Positions 1-64,000 of a stretch of 64,000 bases of DNA are shown one piece after another; positions within the stretch are counted from its first letter, which is position 1, and each line of letters begins with the position of its first letter. The notes beneath the pieces are model-generated. The model was not told the DNA's origin. It did no database searches and saw only the letters and a list, made by a program, of their open reading frames with translations. A program made the position numbers and the translations under genes. This DNA is from Candidatus Nitrosoglobus terrae (GTDB taxonomy: Bacteria > Pseudomonadota > Gammaproteobacteria > Nitrosococcales > Nitrosococcaceae). Location: the NCBI RefSeq assembly GCF_002356115.1, contig NZ_AP014836.1:496001-560000 (forward strand), in the 5' to 3' direction.

Positions 1-1
1 A

Positions 2-1543
2 TACGCCGAATATTGGTCCCCTGTCCCGTTCAGCCAATATTTAGATCCTGATACATACTACACACCTCCAAGTGCACCGGCTAAGGTTGCTACTCGAGAG
101 GAATGTATAAAGTGCCATAAAGATGAGACTAAAGGCTGGGTGCATTCATGGGAGCAAAGCGTACATGCGAACTTAGATGAGATTCGCAAATTAACCAAGG
201 ATGATCCGCGCTTCTATAAGAAGGAGCTTATACAGGAAGTTGAGAATAATCTTCGCTCTATGGGTAAGCTTAAAGAAGGTCAGAATCTCAAAGAAGTCTC
301 CTGTATCGATTGTCATGTGGGTATTGGTGCTGAAAAAGGTAGCCATAAAGAAGATCTTCGTCTCCCTGACGCTGCCGCTTGTGGAGTTTGCCATCTACAG
401 CAGTTTGCGGAGCGAGAATCAGAACGCGATACGCTTACTTGGCCGAGTACAGATGTTCATGGCAAAAAAATAGATCCCGTTTGGCCTCCAGGCCGCCCCT
501 CTCATGCTCTTGATTATCAAGCTAATGTAGAGCTTGCAACTTGGGCTGCAATGGAGGATCGGTCAATCGCAGATGGCTGTACCATGTGTCATATCAACCA
601 AAATCGCTGTGATACTTGCCATACCCGCCATCAGTTCTCGGCTACAGAAGCACGCAAGCCGGAGGCGTGTGGCTACTGTCATAATGGTGCCGATCATAAT
701 GAATATGAAAACTATATGATGTCAAAACATGGCACTGTTTATGAGACCCATAGTGATGAGTGGGACTGGAATTTACCGCTTAAAGATGCGGTTTCTAAAG
801 GAAAGCAAACTGCGCCTACCTGTGCTTTCTGTCATATGGAGTATGAGGGTGAATTTAGTCATAACGTAGTGCGTAAGGTGCGTTGGGCTTTTAATCCTCA
901 AGAAAAAATTGCAGATAACCTTGAACAAGGATGGTATACAGATCGCAGTAAGTCTTGGGTAAAGACCTGTAGAAATTGCCATTCAGGAAAATTTGCTAAG
1001 AGCTATCTAGAGTTTTCAGATAGTGGAACTATTTCTGGCCTTAAGAAGCAGATTGAAGTGAAAGGGATTATGGAGGCACTTTATAAGGATAAATTGCTAC
1101 CTGGCCAAACCACCAATCGCCCTCTTCCAGCTAAGCCAGAGCAGGATGGTCCAGGAGAATTCTTCCAGCTATTTATGGCTAAGGATAATAATCCCACTAC
1201 GGTTGAGCTAGCGTACTCTAAGCTGTGGGAGCAGGATTTACTCCAGAACTATAAGGGTCTTTTCCACGTATTCCCAGGTGGTTTTACCTATACATGGGGT
1301 TGGGCGCCTCTGATTCAACACTATGTTGAGATTCAAACTGAAAATACTAAGCTTCGAGATTTTGCTAAGTTGAAATCTCAAGTTGCTACGCTTGAATCTA
1401 CGGTAGGGAGGCTAAAAACTGCGAGCGTGCTAGATCTGGATAGTAAAATGAAGCAAGCTGTTATTGGAAGTCTTGGAAGTGGTATGGTACTTGTTGGTGT
1501 AGGCTTAGTAGCTTGGCGCCGTAAGCAGCAGACAAAAGGCTAA
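2..1543 (+). CDS. hao: Hydroxylamine oxidoreductase, 3' part (5' end outside window)
   Basis: This is the octahaem periplasmic enzyme that oxidises hydroxylamine in ammonia oxidation. The reading frame is open from base 2, and the visible 513 residues contain all eight CXXCH sites: CIKCH, CIDCH, CGVCH, CTMCH, CDTCH, CGYCH, CAFCH and CRNCH. The tyrosine in GFTYTWGW (codon at 1289-1291) lies about 237 residues after the fourth haem site. This fits the Tyr that cross-links to haem P460 in Nitrosomonas HAO. The C-terminus has a hydrophobic segment followed by RRKQQ, so the protein may be membrane-anchored. The family is about 570 residues long, so only the signal peptide and a short N-terminal part are missing. 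orf2 starts 6 bases after the stop codon, indicating one operon. Family assignment is secure. Confidence 0.96.
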   Translation, partial: YAEYWSPVPFSQYLDPDTYYTPPSAPAKVATREECIKCHKDETKGWVHSWEQSVHANLDEIRKLTKDDPRFYKKELIQEVENNLRSMGKLKEGQNLKEVSCIDCHVGIGAEKGSHKEDLRLPDAAACGVCHLQQFAERESERDTLTWPSTDVHGKKIDPVWPPGRPSHALDYQANVELATWAAMEDRSIADGCTMCHINQNRCDTCHTRHQFSATEARKPEACGYCHNGADHNEYENYMMSKHGTVYETHSDEWDWNLPLKDAVSKGKQTAPTCAFCHMEYEGEFSHNVVRKVRWAFNPQEKIADNLEQGWYTDRSKSWVKTCRNCHSGKFAKSYLEFSDSGTISGLKKQIEVKGIMEALYKDKLLPGQTTNRPLPAKPEQDGPGEFFQLFMAKDNNPTTVELAYSKLWEQDLLQNYKGLFHVFPGGFTYTWGWAPLIQHYVEIQTENTKLRDFAKLKSQVATLESTVGRLKTASVLDLDSKMKQAVIGSLGSGMVLVGVGLVAWRRKQQTKG

Positions 1544-1549
1544 CAATTC

Positions 1550-2614
1550 GTGTCTGTAGCTAAAGAAGAAGCTGTGCTACCCTCCTCAACTGGAGTAGGT
1601 AAAGCTCCCCTGCTTATCGGTTTAGTTTTGATAGCGGGGGGGCTTCTCCTCTTAAGCTGGCTTGGTTGGGCGTTATTTAACTCAACTGATGGCCAGAAAG
1701 CTCCATACCATTATAAGAAAATAGCAGAGGGTGGATTAGGAGAATTCTCAGACCTAGTAGATCTTAAGGTTTACGAGGACGAGGGGATTACTATCCGTAA
1801 GTATGAATTAATCGATGAGAAAGTACAGAAAGGTCCTCTAGTAGAGCTTTATGCTGGATCTAAGGATGGCCGAACTCCTGTATTACTGGAGTGGAAGAAT
1901 AATCTAAGAGAGCCGCTGTTAGCTATTAGTGGTGATGTTAAAGATTTAGCTAACCTAGCTCAGGCAGTTAGTCAGCACGTGTCCTCTAAGGCAGTGCTGC
2001 TAGGCTGGTGGGATATATCTCGTCGTCTTGAGTTGCTTACAGGGGTAAATACCTTATTTCATGAGAATTTAGTTCAACCTTTGCTAATACCTGCTCCATG
2101 GGTTAGTCAACAAAAGGCAATTGAAGAGCTAGAAAGTAAATTTTGGCAGGCTACTAAATCAACTGAGGAAAAAGATCGCTTAAAGCGTGTTGTAGACGCG
2201 CTGCTAGCCGATGAAGTAACCGGAACCTCGATGCTAAGGGAACTTGCTGAAGGCCGTGAAGCATATGTTGTTATTCATTCCTCTGATGCTTATAAATTAG
2301 GTGTAATGGAGCCTGATCGCTTTGGTATTGGTTATAGAGATTTTCCTAACCAAGGTGATAGTCATGCGCTGATACCTCATGTTAAAGAGTGGGTAAAGGG
2401 GCAGGGCTATAAAGCTTATCTAGTTGAACGAGTAGATAAAGATGTGGTTCGCGCTTATTTTTTGAGCGATGATGCTTCTAAAAGCTCTTTAATAGCTAAA
2501 ATGTTGCCATTTAACTCTTCAAACCCAATGAAGCTTAAAGCACTTCGTCTTCTTGCTCAATATGGAGGTTATTGGGTCTATTCCCTATCACCCACTGATA
2601 ATAGTACTGGTTAA
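1550..2614 (+). CDS. Nitrifier orf2 protein of the hao cluster
   Basis: This 354-residue protein follows hao after 6 bases and starts with GTG. The position matches the conserved orf2 gene that lies between hao and cycA in ammonia oxidisers, whose function is not established. The sequence shows one N-terminal membrane segment at about residues 19-42 and then a large soluble domain, presumably periplasmic, with no haem motifs. The tight spacing suggests translational coupling to hao and a role in HAO assembly, anchoring or electron transfer. The orf2 name rests on position and general architecture, not on a database match. Confidence 0.75.
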   Translation: MSVAKEEAVLPSSTGVGKAPLLIGLVLIAGGLLLLSWLGWALFNSTDGQKAPYHYKKIAEGGLGEFSDLVDLKVYEDEGITIRKYELIDEKVQKGPLVELYAGSKDGRTPVLLEWKNNLREPLLAISGDVKDLANLAQAVSQHVSSKAVLLGWWDISRRLELLTGVNTLFHENLVQPLLIPAPWVSQQKAIEELESKFWQATKSTEEKDRLKRVVDALLADEVTGTSMLRELAEGREAYVVIHSSDAYKLGVMEPDRFGIGYRDFPNQGDSHALIPHVKEWVKGQGYKAYLVERVDKDVVRAYFLSDDASKSSLIAKMLPFNSSNPMKLKALRLLAQYGGYWVYSLSPTDNSTG

Positions 2615-2641
2615 TTTTATTTTTAATAGAAAAATAACGCT

Positions 2642-3126
2642 ATGTGCCGGATAGTAAAACATTCAGTTTTCTATAGTCTATTTTCAGCTGTTATGAAGGC
2701 AGTAACTTTCTTTCGAGCGCAAAGTAGATCACCCTATAATAGATTTAAGGGTAGAAGTTTGCTGTATAAATTGTGGTTTAAGGTAACTTATGGACAAGCT
2801 ATAAAAGTCTTGGTCGGTAAAGAGACAGGGGCAAAAGGAAAAATAAGATTAAGCCCTAATAATGCCAACAAAGCTGCAACTAAGGAGCTTAATAATTCTT
2901 GGGGCTTTATTCTTTGGGGAATTTTGCAGAGCTGGAGCAGGTGTTAATGGATAGAAAGCATGTGGAGTATTGCAGCGCGTACTATTTAAACCAGCTGACT
3001 TTCCTACAGTTTCATGTTGAAGAGCTTTACGTATCTTTTATTACTACCCTTAAAGTAGATTGGAAATTCCAGTTTAAATTTAAAGAATCAGCGCGTAATG
3101 AAGGGGCAATGCATGAGGCATTATAA
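2642..3126 (+). pseudogene. cycA: Decayed cytochrome c554 gene (cycA remnant)
   Basis: This stretch sits exactly where cycA is expected, between orf2 and cycB, but no frame contains a CXXCH haem site. Two overlapping frames, 2642-2947 and 2899-3126, carry fragments that resemble Nitrosomonas c554 as I remember it. FKGR resembles the FEGR before haem 1. AKGKIRLSPN resembles AKQKAKLDP. EYCSAYYLN resembles ERCSACHLN. VDWKFQFKF followed by AMHE resembles VDAKYTFKF followed by AMHE. In the third of these the haem motif CSACH reads CSAYY, which needs only TGC to TAC and CAT to TAT. The frame changes near 2900, and the region with haems 2 and 3 seems deleted. I infer a pseudogene of the tetrahaem electron acceptor of HAO. 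An unrelated small ORF is possible but less likely. Confidence 0.62.
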
Positions 3127-3202
3127 GCTAAGTAAGGTCTACTTTTTCTTGCAGCCCTGTATTCTAAAAGCACGCTACACCGCCTGAGGAGTAAAAAGTA
3201 TT

Positions 3203-3844
3203 ATGTTGTTGTCTAAGTTAAAACAATGGTGTCAAACCATTTGTGAGTATTTTAAGGTTAACTGGCGCCCTATATCGATTGGAGCAGGAGGGTTTTTTGC
3301 TTTAATTGTTATCGTTTTTGGTGGCGAAGCTGCATTGTCAACAACCACGTTTTGTACCAGCTGCCATTCTATGTCCTATCCCTACAAGGAATTAAAGACA
3401 TCTGCACATTATGGATCCTATGGAATAGAGCCTCAATGTAAAGATTGTCATATCCCTCAAGGGTTAGCCAATTTTCATTTAGCAGTAGCAACCCACGTGG
3501 TAGATGGCGCTCGAGAACTTTATCTTGAAACGATGCATGATTACTCAACACTTGAGAAATTTAATGAGCGTCGACAAGAGATGGCTCATCACGCTCGCTT
3601 AAATTTAAAAGGCTGGGATAGCATGACTTGTCGGCGTTGTCATGAGAATCCGCAGCCTGTCGCTAAATCTGGCCAGAAGGCGCATAAAAAGCTTGCCCAA
3701 GGATGGACATGCATTGATTGTCATCAAAATCTTGTGCATGCAAAAGTGGAGTTTACTGATCTCAATGCCAGCCTTAAGAAAGGTAAGATGGTGATTACTA
3801 AGGAAATAGATTGGACGGATAAGTATCCACTGGCAAACCGTTGA
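3203..3844 (+). CDS. cycB: NapC/NirT-family tetrahaem cytochrome, cM552 type
   Basis: This 213-residue membrane-anchored c-type cytochrome has one N-terminal transmembrane helix at about residues 24-46. Four haem sites follow: CTSCH (in CTSCHSM, the NapC/NrfH-style first haem with a nearby Met), CKDCH, CRRCH and CIDCH. In nitrifiers it passes electrons from the HAO side to the quinone pool, normally through c554. A GAGGAG ribosome-binding site lies at 3186-3191. It is the last gene of the hao cluster and ends just before a strong terminator. With the upstream cycA apparently dead, this protein might receive electrons directly or from a c554 encoded elsewhere; that is inference. Confidence 0.9.
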   Translation: MLLSKLKQWCQTICEYFKVNWRPISIGAGGFFALIVIVFGGEAALSTTTFCTSCHSMSYPYKELKTSAHYGSYGIEPQCKDCHIPQGLANFHLAVATHVVDGARELYLETMHDYSTLEKFNERRQEMAHHARLNLKGWDSMTCRRCHENPQPVAKSGQKAHKKLAQGWTCIDCHQNLVHAKVEFTDLNASLKKGKMVITKEIDWTDKYPLANR

Positions 3845-3883
3845 TAGAAGAAAGAGATACTTAAAAATAAGTAAATTTATTAT

Positions 3884-3914
3884 TAAGAACCCCGACAGCT
3901 TGCCGGGGTTCTTA
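3884..3914. terminator. Bidirectional terminator between cycB and proS
   Basis: An 11-bp perfect stem (3884-3894 pairing with 3904-3914) with a GC-rich core and A/T-rich flanks lies between the convergent cycB and proS genes. It can serve both strands. Confidence 0.85.
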
Positions 3915-3924
3915 GTTTCTAACT

Positions 3925-5637
3925 TTAAACTTCCATCTGAGATTTAAGTTGAAGTATTAGGTTATCATCTAATTTGATCTGAATGGTTTTAGCATCTCGA
4001 CGCCGTTTATACTCCACAGTATTCGTTTCTAACCCTCGATCGCTAATAATTAAACGATGGGGAATACCAATCAGATCCATGTCAGCGAAGATAACTCCAG
4101 AGCGAAGCTGACGGTCATCTAATAAAATTTCATATCCAGCTACTTGTAGTTTAGTGTAGAGCATCTCTGTTATTTCTTTAACTTGTGCTGATTTATGTGA
4201 ATTAATAGGGATAAGTGCTAGTTGGAAAGGAGCGATAGAATCAGGCCAGATAATGCCGTGCTCATCATAATTTTGTTCAATAGCAGCAGCTACTATCCTA
4301 GATACACCAATACCATAACAGCCCATAGTTAAAATAGTGCTGCGCCCTGTTTTGTCTAATACAGTGGTATTCATGGCTCGACTATATTTTTCGCCTAACT
4401 GAAAAATATGGCCAACTTCAATGCCTCGGGCGATAGATAAAATACCTTCCCCATGAGGATTTGGATCTTTATTGATTACATTACGAATATCAGCGGTTAT
4501 TGGTTCCGGTAAATCGCGCCCCCAGTTGGCTCCTATAAAGTGTTTACCCTCTATATTGGCGCCACAAACGAAATCCACTGATTGAGCCGCACTATAATCT
4601 GCAATGATCGGAATTTGAAGACCCATAGGACCTAGGAAACCAATACTAGCACCACAAATTTTTTCTATTTGCTCAGGGGTAGCAAATTGAAGAGGATTGG
4701 CTACTTGAGGAAGTTTTTGTGCTTTTATCGCATTGAGATCGTGATCCCCTCGAAGTACAAGGGCAATTAACCCTTCCTCACCGCCTTGTACTAACAAGGT
4801 TTTAAGACAACGTTGAGGGGAAATATTAAGAAATTGGCTAATTTCTGTAATAGTACGCTGTTCTGGCGTCGCTATTAAAGATAAATTTTCTTTTGGAGAT
4901 TCAGGTTTATCTAGAGAGGGGAGGGCTGGCGCTAGCTCTACATTAGCTGCGTAATGGCCCTTGTCTGAGACCGCAATAGCATCCTCACCCGAGGCGGCAA
5001 GTACATGAAATTCATGGGAAACTTTACCGCCAATTGCGCCCGTATCGGCTTGCACCGCCCTAAAATCTAGGCCAATTCGCTCAAAAATATGACAATAAGC
5101 TGCATACATTTGTTCATAGGTTTGTTCTAATGATTCTTGATCCAGATGAAAAGAGTAAGCATCCTTCATTAAGAATTCTCTGGCTCTCATAATTCCAAAT
5201 CGAGGCCGAATTTCATCCCGGAATTTAGTTTGAATTTGGTAAAAGGTAGCCGGTAGCTGTTTATAACTTTGTATCTCATGGCGAATCAAATCGGTAATAA
5301 TTTCCTCATGGGTAGGGCCAAAGCAGAATGAGCGCTGGTGGCGATCAGTAAATCGCAGTAACTCTGGCCCGAACTGTTCCCACCTTCCTGTTTCCTGCCA
5401 AAGTTCAGCAGGTTGTATGGCTGGCATTAATATCTCCTGCGCTCCCGTTTTATCCATTTCTTCACGGATAATATTTTCGACCTTACGAAGAACCCGTAAA
5501 CCAAGGGGCAGCCACGTATAAAGTCCCCCAGCAAGGCGGCGAATGAATCCACCTCTAAGCATAAGCTGATGGCTAATGATTTCAGTATCAGCCGGAATTT
5601 CGCGGGTAGTTGCAAGCAAGTATTGAGAAGTACGCAT
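3925..5637 (-). CDS. proS: Prolyl-tRNA synthetase, bacterial type
   Basis: This 570-residue class II aminoacyl-tRNA synthetase charges tRNA-Pro in the cytoplasm. Motif 2 is seen around [20 protein letters not shown] and motif 3 around [14 protein letters not shown]. Between them, from about residue 230 to 400, is the insertion domain that edits mischarged Ala-tRNA-Pro. A C-terminal anticodon-binding domain follows. Length and architecture are those of the long bacterial ProRS. It is transcribed alone, converging on cycB with the terminator at 3884-3914 between them. Nothing unusual was seen. Confidence 0.97.
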
Positions 5638-6098
5638 AATTTGTATTGTGAGTGGCTGTATTAGCTAAAAATTAGCTATTTTACATTGGTTTAGGCAACA
5701 AGTCGCCTGCTAGCATCAGGGCGCTTTACCTTTAAGTCTATAATCTATTTTTCGTTTTGATCATACTATCCAGTTTTAGGTGGTATATGGTTTTTTGAAA
5801 CGATATGCTCAGTCCGCACACCGTGAAAACAAACGATGTCCTCAAAGGTTTTTTTGAATAAATTGTTAGGGTTTATGCCGTCTATATTGATTTCCTGTCT
5901 TGCTACTAGTGAGCAGCACCTAGGCTTGTTTTTTGATGAGAGCTTCCAGAACGGCTGCGGGCATCCACATGAGCAGACGGCATAAGTGCCGTAATAAAGA
6001 TACTATATATGATTCTAGCGATATGTTTATATTTCTATTCTATATTCTTTAACATCTGAGTTTAGTAGCGCGCGTAGCGTATCCGCTGGGATAAGTAG
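5638..6098. other. Intergenic region with an 11-bp inverted repeat
   Basis: I see no convincing gene here. The notable item is a perfect inverted repeat, TTATGCCGTCT at 5873-5883 and its complement at 5975-5985, enclosing about 91 bases. It could be the foot of a structured RNA or the ends of a small relic element. I could not assign it. Confidence 0.4.
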
Positions 6099-6833
6099 TT
6101 AGATTATTGGTTCCGCTTTCTCCCATAGTTCCTCATAAATCTTCAATGTTTTAGGAACTATGTCAGCAGAAATGGGGTCAAGATATGTTGGATTCTTTAC
6201 TGCGGCATCTTTAATCGAAGTGCCAAATACCCAGCATTGTTTTGAGTCTATAAAGATAACTCTATCGTGTATTGTTTTGCTCTGTCGAATGCTGATTTTA
6301 ACGTTGTGCTGTGTGCTGAAGGCAGCTGCTGCCTCCTTTACCTTTGCATGCTCGGAAACTAGGAGTTGCACAGCTATGGATGAGCTAATATTGCCGGAAA
6401 GATATCGATCAAAGATAGCATCATCCATGTACGGGTCTACAATGAATACCGTTCTTGTCGCCTTACCCAAGATCTTGTTGAGATCTTTGAAGAAGTCGTA
6501 TACAGCGCCAGGGCCAAAAACTTGGCCAGCATCTTGCGGGAGCGTACTTTCAAGCGATGCAATTGCTTCACGGATCGTTGTGAGAACGATGCCATAGCAC
6601 ATCTGGCGCTGAAGATTACCTATCATTGCCTTGGTAACTGTTTGAAATTTATTAGCCCGTGTTTGATCCCACTTACTGATAAGAGACAATGCCTCTCCAA
6701 GCCATTTATATTGTGCATCTCCATACTTTACATCACCTTCCAATGGAGGTTGTTCCCGGAGTAGGCATTGAAGAAATTCTAATAAGATTTGTGGAATCAT
6801 AGACAAAAAATTTAATTTACAATTAGATAGCAC
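6099..6833 (-). CDS. PLD-like (phospholipase D superfamily) domain protein
   Basis: This 244-residue protein has an N-terminal helical part and a C-terminal domain starting near FIVDPYMDDAIFDRYL. That domain continues to IHDRVIFIDSKQCWVFGTSIKDA, which resembles a single HKD-type phospholipase D half-site in which the lysine position is occupied by another residue (HDR). Family members include nucleases and restriction- or defence-related proteins. A single half-site would require dimerisation for activity. The start is uncertain: the longest frame begins with GTG at 6833, and ATG at 6800 is a good alternative. Neither has a clear Shine-Dalgarno sequence. Its neighbour upstream is a DUF2130 protein, a family with a nuclease-like C-terminal region. 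Substrate is unknown. Confidence 0.6.
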   Translation of the reverse strand: MLSNCKLNFLSMIPQILLEFLQCLLREQPPLEGDVKYGDAQYKWLGEALSLISKWDQTRANKFQTVTKAMIGNLQRQMCYGIVLTTIREAIASLESTLPQDAGQVFGPGAVYDFFKDLNKILGKATRTVFIVDPYMDDAIFDRYLSGNISSSIAVQLLVSEHAKVKEAAAAFSTQHNVKISIRQSKTIHDRVIFIDSKQCWVFGTSIKDAAVKNPTYLDPISADIVPKTLKIYEELWEKAEPII

Positions 6834-6942
6834 CGATCATACCATGGAAGGATTACGCCTACAGGTGATAGATATTGAATTTACAGGTTGTAGAATTATT
6901 GCGCGGGTAGGCAAGAGAGATGAGGATCGGGTGACGAATACT

Positions 6943-8199
6943 TTAGGGTATAAGACTATCGTTAAACTCAAGTTGAGGGACTGTCTGAACCGCATTACCG
7001 GCAATGCCCCGAATAGCGCCGTACATATGAGTAGTACTTTGCAGTACGCGTTCGATCTCCTTTTCCCGTTTCTTCCACAGAGTTTCCATTTGCCGCTTCT
7101 CGTTTGCTAAACCTGATTGCAGTTGGCTAAATCCTTCTACAATGGCTTCAATCTGTAGGCGAAATTCAGTGCTGGTAATGTAATCATAAATCATACTCAT
7201 TTTATCGCCCTTATTTTCTTGGAAGGCGAACGCAGTATGTAATTGGATGACTGATTCTCGAAGGACGCGGGACAGTCCTTTAAATTCCTCATAGGTGCAA
7301 ATCCAAATCCCTTCTTTTTGCCCTAATCTTTCCATATCTTTGGGCATGGTTTCAGTGACAATAACGCCAAATGTAGCCCCGTTAGCCCGTAAATCATCTT
7401 TAAACTTGGCGATCCAGCTGGGTTGAAACTCTTTAGTCCGTTTACTTTCATAATAAATAGCGCCTACGTTTTGGCATCGCTGAGTATTGACTCTGTGAAT
7501 GCAGTCAGCCCCTCGGGCACCTTTTTTGACTTCTTCAACCGTATCAAAAGGAAATTCTTCACTCAGCCACTTTTCAATGGCAATTTCTTGAGCTTCTCCT
7601 TGAGCTTGTACTGATCCTTGTTCGGCTTTTCTATGGGCCTCTTTGAGCTGATCGGTGAGTTGGGTGATGAGTTTTTCTTTCTCTAGGAGCTTTAACTCTA
7701 TGTTTGATTCTAGGGCTTTCTGGATCTTCTCTCGTTCATTTTGGAGCGCTTCGGTAAGTTTTCTCTCAGCCTCAGATTCAATCTCGCTTCTTAATTCGTC
7801 TTTTTCTCGCATCAGTTTGGAAATATCCGCCTTTGCTTTATTAAGTTCCTTTACCTGCTCGGTCTTTTTAGTCAGCTCTTCTTGAAGGCTTCTAGTTGAA
7901 TCTGCGGTTTCATCAGCCATTGTCTTTCTTAGTTCAGTTTCAATCTTTTGTTTTTCTAGCTGGAGCTGTTTACTGACATTTGCCTGAATAGTGGTGTCTA
8001 GCTGCTGTTTTTGCGCTTCAAGCTCAGTTCGGGTTTGATTTAGATCAGCTACTTTTTTTTCATACGCTTGGCGTTCTTGATCCCATTGCGCTTTATAAGT
8101 GTTGGAAATCTCCCTTTCCAATTGATGGCGGAGCATGGTATCCACATTAATCTCAGTGCTGCACTTAGGGCAGTTGATAGTTCCTTTTTCAAGACTCAT
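6943..8199 (-). CDS. DUF2130 family coiled-coil protein
   Basis: This protein of 418 residues starts with a CPKC zinc-finger-like motif (Cys9 and Cys12 from the chosen start). It continues with a long charged coiled coil from about residue 30 to 200, rich in Glu, Lys and Gln. The C-terminal DUF2130 domain runs from about residue 210 and contains EKWLSEEFPFDTVEEV and YYESKRTKEFQPSWIAKFK. This domain is distantly similar to restriction-endonuclease-like folds, but its function is not known. I chose the ATG at 8199 and not the longer frame from 8241. The longer start overlaps the MAPEG gene, while 8199 places the CPKC motif at the N-terminus as is usual in the family. Confidence 0.8.
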   Translation of the reverse strand: MSLEKGTINCPKCSTEINVDTMLRHQLEREISNTYKAQWDQERQAYEKKVADLNQTRTELEAQKQQLDTTIQANVSKQLQLEKQKIETELRKTMADETADSTRSLQEELTKKTEQVKELNKAKADISKLMREKDELRSEIESEAERKLTEALQNEREKIQKALESNIELKLLEKEKLITQLTDQLKEAHRKAEQGSVQAQGEAQEIAIEKWLSEEFPFDTVEEVKKGARGADCIHRVNTQRCQNVGAIYYESKRTKEFQPSWIAKFKDDLRANGATFGVIVTETMPKDMERLGQKEGIWICTYEEFKGLSRVLRESVIQLHTAFAFQENKGDKMSMIYDYITSTEFRLQIEAIVEGFSQLQSGLANEKRQMETLWKKREKEIERVLQSTTHMYGAIRGIAGNAVQTVPQLEFNDSLIP

Positions 8200-8215
8200 G
8201 ATGTTTCTAAAAGTG

Positions 8216-8641
8216 TTAACTAAGATTGATACTAATTGCAAACGCTACCCACATGGCCGTGAGTAATAAGAATCCCAGCATAAAGAGCAGAAAGCGATGC
8301 ATGACGTTATTATAAGTACAGTGAATAAGGCTATGAACTACCCGCAAAATAACAAAGAGCCATGCCAGTGATGGGAGCCAATTTGGAATGTGACTAGTTG
8401 CAAGGGCTATGGCACAAAGCGCATAAAAGAGCACCGGTACCTCAAACAAGTTGGAAAAATTATCCAATGCTCGGGTATCTTTTAGATGTTCTGAGGCTTG
8501 ATGCCGATGGGCAAGATTTTGCAGCGGTACGCCCGTTCTAGCCATTTCTGACATACGTAACTGTAATAGGCGCATCCCTACGGCAAAGGTGAGTATGACC
8601 ATAGCCGTACAGGCAAAAATAAGATATTCACTTGGATTCAT
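8216..8641 (-). CDS. MAPEG family membrane protein
   Basis: This 141-residue integral membrane protein has about four hydrophobic helices. The loop after the first helix (RTGVPLQNLAHRHQASEHLKD) and the motif ALDNFSNLFEVPVLFYAL are typical of the MAPEG superfamily, the membrane-associated proteins in eicosanoid and glutathione metabolism. The bacterial members of this subgroup are mostly uncharacterised. It lies 16 bases upstream of the DUF2130 gene on the same strand, so the two may be co-transcribed. Family assignment is good; substrate unknown. Confidence 0.85.
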   Translation of the reverse strand: MNPSEYLIFACTAMVILTFAVGMRLLQLRMSEMARTGVPLQNLAHRHQASEHLKDTRALDNFSNLFEVPVLFYALCAIALATSHIPNWLPSLAWLFVILRVVHSLIHCTYNNVMHRFLLFMLGFLLLTAMWVAFAISINLS

Positions 8642-8702
8642 TTTAGGATCTATCCAATATCATTAGGTTAAATATTCTTAATTTAACAGATCTCATAAAA
8701 TC

Positions 8703-8733
8703 CTCCACCTATAGCCTTTAAGCTTAGGTGGAG
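8703..8733 (-). terminator. Rho-independent terminator after the PSD-like gene
   Basis: A 9-bp stem (CTCCACCTA at 8703-8711 pairing with 8725-8733) is followed, on the minus strand, by a short T-rich tail. It lies downstream of the gene ending at 8869. Confidence 0.6.
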
Positions 8734-8868
8734 TAAGTTGTCTCATGTCGTGAAAGTACCGAGGTGGAAAGTCAGGCGTAAGCCTTATCAATTGCTAAGT
8801 TTTGCTTCTCAGGAGATTCTATAGCGCTGGTTTATTGCGTGAGCAAATAAACACTTAGAATACATGGC

Positions 8869-10338
8869 TTAAAATTTCAGTAGCTGAGCAATATTTGAGT
8901 AAGCATATTGACTTCGAACTGGGTAGTGGACACCGGTGGTGGTAGTGATGTTCACATTGGATTGGCGCTGAAATACCATCACGATATCGGAGCCACCGAA
9001 AAGGAACGCTGAGATCATCTCACCCTTAGAAACTGTTTTTCCTACCACTTCTTTACGCGCTTTCTGGTTGATTAGCGCTACCTGTTCGTCGTAGGATTTT
9101 CCTTTCCGTTCTTCTTCGGTCAGGCGAATAAGCTCTTGAGTACCCGGTTTTACAAACACAACAGACGATACCTGCGCCATGCCTATAGGAAGGATAGCAA
9201 TTTTTCCGATGGCCGTTTCCAGAACGAACAGCCCACGGCATTGTACGAACTGATAGCCCGTAGCATCTTGGGCATCTAAGTACCGGCACGGGTTTACTAC
9301 GCTAGCTAGATTTGAATTTACGTTAGCCCGTTCCTCAGCAGTATCGAGTACTTCAAGTTTAACATCCAGATAGACTTGTCCCGGAATGAACTTAGCTTCC
9401 AGTATTTTGCCTGAGGCAGGTGCATGTTGCCGATGATAATCGTAGACATTGAGAAAACTATGGACAAAAATCCCACCCTCAAAATCGCGCGCATAGGCTG
9501 AATCTTTCAGTAACTCCGGAATAGGCCATTCGATGTGTTTTACTACGATGGATGACTCCGCCGGCATGGGTTCACCGGCTGGCGTGGTGATGGCCCATTG
9601 ACCGACAAAGGTCGACTCAGCGGGGAAAGCAATTATTCGAGGATCGTCTGGCTGAGCGACTGGTCGTTGCCGGTCGATATCCTTGAACGTTCGTGAAAAC
9701 CACTCGTTAAAAGTCTTATAGTTTTTGATTCCATTTTCACCGCCGTTATAGTCTTGATAGGCATACTCTGGGCCAAATTTGTAGCTTTCAAGGTATTTAG
9801 CCGACTCTGGGGTATCGAGGAACTGGCCCCATTCGACGGCAAATTCCCTAAGCCAGAGGGATAGGGGGGTTAAATTCGCGCCTGTAGCGGGATCAACCGG
9901 GCTTTGCAGCGCAACGAGTTCGGGCTGATTAAAATAGTAGTAAAACTGTGTAAGGCGAAGGTAATCGGTACGCTCATGGTAGATATTATCTTGCCACTCC
10001 CAGACTCGAAGCCCAGGCATCCATGTCGCTAACGTGTCGATGTAGTAATAAAATTGATAGAGGTTGTGTATTCGATCAAGTTCGGGTATCCGTTGTTGGC
10101 ATACCGTCGAGATTGTACTTTGAAAAGCTCCTCCGTAAGCGTAATTGTTGATAAGATCCTTGAGTTTTTTCGTGATCGGCTGTTTAGGATCGTACACTGT
10201 ACTTGGTAGGGGTAGATTCTGAAGAAACTTCGACTCTTGCAATGCCGGTGATGAAGCGCCTTGCTTGTCTAAATGCTGGGCTTCCCGTGCTGATACTGGA
10301 TTCCATCTTAAGCGGCCATAACTTTTATGTGTCTCCAT
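8869..10338 (-). CDS. Phosphatidylserine decarboxylase-related protein
   Basis: This 489-residue protein has a C-terminal half that matches the PSD family. HSFLNVYDYHRQHAPASGKI provides the conserved HxxxxxHxP region, FVLETAIGKIAILPIGMAQV follows, and FGGSDIVMVF holds the Gly-Ser pair where PSD enzymes self-cleave to form the pyruvoyl group. Here the site reads GGS, as in the longer PSD-like proteins and not LGST. The N-terminal 200 residues are an extra domain found in long PSD-related proteins of fungi and some bacteria. It could decarboxylate a lipid or an amino acid; the true substrate is unclear. The gene is monocistronic with a terminator at 8703-8733. Confidence 0.8.
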   Translation of the reverse strand: METHKSYGRLRWNPVSAREAQHLDKQGASSPALQESKFLQNLPLPSTVYDPKQPITKKLKDLINNYAYGGAFQSTISTVCQQRIPELDRIHNLYQFYYYIDTLATWMPGLRVWEWQDNIYHERTDYLRLTQFYYYFNQPELVALQSPVDPATGANLTPLSLWLREFAVEWGQFLDTPESAKYLESYKFGPEYAYQDYNGGENGIKNYKTFNEWFSRTFKDIDRQRPVAQPDDPRIIAFPAESTFVGQWAITTPAGEPMPAESSIVVKHIEWPIPELLKDSAYARDFEGGIFVHSFLNVYDYHRQHAPASGKILEAKFIPGQVYLDVKLEVLDTAEERANVNSNLASVVNPCRYLDAQDATGYQFVQCRGLFVLETAIGKIAILPIGMAQVSSVVFVKPGTQELIRLTEEERKGKSYDEQVALINQKARKEVVGKTVSKGEMISAFLFGGSDIVMVFQRQSNVNITTTTGVHYPVRSQYAYSNIAQLLKF

Positions 10339-10564
10339 AGTATGCTCCTTGTATTTTTATGCGTATGGTTTCGTAGTAGAGGTGGAGAGTAAAGTAGATA
10401 TCCCAAAATTGCTTTGGACTTTAAAATAGATAAGCCTTGTTATAGTACTTTAGATAGTAGATCACAAGGAAAAGGGGAGATTATTAGGTTGAATTTGTGA
10501 TTGAATTGGCAGTTTTTACTGCAATCTGCTTAGCTTGTTAAGCGCTTTATCTAGCGGTAGTTTT

Positions 10565-11125
10565 CTATTCAATAATTTCTTTTAGGATTTTACACGGATT
10601 GCCTACAGCGATTACATTGTTAGGAATATCTTTAGTGACAACACTTCCAGCGCCTATTACCGTATTGTCTCCAATAGTCACCCCCGGCAGAACGGTCACA
10701 TTTCCGCCCAACCAAACATTATTACCGATGGTAATGGGTTGTGCGTATTCAAGCCCTGCGTTTCTCTGTTTTATATTGATGGGATGATTTGCTGTATAAA
10801 AACTACAATTAGGTCCTATAAATACGTTATCGCCAAATTTCACCTCGGCGCAGTCTAAAATGACTAAATTATGGTTTGAGTAAAAATTTTCCCCTATCTC
10901 TATGTTATAACCGTAATCACACCAAAAAGACTGTTCAATCAGAAAGTTATTTTTCGTTTTGTTTAATATTTTCTTAATGAGCTGAACTCTTTCCTCTGAT
11001 TCCGAGTATTGAGTTTGATTAAACTGCTGGCATAAACTTTTGCAAGTTTTACGTTCATTGATTAATTCTTCGTCATGGCTGGCGTTATATAAAAGTCCTT
11101 GTTTGCACTTTTCTTTTGCTGTCAT
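10565..11125 (-). CDS. Maltose/galactoside-type O-acetyltransferase
   Basis: This hexapeptide-repeat acetyltransferase of the LacA/Maa family is about 186 residues long. It transfers acetyl from acetyl-CoA to sugars in the cytoplasm. The typical N-terminus MTAKEKCKQGLLYNA, the catalytic region GPNCSFYTANHPI and the left-handed beta-helix repeats IGNNVWLGGNVTVLPGVTIG are visible. I chose the ATG at 11125 because it gives the usual family N-terminus. An alternative ATG at 11179 overlaps the stop of arsM in an ATGTTAA arrangement and could be translationally coupled. It lies downstream of arsR-arsM and shares their base composition. Sequence style resembles Bacteroidota homologues, which I infer from memory. 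Confidence 0.85.
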   Translation of the reverse strand: MTAKEKCKQGLLYNASHDEELINERKTCKSLCQQFNQTQYSESEERVQLIKKILNKTKNNFLIEQSFWCDYGYNIEIGENFYSNHNLVILDCAEVKFGDNVFIGPNCSFYTANHPINIKQRNAGLEYAQPITIGNNVWLGGNVTVLPGVTIGDNTVIGAGSVVTKDIPNNVIAVGNPCKILKEIIE

Positions 11126-11172
11126 GCTCTTTAATTTAGGTAAATTTAAAAAATACCGTTGAAATTTCTTAA

Positions 11173-12012
11173 TTAACATCCCCCCGAATTGGGTGTGCAA
11201 CAGCCTGCGGGTTTTTCAGCATAAACCGTTATACTTCTGATGACTGTTTCGTTTGATGTATAGGCGGCTATTTCTTCATTACTTAGGTAATTTTTCAAAA
11301 TATCGTCTGGAATAATGATGGGCTTATCTTTCTGAATAGCCATATTGGTAAAGCCTGATTTTGTAATGTAGCTTAAATATTTATCCTTATCTATCGCACT
11401 GGTAACACAACCAACATACATTTCAGCAGCGTTTTTAATTTTTTCGGGTAATTCACCGGTTAATACAATATCTGAAATACTAAAATGCCCGCCCGGTTTT
11501 AATACTCTAAAAATTTCTGCAAAAACCGCTGGTTTGTTGGGAACAAGATTTAACACACAGTTGCTTACAATGACATCAGCCGTATTAGCTGTTATCGGCA
11601 TGTTTTCAATATCACCCTGACGAAATTCAACATTGTTGAAGCCTAATTTCTCCACATTAGCACGCGCCTTAGCAATCATGGCTTCTGTAAAGTCGATCCC
11701 AATGATCTTTCCCGTTTCACCTGCTTCGGCTCTGGCTACAAAACAATCGTTGCCAGCCCCGCTTCCCAAATCAATGACAGTATCGCCTTTCTTAATTTTT
11801 GCAAATTGAGTGGGCAAACCACAGCCTAAACCCAAATCTGCATCGGGATTGTAGCCATTTAAATTATTATAGTCTTCGCTCATAATGGTATAGACTTCGG
11901 TACTGCAACTACCCGCCCCGCAGCAAGAGACAGCGTTAGTTTCTTTGTCTTGTAAGGCGATTTCACTGTATTTTTGCCTGACCATTGCTTTGGTTTCTTG
12001 TTCTGATTTCAT
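11173..12012 (-). CDS. arsM: Arsenite S-adenosylmethyltransferase
   Basis: This 279-residue SAM-dependent enzyme methylates As(III) to methylated, partly volatile arsenicals. The SAM-binding loop is VIDLGSGAGNDC. Conserved cysteines for As(III) binding appear in SCCGAGSC, GLGCGLP, SNCVLN and VGCVTSA, and the tail ends in CCTPNSGGC. An AAAGGA ribosome-binding site lies just upstream of the start. arsR is 29 bases upstream, and the acetyltransferase follows. The overall sequence, including QKYSEIALQDKETNA, is close to ArsM of Bacteroidota as I know it, so horizontal transfer is likely. Confidence 0.93.
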   Translation of the reverse strand: MKSEQETKAMVRQKYSEIALQDKETNAVSCCGAGSCSTEVYTIMSEDYNNLNGYNPDADLGLGCGLPTQFAKIKKGDTVIDLGSGAGNDCFVARAEAGETGKIIGIDFTEAMIAKARANVEKLGFNNVEFRQGDIENMPITANTADVIVSNCVLNLVPNKPAVFAEIFRVLKPGGHFSISDIVLTGELPEKIKNAAEMYVGCVTSAIDKDKYLSYITKSGFTNMAIQKDKPIIIPDDILKNYLSNEEIAAYTSNETVIRSITVYAEKPAGCCTPNSGGC

Positions 12013-12041
12013 TTTTTATCCTTTATCAAAGTGTTTAAACA

Positions 12042-12377
12042 TTAACAGCACTGTTTTTGCTGAGTAACGGCTGTGATGATGTTAGAAAAATAGTTTTTGA
12101 GGATTTTGAAAGTTGTTTCATCAATACAATAGCAAATTGCATTTCCTTCGATATTCCCTTTAATCAAACCTGCGTTTTTCAACTCTTTCAGATGTTGTGA
12201 AATGGTAGGCTGGGCCAGTGGGAGTTCATCTACAATATCACTACAAATACAAGCATTTACTTTCAATAAATATTCAATAATGGCAACTCTTGCTGGATGT
12301 CCTAAAGCTTTTGCAATGGTCGCAATTTGATTTTGTCGGTCTGTATAGTGATCTGTTTTTGTTGCTCCCATTTTCAA
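12042..12377 (-). CDS. arsR: ArsR family metalloregulator
   Basis: This 111-residue winged-helix repressor probably binds its own promoter until arsenite is present. The helix-turn-helix is around LAQPTISQHLKELKNAGLIKG. Candidate metal ligands are Cys in NACICSDI and in ICYCID, plus a CC pair at the C-terminus (QKQCC). It is the first gene of the arsR-arsM-acetyltransferase operon. A perfect 16-bp palindrome lies 12 bases upstream of its start codon and is the probable operator. Confidence 0.9.
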   Translation of the reverse strand: MKMGATKTDHYTDRQNQIATIAKALGHPARVAIIEYLLKVNACICSDIVDELPLAQPTISQHLKELKNAGLIKGNIEGNAICYCIDETTFKILKNYFSNIITAVTQQKQCC

Positions 12378-12388
12378 TCTCTATTATC

Positions 12389-12404
12389 TAATATTGCAAT
12401 ATTA
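12389..12404. promoter_or_regulatory. Probable ArsR operator (16-bp palindrome)
   Basis: TAATATTGCAATATTA is a perfect palindrome located 12-27 bases upstream of the arsR start codon. ArsR/SmtB proteins bind AT-rich inverted repeats of this kind, so autoregulation is likely. Confidence 0.65.
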
Positions 12405-12789
12405 CTATATAATTTTAAATAGGGAAGATATTTTTTGATATTTGGTTAGCTCAAGTTTTTTGGAGAAATCTTTTTTTATTGAGTGATTTCGGATTAGGTA
12501 GGGCGATATAATGATTAGTATATTAGTAAATAAAATTAGTTTTAAAAAGTCAAAATTAATATTGGGTTGAATAAAAACCATGTGCATTTTCATCTGTAAT
12601 GTGAGTTAAACCGCAATTATTTTTTTGTTTTATAGCTGTCATCAATGTGGTAGCTGTTTGGCGCAGACAGGGATTTATTGCACTAACACTGAACCGGAGA
12701 ACCAGCCTTCAGGTTTACGGAAAATTCAACCGATTCCGTTTACTGATGCTCTTACAAAAATACTTGTTATCTGCCATTCGTTCATTTAT

Positions 12790-12820
12790 TTTGCCACTTC
12801 AAAAGTTTGTGCTAAATTTG
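12790..12820 (+). promoter_or_regulatory. Bacteroidota-type promoter for the methyltransferase gene
   Basis: TTTG at 12790-12793 and TAAATTTG at 12813-12820 are separated by exactly 19 bases. This matches the -33/-7 consensus of Bacteroidota primary sigma factor promoters (TTTG, then TAnnTTTG). It lies about 30 bases before the methyltransferase ATG. No E. coli-like -35/-10 pair is evident at this position. Confidence 0.55.
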
Positions 12821-12851
12821 TAACCCTTGTATAAGGTTGTATAGCCTAGTT

Positions 12852-14090
12852 ATGGATAAATATTTAACATTGTCAGAAACGGCTGAACTGCTTGGCAAGA
12901 ACAAAGAAACGCTAAGACGTTGGGACAGGGACGGAAAATTGTCTGCCGTTCGTGAACCGATAAGTAACTATCGTGTTTACCGTAAATCAGAAGTGTTAGA
13001 GTTGTTTTCTGATTTTGTTCAGGTTGATACAAAAGAGCCTATTTCAAATGCTGTCGAGCCAAATTATGAATACAAAGTTTTAGAATTATTTGCAGGTGCG
13101 GGTGGTTTGGCTATTGGTATGGAAAAAGCAGGTTTGAAGTGTGTTGCTTTGAACGAAATTGACAAATTCGCTTGTCAAACTTTGCGTAAAAACCGACCAC
13201 ATTGGAATATTTTGGAAGGTGATATTAAGAATTTTAACTTTTCAAAATACAAAGGAAAAGCCGATGTTGTTACAGGTGGTTTTCCTTGCCAAGCGTTCAG
13301 TTATGCCGGTAAAAAATTAGGGTTGGCAGATACAAGAGGAACATTTTTTTACGAATTTGCAAGAGTTGTAAAGGAAGTCAATCCGCCTATTTGTATTGGC
13401 GAAAATGTGCGTGGTTTGTTAAGCCATGACAATGGAAAAACTTTACAAGGAATGATTTCAGTTTTGGATGAAATCGGTTATGGCGTAGTGCCTATTCAAG
13501 TTCTGAAAGCCATAAATTATAAGGTTCCTCAAAAAAGAGAACGATTGATTTTGGTTGGCATTGGAAAAGATGTTACTGCAAAATTCGAATACCCGAAACC
13601 TTACAAGAAAATTTATAATCTGAAAGATGCTTTAAAAAAAGGCGAATTGTTTGATTGTAATGTACCCAAATCAAACGGAGCAAAATATCCTCAAAGCAAA
13701 AAAGAAGTGTTGGATTTAGTACCACCAAAAGGATATTGGCGAGATTTACCTTTGGAAATTCAAAAAGAATTTATGGGCGGAAGTTTTCATTTGGGTGGTG
13801 GAAAAACGGGAATTGCCCGAAGAATTGGTTGGGACGAGCCTTGCCTGACTTTAACTTGCAGTCCTGCTCAAAAACAAACTGAAAGATGTCATCCTGATGA
13901 AACCAGACCCTTTACCGTTAGAGAATATGCAAGAATACAAACCTTTCCCGATGAATGGGAGTTTGCAGGTTCGTTGGCTCAACAATATAAGCAGATTGGC
14001 AATGCTGTTCCAGTAAATTTAGCACGAGAAGTTGGCTATTCGATTGTGAAATTTTTGAATGATTATTACAATTTATCAAATCCTAAATAA
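12852..14090 (+). CDS. DNA (cytosine-5-)-methyltransferase with N-terminal HTH
   Basis: This 412-residue protein has two parts. The first 55 residues form an excisionase/MerR-like helix-turn-helix (LSETAELLGKNKETLRRWDR). The rest is a C5-cytosine methyltransferase with motif I ELFAGAGGLAIGMEKAG, motif IV GGFPCQAFSYAG holding the catalytic Cys, motif VI GENVRGLL, motif VIII QKRERLILVG, and the C-terminal motif X QIGNAVPVNLA. The HTH probably binds DNA near the gene and may autoregulate it. Start ATG 12852 was preferred over TTG 12837. There is no Shine-Dalgarno sequence, which is typical of Bacteroidota genes. It converges on, and overlaps by 25 bases, the restriction gene. Confidence 0.92.
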   Translation: MDKYLTLSETAELLGKNKETLRRWDRDGKLSAVREPISNYRVYRKSEVLELFSDFVQVDTKEPISNAVEPNYEYKVLELFAGAGGLAIGMEKAGLKCVALNEIDKFACQTLRKNRPHWNILEGDIKNFNFSKYKGKADVVTGGFPCQAFSYAGKKLGLADTRGTFFYEFARVVKEVNPPICIGENVRGLLSHDNGKTLQGMISVLDEIGYGVVPIQVLKAINYKVPQKRERLILVGIGKDVTAKFEYPKPYKKIYNLKDALKKGELFDCNVPKSNGAKYPQSKKEVLDLVPPKGYWRDLPLEIQKEFMGGSFHLGGGKTGIARRIGWDEPCLTLTCSPAQKQTERCHPDETRPFTVREYARIQTFPDEWEFAGSLAQQYKQIGNAVPVNLAREVGYSIVKFLNDYYNLSNPK

Positions 14091-14830
14091 TAGCTGTAAT
14101 TTTCGAAAGTTATTTGGTCGAGGATAGAACGATTAGTTTTTTCGGTTTCGGAAATGATTTCTTCCAAAGCCGAATTTTCTTTTACACTATCGTCTTTCTC
14201 AACTGATTTCAAATAGTCGTTAATGGCTTTTGGTAATGCTTTATATAATTGAAAAAGTGCATTATCCTGCCCAGAAAGCAAAGCATAAAATTGGTCACCT
14301 GAAATTTTATAAACTCTTGAATGACTGTATTCTTTTCCATTAATTTCACCTTTCCATAGCTTGTTAAAACTTCCTTTTGCTAAAATCTGAACCCAATAAC
14401 ATTTAGCTTTTTTATAGTCATCTGCATAACGGGCTAATTTTTGAAACAGAGCTTCAGCCGAACTGCTGTTCATCGTGTTATGCTTGTTTTTGATGTCAGC
14501 AAAAAGCGTGTTGTCTTTTGCTTTTATATCAAAACCACTCAAATTCCCAGCTTCGTAATCTTTAATTCCGCCTAAAATTTGTTCGTGAAACGTTCCAATA
14601 GAGTTATTAATAGATTTGTCAATTTGTCGAAGAATTTCAGATTGAATTAAATCATCTTCGTTGAGGCCATTGAATTTAGCGTCAAAAGTTAGCTTGATCG
14701 TATCAACCTTATTGGTGTAGAAACTCTTTTTTGAGATGTTGTTTTTGGCTCGTAAATAGGCTTTGTGTAAATTTTCAATACAGTTTAATAGATGTTCGTC
14801 TGAAATAAAGTTTACATATTTGTTTGTCAT
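14066..14830 (-). CDS. Eco47II-type restriction endonuclease (likely GGNCC)
   Basis: This 254-residue protein matches the Eco47II/SinI/Sau96I restriction family as I remember it. FISDEHLLNCIENLHKAY is followed by IKLTFDAKFNG and by the nuclease core FADIKNKHNTMNSSSAEALF, where D, the lysines and nearby acids form the PD-(D/E)xK-like active site. The family cuts at GGNCC; the exact site here is inferred. It is encoded convergently to the cytosine methyltransferase, with overlapping 3' ends, forming a type II restriction-modification system. It seems intact and full length. Confidence 0.82.
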   Translation of the reverse strand: MTNKYVNFISDEHLLNCIENLHKAYLRAKNNISKKSFYTNKVDTIKLTFDAKFNGLNEDDLIQSEILRQIDKSINNSIGTFHEQILGGIKDYEAGNLSGFDIKAKDNTLFADIKNKHNTMNSSSAEALFQKLARYADDYKKAKCYWVQILAKGSFNKLWKGEINGKEYSHSRVYKISGDQFYALLSGQDNALFQLYKALPKAINDYLKSVEKDDSVKENSALEEIISETEKTNRSILDQITFENYSYYLGFDKL

Positions 14831-15189
14831 TACAATTAGTTGTTAGATTTTGGTTGTTAAACTACAAAATTTTTAGCTCAATTTCTTATACGAACGTTCA
14901 AAAAGAATGATAGGTAATGGTTCGGGGCTTTGCGTCTAGGCGGGTTTTGGAGTACAAAACTTCAATTTATTACTAAAGCTCAATAGTAACATTTAGATCC
15001 AAGCTTGCATGTCAGCTCGCTTGACGCAAAACTGTTTGTTATGCACTAGCTATTTCATCAGTATATTTTATGGTTAATTTATCTTTTAATCCAAAAATTG
15101 TTAAGGCTTCTTTCAATAAAATAGGACTTATTTTCTTACCAGCCTTTAATTAGAGATGCGTTAGCTTTAGGTTGTAGGATATTAGCATC
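14831..15189. other. Right flank of the restriction-modification block
   Basis: No complete gene is seen. There is a long-range inverted repeat, TTTGCGTC at 14929-14936 with its complement at 15023-15030. It is followed by GTTATGC at 15038-15044, which is reminiscent of integron attC sites but not a strict match. On the minus strand, from about 15150 down to 15040, a 36-codon frame without a good start (LKAGKKISPILLKEAL...) looks like the tail of a dead gene. Confidence 0.35.
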
Positions 15190-16473
15190 TTATAGATTAC
15201 CCTCAAATATAAATTGCTCAATTTTACGCCATAGAGCAATGGAATAATGAGGCGATGTAAAGTGAGATGAAAGGCGGGCGCATTGGATAGCAATAGGCTC
15301 TGAGGTGCAAAGGGTATGCAGTTCTTGGGCTAGGTTTTGGGGTCGTAGCTTTTTGACGGGAATCACTCTACCGGCACCGAGTGAAGTAACGCGAGTGCCA
15401 TTGTCGAATTGATCCCAAGCGAATGGAGTAATCAATTGAGGGGTTCCAGAGCGTAGCGCTTCAGCGGTGGTGCCAACGCCCCCATGATGAACCAGTGCTG
15501 CGGTATGTTTCAGAAGAGCTGATAGGGGTACGTAGGGTTGCCAGAGCACCGACTGTGGAAGGGGCGAAGGAATCTGGGCTTGGTTTTTAGTGAGAAAAAT
15601 AGCACGTCGCCCAATTTTATTGATAGCGGCAAGGGCGCAGGCGAAAAATTTGGCTGCGTGGAAATTTCCGGTACCTGGGGTGAACACAATAGGTTTTTCG
15701 CCTGCTTCAAGGAAGTCAGAGAGTTCCTTAGAGAAGCTTTGTTGCCCAGTGGTGTCAAATAGCTGAAAATCCCCTTCAATTAAAGAGCGTGGCCAGTCCG
15801 GTGCCGTAGGTGCAAACCACGAGGGAAAGAGAGTCACCGTAAGGTCTGGGGCTTGGGCGATATGGGTAAGAAAGGAATGAATCTTAGGAAGCCCTAGAGG
15901 TATTCTCGCTGCATTAACTTGAGTGACGGCAAAGGGATCAATACGTTGTTTTTCTATAAACCACCAAAGACCACGTCGCCAACTCATGGGTACCCAGCGA
16001 GGTACGGACAATGAGCTCATACCAATGGTTAGGGGATCATAGCAGGTTTTAAGATTCGAGGGCGCCAGATAAGCGCTTACCACTGATTTTACAAGGTTAA
16101 GCTCACGGGCGATGATTGCGCCTGATATAACGAGCGGATGGGCAATGATAACTTGTGGCGTGGGTATAGAGGCGGACTCAATGGCATCGAGATATTGCTT
16201 TAGCTGATTACTATAGTGGGCAAAAAGCGTGGAGAGTCCTTTCTTGGGGTCCCATATATTTGGATTATTAAGGGTATGGAAAAATTCTTCCTCTGTCCCT
16301 GCACCGGCAAAAGGAATTCCAGCATCGCGAATAAGATTTTCATAGTGGAAATTAGTGATGAATGTGACCTTGCGTCCGAGAGTTTGTAGTGTTTTTGCAA
16401 TACGCAAAAATGGATACATATCGCCAGTAGTACCGATAGTAACAATGAAATAGTGGGGAGAAGTATTAGACAT
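15190..16473 (-). CDS. UGT-like (family 1/28) glycosyltransferase
   Basis: This 427-residue GT-B fold glycosyltransferase resembles the bacterial enzymes that glycosylate macrolides, sterols or carotenoids. The N-terminal acceptor domain starts with IVTIGTTGDMYPFLRIAKTL. The C-terminal donor domain carries the signature LVHHGGVGTTAEALRSGTPQLITPF followed by WDQFDNG. Donor is probably a UDP- or dTDP-sugar; the acceptor is unknown. It is transcribed alone and divergently from the 3-methyladenine glycosylase gene. There is no signal peptide, so it acts in the cytoplasm or at the inner membrane face. Confidence 0.88.
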   Translation of the reverse strand: MSNTSPHYFIVTIGTTGDMYPFLRIAKTLQTLGRKVTFITNFHYENLIRDAGIPFAGAGTEEEFFHTLNNPNIWDPKKGLSTLFAHYSNQLKQYLDAIESASIPTPQVIIAHPLVISGAIIARELNLVKSVVSAYLAPSNLKTCYDPLTIGMSSLSVPRWVPMSWRRGLWWFIEKQRIDPFAVTQVNAARIPLGLPKIHSFLTHIAQAPDLTVTLFPSWFAPTAPDWPRSLIEGDFQLFDTTGQQSFSKELSDFLEAGEKPIVFTPGTGNFHAAKFFACALAAINKIGRRAIFLTKNQAQIPSPLPQSVLWQPYVPLSALLKHTAALVHHGGVGTTAEALRSGTPQLITPFAWDQFDNGTRVTSLGAGRVIPVKKLRPQNLAQELHTLCTSEPIAIQCARLSSHFTSPHYSIALWRKIEQFIFEGNL

Positions 16474-16674
16474 AGCGGCTAAGTTTCAGTTGAAGAAAAC
16501 TATATTTTTCTGCCCTTAGCAAGAAGAATTTTATCTTCTGCCAAAACCCCTTTTTATTCATAGATTACAGTGTAGGAATGAAATAGGTTCTTTTCTAGTG
16601 CCTTTAAAGATATCTATCTTTACCCCATGCTAAAATTAAAATTAAACTTTATTTTATGAAAGCATAGAGAGAAG

Positions 16675-17286
16675 ATGACTGATTTGTTGCCCCGGGATTT
16701 CTATGCTCGGGACTCCCTTGAAGTGGCAGCCGATTTATTAGGGGCTTTGCTATACCAAGATCAAATCCTACTGAAGATCACGGAAACAGAAGCCTATCGC
16801 TGGCCAGAGGATACAGCTAATCACGGTTGTGTTCATGGCCGCACCCAAAGAAATGAGGCCCTCTGGGGGCCACCGGGTTTAGCGTATGTCTATTTATGCT
16901 ATGGGATTCATTATTTGTTTAATGTGGCTACGGGAGAAGCAGGGCAATCAGCCGCCGTATTAATTCGAGCCTGTGAGCCAGTTGCCGGTTTTGAATTGAT
17001 TCAAAGCCGCCGAAGAGGCCAGTTACTTAAGCCCAACCTTTTAGCGGGCCCTGGCAAGATAGGGGCGGCTTTAGGGTTGAATTTAAGCTGGAATCATCAT
17101 CCGGTTTATGAAGCAGGAGGGCTTGAGATTCGAGCGGGAGATCAAATCACGGATTATCTTATCGGCCCTCGGGTAGGGATTGATTCGGCTAAGCCTGAAC
17201 ATCGAGATGCCCCGTGGCGATTTGCGATTGCCGATAACCCTTGGGTCAGCTGCCGATCTAAATTGCGTTCTAGGGCTAAAAATTAG
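16675..17286 (+). CDS. 3-methyladenine DNA glycosylase (AAG/MPG family)
   Basis: This 203-residue base-excision repair enzyme removes alkylated purines. The N-terminal LLPRDFYARDSLEVAADLLG, the catalytic glutamate region ITETEAYRWPEDTANHG and the tyrosine-rich YVYLCYGIHYLFNV are hallmarks of the mammalian-type AAG/MPG fold. Length is normal for the bacterial family. It stands alone, and the stop codon is TAG. Together with the large UvrA and ExoIII genes nearby it adds to repair functions in the window, though they are not in one operon. Confidence 0.93.
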   Translation: MTDLLPRDFYARDSLEVAADLLGALLYQDQILLKITETEAYRWPEDTANHGCVHGRTQRNEALWGPPGLAYVYLCYGIHYLFNVATGEAGQSAAVLIRACEPVAGFELIQSRRRGQLLKPNLLAGPGKIGAALGLNLSWNHHPVYEAGGLEIRAGDQITDYLIGPRVGIDSAKPEHRDAPWRFAIADNPWVSCRSKLRSRAKN

Positions 17287-17564
17287 GTAAATAGCTCATG
17301 GTTCGTTTTTATATTTTAAATTAAGTTTAAAAAACAATCTAAAAATAAAGGAGAGTTATGGGAAGGTGCAGGTATGCGTGCTGATTTTTATCCATAGGAA
17401 TCTCCATGTTGGAATGATGGCTAGGAAGTAGATTTATGCGGAAGTAAATGATTTGCATAGCAACCATCTTAATCTAAGTAAAACTTTAATTTTTGCGATA
17501 AATAATTTAAATAACCGAAAACCCAATCCTTGCGGAAAATTGTACTAGATACTTGCTTACGCTT

Positions 17565-17813
17565 ATGCTCTATTGAGGATCACTTCTTGCCTCTGGAAGC
17601 AGTTTTATCGAATTATGGCTTAGAGATTCTGAGAAACTATGGGTTCGCTTTATTCGATATGAAGCTATATTGCCTAGCTTCACAGACTCCCTGAAATGAA
17701 AGTCCATACATTTCGCTGAAAGGGAAAACTATCAGCAGCTTGCTGCCTGTATTACTGAAATGCTAAGCGATCTGGACAAACTTAAGGCATTTTACCCCTA
17801 TCTTAAGAAATAG
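17565..17813 (+). pseudogene. Degenerate ORF of unknown origin
   Basis: One frame runs from after a TGA at about 17565 to the stop at 17811-17813 with a single internal TGA near 17697. Segments such as FIELWLRDSEKLWVRFIRYE and AACITEMLSDLDKLKAFYPY look protein-like. There is no start codon with a ribosome-binding site. I do not recognise the family. It is probably the broken 3' end of an old gene. The rest of the 17287-17938 gap shows nothing else. Confidence 0.3.
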
Positions 17814-17938
17814 CTTTTATTGATTAGTGAAGTCATTAGTGTGATCTAAATCACAATTCTGTTAATTATAGCTATTTTTCTATAGTGAAGTGGTTTAAAA
17901 ATATAGCTGCGAGACCATACTTTTAGGAGAATTTACAT

Positions 17939-18268
17939 ATGGCAGCTTCAACTTTCTAGTGGGCACTAAGAGCTTTTCAACAACATGGTAATCTTTGGAT
18001 TGAATGGAGCACAACCGCTCCATTTAGAGCACAACAAGGGCAAATTTCTGTCTATAAAGGCACTACTTTTCCGCCCAATCCACAAAATGATAGGGTAGCA
18101 TGGTCGTGGGATAATGAGCATAAACCATTATGGGATACAGGTCAGCGTTGGGGATCAGACTGGTGTATTGCATGGATAGCACAAGCAAGCCCCAATGGCC
18201 CATATGTGTACGTTACCTCACTAATAACAGCCGGTATGTCTAATCCGAGCCTTAACGTTTGCGAATAA
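17939..18268 (+). pseudogene. Small Trp-rich ORF interrupted by an amber codon
   Basis: A strong ribosome-binding site (AGGAGA at 17925-17930) precedes ATG at 17939. The frame stays open to TAA at 18266-18268 except for TAG at codon 7 (17957-17959). The remaining 103 codons look fully coding. They are rich in Trp and Gly, for example VAWSWDNEHKPLWDTGQRWG, and end in NVCE. No in-frame start follows the TAG until close to the end. I do not recognise the family; the composition suggests a small beta-rich, possibly carbohydrate- or membrane-binding protein. It is most simply a very recent pseudogene, but readthrough or a sequencing error would restore a 109-residue product. Confidence 0.55.
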
Positions 18269-18308
18269 GGCAAATTCTTCTACGGGGTAAGCCCGTATAG
18301 CTAAAAGT

Positions 18309-18356
18309 GCAGCCAGTAGGTTGGGGCTAGTAAGCTCACCAAAACTTACTGGCTGC
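18309..18356. terminator. Long hairpin after the amber-interrupted ORF
   Basis: A 10-bp perfect stem (18309-18318 with 18347-18356), with partial pairing continuing inward, lies 40 bases after the stop. No T-run follows, so it may be a factor-dependent terminator or an RNA-stability hairpin. Confidence 0.4.
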
Positions 18357-18463
18357 GTCCTATCTAGCAATAGGGTACCTAAACCGTATTGGATTGTAAG
18401 GTAAGAGGAAAAACACTTTCTTAATAATCTCTATAATAAAAAAGCGAGCTTTTAGAATATAAC

Positions 18464-19642
18464 ATGAAGATATCAACGCTTATTTTCACCATATTCATAT
18501 TTACAGTGGTTGCTATTGTCGCGCAGGCTTATACTACTCCAGACCCTAGCACCGTAATCGTCTCTGTTCCAGCACGGGCAGGAACTGTCGATGGTACTAC
18601 CAAGAATTCCGATGAGTTTATCTGGAATCTATTCACTCAGTTCACAGCACCAGTACCCAAATTATCCTTGCCTCGGGTGGTATTCGAGACTTGGGCTTCC
18701 GACGCAGATGTTTTTTCTACCTCACCCCTTTGGCCTAAACCGGATGCGCCCAGAAAATTCCATGGAAGCCTTCTTGCTTCTATAACGACCTCTTTTCATA
18801 GCTCAATCGATGTTCCTTGTGCGACTCCTGGAAATGCTGCAGTAGGTGGATTCCCCATCGAGGGTACACCAACGCCCTGCATCTCCGAAGAGACAAAGCG
18901 TAATCGCCCGCAATTCGACTATATTATTAATAATAACCTGAATACCAAGGTTGGATTAACAGCCGCCTTCAAGAAAGATTTTAAAGTGACTATGCCTACG
19001 TCAGCCATCTCTGTGAAGGGTGACTGGATTCCAGTGCAGACTATCCTTCAATGGATCCCTGAGCTGAATAGTATTAAAAACATTAGGAAACTCTACTACA
19101 CTACCATTTCTAATTCTGTGGAGTATGGTCTCGTAGCGCTTCACGTGAGCAGTCGACAGACCCCTAACTGGGTTTGGGGAACCTTTGAACACCAGATGAA
19201 TCCGGGTCGCTGCGACTATATTGGATGTTTCGATACCTTTGGCAGCACGGTTCCCACAGTCTATCCCAACAAGGTTACGCCTAATACCCAATATGGCACC
19301 TGCCTGAAGACGGAACAATTGAAAGCCTTGATGGCTAAGATGAACCTATCACCAGTATGGGAGAATTACTGCCTAAAATCCACCCAAGTAGATTATAGCG
19401 CCCCTGATGGTACACCCTATGTACTTGGCAACTCAGTTATTGAGGGGATTACCGGCAACGGAACTGTTGCTGCTTCGTCCTGTATTGCCTGTCACGTTTA
19501 CGCCTCATTTGGGCCTAGCGGCGTACCAAAATCTACTGTAAAGGCTATGCTTCCCTTTAACCCCATAGGAGCTCCTACCCCTGGCGTGCTCGATGGGTCA
19601 TTGCAATTTGATTTCATGTGGGGAGTCTTGCTAGCACCATAA
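18464..19642 (+). CDS. Secreted monohaem c-type cytochrome-like protein, unknown function
   Basis: This 392-residue protein has a signal peptide cleaved around residue 22 (VVAIVAQA) and a single haem site CIACH near residue 344. Before it lies a long domain without recognised motifs except several cysteines, including NPGRCDYIGCFD and two others that may form disulfides. A c-type haem near the C-terminus of a large periplasmic domain is seen in several unassigned families of proteobacterial cytochromes. It might be a redox enzyme or electron carrier in the periplasm of this chemolithotroph; that is inference. It stands alone, with a terminator at 19775-19802. Confidence 0.7.
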   Translation: MKISTLIFTIFIFTVVAIVAQAYTTPDPSTVIVSVPARAGTVDGTTKNSDEFIWNLFTQFTAPVPKLSLPRVVFETWASDADVFSTSPLWPKPDAPRKFHGSLLASITTSFHSSIDVPCATPGNAAVGGFPIEGTPTPCISEETKRNRPQFDYIINNNLNTKVGLTAAFKKDFKVTMPTSAISVKGDWIPVQTILQWIPELNSIKNIRKLYYTTISNSVEYGLVALHVSSRQTPNWVWGTFEHQMNPGRCDYIGCFDTFGSTVPTVYPNKVTPNTQYGTCLKTEQLKALMAKMNLSPVWENYCLKSTQVDYSAPDGTPYVLGNSVIEGITGNGTVAASSCIACHVYASFGPSGVPKSTVKAMLPFNPIGAPTPGVLDGSLQFDFMWGVLLAP

Positions 19643-19774
19643 CCTCCTGCTCCTGTGAAATCGATTACCAAGAAGGTTGGAAGCTCCGCTATTCTAGGCA
19701 TTGCAAGAAGATAGCTTACGTTAAAGTTTTAACTGGATGACAGTTTACCCTTTATAAATAATAAAGATAAAGAC

Positions 19775-19802
19775 AAAAAGCCCCTTATCTTAGGGGCTTT
19801 TT
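19775..19802 (+). terminator. Rho-independent terminator
   Basis: An 11-bp stem AAAAAGCCCCT (19775-19785) pairs with 19792-19802 and ends in a T-run. It terminates the monohaem protein gene. Confidence 0.85.
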
Positions 19803-20010
19803 ATTAACCTTCATAAATCTAGGGGTGATAGCAGCCAAAAAGAGAGATTTGGTCGAATTCCTTAAGTCCTTGTAGACGAAATGTCTATTGTAATGGGTGT
19901 ATTATTCAGCTCAGATAAAGAAAGGTAAGGTAGATATGAAAGAGTCTGTAAAGTTAGTATAGGCTCTTTCTATTAAGGGGATGCTACATTTGGGTTATAG
20001 AGGAGCTTCT

Positions 20011-23000
20011 ATGGTGGATAGATATATTTTAATTGAAGGGGCTCGCCAGAATAATCTAAAAAATCTTAACCTACAGCTACCCCTTAATGAGCTGATTGTA
20101 ATTACTGGGGTGAGCGGTTCTGGGAAGTCTTCCTTAGCTTTTGACACCATTTATGCCGAAGGTCAGCGGCGCTATGTAGAGACCTTTTCCCCTTACGCTC
20201 GGCAGTTTCTAGATCGTATGGATAAGCCCCAAGTAGATCGCATCGAAGGGATTCCGCCAGCTATTGCTATTGATCAAGTCAACCCCGTGCGTACTTCTCG
20301 CTCCACCGTGGGCACTATGACGGAGCTTAATGATCATCTAAAATTGCTTTTTGCTCGGGCCGCTCAGCTTTATTGTCGTAACTGTGGTCAACCGGTTCAG
20401 AAAGATACGCCTAATAGTATTTACCAACAGTTATTAGCGCAATATCAGGATCGCCCTAATAAAACTCGGGTTTTAATTACCTTTGAGGTAGTTATTCCCG
20501 ATAATTTTTCTGCACAAGAAATCAAAGGCTTATTGTTTAAGCAAGGCTATACCCGTATCCATTATCAGACGGATCAAATTTTAGAAATTATTCAAGATCG
20601 AGTACCCATCGTTGTTGATCAACAGGCTCGCATTATCGAAGCTCTGGAAATTGCTTTAAAGCATGGTCGAGATCGCCTTACAGTGTATCCTTTGGATGAA
20701 GAGCGTAAACCTCACTCGCCTCAGCGTTTTTCTGCTAACTTTCATTGTCCCCATTGCGATATTCCTTACCAAGAACCTGTTCCCCATCAGTTTTCCTTTA
20801 ACTCTCCCCTAGGCGCTTGTGAGACTTGCCGAGGGTTTGGCCGAATTATCGGCATTGATGAGGGCTTAGTTATTCCTGATACCCAGAAAACCTTAGCGGA
20901 GGGGGCGATTAAACCTTGGCAGACTGCCAGCTATCAGGAATGTCAGGAAGATTTAATCCGCTTTGCTAATGGGTGTGGCATGCCCATTGATCGGCCTTGG
21001 CAGGATTTAACCCCCGATCAGCAGCGTTGGGTGTTGGAGGGAGAGGGCGCGTGGGAAGATAACCAATGGTACGGAGTGAAGCGGTTCTTTAGCTGGTTGG
21101 AAAGTAAAAGCTATAAGATGCATATTCGGGTGCTGTTGTCTAAATATCGAGCTTACCATCCTTGTCCGGTTTGCCAAGGAGCGCGGCTTAAACCTGAAGC
21201 TTTGCTGTGGCGGTTAGGCACAAAAGCTGATGCAGATTGGGTATTACCAGAGACAAAGCACTTCAAACCTGAATGGGAAGCTCTGCCGGGGCTGACCCTT
21301 CAGGATGTGGTGTTGTTACCTATTGCCCGTTGCCAGCAATTTTTCCAGCAGCTTAAATTACCTGCTCCTTTAGATGAGGCGACTGAGCTGTTATTAAGTG
21401 AAATTCGGACGCGCTTGGATTATCTCGTAGAAGTGGGGCTAGGTTATCTCACCTTAGATCGGCAATCCCGTACTTTAAGTGGTGGTGAGGTGCAGCGGAT
21501 TAATTTAACGACTGCGCTGGGGACTTCCCTCGTCAATACCCTATTTGTCTTGGATGAGCCAAGTATTGGCCTTCACCCTCGAGATATGGCACGAATTATT
21601 CGGATTTTACAGCGACTGCGGGATGCGGGGAATTCTTTGCTGGTGGTTGAGCATGATCCTCAAGTCATGCTGGCTGCTGATCGGATCTTAGATTTAGGCC
21701 TAGGCCCAGGGGAACACGGTGGAAATTTGGTGTTTTTTGGCTCCCCTCATGAATTACCGACCCATCATTCCCTGACAGCCCAGTATTTAACAGGGAAAAA
21801 ACAGATTATCAATTCATCTGTTATGGTGGCAAAGTCGGTAGCCAGTGCTTACTTTGAGATTCTTGGCGCCAGTGCCCATAATCTTAAGCAGATTAATGTT
21901 CGTTTTCCTTTAAATCGCTTGGTGTGTGTTACGGGCGTGAGCGGCTCTGGTAAATCTACCTTAGTGCAAGAAGTGCTTTATAAAGGTTGGTGCAAATTAA
22001 AAGGCAAGCCCACAGAAACCCCTGGTGCTTATCAGGCGTTGAAGGGTCACGAGCTTATTCAAGATGTGGTGCTGGTGGATCAATCTCCTATTGGGAAAAC
22101 CACCCGTTCTAATCCGGCGAGCTATGTCGGTGCCCTTGAGTCATTCCGTAAGGCGTTTGCCAATGAGCCGTTAGCCCGAGAAAGGGGTTATACAGCAGGG
22201 ACTTTTAGCTTTAATAATGGTGCGGGGCGTTGCCCTACTTGCAATGGTAATGGCTTTGAGCAGGTGGAGATGCAGTTTTTAAGTGATGTGTATCTTCGTT
22301 GCCCGGACTGTAATGGCCAGCGTTATCGACTAGAGATACTGGAGGTTAAGCTGCGCCCTTCTGGGGATAATCTCGGTAAATCCATCGCTGAAGTATTAGA
22401 TTTGACTGTGACTGAAGCAGCGACTTTTTTTACTGATTACCCTGAAATATTACGGAAAATCGAGCCGCTTCAGGCAGTAGGGCTAGGTTACATGAAATTG
22501 GGGCAGCCAGTGCCTACTTTAAGTGGTGGCGAGGCCCAGCGGCTTAAATTGGCGGGGTATTTAAGGAAAGCGCAAGCCTATAAAAAAGAAAAGACCGGGA
22601 TTTTATTTTTATTTGATGAGCCGACTACCGGCCTGCATTTTGAGGATATTACCGTTTTACTTCAGGCTTTCCGTCAATTGTTGGCCGCGGGTCATTCTTT
22701 GGTAGTGATTGAACATCATTTGGATTTGATCCAGGGGGCAGATTGGATTATTGATTTAGGGTCTGAAGGGGGTGAGGCTGGGGGGGAGGTAATTTGTAGC
22801 GGCTCTCCTGATGAGGTGATGCAATGTGAGCGCAGTCATACGGGTTTGGCACTACGAAATCATCAACAGTCTACCTTTGCTGGGGTGGCTGAACCGGTTT
22901 TAGCCTATAGGGAGGAGGTAAAGGGAGAAAACTTAGTGATTAGTATCCATAATGCCAGGGAGCATAATTTAAAAGGCATTGATCTGGAGATTCCCCGCGA

Positions 23001-25539
23001 GAAAATGACCGTAATTACCGGAGTTTCCGGTTCCGGTAAAAGCACGGTGGCGTTTGATATTCTCTTTGCAGAAGGTCAGCGGCGCTATTTAGAATCGCTA
23101 AATGCCTATGCTCGGCAGTTTGTGCAGCCAGCAGCTCGCCCTGACATCGACGCTGTTTTTGGGATTCCTCCCACGGTGGCTATTGAGCAGCGTATCAGCC
23201 GTGGAGGTCTGAAAAGTACCGTAGCTACGCTGACTGAGATTTACCATTTCCTACGATTGTTATTTGTAAAGCTGGGCCAGCAGTATTGCCCCGATTGCCA
23301 AATTCCCATTGAAGCGCAAACCTTGGAAATGATCCAAGCGCAACTGTTGCGAGATCATCGAGGTCGTCGCTTGCGGGTATTGGCTCCTTTAGTGGTAGCT
23401 CGTAAAGGTTATTATACTGATCTTGTTCAATGGGCTAGCAGGAAAGGATTTACCCATTTGCGAGTGGATGGTGATCTGGTAGCTACTAATAATTGGCCGC
23501 GTCTTGATCGGTTTAAGGAGCATTCTATTGAGTTGCCAGTAGGGGAGATCGTCGTGTCCTCTAAAGCAGAAAAAGCAATATATACTTTGTTGGCGCAAGC
23601 TTTAGATTTAGGCCAAGGTAGGGTTGAGCTACTACCAGTAAACCCAAGATCTTTACCCGATCAAGAAAAAATGATCTATTCTACCAAACGCGTTTGCCTA
23701 AATTGCCATCGTAACTTTATCGATCTTGATCCCCGTTTGTTTTCTTTTAATTCTAAGCATGGTTGGTGTCTTCATTGTTATGGTACGGGTCAGCAATTGC
23801 CTAATGCTGATGATATTTCTGATGAGGAGGGGCAAGCGCAGGTCAGACAGCTAGAAAATACTGATCCCTGCCCCGTTTGCCATGGCCAACGATTACGCCC
23901 TGAAGCTTTAGCGGTACGGTTCCAAAATCGAGGTATTACTGAATTTACCCGGATGTCGGTCATGGAAGCAGAGATGGTATTTCATTCATTAAAGCTACTG
24001 GGACGTGAGGCTGAAATTGCCCGAGATATCTTGCCTGAGTTGCGGTCACGGCTGAAATTCTTAAAAGAAGTAGGCTTATCTTACCTAGCTCTAGATCGGG
24101 CTGCCTCTACCCTAAGTGGGGGTGAATCCCAGCGTATTCGTTTAGCCGCCCAGCTCGGATCTAACCTGCGAGGGGTGTGCTATATCTTGGATGAGCCGAC
24201 CATTGGCCTTCATCCTCGGGATAATCAAATGCTGCTGAAGACATTAACACAGCTAGGACACAAGGGAAATACCATTATTGTGGTCGAGCACGATGAGGAA
24301 ACTATTCGCCGTGCTGACTATGTCATTGATCTAGGGCCAGGGGCGGGGATAAATGGGGGGCAGGTGGTCGCGGTAGGAGATGTAGCTACATTACTCAACC
24401 ATCCAGAGTCAGTCACAGGTCATTGCCTAGCTCATCCTCTAGTCCATCCAGTTAGAAAAAGACGACGATCCCATTTTTCTGAACATCTGCTTGAGATTCA
24501 GGGAGCTTTTCTTCATAACTTAAAGCATTTTAATGTGAGTTTCCCGTTAGGATGCTTAATTGGGGTCACGGGCGTAAGCGGTAGTGGTAAGAGTACTTTA
24601 GTACGGCAGATACTATATAGAAATTTACGGCAATTATTGGCAGCAAGACCCAACGAGCAAGGTAAGCCTGATTTCAAGCTTGAAGGCTGTAAAAATCTTC
24701 GAGGCTGGGAAGTGATTAAGCGGGTGCTTGAGGTCGATCAAACTCCTATTGGTAAAACCCCCCGTTCTTGTCCTGCCACTTATGTTGGCTTTTGGGACGA
24801 GATCCGGCATCTTTTTTCCGAGACACCATCAGCTAAGATACGGGGTTATAAGCCTAGCCGGTTTTCCTTTAATGTTAAGGAAGGCCGCTGTCCAGCCTGT
24901 GAAGGGCAAGGGGTAAAGAAAATTGAAATGAGTTTTCTGCCCAATGTGATTATTCCCTGCGAGCTTTGTCATGGGAGTCGTTTTACGCCTGAGACATTAA
25001 TGATTCACTATAAGGAGAAAAACATTGGTGAAGTCTTGGCGATGAGCGTTGAGCAAGCCGCTGAATTTTTCTCTGCCCATAAAAAGATTTATCGGCCCTT
25101 GCAGCTACTCCAGGCCGTAGGTTTGAATTATCTAAGCTTAGGTCAACCTAGCCCCACTTTAAGTGGCGGAGAGGCGCAAAGGATTCGGCTAGTTGCCGAG
25201 CTGGCTAAAATAGGGACTACTGCCCATTATCATACCTTGTATATTTTAGATGAACCCACGATTGGGCTACATATGGCCGATGTGGCCAAGCTTATCCACG
25301 TGATCCAGCAGTTGGTGGAGGGCGGTAATACCGTCATTGTGATTGAGCACAACCTAGATGTGATTGCCGAGGTGGATTGGTTAATTGATCTAGGCTCAGA
25401 AGGGGGCGAAGGGGGCGGGGAGATTGTAGCGCAAGGCTCCCCTGAAGCCGTGGCTAAAACCCGATCCGGTTCCCATACCGCCAGATTTTTGGCACGATTT
25501 TTGAGGCGATCGGGTAAGCTATCTATCTATAGCCTCTAG
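20011..25539 (+). CDS. uvrA: Double-length UvrA (tandem UvrA fusion)
   Basis: This 1842-residue protein contains two complete UvrA units in one chain, whereas ordinary UvrA is about 940 residues. Four Walker A sites (GVSGSGKS) are seen, near residues 37, 647, 1010 and 1520. Each has an ABC signature: LSGGEVQRI, LSGGEAQRL, LSGGESQRI and LSGGEAQRI. Each also has a Walker B such as LDEPSIGLHP or FDEPTTGLHF. Each unit has its own zinc-binding cysteine clusters. UvrA normally dimerises to find bulky DNA damage, so this chain may act as a covalent dimer. Long UvrA proteins of this kind occur as second copies in some proteobacteria. ATG 20011 was chosen because GAGGAG lies 6 bases before it; ATG 19981 is less likely. 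Confidence 0.95.
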   Translation: MVDRYILIEGARQNNLKNLNLQLPLNELIVITGVSGSGKSSLAFDTIYAEGQRRYVETFSPYARQFLDRMDKPQVDRIEGIPPAIAIDQVNPVRTSRSTVGTMTELNDHLKLLFARAAQLYCRNCGQPVQKDTPNSIYQQLLAQYQDRPNKTRVLITFEVVIPDNFSAQEIKGLLFKQGYTRIHYQTDQILEIIQDRVPIVVDQQARIIEALEIALKHGRDRLTVYPLDEERKPHSPQRFSANFHCPHCDIPYQEPVPHQFSFNSPLGACETCRGFGRIIGIDEGLVIPDTQKTLAEGAIKPWQTASYQECQEDLIRFANGCGMPIDRPWQDLTPDQQRWVLEGEGAWEDNQWYGVKRFFSWLESKSYKMHIRVLLSKYRAYHPCPVCQGARLKPEALLWRLGTKADADWVLPETKHFKPEWEALPGLTLQDVVLLPIARCQQFFQQLKLPAPLDEATELLLSEIRTRLDYLVEVGLGYLTLDRQSRTLSGGEVQRINLTTALGTSLVNTLFVLDEPSIGLHPRDMARIIRILQRLRDAGNSLLVVEHDPQVMLAADRILDLGLGPGEHGGNLVFFGSPHELPTHHSLTAQYLTGKKQIINSSVMVAKSVASAYFEILGASAHNLKQINVRFPLNRLVCVTGVSGSGKSTLVQEVLYKGWCKLKGKPTETPGAYQALKGHELIQDVVLVDQSPIGKTTRSNPASYVGALESFRKAFANEPLARERGYTAGTFSFNNGAGRCPTCNGNGFEQVEMQFLSDVYLRCPDCNGQRYRLEILEVKLRPSGDNLGKSIAEVLDLTVTEAATFFTDYPEILRKIEPLQAVGLGYMKLGQPVPTLSGGEAQRLKLAGYLRKAQAYKKEKTGILFLFDEPTTGLHFEDITVLLQAFRQLLAAGHSLVVIEHHLDLIQGADWIIDLGSEGGEAGGEVICSGSPDEVMQCERSHTGLALRNHQQSTFAGVAEPVLAYREEVKGENLVISIHNAREHNLKGIDLEIPREKMTVITGVSGSGKSTVAFDILFAEGQRRYLESLNAYARQFVQPAARPDIDAVFGIPPTVAIEQRISRGGLKSTVATLTEIYHFLRLLFVKLGQQYCPDCQIPIEAQTLEMIQAQLLRDHRGRRLRVLAPLVVARKGYYTDLVQWASRKGFTHLRVDGDLVATNNWPRLDRFKEHSIELPVGEIVVSSKAEKAIYTLLAQALDLGQGRVELLPVNPRSLPDQEKMIYSTKRVCLNCHRNFIDLDPRLFSFNSKHGWCLHCYGTGQQLPNADDISDEEGQAQVRQLENTDPCPVCHGQRLRPEALAVRFQNRGITEFTRMSVMEAEMVFHSLKLLGREAEIARDILPELRSRLKFLKEVGLSYLALDRAASTLSGGESQRIRLAAQLGSNLRGVCYILDEPTIGLHPRDNQMLLKTLTQLGHKGNTIIVVEHDEETIRRADYVIDLGPGAGINGGQVVAVGDVATLLNHPESVTGHCLAHPLVHPVRKRRRSHFSEHLLEIQGAFLHNLKHFNVSFPLGCLIGVTGVSGSGKSTLVRQILYRNLRQLLAARPNEQGKPDFKLEGCKNLRGWEVIKRVLEVDQTPIGKTPRSCPATYVGFWDEIRHLFSETPSAKIRGYKPSRFSFNVKEGRCPACEGQGVKKIEMSFLPNVIIPCELCHGSRFTPETLMIHYKEKNIGEVLAMSVEQAAEFFSAHKKIYRPLQLLQAVGLNYLSLGQPSPTLSGGEAQRIRLVAELAKIGTTAHYHTLYILDEPTIGLHMADVAKLIHVIQQLVEGGNTVIVIEHNLDVIAEVDWLIDLGSEGGEGGGEIVAQGSPEAVAKTRSGSHTARFLARFLRRSGKLSIYSL

Positions 25540-25692
25540 TGAAATATAGCGTTGTAGGGGTTAAATTTTGATACTTACAATAAGCTTATGGCTAGAATCT
25601 TTGAGCCTTTGTAATCAATATAAATGGATCAATTACTGTAACTATCTAAAACAGTAAGCTACCGCAGTATCATACCAATTGCATTTATCTAC

Positions 25693-26751
25693 ATGGAATG
25701 GATTAAGCCTCAATACAGCAAAGGAGCTATTCGCAAAGCAGGAAAAGTTCTTGCTAGCGACCATCCCGACGATAAAAAAAGTATCGAATCGTTTGATGCG
25801 CTGTCTAATTGGCGATCCGCTCATGCCTACCCTATGCAAGCGATCCTTATCCTGCTAAGAAAGACAGCGGAAAAGATACTTGGTAACGAAGCGGAAAAAA
25901 TAAACAAAAATGTACTTGTTGCTCAACGATTAAAACGTGCGCCATCAATCGTACAAAAATTAAAGCGCGAATGTGGTATGCAATTAGACCGAATGGAAGA
26001 TATTGGTGGCTGCCGGGCAATCGTATCAACTCTAAGCCAAGTAAAGCAGTTATCAAGTGCATTAAGGCTGAGCAAAACTGTATATATTCTACATAGAGAA
26101 CGAAATTATATTGAAGAACCAAAACCATCTGGCTATCGCGGCATACATCTCATATACAAGTACGATGGTACAAAGACAGAATACAAAAATATTCCTATTG
26201 AAATACAAATACGTAGCAAAATCCAACATGCATGGGCTACAGCAGTTGAAGTAGCTGGAGTATTCACCAAGTCGGCACTAAAGGCCAGTCAAGGCTCCGA
26301 TGAGTGGCTTAAGTACTTCCAATACGCAAGTGCAGAGCTCGCTAGACTTGAAGGATGCTCACCAGATCCATGTTTCAACAGCATCGACATACGCAGTGAG
26401 CTTGAGTTGCTATCCACTACACTCAATGTGTATCATCAATTCGCTGCTTTCACCATAACCACAGAACGGATAACAAAAGAGACCAAAACCAAAAATAAAA
26501 ACAGCTTTTACCTGCTCACCCTAGATGTGCAAGCCAGCTAGGTAGCTATTAGAGAATTCAAAGAACCCCAAGAGGCATCGGACGAATATGCAAAGTTAGA
26601 AAAAAAATTCCACGAGGATAGCCTACATAATGTTGTGTTAGTCTCCACGTCGTCAATTAAGGCTCTAAAAAAGAGTTATCCCAACTATTTTGCAGACACC
26701 GCGCGATTCATCGCATATCTAAATCAGGCGAAAAACACCCTCACAAAATAG
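25693..26751 (+). pseudogene. RelA/SpoT-domain protein gene with internal amber codon
   Basis: The first 282 codons encode a RelA/SpoT nucleotidyltransferase domain. DRMEDIGGCRAIV, EEPKPSGYRGIHLIYKY and IPIEIQIRSKIQHAWATAVE are the expected motifs of (p)ppGpp or related pyrophosphate-transfer enzymes. There is no hydrolase, TGS or ACT domain. After TAG at 26539-26541 the same frame continues for 69 more codons to TAG at 26749-26751. It includes LVSTSSIKALKKSYPNYFAD, which matches the usual C-terminal part of this family as I remember it. So the gene was about 352 residues and a CAG or similar codon became TAG. The truncated product keeps the catalytic domain and may still work. Stand-alone family members include toxins and defence proteins. 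Confidence 0.75.
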
Positions 26752-26912
26752 ACAAAAGTGGTAATAAACAGCGTCTTGTTTTGAATTTCCAGATTAAACC
26801 CAGTACCTGATGCTTGTGGATTCCACCACTAGCCGCTCTCCGGAGTCAGGGCGTAAGCGGGTTGAAGGAATAAGGGGGCGATAAAAATAAATATTTTGCA
26901 TGTAGTTTTCAT
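26724..26912 (-). pseudogene. Truncated secreted WWNP-motif protein
   Basis: On the minus strand an ATG at 26912 opens a signal peptide (MKTTCKIFIF then LFLQPAYA), followed by LTPESG, TAG, and WWNPQASGTGFNLEIQNK. The common form of this family reads SGWWWNP, so the TAG at 26829-26831 replaces a TGG. Homology stops at about 26757, immediately beyond the end of the RelA/SpoT gene, so that gene appears to have landed inside it. The rest of this protein was not found on the other side, between 25540 and 25692. Confidence 0.6.
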
Positions 26913-27446
26913 TGCTTTTTCTCGTATTATTGGCTATAAACAATTTATTTATCGGCTATGAAAAAACGTACTTAATTAAATATGGCCTCAAAAATAACCT
27001 CTGTCCTGTGAGCCCCTCCAAGTTTTAATGAGTACCCAATAAGCCATGGGGCTTGATAGGCATCCCCAGCTCTCCCTTACGGATCTTTATTTAAGCTGCA
27101 ATACGCTGCATTCTGCGCTAGATCTTATCTTTACCATCGAAATTTTTTCACTAGATAAAGACTTAGGGACGGTTCCCTGTGGATTTTTAGTTACAGTTGT
27201 ATGGGGTGTATACACAATACCTCCCTCCCTACCCTTGATGTAGTTTATCTTCCTGCCTGTTTCATAGATGAATTGGGCGTTAGCGGCTAGAAAGTAAAGT
27301 ACCTTTTAGCTTTGATATTGGGTTAAGAGATTGGATCTTAAATTAAATGAAAATATATAGTAATGTTAATAATTTAGATTATTTTAATCATTAAATTTAT
27401 AGATAATTATGAGTTAGATTTGGAACGCTTGATGGAGTTACTAAAA
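26913..27446 (+). other. Leader region of the first giant secreted protein
   Basis: No supported gene. From about 26950 this stretch is recognisably similar to 31673-32080, upstream of the second copy. Shared words include CTATGAAAAAA, CCAAGTTTTAAT and AACCATGGGGC/AGCCATGGGGC. It is therefore the ancestral upstream region of the duplicated unit, but it has diverged far more than the coding part. Promoters are probably here but I could not fix them. Confidence 0.5.
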
Positions 27447-30400
27447 ATGATCAAAAAGAATAACTGGGGTATTGGGTTATTGTTAGGGGTTTTATTGGCA
27501 TTAAGTATCTCGACTCCGTCTAGAGGGGCAGGGTCAGCGATCGTTATAGACAATGTAATGAGTCAATTTTCAGGGAGTCAAACGAATGTTCCAGTAACTT
27601 TTGGCCAGATCTTCAAAGCCGGTGATGTGCCCAAAGGTACTACTGTAGCGGCAATGATTAACAATCAAGCGGTTCCATTACAAGTAGATGTAAAAGCGAG
27701 CTATCCGGATGGAAGTCTCAGGCATGCCGTATTGACTGCTCAAATTCCATCTCTAGCGGGTAATAGTCAACAATCTTTACAGCTGTCGACGACAGCCTCA
27801 TCATCAGGGGCGCCGCTCCCCACGCCACCTCAGAGTACGCCACCACTAACGGGCAATGATCAAGAATCCTTGCAGCAGCTGACAGCAGATCTATCAGCCC
27901 TTGGTACACCCCCCGCTACAATAGCGAAAATCACTGCATTACTAGCGAATAATCCTCAAGAAGTTTCAGTGCTGTTGGCGCAAAATTTATCAGCCCCTGG
28001 GATGTCACCTACCACGATATCACAACTGGTTGCATCCCTATCAAGTAATACCCAAGGAGCTTCACAATCCTCGACGGCAACTTCGCCAGCACCCTCGACG
28101 ACAGCTTCATCCGCGGGGGCTACGTCCATCACCTTATCACAACTGTTGGCGACCTCTTACGATGCCATTGCGTCAGTGACGCTCAACGGCGCTGTCTATA
28201 CAGTGGCTGCCCGTACATTACTAGAAGCAGCAGAATCTGCGGGTCAGTGTGCAGCATGGGGAACCTCCTGCAATATCTGGCTTGAGGGGTCGCTGGTGAG
28301 CGAATGGGTAGTCAACGGATCAGTGCAATCATCAGATGGGACGAGTAACCCAAATCTTAGAGTATATTTTGCGATACGGGCCTATGGCGGAGCCAATCCA
28401 GGTGAAATTGCCTATGTCAGTACTGATATTATCTTTGAGAATACTTGGGCCTATACCCTCCCGGCTTTGCTAGAATACAGCGCTACTGTGACTTCGGGCA
28501 GCGCCAGCTTTAGCAGCGAAACCCTTAGTCAATACCCTTATACCCGTTGGCATAAGGTTTTATGGTGGAATGAGCAGCAACCACAGGTCTACGTGCAGCA
28601 GAACACCCAGTATATTCAAGAGACGGGGGCTATCTCGCGCTATATGGCGCTAAGCCCAGCTGAGAGTTATCTGGCAAATCTACCCCAATCATGCCCACCA
28701 CTGCAGATCTGCGATCAGGAGAAGGCGATGGGTGAAGAGGGCGCGCAAGACGGTATTGGGCCTTTACCCCTTTGGACTACGGTGTACATCGAAAACCCTG
28801 ATATACGGGCCTATAACAATATGCTCGCTAATACCGATGGTATTGGGCCCTATAGCGTCCATTATCGCGATCAAGCCACGGGCTGGCCTGTGAGTATCCA
28901 GCGACATCCCTATATTACGATTACCAACTGGGGTTATGCTAATCACGCTGGGTATAACGGAAGTAGCGCTATAGATAAGAGCTATCTTGCCGATCTACTA
29001 CCGCCAAATTGTACTAATTGCAATAACCCAGATAGTTATGATACGGCCCATCAGCCATCAGTAGCGTACGTGCCGTATATGGTGACTGGATCCTACTATT
29101 ACATGTCCGAGCTGGCCCTTGATGCGTCGTATAATGAAATTTGGTCTGATCCGCCGGCGAGAAAGTACGCGACAGGATTGATAGGTAATTATGCTCAACC
29201 TCAGCCCCGAGGGATTGCGTGGACTATTCGCAATGTGGCCGATGCGGCCTATCTTTTACCCGATAACTACCCCCTGAAAGCAGAGTTTAATGAAGATATC
29301 AATAATAATCTTACCTTCTTCAATACCACCTACAGCAATAATCCAAGTGCCAATATCTTCGGTGTTCCGCAACCCTTTCGTGACGATGGCAGTCAACCGT
29401 GGCAGATGTCGCCATTTATGCATGCCTTTCTTGTCTGGTCATTTCAGCATCTAGCAGATCTTGGGTTTTCAGAAGCAGCGGCTTTCGTCAAGTGGTTAGG
29501 TCAGTATGAGATCCATGTCATGACCGCTTGGCAGCAAGAGCCCACGGGATTTTGTTGGACCTTAGCGGAGACCTATAATTTACCTGTCCAAACCCCGAGC
29601 GGTGATTGGTTAACCTACGATGAAGCCTACGCGCAAAAGTGGCCTACCCTTAAAGGTCTGACGTGTAACTCGCCGCAAATGGCGCAAGCACTGACCGCTG
29701 TAGGACTTCCAGATAAAGGCTATGGCCCGTATCAAGTCGGGCAGATGTTTGATCACGCCTACGCTAATGATGGTTTTCCCGCTAACTTACAAATTGCACT
29801 GGCGGCCTTAGTCGATGCGGGGGTGGCGAATGCTCAGAGTGCATGGAATATTTTTCAGTCCCGTAGTGTGCAGCCCTCTGGTGAGGATACCTATAATGAT
29901 TATCCAAACTTTGCGCTGCTGCCGCGTTCAGCTACGAACGAACCGATTGTCAATATCTTTGCGAAGCCAAACCCCATGGTTTCGGGTAAAGCGTCGATTA
30001 TTTACTGGGATGCGAGCGCGGCAACGAGTTGCTCAGCGCCTTGGATGTCAAATACTGAGACGGATGGGTCATTACAGGTGGTCACATCAGGGGGAAATAA
30101 AACTTACTCAGTTGGCTGTACCGGTTCTAACGGTAGTAGTGAAGCGTCATTTACCCTGTATGCAGTTGGAAATGAGCCTCCCTCTTCAAGCGCTTTATCC
30201 TCATCGTCGGGAAGTGGTAGTAAGGGTAACGAAGGGGGTAGTTCCTCTTCCTCAAGCGGCAGTGGCAGTGGAGATCCGCCATCGGTACCCCCAAATAATG
30301 GCGATCCATCCTCATCAAATGATCCTCCACCCCTTGGCGTATTACCACCACCCAGTGGTGCGCTCGGCTCAATTGCTGCCGATTGTGCCAACCTTCAAAC

Positions 30401-31547
30401 TTGTACATTAACAGTAGAAACCAAGGGGCCATTTCCCGATCTGGATGCCGATGGTATGGGTTGGAGTAGCGGCGAATACGCACAGTTAAGCGATGGGCGT
30501 AGCTGTATCTTATTTTTGCTAGGCCATACGACTGATGGCAATCAAAACAACTCCGTACGCTGTTTTAACGCTGCAACCGATCAGTTTTCCTACCTATTGC
30601 CTAACACTGAGAATGATCAGTTTGCCATTAGCGGCAATGGTATCGCGGTACGAGATAACATGACGATGCTTAATGTGCCTAATGTAGGTTTGCTGGTTTT
30701 TGGAGGCGCTTATGGCAACATCATGCCGTCGGGCACTCCTTGGGATGGTTTTCTCGATTATAATCTTGGTCAGTGGACCTTTATTAATAATATTTATAAG
30801 TTATTTATCCCGCCGAGTAACTTCTTTACGTTAGATGGCAGTGTAGAGGTTGCTAGCTGGAGCTCAATGAATCCCGCCACGGCTTGGAGTCAGGCACGGA
30901 ACGTTGGATTTGTTTATGGCGGTGATAATCATGCTGGCGATCCAAGCAATGCGCTGACTTTGGTGCAGCCAAATTCAAACGGAGACGGTCTATTTAGCCT
31001 TGAGTCGATAACACCTCCGCCGTTGGGAACCATGCCTTGTACGTTCGTTCGCAACAATGCGGTGGCAGTGGGTAATTGGGCCTATGTAGTGGGGGGTCGC
31101 TGTGACCATGCTACGGGCGGCGTCTATGATGAGAATGCCTTTAGGCGGTTTAATTTGCAAAACCAGACTTGGCAGACGCTGGCCCCTTTACCCCATCCAC
31201 GGCGGATGCCCGTAGTCACCTATGACTCCCATTCAGGTTATATCGTAGTGTATGGCGGGAATGGTCTAGATCAACCGACCCCTAACGATCAAAATCAACC
31301 AGGGTATTGGCCGGCGCATAATTCAGTGTATCTCTGGAATGTGGCTACTCAAGGGCCGTGGCTTGATATCACCGAGCAAGCCAATATGCCCTATATTCGT
31401 AACGGGGCGGGGGCTTATGATCCAACAACGGGGTGGCATTGTTATCGCCCAGGTAATGTATACGATGCCAATGGAAATGTCATTAGCCCTACCTCAGCGA
31501 CTCGGTCAGTCTCCTGTATGCAGCTGGAGTTTACGTCAAGTAAGTGA
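27447..31547 (+). CDS. Giant secreted multidomain protein, copy 1
   Basis: This 1366-residue protein has a signal peptide (residues 1-30, core GIGLLLGVLLALSIS). An N-terminal beta domain resembles the RIFT-barrel N-domain of PcRGLX/YetA-like proteins (residues about 31-115). Next comes a Ser/Thr/Pro-rich insert of 103 residues absent from copy 2, then a large domain of about 600 residues rich in Trp and Tyr. An Ig-like module (VNIFAKPNPMVSGKASIIYWD) lies near 840-905, and a Ser/Gly/Pro linker near 911-970. The C-terminal beta-propeller resembles kelch/galactose-oxidase repeats (VVTYDSHSGYIVVYGGNG). It may bind or cleave polysaccharide outside the cell. Start ATG 27447 has GGAG 9 bases upstream. 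Catalytic residues were not identified. Confidence 0.75.
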   Translation: MIKKNNWGIGLLLGVLLALSISTPSRGAGSAIVIDNVMSQFSGSQTNVPVTFGQIFKAGDVPKGTTVAAMINNQAVPLQVDVKASYPDGSLRHAVLTAQIPSLAGNSQQSLQLSTTASSSGAPLPTPPQSTPPLTGNDQESLQQLTADLSALGTPPATIAKITALLANNPQEVSVLLAQNLSAPGMSPTTISQLVASLSSNTQGASQSSTATSPAPSTTASSAGATSITLSQLLATSYDAIASVTLNGAVYTVAARTLLEAAESAGQCAAWGTSCNIWLEGSLVSEWVVNGSVQSSDGTSNPNLRVYFAIRAYGGANPGEIAYVSTDIIFENTWAYTLPALLEYSATVTSGSASFSSETLSQYPYTRWHKVLWWNEQQPQVYVQQNTQYIQETGAISRYMALSPAESYLANLPQSCPPLQICDQEKAMGEEGAQDGIGPLPLWTTVYIENPDIRAYNNMLANTDGIGPYSVHYRDQATGWPVSIQRHPYITITNWGYANHAGYNGSSAIDKSYLADLLPPNCTNCNNPDSYDTAHQPSVAYVPYMVTGSYYYMSELALDASYNEIWSDPPARKYATGLIGNYAQPQPRGIAWTIRNVADAAYLLPDNYPLKAEFNEDINNNLTFFNTTYSNNPSANIFGVPQPFRDDGSQPWQMSPFMHAFLVWSFQHLADLGFSEAAAFVKWLGQYEIHVMTAWQQEPTGFCWTLAETYNLPVQTPSGDWLTYDEAYAQKWPTLKGLTCNSPQMAQALTAVGLPDKGYGPYQVGQMFDHAYANDGFPANLQIALAALVDAGVANAQSAWNIFQSRSVQPSGEDTYNDYPNFALLPRSATNEPIVNIFAKPNPMVSGKASIIYWDASAATSCSAPWMSNTETDGSLQVVTSGGNKTYSVGCTGSNGSSEASFTLYAVGNEPPSSSALSSSSGSGSKGNEGGSSSSSSGSGSGDPPSVPPNNGDPSSSNDPPPLGVLPPPSGALGSIAADCANLQTCTLTVETKGPFPDLDADGMGWSSGEYAQLSDGRSCILFLLGHTTDGNQNNSVRCFNAATDQFSYLLPNTENDQFAISGNGIAVRDNMTMLNVPNVGLLVFGGAYGNIMPSGTPWDGFLDYNLGQWTFINNIYKLFIPPSNFFTLDGSVEVASWSSMNPATAWSQARNVGFVYGGDNHAGDPSNALTLVQPNSNGDGLFSLESITPPPLGTMPCTFVRNNAVAVGNWAYVVGGRCDHATGGVYDENAFRRFNLQNQTWQTLAPLPHPRRMPVVTYDSHSGYIVVYGGNGLDQPTPNDQNQPGYWPAHNSVYLWNVATQGPWLDITEQANMPYIRNGAGAYDPTTGWHCYRPGNVYDANGNVISPTSATRSVSCMQLEFTSSK
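27785..28111 (+). repeat. Direct repeats bounding a 309-bp in-frame indel
   Basis: TCGACGACAGCCTCATC at 27786-27802 and TCGACGACAGCTTCATC at 28095-28111 are 309 bases apart. Copy 2 has a single such site, so recombination between the repeats explains the 103-residue difference while keeping the frame. Confidence 0.8.
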
Positions 31548-31571
31548 TGAGATGGCTGTAATATTTTGTAG

Positions 31572-31601
31572 AGGAGAGTAGAAGGGAAGAATTGCTCTCC
31601 T
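31572..31601 (+). terminator. Hairpin after copy 1
   Basis: AGGAGAG at 31572-31578 pairs with CTCTCCT at 31595-31601, followed by TT. Copy 2 has a different hairpin at the equivalent place. Confidence 0.5.
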
Positions 31602-31607
31602 TTACAT

Positions 31608-31675
31608 TACATTGAGCAAAAAATTATAGAATAGCGCAAGAATCCACGTGATGATTTTCTGTCTGCTTTTTTATT
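31608..31675 (+). pseudogene. Fossil fragment of a cytochrome P450 gene
   Basis: This fragment of about 22 codons reads YIEQKIIE, TAG, RKNPRDDFLSAFL. The intact P450 genes downstream have YIEQKIIERRKNPRDDFLS (37952 onward) and the matching segment near 36645. DNA identity is high over the whole fragment. It begins straight after the copy 1 terminator and ends where the leader of copy 2 begins. It marks a deleted P450 gene that once followed copy 1. Confidence 0.8.
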
Positions 31676-32071
31676 GCCTATGAAAAAATATTCTTGAATA
31701 TAGCTTTAAGAATAACTTGTATTTTATTAGCCCTTCCAAGTTTTAATTAATAAATACCTAATAAACCATGGGGCATGATCGTAATGCCTCAACCGTCCTT
31801 AGTAATCTTTATTTTAGCTGTGATGTACCGCATTTTGTGCGCTACGTCATAATTTTGTTATCAAAATATTTTCAGCAAACTAGAGTTAAGCGATAGTTGT
31901 TGCTGTTTTTTTAGCTGCAGCTACGTAGTTATATTTATGAATTTAAAATCTTATCTTTATACTGGGACAAATACTTTTATTAACATAAATTTAAAAAATA
32001 TCTTTAATCTTAATAATTTATATTCAAAAAATGTCTTTGCTAAAAGCTAGATTAGATCATTAGATGAGGCT
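31676..32071 (+). other. Leader region of the second giant secreted protein
   Basis: No gene seen. It is similar in outline to 26950-27446 but clearly diverged, in contrast to the nearly identical coding regions that follow. A promoter is expected here. The last 150 bases are very AT-rich. Confidence 0.45.
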
Positions 32072-35000
32072 ATGAATGAGATGATCAAAAAGAATAACTG
32101 GGGTATTGGGTTATTGTTAGGGGTTTTATTGGCATTAAGTATCTCGACTCCGTCTAGAGGGGCAGGGTCAGCGATCGTTATAGATAATGTAATGAGTCAA
32201 TTTTCAGGGAGTCAAACGAATGTTCCAGTAACTTTTGGTCAGATCTTCAAAGTCGGTGATGTGCCCAAAGGTACTACTGTAGCGGCAATGATTAACAATC
32301 AAGCGATTCCATTACAAGTAGATGTAAAAGCGAGCTATCCGGATGGAAGTCTCAGGCATGCCGTATTGACTGCTCAAATTCCATCTCTAGCGGGTAATAG
32401 TCAACAATCTTTACAGCTGTCGACGACAGCTTCATCCGCGGGGGCTACGTCCATCACCTTATCACAACTGTTGGCGACCTCTTACGATGCCATTGCGTCA
32501 GTGACGCTCAACGGCGCTGTCTATACAGTGGCTGCCCGTACATTACTAGAAGCAGCAGAATCTGCGGGTCAGTGTGCAGCATGGGGAACCTCCTGCAATA
32601 TCTGGCTTGAGGGGTCGCTGGTGAGCGAATGGGTAGTCAACGGATCAGTGCAATCATCAGATGGGACGAGTAACCCAAATCTTAGAGTATATTTTGCGAT
32701 ACGGGCCTATGGCGGAGCCAATCCAGGTGAAATTGCCTATGTCAGTACTGATATTATCTTTGAGAATACTTGGGCCTATACCCTCCCGGCTTTGCTAGAA
32801 TACAGCGCTACTGTGACTTCGGGCAGCGCCAGCTTTAGCAGCGAAACCCTTAGTCAATACCCTTATACCCGTTGGCATAAGGTTTTATGGTGGAATGAGC
32901 AGCAACCACAGGTCTACGTGCAGCAGAACACCCAGTATATTCAAGAGACGGGGGCTATCTCGCGCTATATGGCGCTAAGCCCAGCTGAGAGTTATCTGGC
33001 AAATCTACCCCAATCATGCCCACCACTGCAGATCTGCGATCAGGAGAAGGCGATGGGTGAAGAGGGCGCGCAAGACGGTATTGGGCCTTTACCCCTTTGG
33101 ACTACGGTGTACATCGAAAACCCTGATATACGGGCCTATAACAATATGCTCGCTAATACCGATGGTATTGGGCCCTATAGCGTCCATTATCGCGATCAAG
33201 CCACGGGCTGGCCTGTGAGTATCCAGCGACATCCCTATATTACGATTACCAACTGGGGTTATGCTAATCACGCTGGGTATAACGGAAGTAGCGCTATAGA
33301 TAAGAGCTATCTTGCCGATCTACTACCGCCAAATTGTACTAATTGCAATAACCCAGATAGTTATGATACGGCCCATCAGCCATCAGTAGCGTACGTGCCG
33401 TATATGGTGACTGGATCCTACTATTACATGTCCGAGCTGGCCCTTGATGCGTCGTATAATGAAATTTGGTCTGATCCGCCGGCGAGAAAGTACGCGACAG
33501 GATTGATAGGTAATTATGCTCAACCTCAGCCCCGAGGGATTGCGTGGACTATTCGCAATGTGGCCGATGCGGCCTATCTTTTACCCGATAACTACCCCCT
33601 GAAAGCAGAGTTTAATGAAGATATCAATAATAATCTTACCTTCTTCAATACCACCTACAGCAATAATCCAAGTGCCAATATCTTCGGTGTTCCGCAACCC
33701 TTTCGTGACGATGGCAGTCAACCGTGGCAGATGTCGCCATTTATGCATGCCTTTCTTGTCTGGTCATTTCAGCATCTAGCAGATCTTGGGTTTTCAGAAG
33801 CAGCGGCTTTCGTCAAGTGGTTAGGTCAGTATGAGATCCATGTCATGACCGCTTGGCAGCAAGAGCCCACGGGATTTTGTTGGACCTTAGCGGAGACCTA
33901 TAATTTACCTGTCCAAACCCCGAGCGGTGATTGGTTAACCTACGATGAAGCCTACGCGCAAAAGTGGCCTACCCTTAAAGGTCTGACGTGTAACTCGCCG
34001 CAAATGGCGCAAGCACTGACCGCTGTAGGACTTCCAGATAAAGGCTATGGCCCGTATCAAGTCGGGCAGATGTTTGATCACGCCTACGCTAATGATGGTT
34101 TTCCCGCTAACTTACAAATTGCACTGGCGGCCTTAGTCGATGCGGGGGTGGCGAATGCTCAGAGTGCATGGAATATTTTTCAGTCCCGTAGTGTGCAGCC
34201 CTCTGGTGAGGATACCTATAATGATTATCCAAACTTTGCGCTGCTGCCGCGTTCAGCTACGAACGAACCGATTGTCAATATCTTTGCGAAGCCAAACCCC
34301 ATGGTTTCGGGTAAAGCGTCGATTATTTACTGGGATGCGAGCGCGGCAACGAGTTGCTCAGCGCCTTGGATGTCAAATACTGAGACGGATGGGTCATTAC
34401 AGGTGGTCACATCAGGGGGAAATAAAACTTACTCAGTTGGCTGTACCGGTTCTAACGGTAGTAGTGAAGCGTCATTTACCCTGTATGCAGTTGGAAATGA
34501 GCCTCCCTCTTCAAGCGCTTTATCCTCATCGTCGGGAAGTGGTAGTAAGGGTAACGAAGGGGGTAGTTCCTCTTCCTCAAGCGGCAGTGGCAGTGGAGAT
34601 CCGCCATCGGTACCCCCAAATAATGGCGATCCATCCTCATCAAATGATCCTCCACCCCTTGGCGTATTACCACCACCCAGTGGTGCGCTCGGCTCAATTG
34701 CTGCCGATTGTGCCAACCTTCAAACTTGTACATTAACAGTAGAAACCAAGGGGCCATTTCCCGATCTGGATGCCGATGGTATGGGTTGGAGTAGCGGCGA
34801 ATACGCACAGTTAAGCGATGGGCGTAGCTGTATCTTATTTTTGCTAGGCCATACGACTGATGGCAATCAAAACAACTCCGTACGCTGTTTTAACGCTGCA
34901 ACCGATCAGTTTTCCTACCTATTGCCTAACACTGAGAATGATCAGTTTGCCATTAGCGGCAATGGTATCGCGGTACGAGATAACATGACGATGCTTAATG

Positions 35001-35872
35001 TGCCTAATGTAGGTTTGCTGGTTTTTGGAGGCGCTTATGGCAACATCATGCCGTCGGGCACTCCTTGGGATGGTTTTCTCGATTATAATCTTGGTCAGTG
35101 GACCTTTATTAATAATATTTATAAGTTATTTATCCCGCCGAGTAACTTCTTTACGTTAGATGGCAGTGTAGAGGTTGCTAGCTGGAGCTCAATGAATCCC
35201 GCCACGGCTTGGAGTCAGGCACGGAACGTTGGATTTGTTTATGGCGGTGATAATCATGCTGGCGATCCAAGCAATGCGCTGACTTTGGTGCAGCCAAATT
35301 CAAACGGAGACGGTCTATTTAGCCTTGAGTCGATAACACCTCCGCCGTTGGGAACCATGCCTTGTACGCTCGTTCGCAACAATGCGGTGGCAGTGGGTAA
35401 TTGGGCCTATGTAGTGGGGGGTCGCTGTGACCATGCTACGGGCGGCGTCTATGATGAGAATGCCTTTAGGCGGTTTAATTTGCAAAACCAGACTTGGCAG
35501 ACGCTGGCCCCTTTACCCCATCCACGGCGGATGCCCGTAGTCACCTATGACTCCCATTCAGGTTATATCGTAGTGTATGGCGGGAATGGTCTAGATCAAC
35601 CGACCCCTAACGATCAAAATCAACCAGGGTATTGGCCGGCGCATAATTCAGTGTATCTCTGGAATGTGGCTACTCAAGGGCCGTGGCTTGATATCACCGA
35701 GCAAGCCAATATGCCCTATATTCGTAACGGGGCGGGGGCTTATGATCCAACAACGGGGTGGCATTGTTATCGCCCAGGTAATGTATACGATGCTAATGGA
35801 AATGTCATTAGCTTTACCTCAGCGACTCGGTCAGTCTCCTGTATGCAGCTGGAGTTTACGTCAAGTAAGTAA
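32072..35872 (+). CDS. Giant secreted multidomain protein, copy 2
   Basis: This 1266-residue protein is almost identical to copy 1 apart from the missing 103-residue Ser/Thr/Pro-rich insert. I found only four substitutions in the shared part: FKVGD for FKAGD, AIPLQ for AVPLQ, CTLVRN for CTFVRN, and ISFTSA for ISPTSA. The domain order is the same: signal peptide, RIFT-like N-domain, large central domain, Ig-like module, Ser/Gly/Pro linker (about 810-870) and beta-propeller. ATG 32072 or ATG 32081 could be the start; the second aligns with copy 1. It ends 126 bases before the first P450 frame. Near-identity next to diverged leaders points to gene conversion or strong constraint. Confidence 0.75.
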   Translation: MNEMIKKNNWGIGLLLGVLLALSISTPSRGAGSAIVIDNVMSQFSGSQTNVPVTFGQIFKVGDVPKGTTVAAMINNQAIPLQVDVKASYPDGSLRHAVLTAQIPSLAGNSQQSLQLSTTASSAGATSITLSQLLATSYDAIASVTLNGAVYTVAARTLLEAAESAGQCAAWGTSCNIWLEGSLVSEWVVNGSVQSSDGTSNPNLRVYFAIRAYGGANPGEIAYVSTDIIFENTWAYTLPALLEYSATVTSGSASFSSETLSQYPYTRWHKVLWWNEQQPQVYVQQNTQYIQETGAISRYMALSPAESYLANLPQSCPPLQICDQEKAMGEEGAQDGIGPLPLWTTVYIENPDIRAYNNMLANTDGIGPYSVHYRDQATGWPVSIQRHPYITITNWGYANHAGYNGSSAIDKSYLADLLPPNCTNCNNPDSYDTAHQPSVAYVPYMVTGSYYYMSELALDASYNEIWSDPPARKYATGLIGNYAQPQPRGIAWTIRNVADAAYLLPDNYPLKAEFNEDINNNLTFFNTTYSNNPSANIFGVPQPFRDDGSQPWQMSPFMHAFLVWSFQHLADLGFSEAAAFVKWLGQYEIHVMTAWQQEPTGFCWTLAETYNLPVQTPSGDWLTYDEAYAQKWPTLKGLTCNSPQMAQALTAVGLPDKGYGPYQVGQMFDHAYANDGFPANLQIALAALVDAGVANAQSAWNIFQSRSVQPSGEDTYNDYPNFALLPRSATNEPIVNIFAKPNPMVSGKASIIYWDASAATSCSAPWMSNTETDGSLQVVTSGGNKTYSVGCTGSNGSSEASFTLYAVGNEPPSSSALSSSSGSGSKGNEGGSSSSSSGSGSGDPPSVPPNNGDPSSSNDPPPLGVLPPPSGALGSIAADCANLQTCTLTVETKGPFPDLDADGMGWSSGEYAQLSDGRSCILFLLGHTTDGNQNNSVRCFNAATDQFSYLLPNTENDQFAISGNGIAVRDNMTMLNVPNVGLLVFGGAYGNIMPSGTPWDGFLDYNLGQWTFINNIYKLFIPPSNFFTLDGSVEVASWSSMNPATAWSQARNVGFVYGGDNHAGDPSNALTLVQPNSNGDGLFSLESITPPPLGTMPCTLVRNNAVAVGNWAYVVGGRCDHATGGVYDENAFRRFNLQNQTWQTLAPLPHPRRMPVVTYDSHSGYIVVYGGNGLDQPTPNDQNQPGYWPAHNSVYLWNVATQGPWLDITEQANMPYIRNGAGAYDPTTGWHCYRPGNVYDANGNVISFTSATRSVSCMQLEFTSSK

Positions 35873-35894
35873 TGAGATGGCTGTAATATTTCGT

Positions 35895-35921
35895 AGAGAG
35901 GCGAGGGCTACCAGCCTCTCT
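35895..35921 (+). terminator. Hairpin after copy 2
   Basis: AGAGAGGC at 35895-35902 pairs with GCCTCTCT at 35914-35921. The position corresponds to the hairpin after copy 1, but the sequence differs. Confidence 0.5.
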
Positions 35922-36003
35922 TGCGAATTATGCCTGCTTAGCTAAACTAAAGAGTACGTGATTAGTAGATCGGAGAAATAAAGAATATGATAGGCGTTTG
36001 AGG

Positions 36004-37284
36004 ATGGATTTTGAGGATAGCTCCAAATTTTCCATACAATTACTATCAACACTACCGAGTACTTCAGCCATGGATATCCCAACCCTAAGTGTAAAAGACA
36101 TGGAAGAGATGAAGACAGATCCTCATAGTGTGTATCGGAAATACCGAAATATGTACCCCGTTGTTTTTAATGAGAAAGGAAGCTATGCTGTGCTGCGTCA
36201 CGCTGATGTCCAATGTTTGAGCAAAGATCCAAGATTGTGCGCTATTGAGACCATTTACCCAGAGATGTTCGGGGTCACTTCCGGGGCTTTATTCAGCTTT
36301 TTTGAACAAGGTATGCTGACTACTAATGGCGAATCCCATCGCCGCCGCCGATCTCCTTTTACAAAATTATCTTTACGCCAGACGGTGGAGGATATGCGCC
36401 CAGTTGTGCGTCAGACTGCCAATGATCTCATTGATTCTTGGTATGAAAACGGGCAGGTGGAATTTATTGAAGGATTTTCGGCTCAGCTCCCATCATGCAT
36501 CATCGGCGATTTTCTTGGTTTACCCAGAGCGGATACTTCCTATTTTTCTAAGCTGACCCATGAGATGGGGAAATTTCTTAATATTGGTGTCAGCTCGGAT
36601 GAGGTTTCCAATGCCAAGTCGGCAGCCTCAGATTTAAAGGACTATATTGAGCAGAAAATTATAGAGCGGCGTAAGAATCCGCGCGATGATTATCTTTCTG
36701 TTTTTTTGAAAGCTAACGATGAATCAAGCCAGCTCTCCCAGCTTGAATTCGTATTTCAGATAATGGTGCTTATTATTGGGGGTACGGATACAACTCGCAC
36801 TACTATTGCTATAACAATTGCCTTATTACTACAGTATCCAGAGCAATGGAAGGCAGTCTGTCAAGATCCAAGATTAATTCCTAACGCAGTAGCAGAATCA
36901 ATGCGCTATGAGCCAGTTGTTTCTGCTATTGCTCGCAAGACCTTAGAGGTTATCAATATTGATGGTGCGATTATCCCGGCTAATGCGCTGGTGAGTCTTT
37001 CAACTATGTCAGCGATGCGAGATAAACAGGTATATGATCGTCCAGATATTTTTGATATTTACCGAGAAAAGCGGGATCGGGTGCATCCGATTTTTGGAGC
37101 AGGTGTTCACCGATGTCTTGGAGAGGCTCTTGCACGTATCGAGCTAGAAGAGGCGTTGGCAGTATTTTCGGTACGGATACCCCATGTTCAGCTAAATTAT
37201 CAGCCAATGATTAGTGGTAATACAGGGGCTCTTCGTCGAATTGATAGCATGGAACTTTCTTGGTCTAACCAGAATAGCCTTTAG
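36004..37284 (+). CDS. Cytochrome P450, paralogue 1
   Basis: This soluble bacterial class P450 of 426 residues has the I-helix oxygen-binding motif IGGTDTTRTTIA (about residue 258) and the K-helix ESMR (about 297). The haem-binding loop is FGAGVHRCLG, with the axial Cys near residue 371. I chose ATG 36004 over TTG 35998, as it aligns with the start of paralogue 2. P450s hydroxylate or otherwise oxidise small molecules using electrons from ferredoxin; no ferredoxin or reductase gene is adjacent. The substrate is unknown. The fossil copy at 31608-31675 shows that a P450 once followed each giant secreted protein. Confidence 0.93.
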   Translation: MDFEDSSKFSIQLLSTLPSTSAMDIPTLSVKDMEEMKTDPHSVYRKYRNMYPVVFNEKGSYAVLRHADVQCLSKDPRLCAIETIYPEMFGVTSGALFSFFEQGMLTTNGESHRRRRSPFTKLSLRQTVEDMRPVVRQTANDLIDSWYENGQVEFIEGFSAQLPSCIIGDFLGLPRADTSYFSKLTHEMGKFLNIGVSSDEVSNAKSAASDLKDYIEQKIIERRKNPRDDYLSVFLKANDESSQLSQLEFVFQIMVLIIGGTDTTRTTIAITIALLLQYPEQWKAVCQDPRLIPNAVAESMRYEPVVSAIARKTLEVINIDGAIIPANALVSLSTMSAMRDKQVYDRPDIFDIYREKRDRVHPIFGAGVHRCLGEALARIELEEALAVFSVRIPHVQLNYQPMISGNTGALRRIDSMELSWSNQNSL

Positions 37285-37324
37285 AGATCGCTGCTTATAA
37301 TATATGTATGATAGGAGTTTAAGA

Positions 37325-38581
37325 ATGAATTTTGAAGATAGCTCTAAACTTTCCATACAATCACCGCCGAGTACCTCAGCCATAGGTATCCCAACCGTAA
37401 GTATAGAAGACAAGGAAGAGATGAAGACAGATCCCCATGGCGTGCTGCGGAAATACCGAAATATGTACCCCGTTGTGTTTGATGAGAAAGGAGGATATAT
37501 CGTATTGCGTCACGCTGATGTCCAATATTTGGGCAAAGATCCAAGGCTGTGCTCTACTGAGACCGATTTCCCAGAGGCGCGCGGGGTTACCTCTGGAGCT
37601 TTATTTCAGGGCTATGAACAAGGTATGCTGACTGCCAACGGTGAAACCCACCGCCGTCGCCGATCTCCTTTTACAAAATTATCTTTACGCCAGACGGTGG
37701 AGGATATGCGCCCAGTTGTGCGTCAGACTGCCAATGATCTCATTGATTCTTGGTATGAAAACGGGCAGGTGGAATTTATTGAAGGATTTTCGGCCCAGCT
37801 CCCGCCGCGAATCATCGGTGATTTTATTGGGTTGCCCAGATCTGATGTTCCTTATTTTTCTAAGCTAGCCCATGAGATAGGGAAATTTCTTAATTTTGAT
37901 GTCAGTTCAGATGAAATTTCCAATGCCAAGTCGGCAGCTTCAGATTTAAAGGACTATATTGAGCAGAAAATCATAGAGCGGCGTAAGAATCCGCGTGATG
38001 ACTTTCTGTCTACTTTTTTAGCAGCTAATGACGAATCAGGTCAGCTCTCTGAGCTTGAGCTTGAGAATCAGATAAGACAGCTTATTATCGGTGGCACGGA
38101 TACAACTCGGGCTGCCATTGCCATAGAAATTGCTTTATTACTCCAACACCCAGAGCAGTGGAAGGCAGTCTGTCAAGATCCGGAGCTTATTCCTAATGCA
38201 GTAGCAGAGTCGATGCGCTATGAGCCGATGGCTGCTGGTATTCTTCGTAGAACTTTAGAAGATATTAACGTTGACGGTGCAATCATCCCAGCTAATGTGC
38301 CAGTTATTCTTTCGATTATGTCAGCGATGCGGGATGAGCGAGTATATGATCACCCAGATATATTTGATATTTATCGAGAGAAGCAGGATCGGGTTCACCC
38401 TGGTTTTGGTGCGGGCGTTCACCGATGTCTTGGAGAAGCCCTTGCGCGACTTGAGTTAGAAGAGGCGCTTGCAGCACTTTCAGCACGGATACCCCATGTT
38501 CAGCTAAACTGTCAGCCAATGATTATTAATCATGCCGGTATTCGTCGAATTGATAGTATGGAACTTTCTTGGGCAAACTAA
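37325..38581 (+). CDS. Cytochrome P450, paralogue 2
   Basis: This 418-residue P450 is closely related to the gene just upstream, with long stretches identical between them (for example the region coding SLRQTVEDMRPVVRQTANDL). The I helix reads IGGTDTTRAAIA, the K helix ESMR, and the haem loop FGAGVHRCLGEALARLE. The start ATG 37325 has AGGAG 7 bases upstream. Differences cluster in the N-terminal 80 residues and in substrate-recognition regions such as EPMAAGILRRT versus EPVVSAIARKT. This suggests divergence in substrate. The 40-base gap to paralogue 1 suggests co-transcription. Confidence 0.93.
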   Translation: MNFEDSSKLSIQSPPSTSAIGIPTVSIEDKEEMKTDPHGVLRKYRNMYPVVFDEKGGYIVLRHADVQYLGKDPRLCSTETDFPEARGVTSGALFQGYEQGMLTANGETHRRRRSPFTKLSLRQTVEDMRPVVRQTANDLIDSWYENGQVEFIEGFSAQLPPRIIGDFIGLPRSDVPYFSKLAHEIGKFLNFDVSSDEISNAKSAASDLKDYIEQKIIERRKNPRDDFLSTFLAANDESGQLSELELENQIRQLIIGGTDTTRAAIAIEIALLLQHPEQWKAVCQDPELIPNAVAESMRYEPMAAGILRRTLEDINVDGAIIPANVPVILSIMSAMRDERVYDHPDIFDIYREKQDRVHPGFGAGVHRCLGEALARLELEEALAALSARIPHVQLNCQPMIINHAGIRRIDSMELSWAN

Positions 38582-38711
38582 TCTTTTGGTATTTTGGATA
38601 AATTATTTAAAAAACATGAAGCTTAACTGAAAGTAAACAATCTAAAGAACGCACCATTATACAGTTGCATGAGACTTAGCTGCTTGGCGATTGATTTAGC
38701 TTGTTTATTTA

Positions 38712-39155
38712 TTAGTTTTCTCGATCAGGAAGGCGCTGCAAACTAACAGCAATACGATTCCACATATTCATCATTGAGATTATTAAGGTGAGGTCTACTA
38801 TTTGTTGCTCTGAATAGTGCTGTTGTAGTGTTTTGTAGACGTTATCAGGCGCTCGGGTAGCAGAGATATGGCTGAGTGACTCTGCCCACGCAAGGGCAGC
38901 GCATTCGGCTTCATTGAAAAATGATGATTCCCGCCATACGGTTAAACAATCCAGGCGTTGTTGATCTTCTCCCGCTTCACGTGCTTGCCGTGAATGTATA
39001 TTAACACAGTAGGCACAGCCGTTGATTTGAGAGATCCGAAGCTCAATGAGTGCCCACAATTTTTTATCAATCGAAGTGATGTATTGATTGGCAGAGGACA
39101 GCGCTTTGATAGCATCAGGGTTAAGCTGGTGATAATTGATTCTTTTAATCACCAT
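38712..39155 (-). CDS. Carboxymuconolactone decarboxylase/AhpD-family protein
   Basis: This 147-residue all-helical protein has the AhpD redox motif CAYCVNIH (Cys47, Cys50 and His54). Together with Glu residues nearby, these reduce peroxides in family members. The surrounding LWALIELRISQINGCAYC is typical of the CMD superfamily, YciW/AhpD-like branch. It lies 8 bases downstream of a cupin gene, so the two form an operon. A general peroxidase or stress role is likely; the specific partner is unknown. Confidence 0.9.
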   Translation of the reverse strand: MVIKRINYHQLNPDAIKALSSANQYITSIDKKLWALIELRISQINGCAYCVNIHSRQAREAGEDQQRLDCLTVWRESSFFNEAECAALAWAESLSHISATRAPDNVYKTLQQHYSEQQIVDLTLIISMMNMWNRIAVSLQRLPDREN

Positions 39156-39163
39156 AGATTATT

Positions 39164-39598
39164 TTATTTTTCCATAATGGTGAGCTGTTTTTCATCTTTT
39201 TTAGTAAAGAGCATGGCGAGGAATTTGACGGGTTTATCAGTACTCCCATTTCCAGAAACTAAATGGATGCCGCCTGCAGGTTCAAAAAAACTTTCTCCTT
39301 GATGATAGATCTTGAGGGGTTGGCCTGTAACTTCAGATTTGAGTGCACCTTCAAGCACATAGACAAAAACAGCGCCTGTATGGTGATGAGGCGGGGTGCT
39401 ATTACCGGGTGGGTAGGTAAGTTCGAGCACGGTTATCTGGGATTCTCTGCCTTCAATTTTCGCGGCTAATGCTTGGGTGAGTAAAGTTTTTTTTATGATT
39501 TCATGGTGGGTATTGGCATCAATGGTCTTTTCTTCTCCGTAAGCTATAGAGGCAATCCCAAAGGTCGCGTAAATAATTCCTAGGATAAATATTTTCAT
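39164..39598 (-). CDS. Secreted cupin-domain protein
   Basis: This 144-residue protein has a signal peptide (IFILGIIYATFGIASIAYG, cleavage near residue 21) and one cupin barrel. The metal-binding motif PPHHHTGAVFVYVLEG and the second cupin motif around FFEPAGGIHLVSGNG are clear. Two or three histidines and a glutamate should bind a metal ion in the periplasm. It is the first gene of a pair with the AhpD-like protein. Function beyond cupin is unknown. Confidence 0.88.
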   Translation of the reverse strand: MKIFILGIIYATFGIASIAYGEEKTIDANTHHEIIKKTLLTQALAAKIEGRESQITVLELTYPPGNSTPPHHHTGAVFVYVLEGALKSEVTGQPLKIYHQGESFFEPAGGIHLVSGNGSTDKPVKFLAMLFTKKDEKQLTIMEK

Positions 39599-39894
39599 AT
39601 ATTTCTCTGTTGTTTAAATTTGGTGACTATTTTTAGACCTTAGCGTAAAAATTGAAGGTTAGTCAAATCTGCCTATATCAGCATAGATTAAATCTATATA
39701 GGCTAAGTTTAATGGTAATACTATAGGCTATACTAATGGATAATTATGAACGATTATTTCATTACTAAAGCTTATTTTTAATTGATCCTTAGAGATAAAC
39801 ATGGAGGGTAATAATAGGTATATCTACAGGGTTAAAATAAGTTTATTGAGTATCTCACTGTAATTGATGGACTCTTAACAGAGAGGCTATAGCG
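39599..39894. other. AT-rich divergent intergenic region
   Basis: This region separates the divergent cupin and small-repeat-protein genes. Promoters for both are expected, but I could not define boxes with confidence, and no small gene is seen. Confidence 0.3.
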
Positions 39895-40194
39895 ATGAAA
39901 ATACTTATTTCAATTACGTTAATGATTTTTTCCTCTGCCCTTATAGCTGAAACGGCTATTCCAAGCGGTAAACCTATAAAAAATTTTAGCGGTAGCGGCT
40001 TTGATCCTAGCTCCAGCATGAACGCTTATAAGCGTTACGGGACTCCTTATAGTGATGATTTACCAAAAGATCCCTATGGGCGGTTTGGTACTCCTTATAG
40101 CCAGGATTTGATTAATAAGCCCTATGGGCGATATGGCAGTCCTTATAACTCTGGCTCGAGTAGTCCTTATCAAAGATACAGTCCCGAAAGGTAG
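39895..40194 (+). CDS. Small secreted protein with YGRYGTPYS-type repeats
   Basis: This 99-residue protein has a signal peptide (ILISITLMIFSSALIAETA). The mature part has four near repeats of the form Y-x-R-(Y/F)-G-(T/S)-P-Y: YKRYGTPYS, YGRFGTPYS, YGRYGSPYN and a final YQRYSPER. Similar short tyrosine-rich repeat proteins occur in proteobacteria without known function. They may associate with the outer membrane or bind a cell-wall polymer, which is speculative. A ribosome-binding site GAGAGG lies upstream. It is followed after 40 bases by a small membrane protein gene. Confidence 0.72.
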   Translation: MKILISITLMIFSSALIAETAIPSGKPIKNFSGSGFDPSSSMNAYKRYGTPYSDDLPKDPYGRFGTPYSQDLINKPYGRYGSPYNSGSSSPYQRYSPER

Positions 40195-40234
40195 CAGTAG
40201 GCAATATTATAAACCGAGGATCTTAATCACCCGT

Positions 40235-40495
40235 ATGATTGAGGAAATTTATACAGCATTTAAAGAAGCAGGGATCAGTGATGAGAGGGCTAAAAGTGTT
40301 GCTAAGGCGCTTACAAACTCTGGAGATGAGTTTGATGACCCAGATTTAGAGTGGGAAATAGCCTATCGTCGTTTTAATGAAATCAATAAATGGGTGAAAA
40401 AAATTAAAGATACCCAAACGTTACTACAGTGGCTGGTGGGATTTAATTTGGTATTAACTATGGTTACGCTATTCTTGTTATTACGAGGCGGTTAG
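40235..40495 (+). CDS. Small membrane-anchored protein
   Basis: This 86-residue protein has an N-terminal helical, charged part (IEEIYTAFKEAGISDERAKSVAKAL). One C-terminal transmembrane helix follows (LVGFNLVLTMVTLFLLL, then RGG). The arrangement resembles small coiled-coil proteins of the DUF1640 kind. I chose ATG 40235 because upstream codons in this frame overlap the preceding gene and do not look coding. No function is known. Confidence 0.55.
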   Translation: MIEEIYTAFKEAGISDERAKSVAKALTNSGDEFDDPDLEWEIAYRRFNEINKWVKKIKDTQTLLQWLVGFNLVLTMVTLFLLLRGG

Positions 40496-40574
40496 TACAT
40501 TGAGCAAAAATACTCCAGTATAAAACGGTGAATCTTAGAGCAGCTTAATCTTAATTTTAATAATTAATAACTAA

Positions 40575-41957
40575 ATGATTAGGCTGGAGGTTTATGGACA
40601 GGGGCTAGGGTGTGCTCTTTGCTGGCTGCTTCTGTTATTTTTGCTCTCAGGTTGCTCGACAGTACCTTTTTTTTCGCCTCCCTACCCGCAACAAGCACAG
40701 GTATGGAGAGAGGCGCTATATCAAAGCCAGGATAAACGGGTGCTAGAGAAGATTAGCCGGCAAACTAGGAAGAAGGATCGGCTCCTCTACACGTTAGAGG
40801 CTGGGCGTGTAGCCCAAATTATGGGTTATTATGGCGATAGCGAGAAGTGGTTCCAGCAGGCCGCTGACCTTTATGAAAAAAATGATGAAGCTGCGCGTAT
40901 CCGTGTTTCTAGCTTGAGCCAATCAGTAACTGCAATAGCGATAAATGATAATTTTATCCATTATCAAGCTCAGCCTTATGAGCGAATCTTAAGCTATACT
41001 TTTCAGGCATTAAATTATCTTGCCCAAGGTGATATTGTAGGTGCCGCTGTAGAGTTTCGCCGCGTAGACTATACTCAACGCCAGCAAGAATTAGATCACC
41101 AAAAACAAATTACTAAAGCAGAAGAAAAAAACAAAGGTAAGGATAGTGTTGGTATTAATGAATATGAGGGTTATTTCTCTGGTCTCAACAGCGCTGCCGC
41201 TTTAGTACGTTCCGGCATTCAGAATGCGTATAGTTATTATCTGGCTGCTGCTTTTTGGGAAGGACAGGGGCTATATAATGATGCACTGGTGGATTATAAA
41301 CAGGCACTACAGATTTTGCCTGATTCCGATTTTATTAAAGCCGATGTTCAGCGAGCATCGCATAAACTAAATGGCCAAGTTAATAAAAATGGCCTGCTGA
41401 TTATAGCGCTGGAGCAAGGTTTTGTCCCCACCAAAGAACCGGTAAGGATTCCAATACCTACCGATCAAGGGATTGTGATCATTAATTTCCCTGTCTACCA
41501 AATAAACCGTTTATCTGATCCGCTGCCTATGCAGGTAAAAGTCAATAAGGATGAGATCACTACTCAACCATTGATAAATGTGGGTGCTATTGCTGCCCAT
41601 GCACTGAAAGAACAACTATCAAGTATCATAGCCCGCCAGATTGCTAGGACAGCAGCTAAATATACTATTCAGAGAGAAGTTAATGAGAGTCTAGGGTTAC
41701 TGGGTAGCTATGCAATACAATTATACAATTTTGTCTCTGAGCAGGCTGATCTACGCAGTTGGATGACATTACCGGCTAATAGCCAAGTAGCCCGCCTTGA
41801 GCTGGCTGCCGGTACCTATGAGGTTGGATTGTCGTTATCGGGTAGCCATGCCAATTTGGTAGTGCCGATATCAGTACAAGGGGTTACTTTGTTGAGAGTG
41901 ATTGACCTAGGGGGACGTCTGATCACCCAGACTATGCCCATTAATGGAGGAAGCTAA
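40575..41957 (+). CDS. COG3014-family lipoprotein
   Basis: This 460-residue predicted lipoprotein has the lipobox LLSGC with Cys near residue 27. The N-terminal two thirds is helical and TPR-like, including YLAQGDIVGAAVEFRRVDYTQ and YNDALVDYKQALQILPDSD. The C-terminal third is beta-rich. COG3014 proteins are unassigned but are commonly encoded with YcfL, LpoB and CsgG-like proteins, as here. The four genes at 40575-44302 probably form one operon. I infer an outer-membrane-associated complex linked to peptidoglycan synthesis or to an export pore. The stop TAA lies 1 base before the ycfL start. Confidence 0.8.
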   Translation: MIRLEVYGQGLGCALCWLLLLFLLSGCSTVPFFSPPYPQQAQVWREALYQSQDKRVLEKISRQTRKKDRLLYTLEAGRVAQIMGYYGDSEKWFQQAADLYEKNDEAARIRVSSLSQSVTAIAINDNFIHYQAQPYERILSYTFQALNYLAQGDIVGAAVEFRRVDYTQRQQELDHQKQITKAEEKNKGKDSVGINEYEGYFSGLNSAAALVRSGIQNAYSYYLAAAFWEGQGLYNDALVDYKQALQILPDSDFIKADVQRASHKLNGQVNKNGLLIIALEQGFVPTKEPVRIPIPTDQGIVIINFPVYQINRLSDPLPMQVKVNKDEITTQPLINVGAIAAHALKEQLSSIIARQIARTAAKYTIQREVNESLGLLGSYAIQLYNFVSEQADLRSWMTLPANSQVARLELAAGTYEVGLSLSGSHANLVVPISVQGVTLLRVIDLGGRLITQTMPINGGS

Positions 41958-41958
41958 G

Positions 41959-42348
41959 ATGAAACAGATATGGGCGGTATTATTAGCGCTAGTATTATTG
42001 GCAGGTTGTTCAGCCAGCAATATGGCGCGGCTGGAATCGCAGAATGGTGAGATAAAGACAGTGGTACACTCTAACAATCTCTTACTATCATCCCGGTTAG
42101 CTATTAAAAACATTATTATCAGCCAAGTGGGCGATTTGATGAAAGCCCAAGCTACGCTGGAAAATCGTTGGAAATTTCGGCTAGATTTTCAATACCAATT
42201 TAAATGGTTTGATAAGAACGGTTTTGAGATAGCCCCTGAGAGGTCGCCTTGGCAGCAACTGGTCATGCCTGGACGTACCCAAGCAAACGTACAGGCATTA
42301 GCGCCGAACTCCAGCGCTATGCGCTTTGAAATCTGGGCTCAGGAATAA
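41959..42348 (+). CDS. ycfL: YcfL-family lipoprotein
   Basis: This 129-residue lipoprotein has the lipobox LLAGC (Cys near residue 17) and a beta-sandwich-like domain with FQYQFKWFDKNGFEI and ERSPWQQLVMPGRTQ. In E. coli ycfL lies directly next to lpoB (ycfM), and the order is kept here. It begins 1 base after COG3014, with AATGGAGG at 41943-41950 as ribosome-binding site. ATG 41959 is preferred over 41944. The function is not known, but linkage to LpoB suggests a role in cell-wall synthesis. Confidence 0.85.
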   Translation: MKQIWAVLLALVLLAGCSASNMARLESQNGEIKTVVHSNNLLLSSRLAIKNIIISQVGDLMKAQATLENRWKFRLDFQYQFKWFDKNGFEIAPERSPWQQLVMPGRTQANVQALAPNSSAMRFEIWAQE

Positions 42349-42364
42349 TAAGGGGAGGAAATAG

Positions 42365-42955
42365 ATGATACGCCTGATAAGTGTTGCCCTTCTGATAGCT
42401 AATATGGTGTTGACAAGCTGTACTCACGTAGATTACGGCAATGCTCAGGAGCGGGAAACGGTCAATACAGATTTTGGCTCTAGTGATTTACAGATGATTT
42501 CCACCAAAATGGTTGATGATCTATTGAGCTTCCCCCCGATTGTGAAAATTACTAGTGATCGCCGCCCGGTAGTATTTGTGGACAATATAAAAAATAAGAC
42601 AATGCAGCATATTGATACTGAGTCCATTACCGATACTATCCAGAGCAAGTTGATCAATTCGGGTAAATTCCGTTTTGTGGATATGACGGTAGTAGATAAT
42701 GTACGTAAGCAATTTGATTATCAAATGAGTAGCAGTATAGTAAATCCAGCGACTGCGGTACAAATGGGTCATCAAATTGGAGCTGAGTTTATGCTTTATG
42801 GAAACCTGTCTGAGATTGCTAAATCTTCAGGTTCTACCAAGGATGTATACTATAAATTCACGTTAAAATTCATGAATTTGCAGAGCGGTATTATTGAGTG
42901 GAGTAATGAGAAAGAGATCCGTAAGACGAAAACACGCTCTCTATTTGGTCTGTAA
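42365..42955 (+). CDS. lpoB: Penicillin-binding protein activator LpoB
   Basis: This 196-residue outer membrane lipoprotein has the lipobox LTSC near residue 19. The LpoB domain includes RRPVVFVDNIKNKTMQHIDTE and GAEFMLYGNLSEIAKS. In E. coli LpoB reaches through the peptidoglycan to stimulate PBP1B. GGGGAGG just before the ATG is a strong ribosome-binding site. It ends 45 bases before the CsgG-like gene, and I take it as part of the same operon. Confidence 0.92.
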   Translation: MIRLISVALLIANMVLTSCTHVDYGNAQERETVNTDFGSSDLQMISTKMVDDLLSFPPIVKITSDRRPVVFVDNIKNKTMQHIDTESITDTIQSKLINSGKFRFVDMTVVDNVRKQFDYQMSSSIVNPATAVQMGHQIGAEFMLYGNLSEIAKSSGSTKDVYYKFTLKFMNLQSGIIEWSNEKEIRKTKTRSLFGL

Positions 42956-43000
42956 GTAGATAGAAAAATCAGCGCTAACAATAATATTAGTTATTATAAA

Positions 43001-44302
43001 ATGTCCATAAAGCAAGGGGTAGGGTTATTGGTGTTATTGCTGGGTATCTGGATAGATTATGCACCGGCTGTCTCTAATAGCGTAACGGAAATAGCCCAAG
43101 GTTTTGGCGCTACGCCTCAAGAGGCTACTAGTGATGGACTGGTGAATGCTGCCCGTCAAGCTATAGGGGTAGCATTAGAGGTGAACCCTGATTTCCGCCA
43201 GCAGACTATGGATTGGGTGATCCAGCAGAATTATAACGGTAATGTGATTACTCAGCGTTGGAATAACCTGCCGCAGCCTCGTTTGCCTACTTTGGCGGGT
43301 ATCGAAAGCTATCGTGTACTGAGTCTAAAACAAACCAATAAGCTTTGGCAGGTAGAAATAGAGGCTAGGATCGCTAAGAATCGCGCTCTACGTCCTCAGC
43401 AGAGTGCCCTTTTTAGCTTGGTAGTGTTGCCATTTACCACTCGGACGACCAGTTACGAGCTGCACCAGCCAGTGAGCGCTATAGAGATAAGCGAGCGGCT
43501 ACGCAATGCCCTTGTGCAAAGTTTTACTTTGAGTGGCCAAGTACGGGTACTGGATCGCATTGAGCAGCAGGCGCGTATTGCAGAGCAAATGCAGTCCATG
43601 GGGTCGCTTGATGCCACTGAGCGGGCTAAACTTGGGCATCAACTAGGGGCAGATCTACTACTTGCGGGTCAGATTGATCGTTTCCAGCTAGGGTATAGCG
43701 GCGCTAGTTATTATGGTAGTGAGAACACTTCGCTAATGCTCAATATTTACCTTCATTATCGGCTTATTGACGCAACTACAGGTGATATCCTATTGGCTGA
43801 TATCTTAAATTATAATCCTCCCGCTAATCGGCTAGTTTTTGCTTTGCGGCAACAGATGGGCGTTGGAATCAGTATGTTAGGTGATCCAGAGCGGTTAAGT
43901 GAGATCATCTATCCCGATGTGGCGCGAGCTATAGCTAATCCGGTGCTTAATCAGATTTTTCCCTTGCAGGTGCTGAAGATAGATGGCGCTGATAGTATCT
44001 TTGTAAGCCAAGGTAAGGGGCGTCTTACTATAGGTGATACCTTAATGGCTGTGAACACCAGCCAGATTAAGGATCCGCAGACCAATGCTAATATTAATGC
44101 TCAACAAGTTACTGGTTTGCGCCTGAATGTAACTCAAGTGGCCCCAGGCTATGCTATTACTCAGCTTAGCCAAGGAGAAGTAAACGCTATTAAACTAGGC
44201 ATGGAGCTCGTTGTTATCCAACCTACAATGATGGGAGTTTTTAGTTTTCCTATCCGTCCAATGACTCCTGGATCCTCTGAAACTCCTATTAACTGGGATT
44301 AA
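43001..44302 (+). CDS. CsgG/FlgT-like secreted protein
   Basis: This 433-residue exported protein has an N-terminal signal segment (GVGLLVLLLGIWIDYA). The first domain starts VTEIAQGFGATPQEATSDGLVNAARQAIG, as in FlgT- and LPP20-type N-domains. A CsgG-like domain then runs from about residue 140 to 300 (LVVLPFTTRT, GHQLGADLLLAGQIDRF). The C-terminal domain is beta-rich. CsgG forms a curli export pore, and related proteins support other envelope structures. It closes the COG3014-ycfL-lpoB-csgG-like operon. No curlin gene is nearby, so classical curli are unlikely. Confidence 0.82.
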   Translation: MSIKQGVGLLVLLLGIWIDYAPAVSNSVTEIAQGFGATPQEATSDGLVNAARQAIGVALEVNPDFRQQTMDWVIQQNYNGNVITQRWNNLPQPRLPTLAGIESYRVLSLKQTNKLWQVEIEARIAKNRALRPQQSALFSLVVLPFTTRTTSYELHQPVSAIEISERLRNALVQSFTLSGQVRVLDRIEQQARIAEQMQSMGSLDATERAKLGHQLGADLLLAGQIDRFQLGYSGASYYGSENTSLMLNIYLHYRLIDATTGDILLADILNYNPPANRLVFALRQQMGVGISMLGDPERLSEIIYPDVARAIANPVLNQIFPLQVLKIDGADSIFVSQGKGRLTIGDTLMAVNTSQIKDPQTNANINAQQVTGLRLNVTQVAPGYAITQLSQGEVNAIKLGMELVVIQPTMMGVFSFPIRPMTPGSSETPINWD

Positions 44303-44363
44303 AATAACAAAATCTAGCTTTGTTTGCGCTCATGATTTCAAAGGAAAAACTGATTTTTAAGAG

Positions 44364-45137
44364 ATGAAACAGCTAAAAATTACTACCTGGAATATTAATT
44401 CTTTACGTGTGCGGTTACCTCAAGTATTAGACTGGCTTAAGGTTCATCAGCCAGATGTTTTAGCGCTTCAGGAAACAAAGGTAGTTAATGATAAATTTCC
44501 TCAAGAAGCGTTTGCAAAGATAGGTTATCATGCATGGTATTCGGGTCAAAAGACTTATAATGGAGTGGCTATCCTTAGTCGAGAAGAGCTTCAGAATATC
44601 ATTACTGATCTTCCTAATTTGGAAGATCCTCAGCGACGTATTTTAGGCGCTACTTTAGGGGATATCAGGCTACTTAATCTATATGTTCCTAATGGGGGAG
44701 ATCTGGAATCAGAGAAATATAGTTATAAATTAAATTGGCTAGAAAGGGTAAAGGATTATCTACAGAAATCCTTAGTTAAGTATCCTCGGTTTATCGTTCT
44801 AGGGGATTTTAATATCGCTCCGGAAGATCAAGACGTCTATGATCCAGAAATATGGTACGAAAATATACTTTGTAGTACCCGAGAGCGAAAGGCATTAAAA
44901 AATATTCTTAATTTAGGATTTTATGATAGTTTTCGCTTATTTGATCAAGAACAAATGTCTTTTAGTTGGTGGAATTATCGACAGGGTGCTTTTCGCCGTA
45001 ATCATGGGTTACGTATTGATCTTATTCTAATTAGTAAGGATTTGATATCTAATTGCAAGAAAGCTGTTATTGACAAAGAACCGCGCCGCTTAAAGCAGCC
45101 TTCTGATCACGCTCCTATGACGAGCTTTTTTACCTAA
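44364..45137 (+). CDS. xthA: Exodeoxyribonuclease III
   Basis: This 257-residue DNA repair nuclease belongs to the exonuclease III/AP endonuclease family. TWNINSLRVRLPQVLDWL, LALQETK with the metal-binding Glu, GDFNIAPED and the C-terminal PSDHAP with its catalytic His are all present. It acts at abasic sites in base-excision repair. It stands alone after the envelope operon and before a bidirectional terminator. A proximal AAGAG sequence precedes the ATG. Nothing unusual was seen. Confidence 0.96.
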   Translation: MKQLKITTWNINSLRVRLPQVLDWLKVHQPDVLALQETKVVNDKFPQEAFAKIGYHAWYSGQKTYNGVAILSREELQNIITDLPNLEDPQRRILGATLGDIRLLNLYVPNGGDLESEKYSYKLNWLERVKDYLQKSLVKYPRFIVLGDFNIAPEDQDVYDPEIWYENILCSTRERKALKNILNLGFYDSFRLFDQEQMSFSWWNYRQGAFRRNHGLRIDLILISKDLISNCKKAVIDKEPRRLKQPSDHAPMTSFFT

Positions 45138-45238
45138 ATTTAAAGCTTTATATATATCTATCTTTAAGGTGGGAAATGAATTAACTAACGGATCTAGATT
45201 ACTGTGGACTTAATAAAGTTAGAACCATGTAAATAGGA

Positions 45239-45270
45239 AACGGCGGGTGAAAAACAGCCCACCGTTTTTT
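45239..45270. terminator. Terminator between xthA and the SmbP-like gene
   Basis: AACGGCGGG at 45239-45247 pairs, with one mismatch, with CCCACCGTT at 45258-45266, followed by T's. It serves the convergent genes on both sides. Confidence 0.75.
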
Positions 45271-45290
45271 AATTAACTAGTATAATAATC

Positions 45291-45602
45291 TTATCGGGCT
45301 GCGTTTAAGTGTTTTAAAGCTTCTAGGGCAGATCCTTTTGCTACTTCAGCATGCCCCTCTTGACCATGCTTAATAGCATCTTCTAAGTTCTTAATAGCAG
45401 CTTCAATATGCGCTCTAGCTTCTTCTGCATACACCTTTGCCGTTTGCGCCTTAGCAACAGTTTCTATTGCGCTTTTAGCTTTGGCTGCAGCTTGGGCATT
45501 TTGTATGGCTGTTCCTAGCTGTTGATTTGAAGCAGCGAATGTATAAAAAGAGGTAAAGGTTAGGATGATACCCGCCACTAAGCTCGTTAGTTTTATATTC
45601 AT
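45291..45602 (-). CDS. SmbP-like small periplasmic metal-binding protein
   Basis: This 103-residue protein has a signal peptide (cleavage after TFAA near residue 24) and a helical hairpin with evenly spaced His, Glu and Ala residues (EEARAHIEAAIKNLEDAIKHG, then EGHAEVAKGSALEALKHL). SmbP was described from Nitrosomonas europaea as a periplasmic protein that binds copper and other metals. This one has fewer histidines than SmbP, so metal binding may be weaker. It stands alone. Assignment is by pattern and by the nitrifier context. Confidence 0.7.
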   Translation of the reverse strand: MNIKLTSLVAGIILTFTSFYTFAASNQQLGTAIQNAQAAAKAKSAIETVAKAQTAKVYAEEARAHIEAAIKNLEDAIKHGQEGHAEVAKGSALEALKHLNAAR

Positions 45603-46016
45603 TATTTAATATCCTCTATTGTTATTTTACTACCTTAAAACTTGCAGCTAAAACTGGTTGAAGTTTTAACTTTAGCTGATTTACTATAACTATAATACTT
45701 TATGCAATATCTATATCATTAAGAATTCCTAACTATATATTAAAATTATTTCTTTATGTCAATAAAAACTTAGATTATATATTTTTTCATTGATTTAGCA
45801 TTATATTTTATTTCTAAGTCTTTGGATAAATTAAATAATGACTCTATTATAATTTATTTAGTGCTCCTTTTTTGCGAACAAGAGTATCCTTACTACCAAA
45901 TTATATTTGGTGTTTCTGATCCATTAGACCTCTCTGTACCCATTATACAGCGCTTCTTATTATACTGTAGTTGGAGCAAGGTATTTTGCTGTAATTGAAG
46001 CAAGGCGCGGTACTCA
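45603..46016. other. AT-rich intergenic region
   Basis: No gene, repeat or clear terminator is seen in these 414 bases. It separates the divergent SmbP-like and TPR genes and should hold the promoters of both. Confidence 0.4.
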
Positions 46017-47207
46017 ATGGATATGAATAAGGGCGATCACAGCGAGATAGGAGAGTTTATACCTATTGAAACTAGCCGCTATCAGCAAAACTTTGAGGCA
46101 ACGGGGGATCTCCTCAATGAAGCTGCTGATGAAAAAGCAAAAAAACTTGATAAGATACGCAAGGATGTGGAGAAACTTACAGAGGAAACTATCAACAGTT
46201 TTCGGCTTGCAGGTGATGTTTATAGTAATAATTGTTTTTTTGATCGCGCTTTAGCTGCTTATAAACGCGCCTTAGAGTATACCTCGGAAAAGTTAGATCC
46301 TCATTTGTGGGCAGCGATAATCACCCAAATTGGAAAAGCATACTATGAGCTAGGTATCCGTAGTGAAGAACCTGAATTGAGCTATTATTTATCAGCAGCC
46401 GTAGACTCGTATCAGCAGGCATTAAAGATACAGGAACGCGAAGAATTGCTTCAAGACTGGGCGCGAACATGGTCTCAGTTAGGGGGGATTTTACGCGAGC
46501 AGGGAATTCGATTAGGCGGGGAAGAAGGACGGCAACTGCTAACTAAGGCTGTTGCTGCTTGTCAGCAAGTATTGGAAGTACAAACACTTAAGGCTTTCCC
46601 TTGGATCTGGACTCAAGCGCAACAAAATTTGGCCTATGCTTATTTAGCGCTTGGAGAATGGCTTAAGGCGGCTACCTATCTTTCCCAATTACTTCAAATA
46701 TATCCTGATAATGAAGAAGCCTATTATACGGCTATCCTTCTCTACCATGAGCGGTTATTTGCGTTTGAAGAAGCGTTTCTCCTGAGCCAGAAATGGCTAG
46801 ATTTACATCCTGATGATTTAGAATCTCAAAGTCAGTTTGTCGAACAAAACTTTACTACAAGCCGTTTTGCCGAGAGTATTGAATATCTTACCGTGCTGTT
46901 GATGAATCCAGTGCTTGAAATTCAGGTGAGAGTTCCTTTACAAGCTTTTGAGGTGGCCGCTTTGTTAATTCTGGATTTAAATAAAAGTGCTACAGAGAAA
47001 TTCAGATCTTTATATAGAACTATTGCTAGTCAGTCAGAAAATTTTTCGCTTGAATGGACATTTATAGGTACCAAGCATTTTATTGCTCAGAGTAAACAGT
47101 TGTTATCCTATCGTTCTTGGCTGTTAAATTTATTTACGGCTTTAGAAGAAAAAAATCGGGAAGCTATCCTAATACACCTTAAGGAAGATATACCTGCTCA
47201 TTTTTGA
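46017..47207 (+). CDS. TPR-repeat protein of unknown function
   Basis: This 396-residue cytoplasmic protein has several tetratricopeptide-like helices from residue 60 to 240. Examples are YSNNCFFDRALAAYKRALEY, ISYYLSAAVDSYQQALKIQ-like and YAYLALGEWLKAATYLSQLL segments. There is no signal peptide and no catalytic motif. The C-terminal 150 residues are helical and not assigned. Such proteins are usually scaffolds. It is 82 bases upstream of ubiD, with no sign of a functional link. Confidence 0.75.
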   Translation: MDMNKGDHSEIGEFIPIETSRYQQNFEATGDLLNEAADEKAKKLDKIRKDVEKLTEETINSFRLAGDVYSNNCFFDRALAAYKRALEYTSEKLDPHLWAAIITQIGKAYYELGIRSEEPELSYYLSAAVDSYQQALKIQEREELLQDWARTWSQLGGILREQGIRLGGEEGRQLLTKAVAACQQVLEVQTLKAFPWIWTQAQQNLAYAYLALGEWLKAATYLSQLLQIYPDNEEAYYTAILLYHERLFAFEEAFLLSQKWLDLHPDDLESQSQFVEQNFTTSRFAESIEYLTVLLMNPVLEIQVRVPLQAFEVAALLILDLNKSATEKFRSLYRTIASQSENFSLEWTFIGTKHFIAQSKQLLSYRSWLLNLFTALEEKNREAILIHLKEDIPAHF

Positions 47208-47289
47208 GCTTAAAGTTAAAGAAAGATCCTCACCCTCATGAGTGTTTGATGCCTATTAATTGTAATTATACATGGATGCGTAATTTACT

Positions 47290-48753
47290 ATGAAATATAA
47301 AGATTTACGTGATTTTATCAGCCAACTAGAAGTAGAGGGAGAGCTAAAACGAATTACTATAGAGGTAGATCCCCACCTAGAGATGACTGAGATCTGTGAT
47401 CGGGTACTCCGCTCTGAAGGACCGGCTTTATTATTTGAACACCCTAAGGGATCCTCAATGCCAGTGCTGGGTAACTTATTTGGTACTCCACGGCGAGTAG
47501 CTCTAGGTATGGGAGAGGAGTCGGTATCAGCCTTACGGGAGGTGGGTAAATTATTAGCTTTTCTTAAAGAACCTAATCCGCCTAAAGGTATAAAAGATGC
47601 ATGGAAAACCCTGCCTATTTTTAGAAAAGTGCTGGATATGGCACCTAAAATAGTACATTCCGCGCCTTGCCAGGAAATAGTGCTTGAAAACTTTCAGGTG
47701 GATCTTGGCCAGTTTCCTATTCAGACTTGTTGGCCTGAGGATGTCGCCCCTTTAATTACTTGGGGCTTAGTGGTGACTAAGGGCCCCTATAAGGATCGGC
47801 AAAATATGGGCATCTATCGACAGCAAGTATTAGGTTCTAATCAAGTGATTATGCGTTGGTTAGCTCATCGAGGGGGGGCACTCGATTTCCAATCTTGGCA
47901 GCAAGCCTACCCAGGTAAGCCATTTCCAATAGCGGTGGTTTTAGGTGCCGATCCAGCGACTATTCTTGGCGCAGTAACGCCCATCCCTGATACGCTATCT
48001 GAGTATGCCTTTGCTGGGCTACTACGGGGATCAAAAACTGAGCTAGTTCGTTGCCTTGGTAGTGAGTTGCAAGTTCCAGCGAGCGCTGAGATTGTATTGG
48101 AGGGTTACTTAAAATCAGGGGAGGAGGCTGCTGAAGGTCCTTTTGGGGATCATACGGGATATTATAATGAGATAGAGCGTTTTCCTGTATTTACCATTGA
48201 ACGTCTGACTCATCGGCGTAATCCTATTTATCATAGCACTTATACAGGGCGACCACCGGATGAGCCCGCTATTCTAGGGGTAGCGCTTAATGAGGTTTTT
48301 GTTCCTATTCTACAGAAGCAATTCCCAGAGGTAAGCGATTTTTATTTACCTCCCGAAGGGTGTTCTTACCGTATGGCGGTAGTGACGATAAAAAAGCAAT
48401 ACCCAGGGCATGCTAAACGAGTAATGCTGGGAGTATGGTCATTTCTGCGTCAGTTTATGTATACCAAATTTGTGATTGTCACTGATGATGACATAAATGC
48501 TAGGGATTGGAAGGATGTCATTTGGGCTATGACTACCCGCATGGATCCGGCCCGAGACTGCGTAATAATCGAGAATACGCCCATTGACTACTTGGATTTT
48601 GCTTCTCCAATACCGGGTTTAGGATCTAAGATCGGTTTTGACGCCACTCATAAATGGAAAGGTGAAACCCAACGTGAATGGGGGCGACCGATTACTATGG
48701 ATAAGGCAATTAAGCAAAAGGTTGATGAGATATGGGATCATTTAGGATTGTAA
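47290..48753 (+). CDS. ubiD: 4-hydroxy-3-polyprenylbenzoate decarboxylase
   Basis: This 487-residue UbiD uses prenylated FMN to decarboxylate the ubiquinone precursor. [18 protein letters not shown] at the N-terminus, the central [24 protein letters not shown] and [12 protein letters not shown] are family hallmarks. The catalytic Arg and Glu residues sit in EGPFGDHTG and its surroundings. Length equals that of E. coli UbiD. The partner ubiX is not in the window. It is a standard respiratory-quinone gene. Confidence 0.97.
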
Positions 48754-49096
48754 ATAGTATTCTTTCGGCTATGTTATAGCTGTTTCTGTAGCTTAATTAA
48801 TAGCACAATCTATCGGTATTACTTTTGACAGAGTATTTTTTAGCCGCTTTCGTAGCTACCGAACTAGAAGTTAGCCGCTCTAGATGAGGTTATTTTCTAT
48901 TAAATATGTAAAAATTTTTTACAAAACTGTTAAGATAATTTACAGATGCAGGTTATAATTGGGGGTTATTTATAAAGTAACTATTTGAAAAATATATAAA
49001 TAATTATAGTGGCCTATTATTTGCTTAATATTTTTATAGAGTAGTAGATGTTTTATAATTATTTAAGCAATTAATTATTTTGGGGGTAACCTAACA
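48754..49096. other. AT-rich intergenic region before the PilZ gene
   Basis: No gene is seen. The stretch is strongly AT-rich towards 49080 and presumably contains the PilZ promoter. Confidence 0.35.
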
Positions 49097-49384
49097 ATGT
49101 CATGCCTTCTTAATAGAAAAATAGAACGCCGCCGCAACCCACGGAGGCAAGCGGAAGGGGCTACAGTGTATTTATCTTGGCTAGGGCAAAAACGATGCCA
49201 CTGTCAAGTTATAGATCTAAGTGTAACTGGGGTGCTGGTTAAAGTAGGATCGCTAGGTATTCCTGATGGCGAGCTTATAAAATTAGTGTTTGCACTGCCG
49301 TTTAATTCCTTAATTAAAGTTCATTATTTATCAGCTGTTGTAGTGCATCGGTCCGAAATGGGAATCGGATTGAAATTTCAATAA
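49097..49384 (+). CDS. PilZ-domain protein
   Basis: This 95-residue single-domain PilZ protein has the c-di-GMP-binding motif RRRNPRRQAEG (RxxxR) near the N-terminus and the second motif DLSVTGVLVKVGS (D/NxSxxG). It should act as a small c-di-GMP receptor or adaptor. TGGGGGT upstream of the ATG is the ribosome-binding site. It is transcribed alone. FlgM, encoded 1 kb away, fits a motility or surface-behaviour context, though not in the same operon. Confidence 0.88.
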   Translation: MSCLLNRKIERRRNPRRQAEGATVYLSWLGQKRCHCQVIDLSVTGVLVKVGSLGIPDGELIKLVFALPFNSLIKVHYLSAVVVHRSEMGIGLKFQ

Positions 49385-49447
49385 GAATTAGCGCTCTCCT
49401 AGAAAGATAAATTATAGTAATTTAGAGCTAAAGAACAGGTTGTGTAC

Positions 49448-49684
49448 TTATTCTTGGTAAGGTTGCCCGTCAACTTTAATCAGCATATCTAAGCGGGTAC
49501 TTTTACCTGAATCTAGTAACACAAACTCTTCTTTATTTTTAGTATAAATATCTACGATAGTGTCTAAAATTTCGACAACCTCGCTATGGGTTGTTCGATA
49601 AGCGATTTGACATGGTTTACGAAATGTGGCTAGTATTTCGAGATGATCATGAAGATCGCAGCTTATGGGTATATAATCAGTCAT
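49448..49684 (-). CDS. rof: Rho-binding antiterminator (YaeO/Rof family)
   Basis: This 78-residue protein matches the Rof/YaeO family, which binds Rho and inhibits termination. The N-terminus MTDYIPISCDLHDHLEILAT and the following KPCQIAYR are characteristic, including the CD pair. The small Sm-like fold and the length agree. It converges on the PilZ gene and lies next to a tRNA-Arg gene. Confidence 0.88.
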   Translation of the reverse strand: MTDYIPISCDLHDHLEILATFRKPCQIAYRTTHSEVVEILDTIVDIYTKNKEEFVLLDSGKSTRLDMLIKVDGQPYQE

Positions 49685-49777
49685 GGCTATAGATCCTTGA
49701 TTAAGAAATTTGAAGTAGCTATTTGGTTATTTCTCTAAGAATTTTATGACTTACGTAAGTTCGTGCATTATTGAAAT

Positions 49778-49854
49778 TGGTGCCCCGAACACGATTTGAA
49801 CGTGTGACCTTCCCCTTAGGAGGGGGATGCTCTATCCAGCTGAGCTACCGGGGC
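49778..49854 (-). tRNA. tRNA-Arg (anticodon CCT)
   Basis: On the minus strand the sequence folds as a tRNA: acceptor GCCCCGG with TCGGGGC, D arm GCTCAGCTGGATAGAGC, anticodon loop CTCCTAA, T loop TTCAAAT, and an encoded CCA end. The anticodon CCT reads AGG. Confidence 0.95.
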
Positions 49855-50109
49855 TGATATTTCTTAAAGAAAAGTTTTTATAATAGTTATTTTTAAGCCT
49901 TGCTTCGTTTGCTTAGGTAAAATCTTCTGCCTCTGCAGTAGTTGTTTATCCTTAGATACCTTGCTAAGGATAGCATTGCCCTCTATTTATAGAAATAAAT
50001 AATAATTGATGCAAGATTAAGGCTGATTTAAGAGTTCCTCAGCCAATCTAAAATATTTACTGATGAGTTGAACTAAGCGTTATTTTTAGCCAACTTCATT
50101 TATTCAGGC

Positions 50110-50185
<76 letters not shown>

Positions 50186-50310
50186 ATTTATTTTAAACTT
50201 CAGATTCTACTCTGAAAAATATGAAGAGTCACGTATGCTAGGCTAAAACGAGTAGCTTATGAAAGTTAACGCAGTCTTTCCTAGAATGCCCTTTCGATTA
50301 TCTTAGATAG

Positions 50311-50601
50311 CTATTTAGTCAGATCAAGTTCTAGGGCAATAAATTTATCAGCAATACGCTTAGAATCAATTTCATATTTGCCTTCTAGGAGTAGCTGTTT
50401 AATGTATTCAATTTTTTGGTTATTTATCGCAAGCGCATCCATTGAGGATAAACCTTCCGTTTTTTTAATCTGTATAGTTCCCTTAACTAGGTTCATAGCT
50501 TTCTCGGCTGAGCTAGTGGGGTTATTAGGATTAATTCTTTCTAATTGTTCTCCAGTAGTGATATTAACATAGTTAGATGAATTAGCGACTTTTGTAAGCA
50601 T
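50311..50601 (-). CDS. flgM: Anti-sigma-28 factor FlgM
   Basis: This 96-residue protein has the FlgM C-terminal pattern KIEYIKQLLLEGKYEIDSKRI, then ADKFIALEL, which binds the flagellar sigma factor FliA. The N-terminal half is low in structure, as expected. It holds back late flagellar genes until it is exported through the hook-basal body. It implies the organism has or had flagella. No other flagellar gene is in the window, and flgA, its usual neighbour, is not adjacent. Confidence 0.9.
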   Translation of the reverse strand: MLTKVANSSNYVNITTGEQLERINPNNPTSSAEKAMNLVKGTIQIKKTEGLSSMDALAINNQKIEYIKQLLLEGKYEIDSKRIADKFIALELDLTK

Positions 50602-51144
50602 TATAGAGCTCTCCGGTTGATATAGTTATGATCATCTATAATCCTTAGAATTAATTATTACCTATAATAGTAGCAGTAATTATTTTTTTGGCTATAAATT
50701 ACTTGAATAAGTATTTTTAATATGAATGTATTTTGTCGGTGATATTTTTATTATAAGCTGATAGAACGTAGACTAAGCTAAGGATCTTTTTAGGTTATCG
50801 GCAAAAGGCTAGATTTTTTGAATAAATATTATCAAGAGCGTGGTAGATATACGTTATTGACATCCTTCCGACTCTATAAGGATGAGAATTCCCGCTTCAT
50901 GGGACCCAGCCTGTAGCTCAAAGAGTTACTATGCCGTAGTTTTGCTAGTACTTCTAACCTTGGCAGCTTTAGGAATTTGCCTAGACCAACGTATATTATA
51001 AGAACGCCGACGTTTCATAGATGAAATATTTGTAACACCTGCACCTTATATTATCGCCTAATTTACTTAATACTAATTAACGAATTGGGCTAGGTTTTAT
51101 AGCGGGTTGGATAATTTTAACTATAGTCTAAAAACTATTTCTAG
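50602..51144. other. Intergenic region with IS200/IS605-like end
   Basis: No intact gene is seen in these 543 bases. The only recognisable part is the stretch from 50857, listed separately as a possible transposon remnant. Confidence 0.4.
50857..51010 (-). mobile_element. Possible remnant of an IS200/IS605-family right end
   Basis: TTGACATCCTTCCGACTC at 50857 onward, with the following GAGAATTCCCGC and CATGGGACCCAGC, resembles on the minus strand the right end and guide-RNA region downstream of tnpB. There the sequence usually closes with GGATGTCAA. A short minus-strand frame ending in GPMKREFSSL could be the tail of a TnpB protein. No tnpB body remains. This rests on pattern memory only. 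Confidence 0.35.
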
Positions 51145-51528
51145 TTATCTTCGTTCAATAAGCTCAATTTTATAGCCATCCGGATCCTCTACAAATGCAA
51201 TTACCGTAGTGCCGTGTTTCATAGGTCCAGCCTCCCGTACTATCTTGCCTCCGTATTTTTTTATTTCAGCACAGGCAATTGCAGCATTCTCTACAGCAAT
51301 TGCAATATGGCCAAATCCGTTCCCTAGATCATAGCTGTTTATATCCCAATTATGAGTTAGCTCTAAAACGGTGTGATTTTCTTCATTACCGTAACCCACG
51401 AAGGCGAGCGTAAACCGACCTTCGGGATAATCATGCTGCCGTAGCAGCCGCATACCTAATATCTCAGTATAAAATTTAATTGAATGTTCTAGATTCCCAA
51501 CTCGCAGCATAGTATGTAAGATTCTCAT
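51145..51528 (-). CDS. gloA: Lactoylglutathione lyase (glyoxalase I)
   Basis: This 127-residue metalloenzyme converts the methylglyoxal-glutathione adduct to lactoylglutathione. The sequence starts [20 protein letters not shown]. It has the metal ligands His5, Glu in [10 protein letters not shown], His in [10 protein letters not shown] and Glu in GYKIELIE, matching the Ni-type GloA of E. coli. It follows metF by 7 bases, suggesting co-transcription. Confidence 0.96.
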
Positions 51529-51535
51529 AATATAT

Positions 51536-52432
51536 CTACCTTGTAGTCACAGTGGATAAATAAGAGTATTTGGCTTCTAAGCCAAGATTATCCCAGATAG
51601 CTAAAGTAGGACTGGCTCGGTTTAAAGTATAGAAATGTAGTCCTGGGGCCTCAGCTTCCAGTAATCGGCGACAAAGATCGCTGACTACGTCAGTTGTAAA
51701 AGCACTCATAGCAACTGGATCATCGCTAAATTCATCTAGGCGTTTACGTAGCCAGCGCGGGATTTCAGCGCCACTGATATCGGAGAATCTAGCTAATTGT
51801 ACATAGTTATGGATTGGCATGATTCCAGGAATAATAGGTATATCAATGGCAGTACTTCGGCAACGATCCACGAATCGATAATAAGCATCGCTATTGTAGA
51901 AATATTGAGTAATTGCACTATTAGCCCCAGATTCCACTTTACGCTTGAAATTCATTAGATCAGCTCGCGCTGATTTAGCTTGAGGATGGACTTCAGGATA
52001 AGCCGCCACTTCAATATGAAAATGATTGCCAGTTTGAGTGCGAATAAACTCCACTAGTTGATTAGCATGGCTAAAATCTCCAGGATCAACAACTCCTGAA
52101 GGTAGATCGCCTCGTAGCGCTACTAAACGTTTAATTCCGCGCTGCTGATACTGGTAAAGAATATCTCGAATATTCCCCTGAGTAGAGCCAATACAAGACA
52201 GGTGAGGGGCAGCTTCAATGTTACTGCTTTTTGCTTCTGCTTGAATATCAATAATAGTCTCAAAAGTTCGATCCTGAGTAGAACCACCGGCCCCAAACGT
52301 TACCGAATAATAACGAGGAGAAATTAAGGCTAATTTTCTTCGGGTATTACGTAGCTTGGATGCCCCTTGTTCACCTTTTGGCGGGAAAAACTCACAGCTA
52401 AAAATTAAAGAAGATTTCTGCTGAGATTGCAT
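51536..52432 (-). CDS. metF: 5,10-methylenetetrahydrofolate reductase
   Basis: This 298-residue FAD enzyme supplies methyl-THF for methionine synthesis. [53 protein letters not shown] and [17 protein letters not shown] are the expected motifs. It is in the minus-strand methyl-cycle group with ahcY and metK. A terminator hairpin at 52493-52514 separates it from ahcY, so it probably has its own promoter together with gloA. Confidence 0.96.
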
Positions 52433-52492
52433 AATATATTTATATGAAATAAGGAGATGGTTATCTAGTGGATAGCTATAAAATTTAGAAAT

Positions 52493-52514
52493 AGAGTAGC
52501 TTTTTAGCTACTCT
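52493..52514 (-). terminator. Terminator downstream of ahcY
   Basis: AGAGTAGCT at 52493-52501 pairs perfectly with AGCTACTCT at 52506-52514 around a four-base loop. On the minus strand an A/T-rich tail with T's follows. Confidence 0.7.
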
Positions 52515-52583
52515 TTATTTCTGTATTCTACTCTGATTATTTCAGCTACCCATAACATCTGATGCCTTGGCTAAAAATAATTT

Positions 52584-53897
52584 TTAGTAGCGATAATGAT
52601 CCGGTTTATAGGGGCCATTTACGGGAATGCCAATATATTTAGCTTGCTCTTCTGTAAGTGAAGTAAGTTTGATTCCGATCTTCTGTAGATGCAAGCGAGC
52701 GACTTGTTCGTCCAGTTTTTTGGGTAGCACATAAACCTGCTTTTTGTATTTTCCTAGATTGCTCCATAACTCGATCTGAGCTAAAATTTGGTTGGTAAAT
52801 GAATTTGACATCACAAAACTTGGGTGCCCTGTTGCGCAGCCCAGATTAACGAGTCGGCCTTCAGCTAGAAGAATGATGCGTTTCCCGTTGGGAAAGATAA
52901 TATGATCAACTTGAGGTTTGATATTTTCCCAAGGATATTGCTGCAAGCTTGCAACATCAATTTCATTATCAAAATGGCCAATGTTGCAGACAATAGCCTG
53001 ATTTTTCATCACCTGCATATGATCATGGGTGATAACATGATAATTACCGGTTGCTGCGACAAAAATATCTCCTTTACTAGCGGCTTTTTCCATCGTTACA
53101 ACTCGATACCCTTCCATAGCCGCTTGAAGAGCGCAAATGGGATCAATTTCAGTCACCCATACGGTTGCTCCTTGTCCACGTAGTGATTGGGCACATCCTT
53201 TACCTACATCACCATAGCCCAATATCACTGCAATTTTGCCTGCAATCATAACATCAGTGGCTCGCTTAATACCATCTAAGAGCGATTCACGACAGCCATA
53301 GAGATTATCAAATTTAGATTTAGTCACTGAATCATTGACATTAAAGGCTGGCACCTTAAGAGATCCCTGTTTCATCATCTCATATAGACGATGTACCCCC
53401 GTAGTAGTTTCTTCCGAAAGGCCGCGAACATTATTTAATAGCTCAGGATATTTGCTGTGCATAATATTGGTTAAATCTCCGCCATCATCCAGTAGCATAT
53501 TAGGTCGCCAGCCGTTTGATCCATAGATGGTTTGATCAATGCACCACCAATATTCCTCTTCAGTTTCCCCCTTCCATGCAAATACAGGAATTCCCTTAGC
53601 AGCAACGGCAGCAGCAGCGTGATCCTGAGTAGAGAAAATATTGCAGGAGGACCAGCGCACCTCAGCCCCAAGGGCTACAAGAGTGTCAATAAGCACAGCA
53701 GTTTGAATAGTCATATGAAGGCAGCCCGCAATACGGGCGCCAGCTAAGGGCTTTTGTTGCCGATATTCCTCTCTTAAGGCCATTAAGCCCGGCATTTCGG
53801 TTTCAGCAATTGCAATTTCTTTATGGCCCCAGTCGGCTAAATTAATATCAGCAACCTTGTAGTCGTTGGATAAGGCGTTTACGGCCTGTATAGTCAT
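52584..53897 (-). CDS. ahcY: S-adenosylhomocysteine hydrolase
   Basis: This 437-residue NAD-dependent enzyme splits S-adenosylhomocysteine into adenosine and homocysteine. The Rossmann motif [18 protein letters not shown], the substrate region [20 protein letters not shown] and the C-terminal [11 protein letters not shown] are diagnostic. With metK upstream and metF downstream it completes the activated methyl cycle. The start codon is preceded by AGGAGAT on the minus strand. Confidence 0.97.
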
Positions 53898-54009
53898 AAA
53901 GATCTCCTAAATAAGGTTCTTAAGCTTAGAATAAAGGCGTTCAGCATATTAAAGCCTATAATATTTAAGTCAAATGTCTTTGAGAACAAGCGTTAATTAC
54001 TTCAATATT

Positions 54010-55179
54010 TTAGCTTAAACCGGCTGCATCCCGGAGTATCTCAGCTTTATCAGTTTGCTCCCAAGTGAATTCAGGTTCTTTTCGACCAAAATGGCCATAG
54101 GATGCGCTTTTTTGGTAAATGGGTCGAATGAGATCCAACATACGCAGAAGACCTACTGGTCTTAAATCAAAGTGCGATCGGACTAACTCAACTAAGCGGG
54201 CTTCAGAAATCTTCCCAGTGCCAAAGGTATTCACATTAACTGAGGTAGGTTCAGCCACGCCAATCGCATAAGAAACCTGTACCTCACAGCGTTTAGCTAG
54301 GCCAGCAGCAACAAGATTTTTAGCCACATATCGACCGGCATAAGCAGCAGATCGATCCACTTTAGAGGGGTCTTTTCCTGAAAAAGCACCTCCGCCATGG
54401 CGCGCCATTCCGCCATAGGTATCTACAATAATTTTACGCCCTGTAAGGCCGCAGTCTCCCATGGGGCCACCAATGATGAAGTTGCCTGTGGGATTAACAT
54501 GGATATTTTCTGATTTACAATGGTTAAGCCATTCTGGGGGTAAGACTGGCTTAATAATAGTCTCAATTACTGCTTCGCGTAAGGTTGCCTGATTGATCTC
54601 AGGACTGTGTTGAGTAGATAACACAATAGCGCTAATTCCTACCGGGATGTCATCCTCATATAATAGAGTCACTTGGCTCTTAGCATCCGGGCGTAGCCAA
54701 GGTAACTCACCACTATGGCGCATCTTAGCTTGGCGCTGCACTAAGCGATGGGCATAAGTAATAGGGGCGGGCATTAAAACATCCGTTTCGTCGCTAGCAT
54801 AGCCAAACATCATCCCTTGATCGCCTGCGCCTTGTTCTTCTTCTAGATCCCGATCTACGCCCTGAGCAATATCGGGTGATTGCTTCCCAATAGCATTTAA
54901 AATTGCGCAACTTGCCCCGTCAAACCCCATTTCTGAGCTATTGTAGCCAATAGTGTTAATAGTCTTACGGATAATGTGCTCGTAATCTATATTAGCCTGA
55001 GTTGTAATTTCCCCAGCTATGATGACCATGCCGGTTTTAACCAGCGTTTCACAAGCTACCCGTGCTTTTTTATCCTGAGCTAGAATTGCATCTAAAATAG
55101 CATCAGAAATCTGATCGGCAATTTTATCTGGATGACCTTCAGAGACTGATTCTGAGGTAAATTGTCTCGTTTCCTTCAT
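54010..55179 (-). CDS. metK: S-adenosylmethionine synthetase
   Basis: This 389-residue enzyme makes SAM from methionine and [39 protein letters not shown] and [19 protein letters not shown] are the catalytic motifs. It is the first gene of the metK-ahcY pair; the gap to ahcY is 112 bases. I looked for a SAM or SAH riboswitch in the leader and between the genes and could not recognise one. Confidence 0.98.
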
Positions 55180-55572
55180 GATATGTGTTTATCCCCTTTT
55201 TGGATTTTGGCAAAATTTATTGATATTACGGTGAGTACGTAAGGGAAATTAGGTAGAACCGTACGGTTTAAGATTAAATTATAAGTCAAAAATAGTGGCA
55301 GGTTTTAACAATATTTATCCTTGATAAAGGATAGAGAAAAATAATATTTGTTGTCTTTAGGTTATAGAATTAGAGATGAACTTTCAAAGTGAGTACCAAG
55401 TCCAAAAACTTTAAGTATAAGTATTTGAGAAGAGTGGATTTAGCTAATTCATACCAGATGGAATATAGAAAATAATATTAAAATCTTGAAGAAAATCCAA
55501 GATATTTAACTTGGTTATCTTGGTGGTATACGTAGGTCTAAGTATCGCTAATTGGTTCTTTAATCTTAAAAG
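55180..55572. other. Divergent intergenic region with a 12-bp palindrome
   Basis: No gene is seen. AACCGTACGGTT at 55257-55268 is a perfect palindrome about 78 bases upstream of the metK start and may be an operator. No known riboswitch was recognised. Confidence 0.35.
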
Positions 55573-56424
55573 ATGGAGAAAATGAAAGCGCTACTACCCG
55601 ATGGCAGTAAACTCTTAGGGGCGAGAATAAAACTAGCCACGATAATATTCAAGGGTTTATTCGCCTTAGTCTTAGTACCTGTCATCTCGGTGGCTGAAGA
55701 AATCTCAGTACTGTTTACTGCTGCCGGTGATGTTCAAGGCTATGTTGTGCCAATCAGCGGAGTTTATGCGATCCGAGTTGCAGGAGCCCAAGGCGGTGGG
55801 GGCTTTGAAAGTAGCGGTGGTTTTGGGGCTGAAGTAGGCGGCGAGGTGATGCTGCGCGCTGGAACAACGCTAATTATCACGGTGGGTGAGCTAGGGGGCA
55901 TCTTCTTATTCGACTTTGAAGGCGGTGGCGGAGGGGGGGGCAGTTTTTTATTTGATGCTAGTGACAATATACTGCTAGCGGCTGCCGGCGGAGGAGGCGG
56001 TGGTGGCAATTATAGCAATGGAGGTGGTGGCAGTGATTTAAGCGGTGACGGTTATGGGGGTAGTAGCGGTACTAATGGTAACGGCGCTGGCGGCGGTGGT
56101 GGCTTTTTTAGTAGCGGTGATGCAGCTCTTATGAGCGGCAGTGGTGGGGGTGGTTTTCATGGTCTTGGAGGCATTGGTGGCGGTGATGGTGGCGGCTTTG
56201 GTGGCTTTGGTGGCGGAGGTGGGGGTGGCAACGGTGGCGGCGGCGGTGGCGGCGGTTATAGCGGTGGAAACGGTGGAAACGGATTTGGAGGGATTGGCGA
56301 TGGGGGTAGTGGCGGCGGCTCATTTTTAGCAGATGTTGTGGCCAATCCATATCTTAATAGCAGTGTTAACCGCGGTAATGGTTTTGTTATTCTTAAGCTG
56401 ATTTTACCCGCATCTCAAATGTGA
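55573..56424 (+). CDS. Secreted glycine-rich domain protein
   Basis: This 283-residue exported protein has a signal segment (FKGLFALVLVPVISVAEE, cleavage near residue 41). The rest resembles the glycine-rich domain of animal ALK kinases and of many bacterial surface proteins. It opens with YVVPISGVYAIRVAGAQGGGG and GTTLIITVGELGG, continues with long Gly runs broken by Ser, Asn and Phe, and closes with NSSVNRGNGFVILKL. Such domains form stacked polyglycine-II helices. There is no anchor beyond the signal peptide. The AGATGGAGAAA context gives ATG 55573; ATG 55582 is an alternative. Function is unknown, possibly surface adhesion. Confidence 0.75.
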   Translation: MEKMKALLPDGSKLLGARIKLATIIFKGLFALVLVPVISVAEEISVLFTAAGDVQGYVVPISGVYAIRVAGAQGGGGFESSGGFGAEVGGEVMLRAGTTLIITVGELGGIFLFDFEGGGGGGGSFLFDASDNILLAAAGGGGGGGNYSNGGGGSDLSGDGYGGSSGTNGNGAGGGGGFFSSGDAALMSGSGGGGFHGLGGIGGGDGGGFGGFGGGGGGGNGGGGGGGGYSGGNGGNGFGGIGDGGSGGGSFLADVVANPYLNSSVNRGNGFVILKLILPASQM

Positions 56425-56489
56425 TTTTTCAAAGCTTTAAGGGTGGAATATAAGAGAAAATAAATAATTAATTATTGAATATCAGAATG

Positions 56490-57157
56490 TTATCGTAAGT
56501 AAGAGTATAAATCTTCAGCGGGAGTAATGAAATCTTTTATTTTTGCCAAATTAGTACTATCTAGCAAAGGTGAGATTTTAGAGGAAAAATTGCTTAATGA
56601 TTCAGCAATAGGGCCTAGGGTTACAGATAAATAACCATCTACACTGCTTATTCGAGCCCCTGTTGATATGGATATTGGGGCTATTTGGCCATCCACAACA
56701 TCCTGTGGGTTATCAAAAAGATTCGCTAGAGCATATACCCCAATAAGGTGATTTAATTTCTTCAGAACATAAACGCCTACGAGAATTTGATTTGATTGGA
56801 AACCTTGTTGTTGATTAATGATTAAATACATATCTGGATCAGAGGTTTGATGGATCAAGCTAATATTATTATTAAGGAAAGGGAGGAGGATATTACTAAT
56901 AAGTATTGTTGAGCCGGCTAAGCTGCCATTGCTACTATCTATAGCTAGTACCTGAATCTTGCGGGCTCTAGGGCTCCACCACAGGCTACTTTCAGGGATA
57001 GTACTAGGGAAGGTGGGAGGCGGGGTGTGAGTTGATGGAGATGAAGCCGGAGGGGGGCTAGGTGATGGATTAGGTTGGGGAGTGGTGGTAGTAAGGGAGT
57101 AAATAAAAGCGCCGCAGCAAAAAGTACTTTAGGAATTAGTTCTTTTACTTCTTTCAT
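56490..57157 (-). pseudogene. Frameshifted proline-rich secreted protein A
   Basis: ATG at 57157 opens a signal peptide (MKEVKELIPKVLFAAALLF). Around 57090 the coding sense moves to another frame. In the new frame a Pro/Ser-rich linker (TTTTPQPNPSPSPPPASS) leads into PESSLWWSPRARKIQVLAID and an intact C-terminal domain ending DLYSYLR at 56490. The last 122 codons form an open frame from a Met at 56858, but that is not a real start. One small indel explains everything. A paralogue in worse condition lies just downstream in position (57444-57883). The domain is not recognised. Confidence 0.7.
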
Positions 57158-57443
57158 CACTATACGTCTATAAGTTTCATAGAACATTTAGTTATAAGAC
57201 AAGCATTAGGGATTATGCTTATATTTTATTACTCGTGATAATACAGGGGATAAAAAATTAAGCTTTTTCATTTTTGGTATTTAATTTATAGGAGAAGAAC
57301 GAAGGCACTCCTAGCGCAAGATCTTTAGGATGGCTTATGAGTAGAGTAGTTTTAGCGAAAAACATTAGCCTAAGATTTAGAATTGAATTAGGTATTTCTA
57401 TAGCGATCTGCCCATAGCCGCTATCAGCGAAGCCTAATATAAG

Positions 57444-57883
57444 CTATTTTTCACTATAAAAGTTTATGAGCTCCTTCTTTTCATCTGGAGAAAGAAGGAG
57501 CTCAGATACTTTACCCATGTAATTAAGCAGGAACCCTTTGTTGATGCCAGCAAATCAGTAACTAAAACGCTGCTACCATCCGATTCTCCTGATTTAATCG
57601 GAAGCTTGATTGATCTGGTACACTAAGCATACGTAAGTAAGATTGTTATTTTCGTCATAAATACTTGTAATCATTACTTCATCACCACAGGCTATTCTCA
57701 GGAAATGATGCTTTAAGGCTTAGGTAAAGATGGAGGAGCAGGTAAAGGTCCACCACTAGGTGAAGGTATAGGTGGAGGCGCGACTGCAACTTCAGGTGTA
57801 AAAGTCGTACTGGATTGTGCATGAAGTAAGGGGGCGAATAAAAGCACTGTTAAAACAAGCGCTTTAGCAGGTAATTTTTTCAT
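57444..57883 (-). pseudogene. Decayed proline-rich secreted protein B, paralogue of A
   Basis: ATG 57883 starts MKKLPAKALVLTVLLFAPLL, then HAQSS and a Pro-rich linker ending PSLPKP. After that the sense jumps frames several times: FPENSLW, then GDEVMITSIYDENNNLTYV, then SGESDGSSVLVTD, then FAGINKGFLLNYMGKVSELL and LSPDEKKEL to TAG at 57444. These pieces follow protein A in the same order (PESSLW near the linker, KISPLL near the end). So it is the same kind of gene with three or more frameshifts. The 61-codon frame at 57713-57898 is only its first part. Confidence 0.62.
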
Positions 57884-58145
57884 CACTATAGCCCTCATAA
57901 AAGAGTTATTAGATTTAATTAAATTATTTAATACTGGCTATTTAAGCACATCTTCTTTATTTGACCTCTTGTCTGTTTTCAATAGATTAAATTATTTTTA
58001 TTACCCTAACCCCAAGACTTTAACGGCTAACAAGGTTCTACCGTTATTAGTTAGATTAGACTATATATGGGAAAGATCAAGCACTAGGGGTTGCGCTTAT
58101 GTTATCCATAGCAATGAGATAAGAGAAAAGCATTAAGATAAAAAA

Positions 58146-58325
58146 TCAAACTTTTTCATCTGGGGAAAGAAGTCTTGCTTTTTCCTCTAGCATCACTGGA
58201 ATATCATCTCGAATAGGATAAGCAAGACGGCAAGCTTTGCAAATCAATTCCTGAGCTGTTTTTTTATAGACCAATCCGCTTTTACATATGGGGCAGGCCA
58301 GTATTTCAAGTAATTTTTTGTCCAT
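58146..58325 (-). CDS. ycaR: Trm112/YcaR family zinc protein
   Basis: This 59-residue protein is [20 protein letters not shown] followed by [20 protein letters not shown]. The two CxxC pairs are the zinc site of the Trm112/YcaR family. It starts 3 bases after the lpxK stop, as in the E. coli order msbA-lpxK-ycaR-kdsB. kdsB is not next here. The gene belongs to the lipid A export operon. It may be an adaptor for methyltransferases. Confidence 0.9.
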
Positions 58326-58328
58326 AGG

Positions 58329-59342
58329 TTATCCTATTATTTCTGTATGTTGTTTAGAAGCCCGCTGTAATAAGCTTAATACTTGCTCGCCAAAGGATAT
58401 AGGCAGAGAAGTGTTAATAGGTACATACCAATAGTTATCGCGAGCAAAACGTTCACATTTTACTGCATCTTTCTCCGTCATGAGAATTGGCTGATTATCG
58501 CCAAAGACAAGATCCTTAGGTTCAAAGCAGTGATGATCAGGAAAAAAATGTTGGCAAACGCTGATACCTAGTTTTTGTAGCTGAGTAAAAAATCGCTGTG
58601 GATTTCCAATTCCTGCCACACCATGTATTTCAGTACGCTTAAATTTTTTTAGAGCGCGTACCGTACGGCTTTTAAGGCAATGGGCTTTTTGAATATGTAA
58701 CTCCATAGCAAATTCATTTTTTTGAGCATCACCGCTGTTAATTACGACTAAATCTACAGTTTGGATGCGACTTAAAGGCTCTCTTAAAGGCCCAGCGGGT
58801 AAGCAGTATCCGTTGCCGAAACGTCGCACTCCATCCACAACTAAGATTTCTATATCTCGACCTAGAGCGTAATGTTGTAGCCCATCATCTGAGAGCAAGA
58901 CATTACAATCTGAGTGGGCTAAAAGCGCTCTGGCAGCAGCCACTCGATCGGGCCCTACCACGATGGGGCATGTAGTGCGTCGAGACAAGATAACGGCTTC
59001 ATCACCAACAAGATTAGGATCGCTACTAGGATAGACACGCTGAGGATAATTTTGAGCTTTACCTCCATAGCCGCGGCTAATAATTCCTGGGTAATAGCCA
59101 TGGTGTTGGAGAAATTGAGCTAACCAAATAACTAGCGGCGTTTTTCCTGTGCCTCCTAGAGTAAGGTTACCAACTACTAAAACCGGTATGGGGAGTCTCT
59201 GGACAGACAATAATTCTCGAACATAAGCCCATCGGCGTAAGATGACTACGAGTCGAAATAGAGTACTGAGAGGTGTGAGTAACCAACGACTAAAATGATA
59301 ACTGTACCAATAGTTAAGGATAATTTTTTTATAATCAAACAT
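58329..59342 (-). CDS. lpxK: Tetraacyldisaccharide 4'-kinase
   Basis: This 337-residue membrane-associated kinase phosphorylates the lipid A disaccharide. The Walker A loop is GNLTLGGTGKTPLVIWLAQF, followed by SRGYGGKA, and later DDGLQHYALGRDIEILVVDG. The start is taken as ATG 59342, which overlaps the msbA stop by 8 bases (ATGTTTGA), indicating translational coupling. Alternative TTG 59348 is less likely. It is the second gene of msbA-lpxK-ycaR. Confidence 0.95.
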   Translation of the reverse strand: MFDYKKIILNYWYSYHFSRWLLTPLSTLFRLVVILRRWAYVRELLSVQRLPIPVLVVGNLTLGGTGKTPLVIWLAQFLQHHGYYPGIISRGYGGKAQNYPQRVYPSSDPNLVGDEAVILSRRTTCPIVVGPDRVAAARALLAHSDCNVLLSDDGLQHYALGRDIEILVVDGVRRFGNGYCLPAGPLREPLSRIQTVDLVVINSGDAQKNEFAMELHIQKAHCLKSRTVRALKKFKRTEIHGVAGIGNPQRFFTQLQKLGISVCQHFFPDHHCFEPKDLVFGDNQPILMTEKDAVKCERFARDNYWYVPINTSLPISFGEQVLSLLQRASKQHTEIIG

Positions 59343-61122
59343 TGACAACAGGAGCTAGGGGATATGGATTACTATTACGAAACTGTAAGCGGTAGAGTTC
59401 AGCATAGTGGCTATTTTGGGCAAGAAGCTGACTATGGGGGCCCATTTCTATAATTTGGCCTCGATGAAGAACCACAATGTTATCAGCCCTTTCTACGGTA
59501 GAAAGGCGATGGGCAATGACTAGGGTGGTTCGTTGCTCCATTAAGGTCTCTAACGCTGCTTGGATATGTCGCTCAGCTTCAGTATCCAACGAGGCGGTGG
59601 CTTCATCTAAGATGAGAACGGGTGCATCTTTAAGTAAGGCGCGGGCAATGGCTAGTCGTTGCCGTTGTCCTCCAGAAAGCAATACCCCGTTTTCTCCAAT
59701 AATAGTATCCAGCCCTTTAGGTAGACGTTCAATAAACTCCATGGCATGAGCGGCTTTAGCGGCATGGATAATGTCCGTTCTGCTAATTTGCGTATCATCG
59801 CCTCCGTAAGCGATGTTATGGGCAATAGTATCATTGAATAAAACGATTTGCTGATTCACTAAGGCAATCTGTCTACGCAGCTCAGTAAGACGAAAATCTC
59901 GAATATCAGCACCATCCAAAGTGATTCGCCCGGAGCCAGTTTCATAAAAGCGCGCTAATAAGCTAACTAAAGTGGATTTACCACTACCGGAGTGCCCTAC
60001 TAACGCTACAGTTTGGCCAGCGGCTATATTGAGATTAATATTAGTAAGCACCCAACTACTGTTAGGCGTATAGCGAAAAGATAATTGTTCAATATTGATT
60101 GCCCCTTGAGCTCTATCGATACTTTTCTGGCCTCGATCTAATTCTGGTGCTTCTTCCAGTAAACTAAAGATACTCTGGGCAGCCGCAATCCCTCTCTGCA
60201 AAGTACCATTAATCTTAGTGAGGCGCTTAATGGGGGCGAGCAGCATCATCATCGCTGTAATAAAAGAGATAAAAGTGCCAATACTAATCTGGGTAAGTAC
60301 CGATTCGCGGGTGGCTAAATAAATTACGCCGGCTAGCCCTAAAACAGCAACAAGCTGAATAGTAGGCTGGCTGATAGAGTCAATAGCAACCATTTTCATG
60401 GCTTGCTGGCGATTTCGAGCATTAGCTCGGCTAAAACGCTGGGTTTCGTAAGTTTGTCCTCCAAATATTTTGATTTCTCGATAACCTTCAATACCCTCTT
60501 GGGCAACGTGGCTAACTTCTCCTATGGAGGTTTGAATTTTTTGGCTAATACGGCGAAAACGATAGCTGACAAATCTAACGATAAGGCCAATTATCGGGGT
60601 TGTCACTAAAACCACAAGAGTGAATAGCCCATTGAGGTACACCATCCAAATAAGTAGCCCGATAATGGTGAGGAAGTCGCGAATTATAGTTAGTACGGCA
60701 TCAGTGGCCGCATTAGAGACCTGTTCTACATCATAGATAAGCTTAGCAAGGAGCTGTCCAGAAGGATTTTGATCATAAAAGCGTGCTGGTAAGTTTAGAA
60801 GATGAGAAAACATGCCTTCTCGTAAATCCTCTACTACCCGACGGGCTATCCAGCGTAAGCCGTAATTGGTGATAAAACTGGCTACCCCGCGGACTAAGAA
60901 TAAACCGATCAATAGAAGCGGAATAGATTGAATAGTGGTCTGATCCCGTTCAACAAAGCTTCCATCCATGAGCGGTTTCATCAGCGCGGCTAGCCCGGTT
61001 TCGGTACTGGCATAGACCACCATCATGACCACTGAGAGCATAAAAATCCATCGGTACGGGTGGGCGTGACTGAGGAGGCGACGATAGATGGTAAATCCAG
61101 ATTCTGAATGAGGGGCGGGCAT
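59335..61122 (-). CDS. msbA: Lipid A export ABC transporter MsbA
   Basis: This 595-residue half-transporter flips lipid A-core across the inner membrane. About six transmembrane helices fill residues 25-320. The ATPase domain then shows Walker A GHSGSGKST, signature LSGGQRQRLAIARALL and Walker B VLILDEATASLD. It heads the msbA-lpxK-ycaR operon. Length is normal (E. coli MsbA has 582 residues). Confidence 0.96.
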   Translation of the reverse strand: MPAPHSESGFTIYRRLLSHAHPYRWIFMLSVVMMVVYASTETGLAALMKPLMDGSFVERDQTTIQSIPLLLIGLFLVRGVASFITNYGLRWIARRVVEDLREGMFSHLLNLPARFYDQNPSGQLLAKLIYDVEQVSNAATDAVLTIIRDFLTIIGLLIWMVYLNGLFTLVVLVTTPIIGLIVRFVSYRFRRISQKIQTSIGEVSHVAQEGIEGYREIKIFGGQTYETQRFSRANARNRQQAMKMVAIDSISQPTIQLVAVLGLAGVIYLATRESVLTQISIGTFISFITAMMMLLAPIKRLTKINGTLQRGIAAAQSIFSLLEEAPELDRGQKSIDRAQGAINIEQLSFRYTPNSSWVLTNINLNIAAGQTVALVGHSGSGKSTLVSLLARFYETGSGRITLDGADIRDFRLTELRRQIALVNQQIVLFNDTIAHNIAYGGDDTQISRTDIIHAAKAAHAMEFIERLPKGLDTIIGENGVLLSGGQRQRLAIARALLKDAPVLILDEATASLDTEAERHIQAALETLMEQRTTLVIAHRLSTVERADNIVVLHRGQIIEMGPHSQLLAQNSHYAELYRLQFRNSNPYPLAPVVNV

Positions 61123-61212
61123 GATGGTGTATGGTTAGATGAATAGGTAGATTAAAAATTTTTCTGTGTCAAATAACTACAGTAAAGATTTTAAATTTTA
61201 AGCACTAAAAAA

Positions 61213-62952
61213 CTACTTAAGTAGCTCTGTTAATTTTTCAGTCAATAATATTTTTCTTTTAGTATAAAATTCATCAAAATTATGAATTGAAAAATCTGTC
61301 ATATCTGTGGGTAATAGGTGAGCCTCTAGGAAAGCCGTTCTATCTCTGGATGCGGGTTCCTGATCAATCCATTCAGCGAGGGAGATCTCCTGCTTTGCGC
61401 TGTTTTCATTAGCATTTAACATTTGTAAATTAACAATAGAGTGATAGTCTTTCTCGTTGTATTGACCTTGAGTGGCTTGAGATATTGCTTCAAATTGTTT
61501 TACTGGATGCAAATGATCTTTATGGAATGCATTGTTCTCATAATCTAAATGAGGAAATAACAGGGATAATAGGGAGAATGAGCGTTCATGTTTATGTTTA
61601 TATTGAGTGATCAGTAGTTCAGCTATAAATTCTTCACCCACACTAGCCTCTTTCCTGATATGTGAAAAAATCTTTTCGGAGGGAAAAAAATCAATACCTG
61701 AAGTAATTTTCGTATCTCTAATATTCCCAGTGAAAGCTTGTCTAATTTGAGATAAGGTATTATTTGATACCCCTCCAAAAACTTGTTTTAACAAGCTGAT
61801 ATGCAACCATGTTTTTATATGAACCCGATCTTCTTTATATTTTATTTTAGTGCTGTAATCCTCATAAATATCTTTATGATATAAATAATAAGCGATGGGC
61901 AGAATAGAGTTTTTTGAGATTAATGTGGAATCATTAAACCCAAATACTTTCATCAAATCAAAGGTAGACAGTAAGCAATCTCTAATTTTATCCCACTCTT
62001 TTTCAAAGGATTGACTATTTTCTTTGGAAAAATTCTTAGCTGTAAACGTAATATCTGCACTATACAAATAAAGATATGCTCTTAATATTAAATCTTTACT
62101 TATGGTAAATCCTTTGTCTTGAATATTATCTACTAATTGATGAATTTCCTTCCGTGCATCTCTAGTTACCCAGTTTGCAATGACCATAGACATGACTAAA
62201 TCAGAAAAATCTAAGGGTTTACCACCACTATTGATGCGTATAAAAATATTTAAAGCGGTATCTATCTCTTGATCCGATTTTAATAAAAAGAAATTAATGG
62301 GGGTATCTCGGGTAATTACCCGTCTTAATTGGCGTATCGTATTTTTTGAAAACGCGCTAAATGATTCTATAAAGCTATCAAGATCCTCATCGCTAGGGAA
62401 ATTTAATATTTCCCCTACTTTAAACCATGAGATATTACGAGAATCCTTATATATTCTTTGGCTATGCGTGTTGGAGTCTATTAAAAACTTGAATTCATAA
62501 ACCCGCCCATCTTCTTGATCAGAGAGCTTTTCATCTATATTTAAATACAATCGTCTTGTAGGAATATTCCGCTCAGTATCTTCCCATCTCTTCCCAGTAA
62601 CTTTATAAGCATAATTTCCCTTTAAGCCGATATATAAAGCGGTTAAGCGCTGCTGGCCGTCTAAAATAGCAATGAAAGACGATAGGCCATTTGTTGAAAT
62701 CTCTTCATTATGTGTTTTATATCTTTCTCTGAATTCAGAAATAAATTTATAAAATTTATATTTTTTTGCATTTTCTTTTACCTCCCAAAATAAAAACGAA
62801 CTAATGGGGTAGCTTTTCATAATGGAGTCAAAGAGCCATTCAATTTTATCGTGAGACCACACAAATTCTCGTTGAATCGCCGGTAATAGGTAGCTATTTT
62901 CCGTAATTTTATGAACCGCTTCTGCAATGGTGATTGGGGTTTGAAAGGACAT
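61213..62952 (-). CDS. DUF262-domain protein (GmrSD-like)
   Basis: This 579-residue protein starts with a ParB-like DUF262 domain (IQREFVWSHDKIEWLFDSIM, ISSFLFWEV, AILDGQQRLTALYIGLKG). DGQQR is the expected nucleotide-binding motif. The C-terminal part has HKDHLHPVKQFE and YHSIVNLQMLNANENSAKQE, similar to the DUF1524/HNH nuclease domain of GmrD-type type IV restriction enzymes. This suggests an NTP-dependent nuclease that attacks modified or foreign DNA. It stands as a single gene between msbA and comEC and has low GC compared with its neighbours, hinting at transfer. The specific target is unknown. Confidence 0.82.
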   Translation of the reverse strand: MSFQTPITIAEAVHKITENSYLLPAIQREFVWSHDKIEWLFDSIMKSYPISSFLFWEVKENAKKYKFYKFISEFRERYKTHNEEISTNGLSSFIAILDGQQRLTALYIGLKGNYAYKVTGKRWEDTERNIPTRRLYLNIDEKLSDQEDGRVYEFKFLIDSNTHSQRIYKDSRNISWFKVGEILNFPSDEDLDSFIESFSAFSKNTIRQLRRVITRDTPINFFLLKSDQEIDTALNIFIRINSGGKPLDFSDLVMSMVIANWVTRDARKEIHQLVDNIQDKGFTISKDLILRAYLYLYSADITFTAKNFSKENSQSFEKEWDKIRDCLLSTFDLMKVFGFNDSTLISKNSILPIAYYLYHKDIYEDYSTKIKYKEDRVHIKTWLHISLLKQVFGGVSNNTLSQIRQAFTGNIRDTKITSGIDFFPSEKIFSHIRKEASVGEEFIAELLITQYKHKHERSFSLLSLLFPHLDYENNAFHKDHLHPVKQFEAISQATQGQYNEKDYHSIVNLQMLNANENSAKQEISLAEWIDQEPASRDRTAFLEAHLLPTDMTDFSIHNFDEFYTKRKILLTEKLTELLK

Positions 62953-63115
62953 TTTTTCTTCTTTCTTTTTAAATTGATAATGCTTGATCTAAATTCCTCA
63001 GTTTATTAATTCGTCTATTGGCTGCTATCCTTTAGCGTTGTTATTTTATTTTGGTGATGTTGCCACGGGCTTTTAAAAGGTAAAAGTATTTATTGCTATC
63101 TATTACTCAATCATG

Positions 63116-64000
63116 CTAATCCCCGGTCCAATAGTGGCGATTACGCTGCCTGAAAGTCTCTGGATCATTGAGGGTATTTTGATCTAAATGGAATGTAATC
63201 GCTCCATGGCGGGCGGTATCCCATGTTTTTGCTCCATGCTGAAGATAGCGCTGAACAATCGAAGGTTGAGGAAAGTGCCATTGATTCCGATAGCCTACAG
63301 CAAAAAGGACGTGCTTAGGATTAACAGCAGTGATAAAGGCAGGGCTTGAAGAGGTCAAGCTACCATGATGAGGGGCTACTAAAATAGTCGCTGAGAGATT
63401 AGAGGAATTAGCGGTCACTAGTGCATGCTCTGCTTGGCGCTGAATATCCGCGGCAATAAGAATGTGCTGCTCTCCTCTAGTGATACGCAGTACACAGGAA
63501 TGATTGTTACCTTGGCCAGAATCTGATGAAGGGTGAAGTATTTGAAAATCGATTCCATCCCAATGCCAGCGTTGGCCGCGAATACATTGCTGTGCTTCAA
63601 TCTTATTGAGTTGATTAGGCGTGCTGGTAAGTATTTGGGTGGCGGGTATTTGATGTAGGAGTCCTGTTGCCCCCCCAGCATGGTCATTATCACTATGGCT
63701 GATAATTAAAGTATCCATATGATGGATGCCTTGACTACGGAGAAAGGGAGCGATTACGGCTTCACCTGCATTAAATTGGGAACTGTAGCGAGGGCCCGTA
63801 TCAAACACTAAGGTATGGTGGCGAGTACGAGCAACTGCCGCTAGACCTTGTCCCACATCAAGCAGGGTAAACCATAGAGATCCATCAGCTGGGCGTGCTT
63901 GTGGTAGCAAAAACAAAGGGAGTAGCGCAATCGATCCTAGCCAGCGTCCGGGTAATCCTCGTGGAGCGAGGATAAGCAAGCTTCCAAGCGTGGCTGAAAT
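63116..64000 (-). CDS. comEC: ComEC/Rec2 DNA uptake protein, C-terminal part (5' end outside window)
   Basis: The frame is open to the end of the window. The visible 294 residues contain the end of the competence membrane domain and the metallo-beta-lactamase domain. That domain opens with LWFTLLDVGQGLAAVARTRH, continues with the metal-binding SHSDNDHAGG, and has VAPHHGSLTSSSPAFI near the end. ComEC forms the inner-membrane channel for DNA uptake. Full-length proteins have about 700-800 residues, so more than half is missing. No truncation is evident at the C-terminus. Confidence 0.9.
   Translation of the reverse strand: MSATLGSLLILAPRGLPGRWLGSIALLPLFLLPQARPADGSLWFTLLDVGQGLAAVARTRHHTLVFDTGPRYSSQFNAGEAVIAPFLRSQGIHHMDTLIISHSDNDHAGGATGLLHQIPATQILTSTPNQLNKIEAQQCIRGQRWHWDGIDFQILHPSSDSGQGNNHSCVLRITRGEQHILIAADIQRQAEHALVTANSSNLSATILVAPHHGSLTSSSPAFITAVNPKHVLFAVGYRNQWHFPQPSIVQRYLQHGAKTWDTARHGAITFHLDQNTLNDPETFRQRNRHYWTGD

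Follow-up and report, generated by a model that had tools for sequence, protein, structure and literature searches.

In the textbook scheme of ammonia oxidation, electrons pass from hydroxylamine oxidoreductase (HAO) to the soluble tetrahaem cytochrome c554, the product of cycA, and from there to the tetrahaem cytochrome cM552, the product of cycB. Intact cycA is present in Nitrosomonas europaea (c554 structures PDB 1bvb, 1ft5 and 1ft6) and in Nitrosococcus-type genomes. However, the loss of cycA in Candidatus Nitrosoglobus terrae, with remains of the gene noted, was reported by Picone et al. (ISME J 2020; PMC8115276) along with its loss in Ca. Nitrosacidococcus tergens, and it has since been repeated for Ca. 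Na. urinae and discussed again in 2026 (PMC9574496, PMC13170337). The operons of Ca. Na. tergens and Ca. Na. urinae are alike in running hao-haoB-cycB without cycA (PMC8115276, PMC9574496, PMC13170337), and differ from that of N. terrae in that cycA is gone there, except for a tail of about nine codons in a related sister genome. HAO without a neighbouring c554 gene is also seen in the flanks examined at the haoA loci of Methylocystis and its relatives, but there a neighbouring four-haem cycB is missing too.

Here we describe, at base level, the locus in N. terrae, an acid-tolerant gammaproteobacterial ammonia oxidiser, using a window of 64,000 nucleotides (C1:496001-560000) from a genome of 2,018,309 bases. 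The TAO100 locus of Picone et al. is very probably the same one: they give a G+C content of 42% for Ca. Nitrosoglobus terrae and list BAW79846 and BAW79847 as proteins left over within the operon (PMC8115276), and the G+C content of the window is 42.4%. An earlier note on this DNA, made from its letters, had proposed that cycA is dead in place and that this would change the accepted electron path. The loss is real but has been known since 2020, so the finding was right but not new, and the electron-path question was likewise already in print in 2020 and 2026 (PMC8115276; PMC13170337).

The hao operon in N. terrae and its relatives

All features of the operon described below lie on the forward (+) strand, and coordinates are those of the window unless stated otherwise. 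The genes either side of the cycA position are intact, as the earlier note had judged them to be. The haoA gene (2..1543) starts upstream of the window, carries eight CXXCH motifs within it and matches PF13447 (E 6e-146) and PDB 4fas (E 5e-188). It is followed by haoB, or orf2 (1550..2614), with 354 codons free of stops, whose orthologues in five related genomes are 62-65% identical, and then, beyond the cycA position, by cycB (3203..3844), which encodes cytochrome cM552 of the NapC/NirT family with four CXXCH motifs (PF03264, E 3.5e-44).

These five relatives, all of the same family, were obtained from a family-level genome search; a contig scan with HAO as query mostly recovered HAO loci of alphaproteobacterial and burkholderial origin, without close relatives. 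One contig from an alphaproteobacterium, a Rhodospirillales MAG (L001), has hao with four-haem cycA-like and cycB-like genes nearby, i.e., the nitrifier arrangement. Four of the five relatives belong to one genus (Nitrosococcus-type; complete genomes of 3.3-4.1 Mb) and have the order hao-haoB-cycA-cycB, with an uninterrupted 240-codon, four-haem cycA. The fifth, of another genus (Nitrosacidococcus-type; 1,848,551 bp), has only about 247 bases between haoB and cycB, and a profile built from the four intact CycA proteins found no match in its genome. The size of the Ca. Na. tergens genome of Picone et al. is 1,811,369 bp and no cycA remains were found in their strain (PMC8115276); the sister genome analysed here may be that of another strain or species. 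At none of the relatives' loci compared does a different intact gene occupy the cycA position.

Identity and decay of the segment between haoB and cycB

The segment at 2642..3194, colinear with cycA from the old start codon to the old stop codon, is very probably (probability about 0.93) the decayed remnant of cycA, and we found no evidence to the contrary. It aligns significantly with cycA of the four Nitrosococcus-type relatives, as the earlier note had suggested checking: MAFFT placed it end to end on cycA, a frameshift-aware protein-DNA alignment covered residues 1-239 with scores of 143-155 (at most 38 in 12 dinucleotide shuffles), and the best local DNA alignments scored 59-72 (at most 37 in 300 shuffles). 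The residual identity to intact cycA is about 40% over 160 codons. When the whole 2.02-Mb genome was searched with the CycA profile, only two fragments matched, both at this locus: one spans residues 1-76 (E 3.4e-4), the other residues 148-211 (E 1.4e-7). The span first proposed, 2642-3126, is real but slightly short: homology starts at the start codon at 2642 and reaches the old cycA stop at 3192-3194.

While the remnant shares operon place and colinear sequence with the intact cycA of the Nitrosococcus-type genomes and N. europaea, it differs from them in having no haem site, a broken frame and no ribosome-binding site. None of the four CXXCH haem sites of a functional c554 is left, nor an uninterrupted frame preceded by a ribosome-binding site. 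The absence of CXXCH that had been noted at the cycA position extends to both strands between HAO and cycB, the last HAO motif being at C1:496968 and the next motif at C1:499353. What the segment does have is what characterises a pseudogene, i.e., significant colinear homology to an intact gene at the syntenic place together with inactivating lesions and a lost codon-position constraint.

The lesions, for which we give residue numbers of Nitrosococcus-type cycA, begin upstream of the gene. In the former ribosome-binding region (2615..2641) the relatives' AAGGAG (Shine-Dalgarno) is lost, with the ATG start at 2642 kept. None of the haem sites survives: site 1 (CKSCH in relatives, C35-H39; 2750..2764) was removed by small deletions with a net loss of 12 nt; sites 2 (CVGCH) and 3 (CESCH) disappeared with a deletion of about 153 nt, residues 76-126, whose junction is at 2860..2861; and site 4 (2971..2985) changed from CNACH to CSAYY (C167Y, H168Y). 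The last of these falls within EYCSAYYLN, correctly recognised from the letters as a former haem site, which aligns with ERCNACHLN of Nitrosococcus-type c554. The histidine of TAHGQAM has likewise become tyrosine. Beyond the haem sites and the Shine-Dalgarno loss, there are three frameshifts and one nonsense codon: a 1-nt deletion at 2920..2923 (about 2921), a 1-nt insertion at 3118..3118 immediately 5' of HYKL, a net 4-nt insertion accompanied by an 18-nt deletion relative to Nitrosococcus-type cycA (3131..3161), and an in-frame TAA at Gln231 (3165..3167). Identity of the remnant to the relatives is nearly flat across codon positions 1, 2 and 3 (0.62/0.64/0.58), compared with 0.81/0.89/0.49 for cycB in the same genome pair. 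Of the 125 differences at sites invariant among the four relatives, 97 are transitions, with C to T and G to A the commonest. The flat identity and the excess of transitions together look like drift after loss of function. This base-level map of cycA decay is new here.

Two open frames are present within the segment, as listed in the earlier note, at 2642-2947 (101 aa) and 2899-3126 (75 aa), and two proteins (BAW79846, BAW79847) are annotated there in the published genome (PMC8115276), which could be taken to mean that they are genuine small genes with some other role. We regard this as very improbable, given that the two frames together track cycA end to end and overlap because of the 1-nt deletion at about 2921 that joins them, that identity within them is flat across codon positions, and that comparable open frames are missing from the sister genus. 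Neither fragment matches a Pfam family. In a PDB sequence search the sole match of the 75-aa fragment was c554 (E 0.85, too weak when taken alone), and the 101-aa fragment matched only ribosomal protein L24, by chance. More improbable still is an intact cycA that only looks damaged through mistakes in sequencing or assembly, a reading for which we found no support, since dozens of substitutions, large deletions, frameshifts and a nonsense codon occur together between intact flanking genes, the sister genus is without cycA independently of the N. terrae assembly, and published analyses agree on the loss (PMC8115276).

The part of the remnant nearest to cycB is well kept. This tail (KHATPPEE-stop; 3168..3194) ends in the codons GAGGAG, placed as a Shine-Dalgarno sequence for cycB. 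The distance from the cycA stop to the cycB start is about 20 nt in Nitrosococcus-type genomes, where it contains AGGAG, compared with 8 nt in N. terrae and about 6 nt in the sister genome; in the latter two, the last cycA codons (GAGGAG or AAGGAG) are themselves in the ribosome-binding position of cycB. When the register is set by the start of cycB, 26 of 34 bases of the sister-genome tail match the window tail, compared with 17 in the next best register in the gap. This anchored comparison is the decisive one; local alignment of the sister gap with the remnant without such an anchor is weak and was reached by 10 of 500 shuffles. A cycA trace of about nine codons thus survives before cycB in the Nitrosacidococcus-type genome (L022, about 30 bases upstream). 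Of cycA, only these last codons, which overlap the start of cycB translation, are still recognisable in this sister genus, plausibly because the tail serves cycB. The persistence of this tail where cycB of a Nitrosacidococcus-type genome has its ribosome-binding site is also new here.

The recognisable remnant in N. terrae, set beside a sister genome that keeps the 3' tail only, could reflect two losses, one in the Nitrosoglobus line and one in the Nitrosacidococcus line, instead of one in their ancestor; at fourfold sites the two genomes are close to saturation (46% identity). We find two losses possible but doubtful, a single loss being simpler. Measured at first and second positions, the branch leading to the remnant is 0.53 and, after a rough deduction for change in the constrained phase, is about equal to the fourfold-site branch since the split (0.36); as these lengths are similar, timing does not separate one loss from two.

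Electron transfer from HAO and substitutions near its P460-crosslinking tyrosine

Intact HAO and cM552 are encoded in a genome in which we found c554 nowhere. The whole-genome profile search suggested by the earlier note yielded no tetrahaem c554 besides the two locus fragments, PF13435 had no match anywhere in the genome, and a whole-genome census of CXXCH gave no frame with at least three clustered motifs besides HAO and CycB. The pairs and singles inspected, named by reading of their sequences, were di-haem c4-like, peroxidase-type, other di-haem, tandem monohaem and cytochrome c1-like proteins, as well as DnaJ and UvrA, in which the CXXCH pairs are zinc sites. An apparent CXXCH cluster at 23695-24972 of the window is UvrA.

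From its gene content, N. terrae appears to have lost c554 altogether. Since c554 is gone while HAO and cM552 are intact, electrons would most simply go from HAO to cM552 directly, and we consider it probable that HAO passes electrons to the membrane tetrahaem cM552 and that these then enter the quinone pool. In this scheme, cycA has lost its ribosome-binding site, all four haem motifs and its reading frame and has drifted, while HAO, HaoB and cM552 are intact, and hydroxylamine electrons would flow from HAO through cM552 to the quinone pool. Direct contact between HAO and cM552 cannot be excluded according to Simon and Klotz, quoted in a 2026 mBio paper (PMC13170337). Another soluble c-type cytochrome could instead have taken over the role of c554 between the two, as the genome encodes a di-haem c4-like protein (C1 about 271,140-271,775) and two tandem monohaem proteins (C1 about 41,460-42,200) that could act as shuttles. 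This seems rather unlikely, as no substitute candidate is encoded in the hao operon and, because respiratory chains with bc1 and terminal oxidases commonly include cytochromes of these types, finding them is no pointer to a new role. Ammonia oxidation without c554 shows that the carrier is dispensable, and direct transfer from HAO to cM552 becomes a testable question.

HAO itself differs in the two c554-less genomes, which have nine changes in common that are unseen in 18 outgroup HAOs or in the Nitrosococcus-type genomes. Five of the nine lie within residues 415-432 (window 1244-1297): K415Q, H416N, A421F, N424F and E432W in window numbering, the last turning TYTEGW into TYTWGW in both genomes. 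By alignment, E432 corresponds to residue 469 of PDB 4fas, two after Tyr467, which we take to be the P460-crosslinking tyrosine of N. europaea HAO (PDB 4fas numbering). This cluster of substitutions near the crosslinking tyrosine is new here. One possibility is that HAO has been reshaped to function or dock in the absence of c554, e.g., in a direct HAO-cM552 complex, or for low pH, but we rate this as improbable, and low-pH adaptation is an equal candidate for the changes. In Methylocystis and its relatives, unlike in the c554-less genera, the HAO residues surrounding the crosslinking tyrosine are the usual ones. As these methanotroph HAOs have no c554 gene beside them either, the changes do not simply follow from the lack of c554. 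CycB of the c554-less genera is more basic than that of their relatives, though the charge shifts in HAO and CycB are confounded by comparison genomes that are marine and salt-adapted.

The copper nitrite reductase family (NirK, TIGR02376) has no match in N. terrae or the sister genome and is matched in 4/4 Nitrosococcus-type genomes; the absence of NirK from the acid-tolerant genomes has already been published. Elsewhere in the window, two tandem, nearly identical genes (27420-31547 and 32072-35872) encode large secreted-looking proteins (1375 and 1266 aa) in which a linker is rich in serine and proline, and are a recent duplication.
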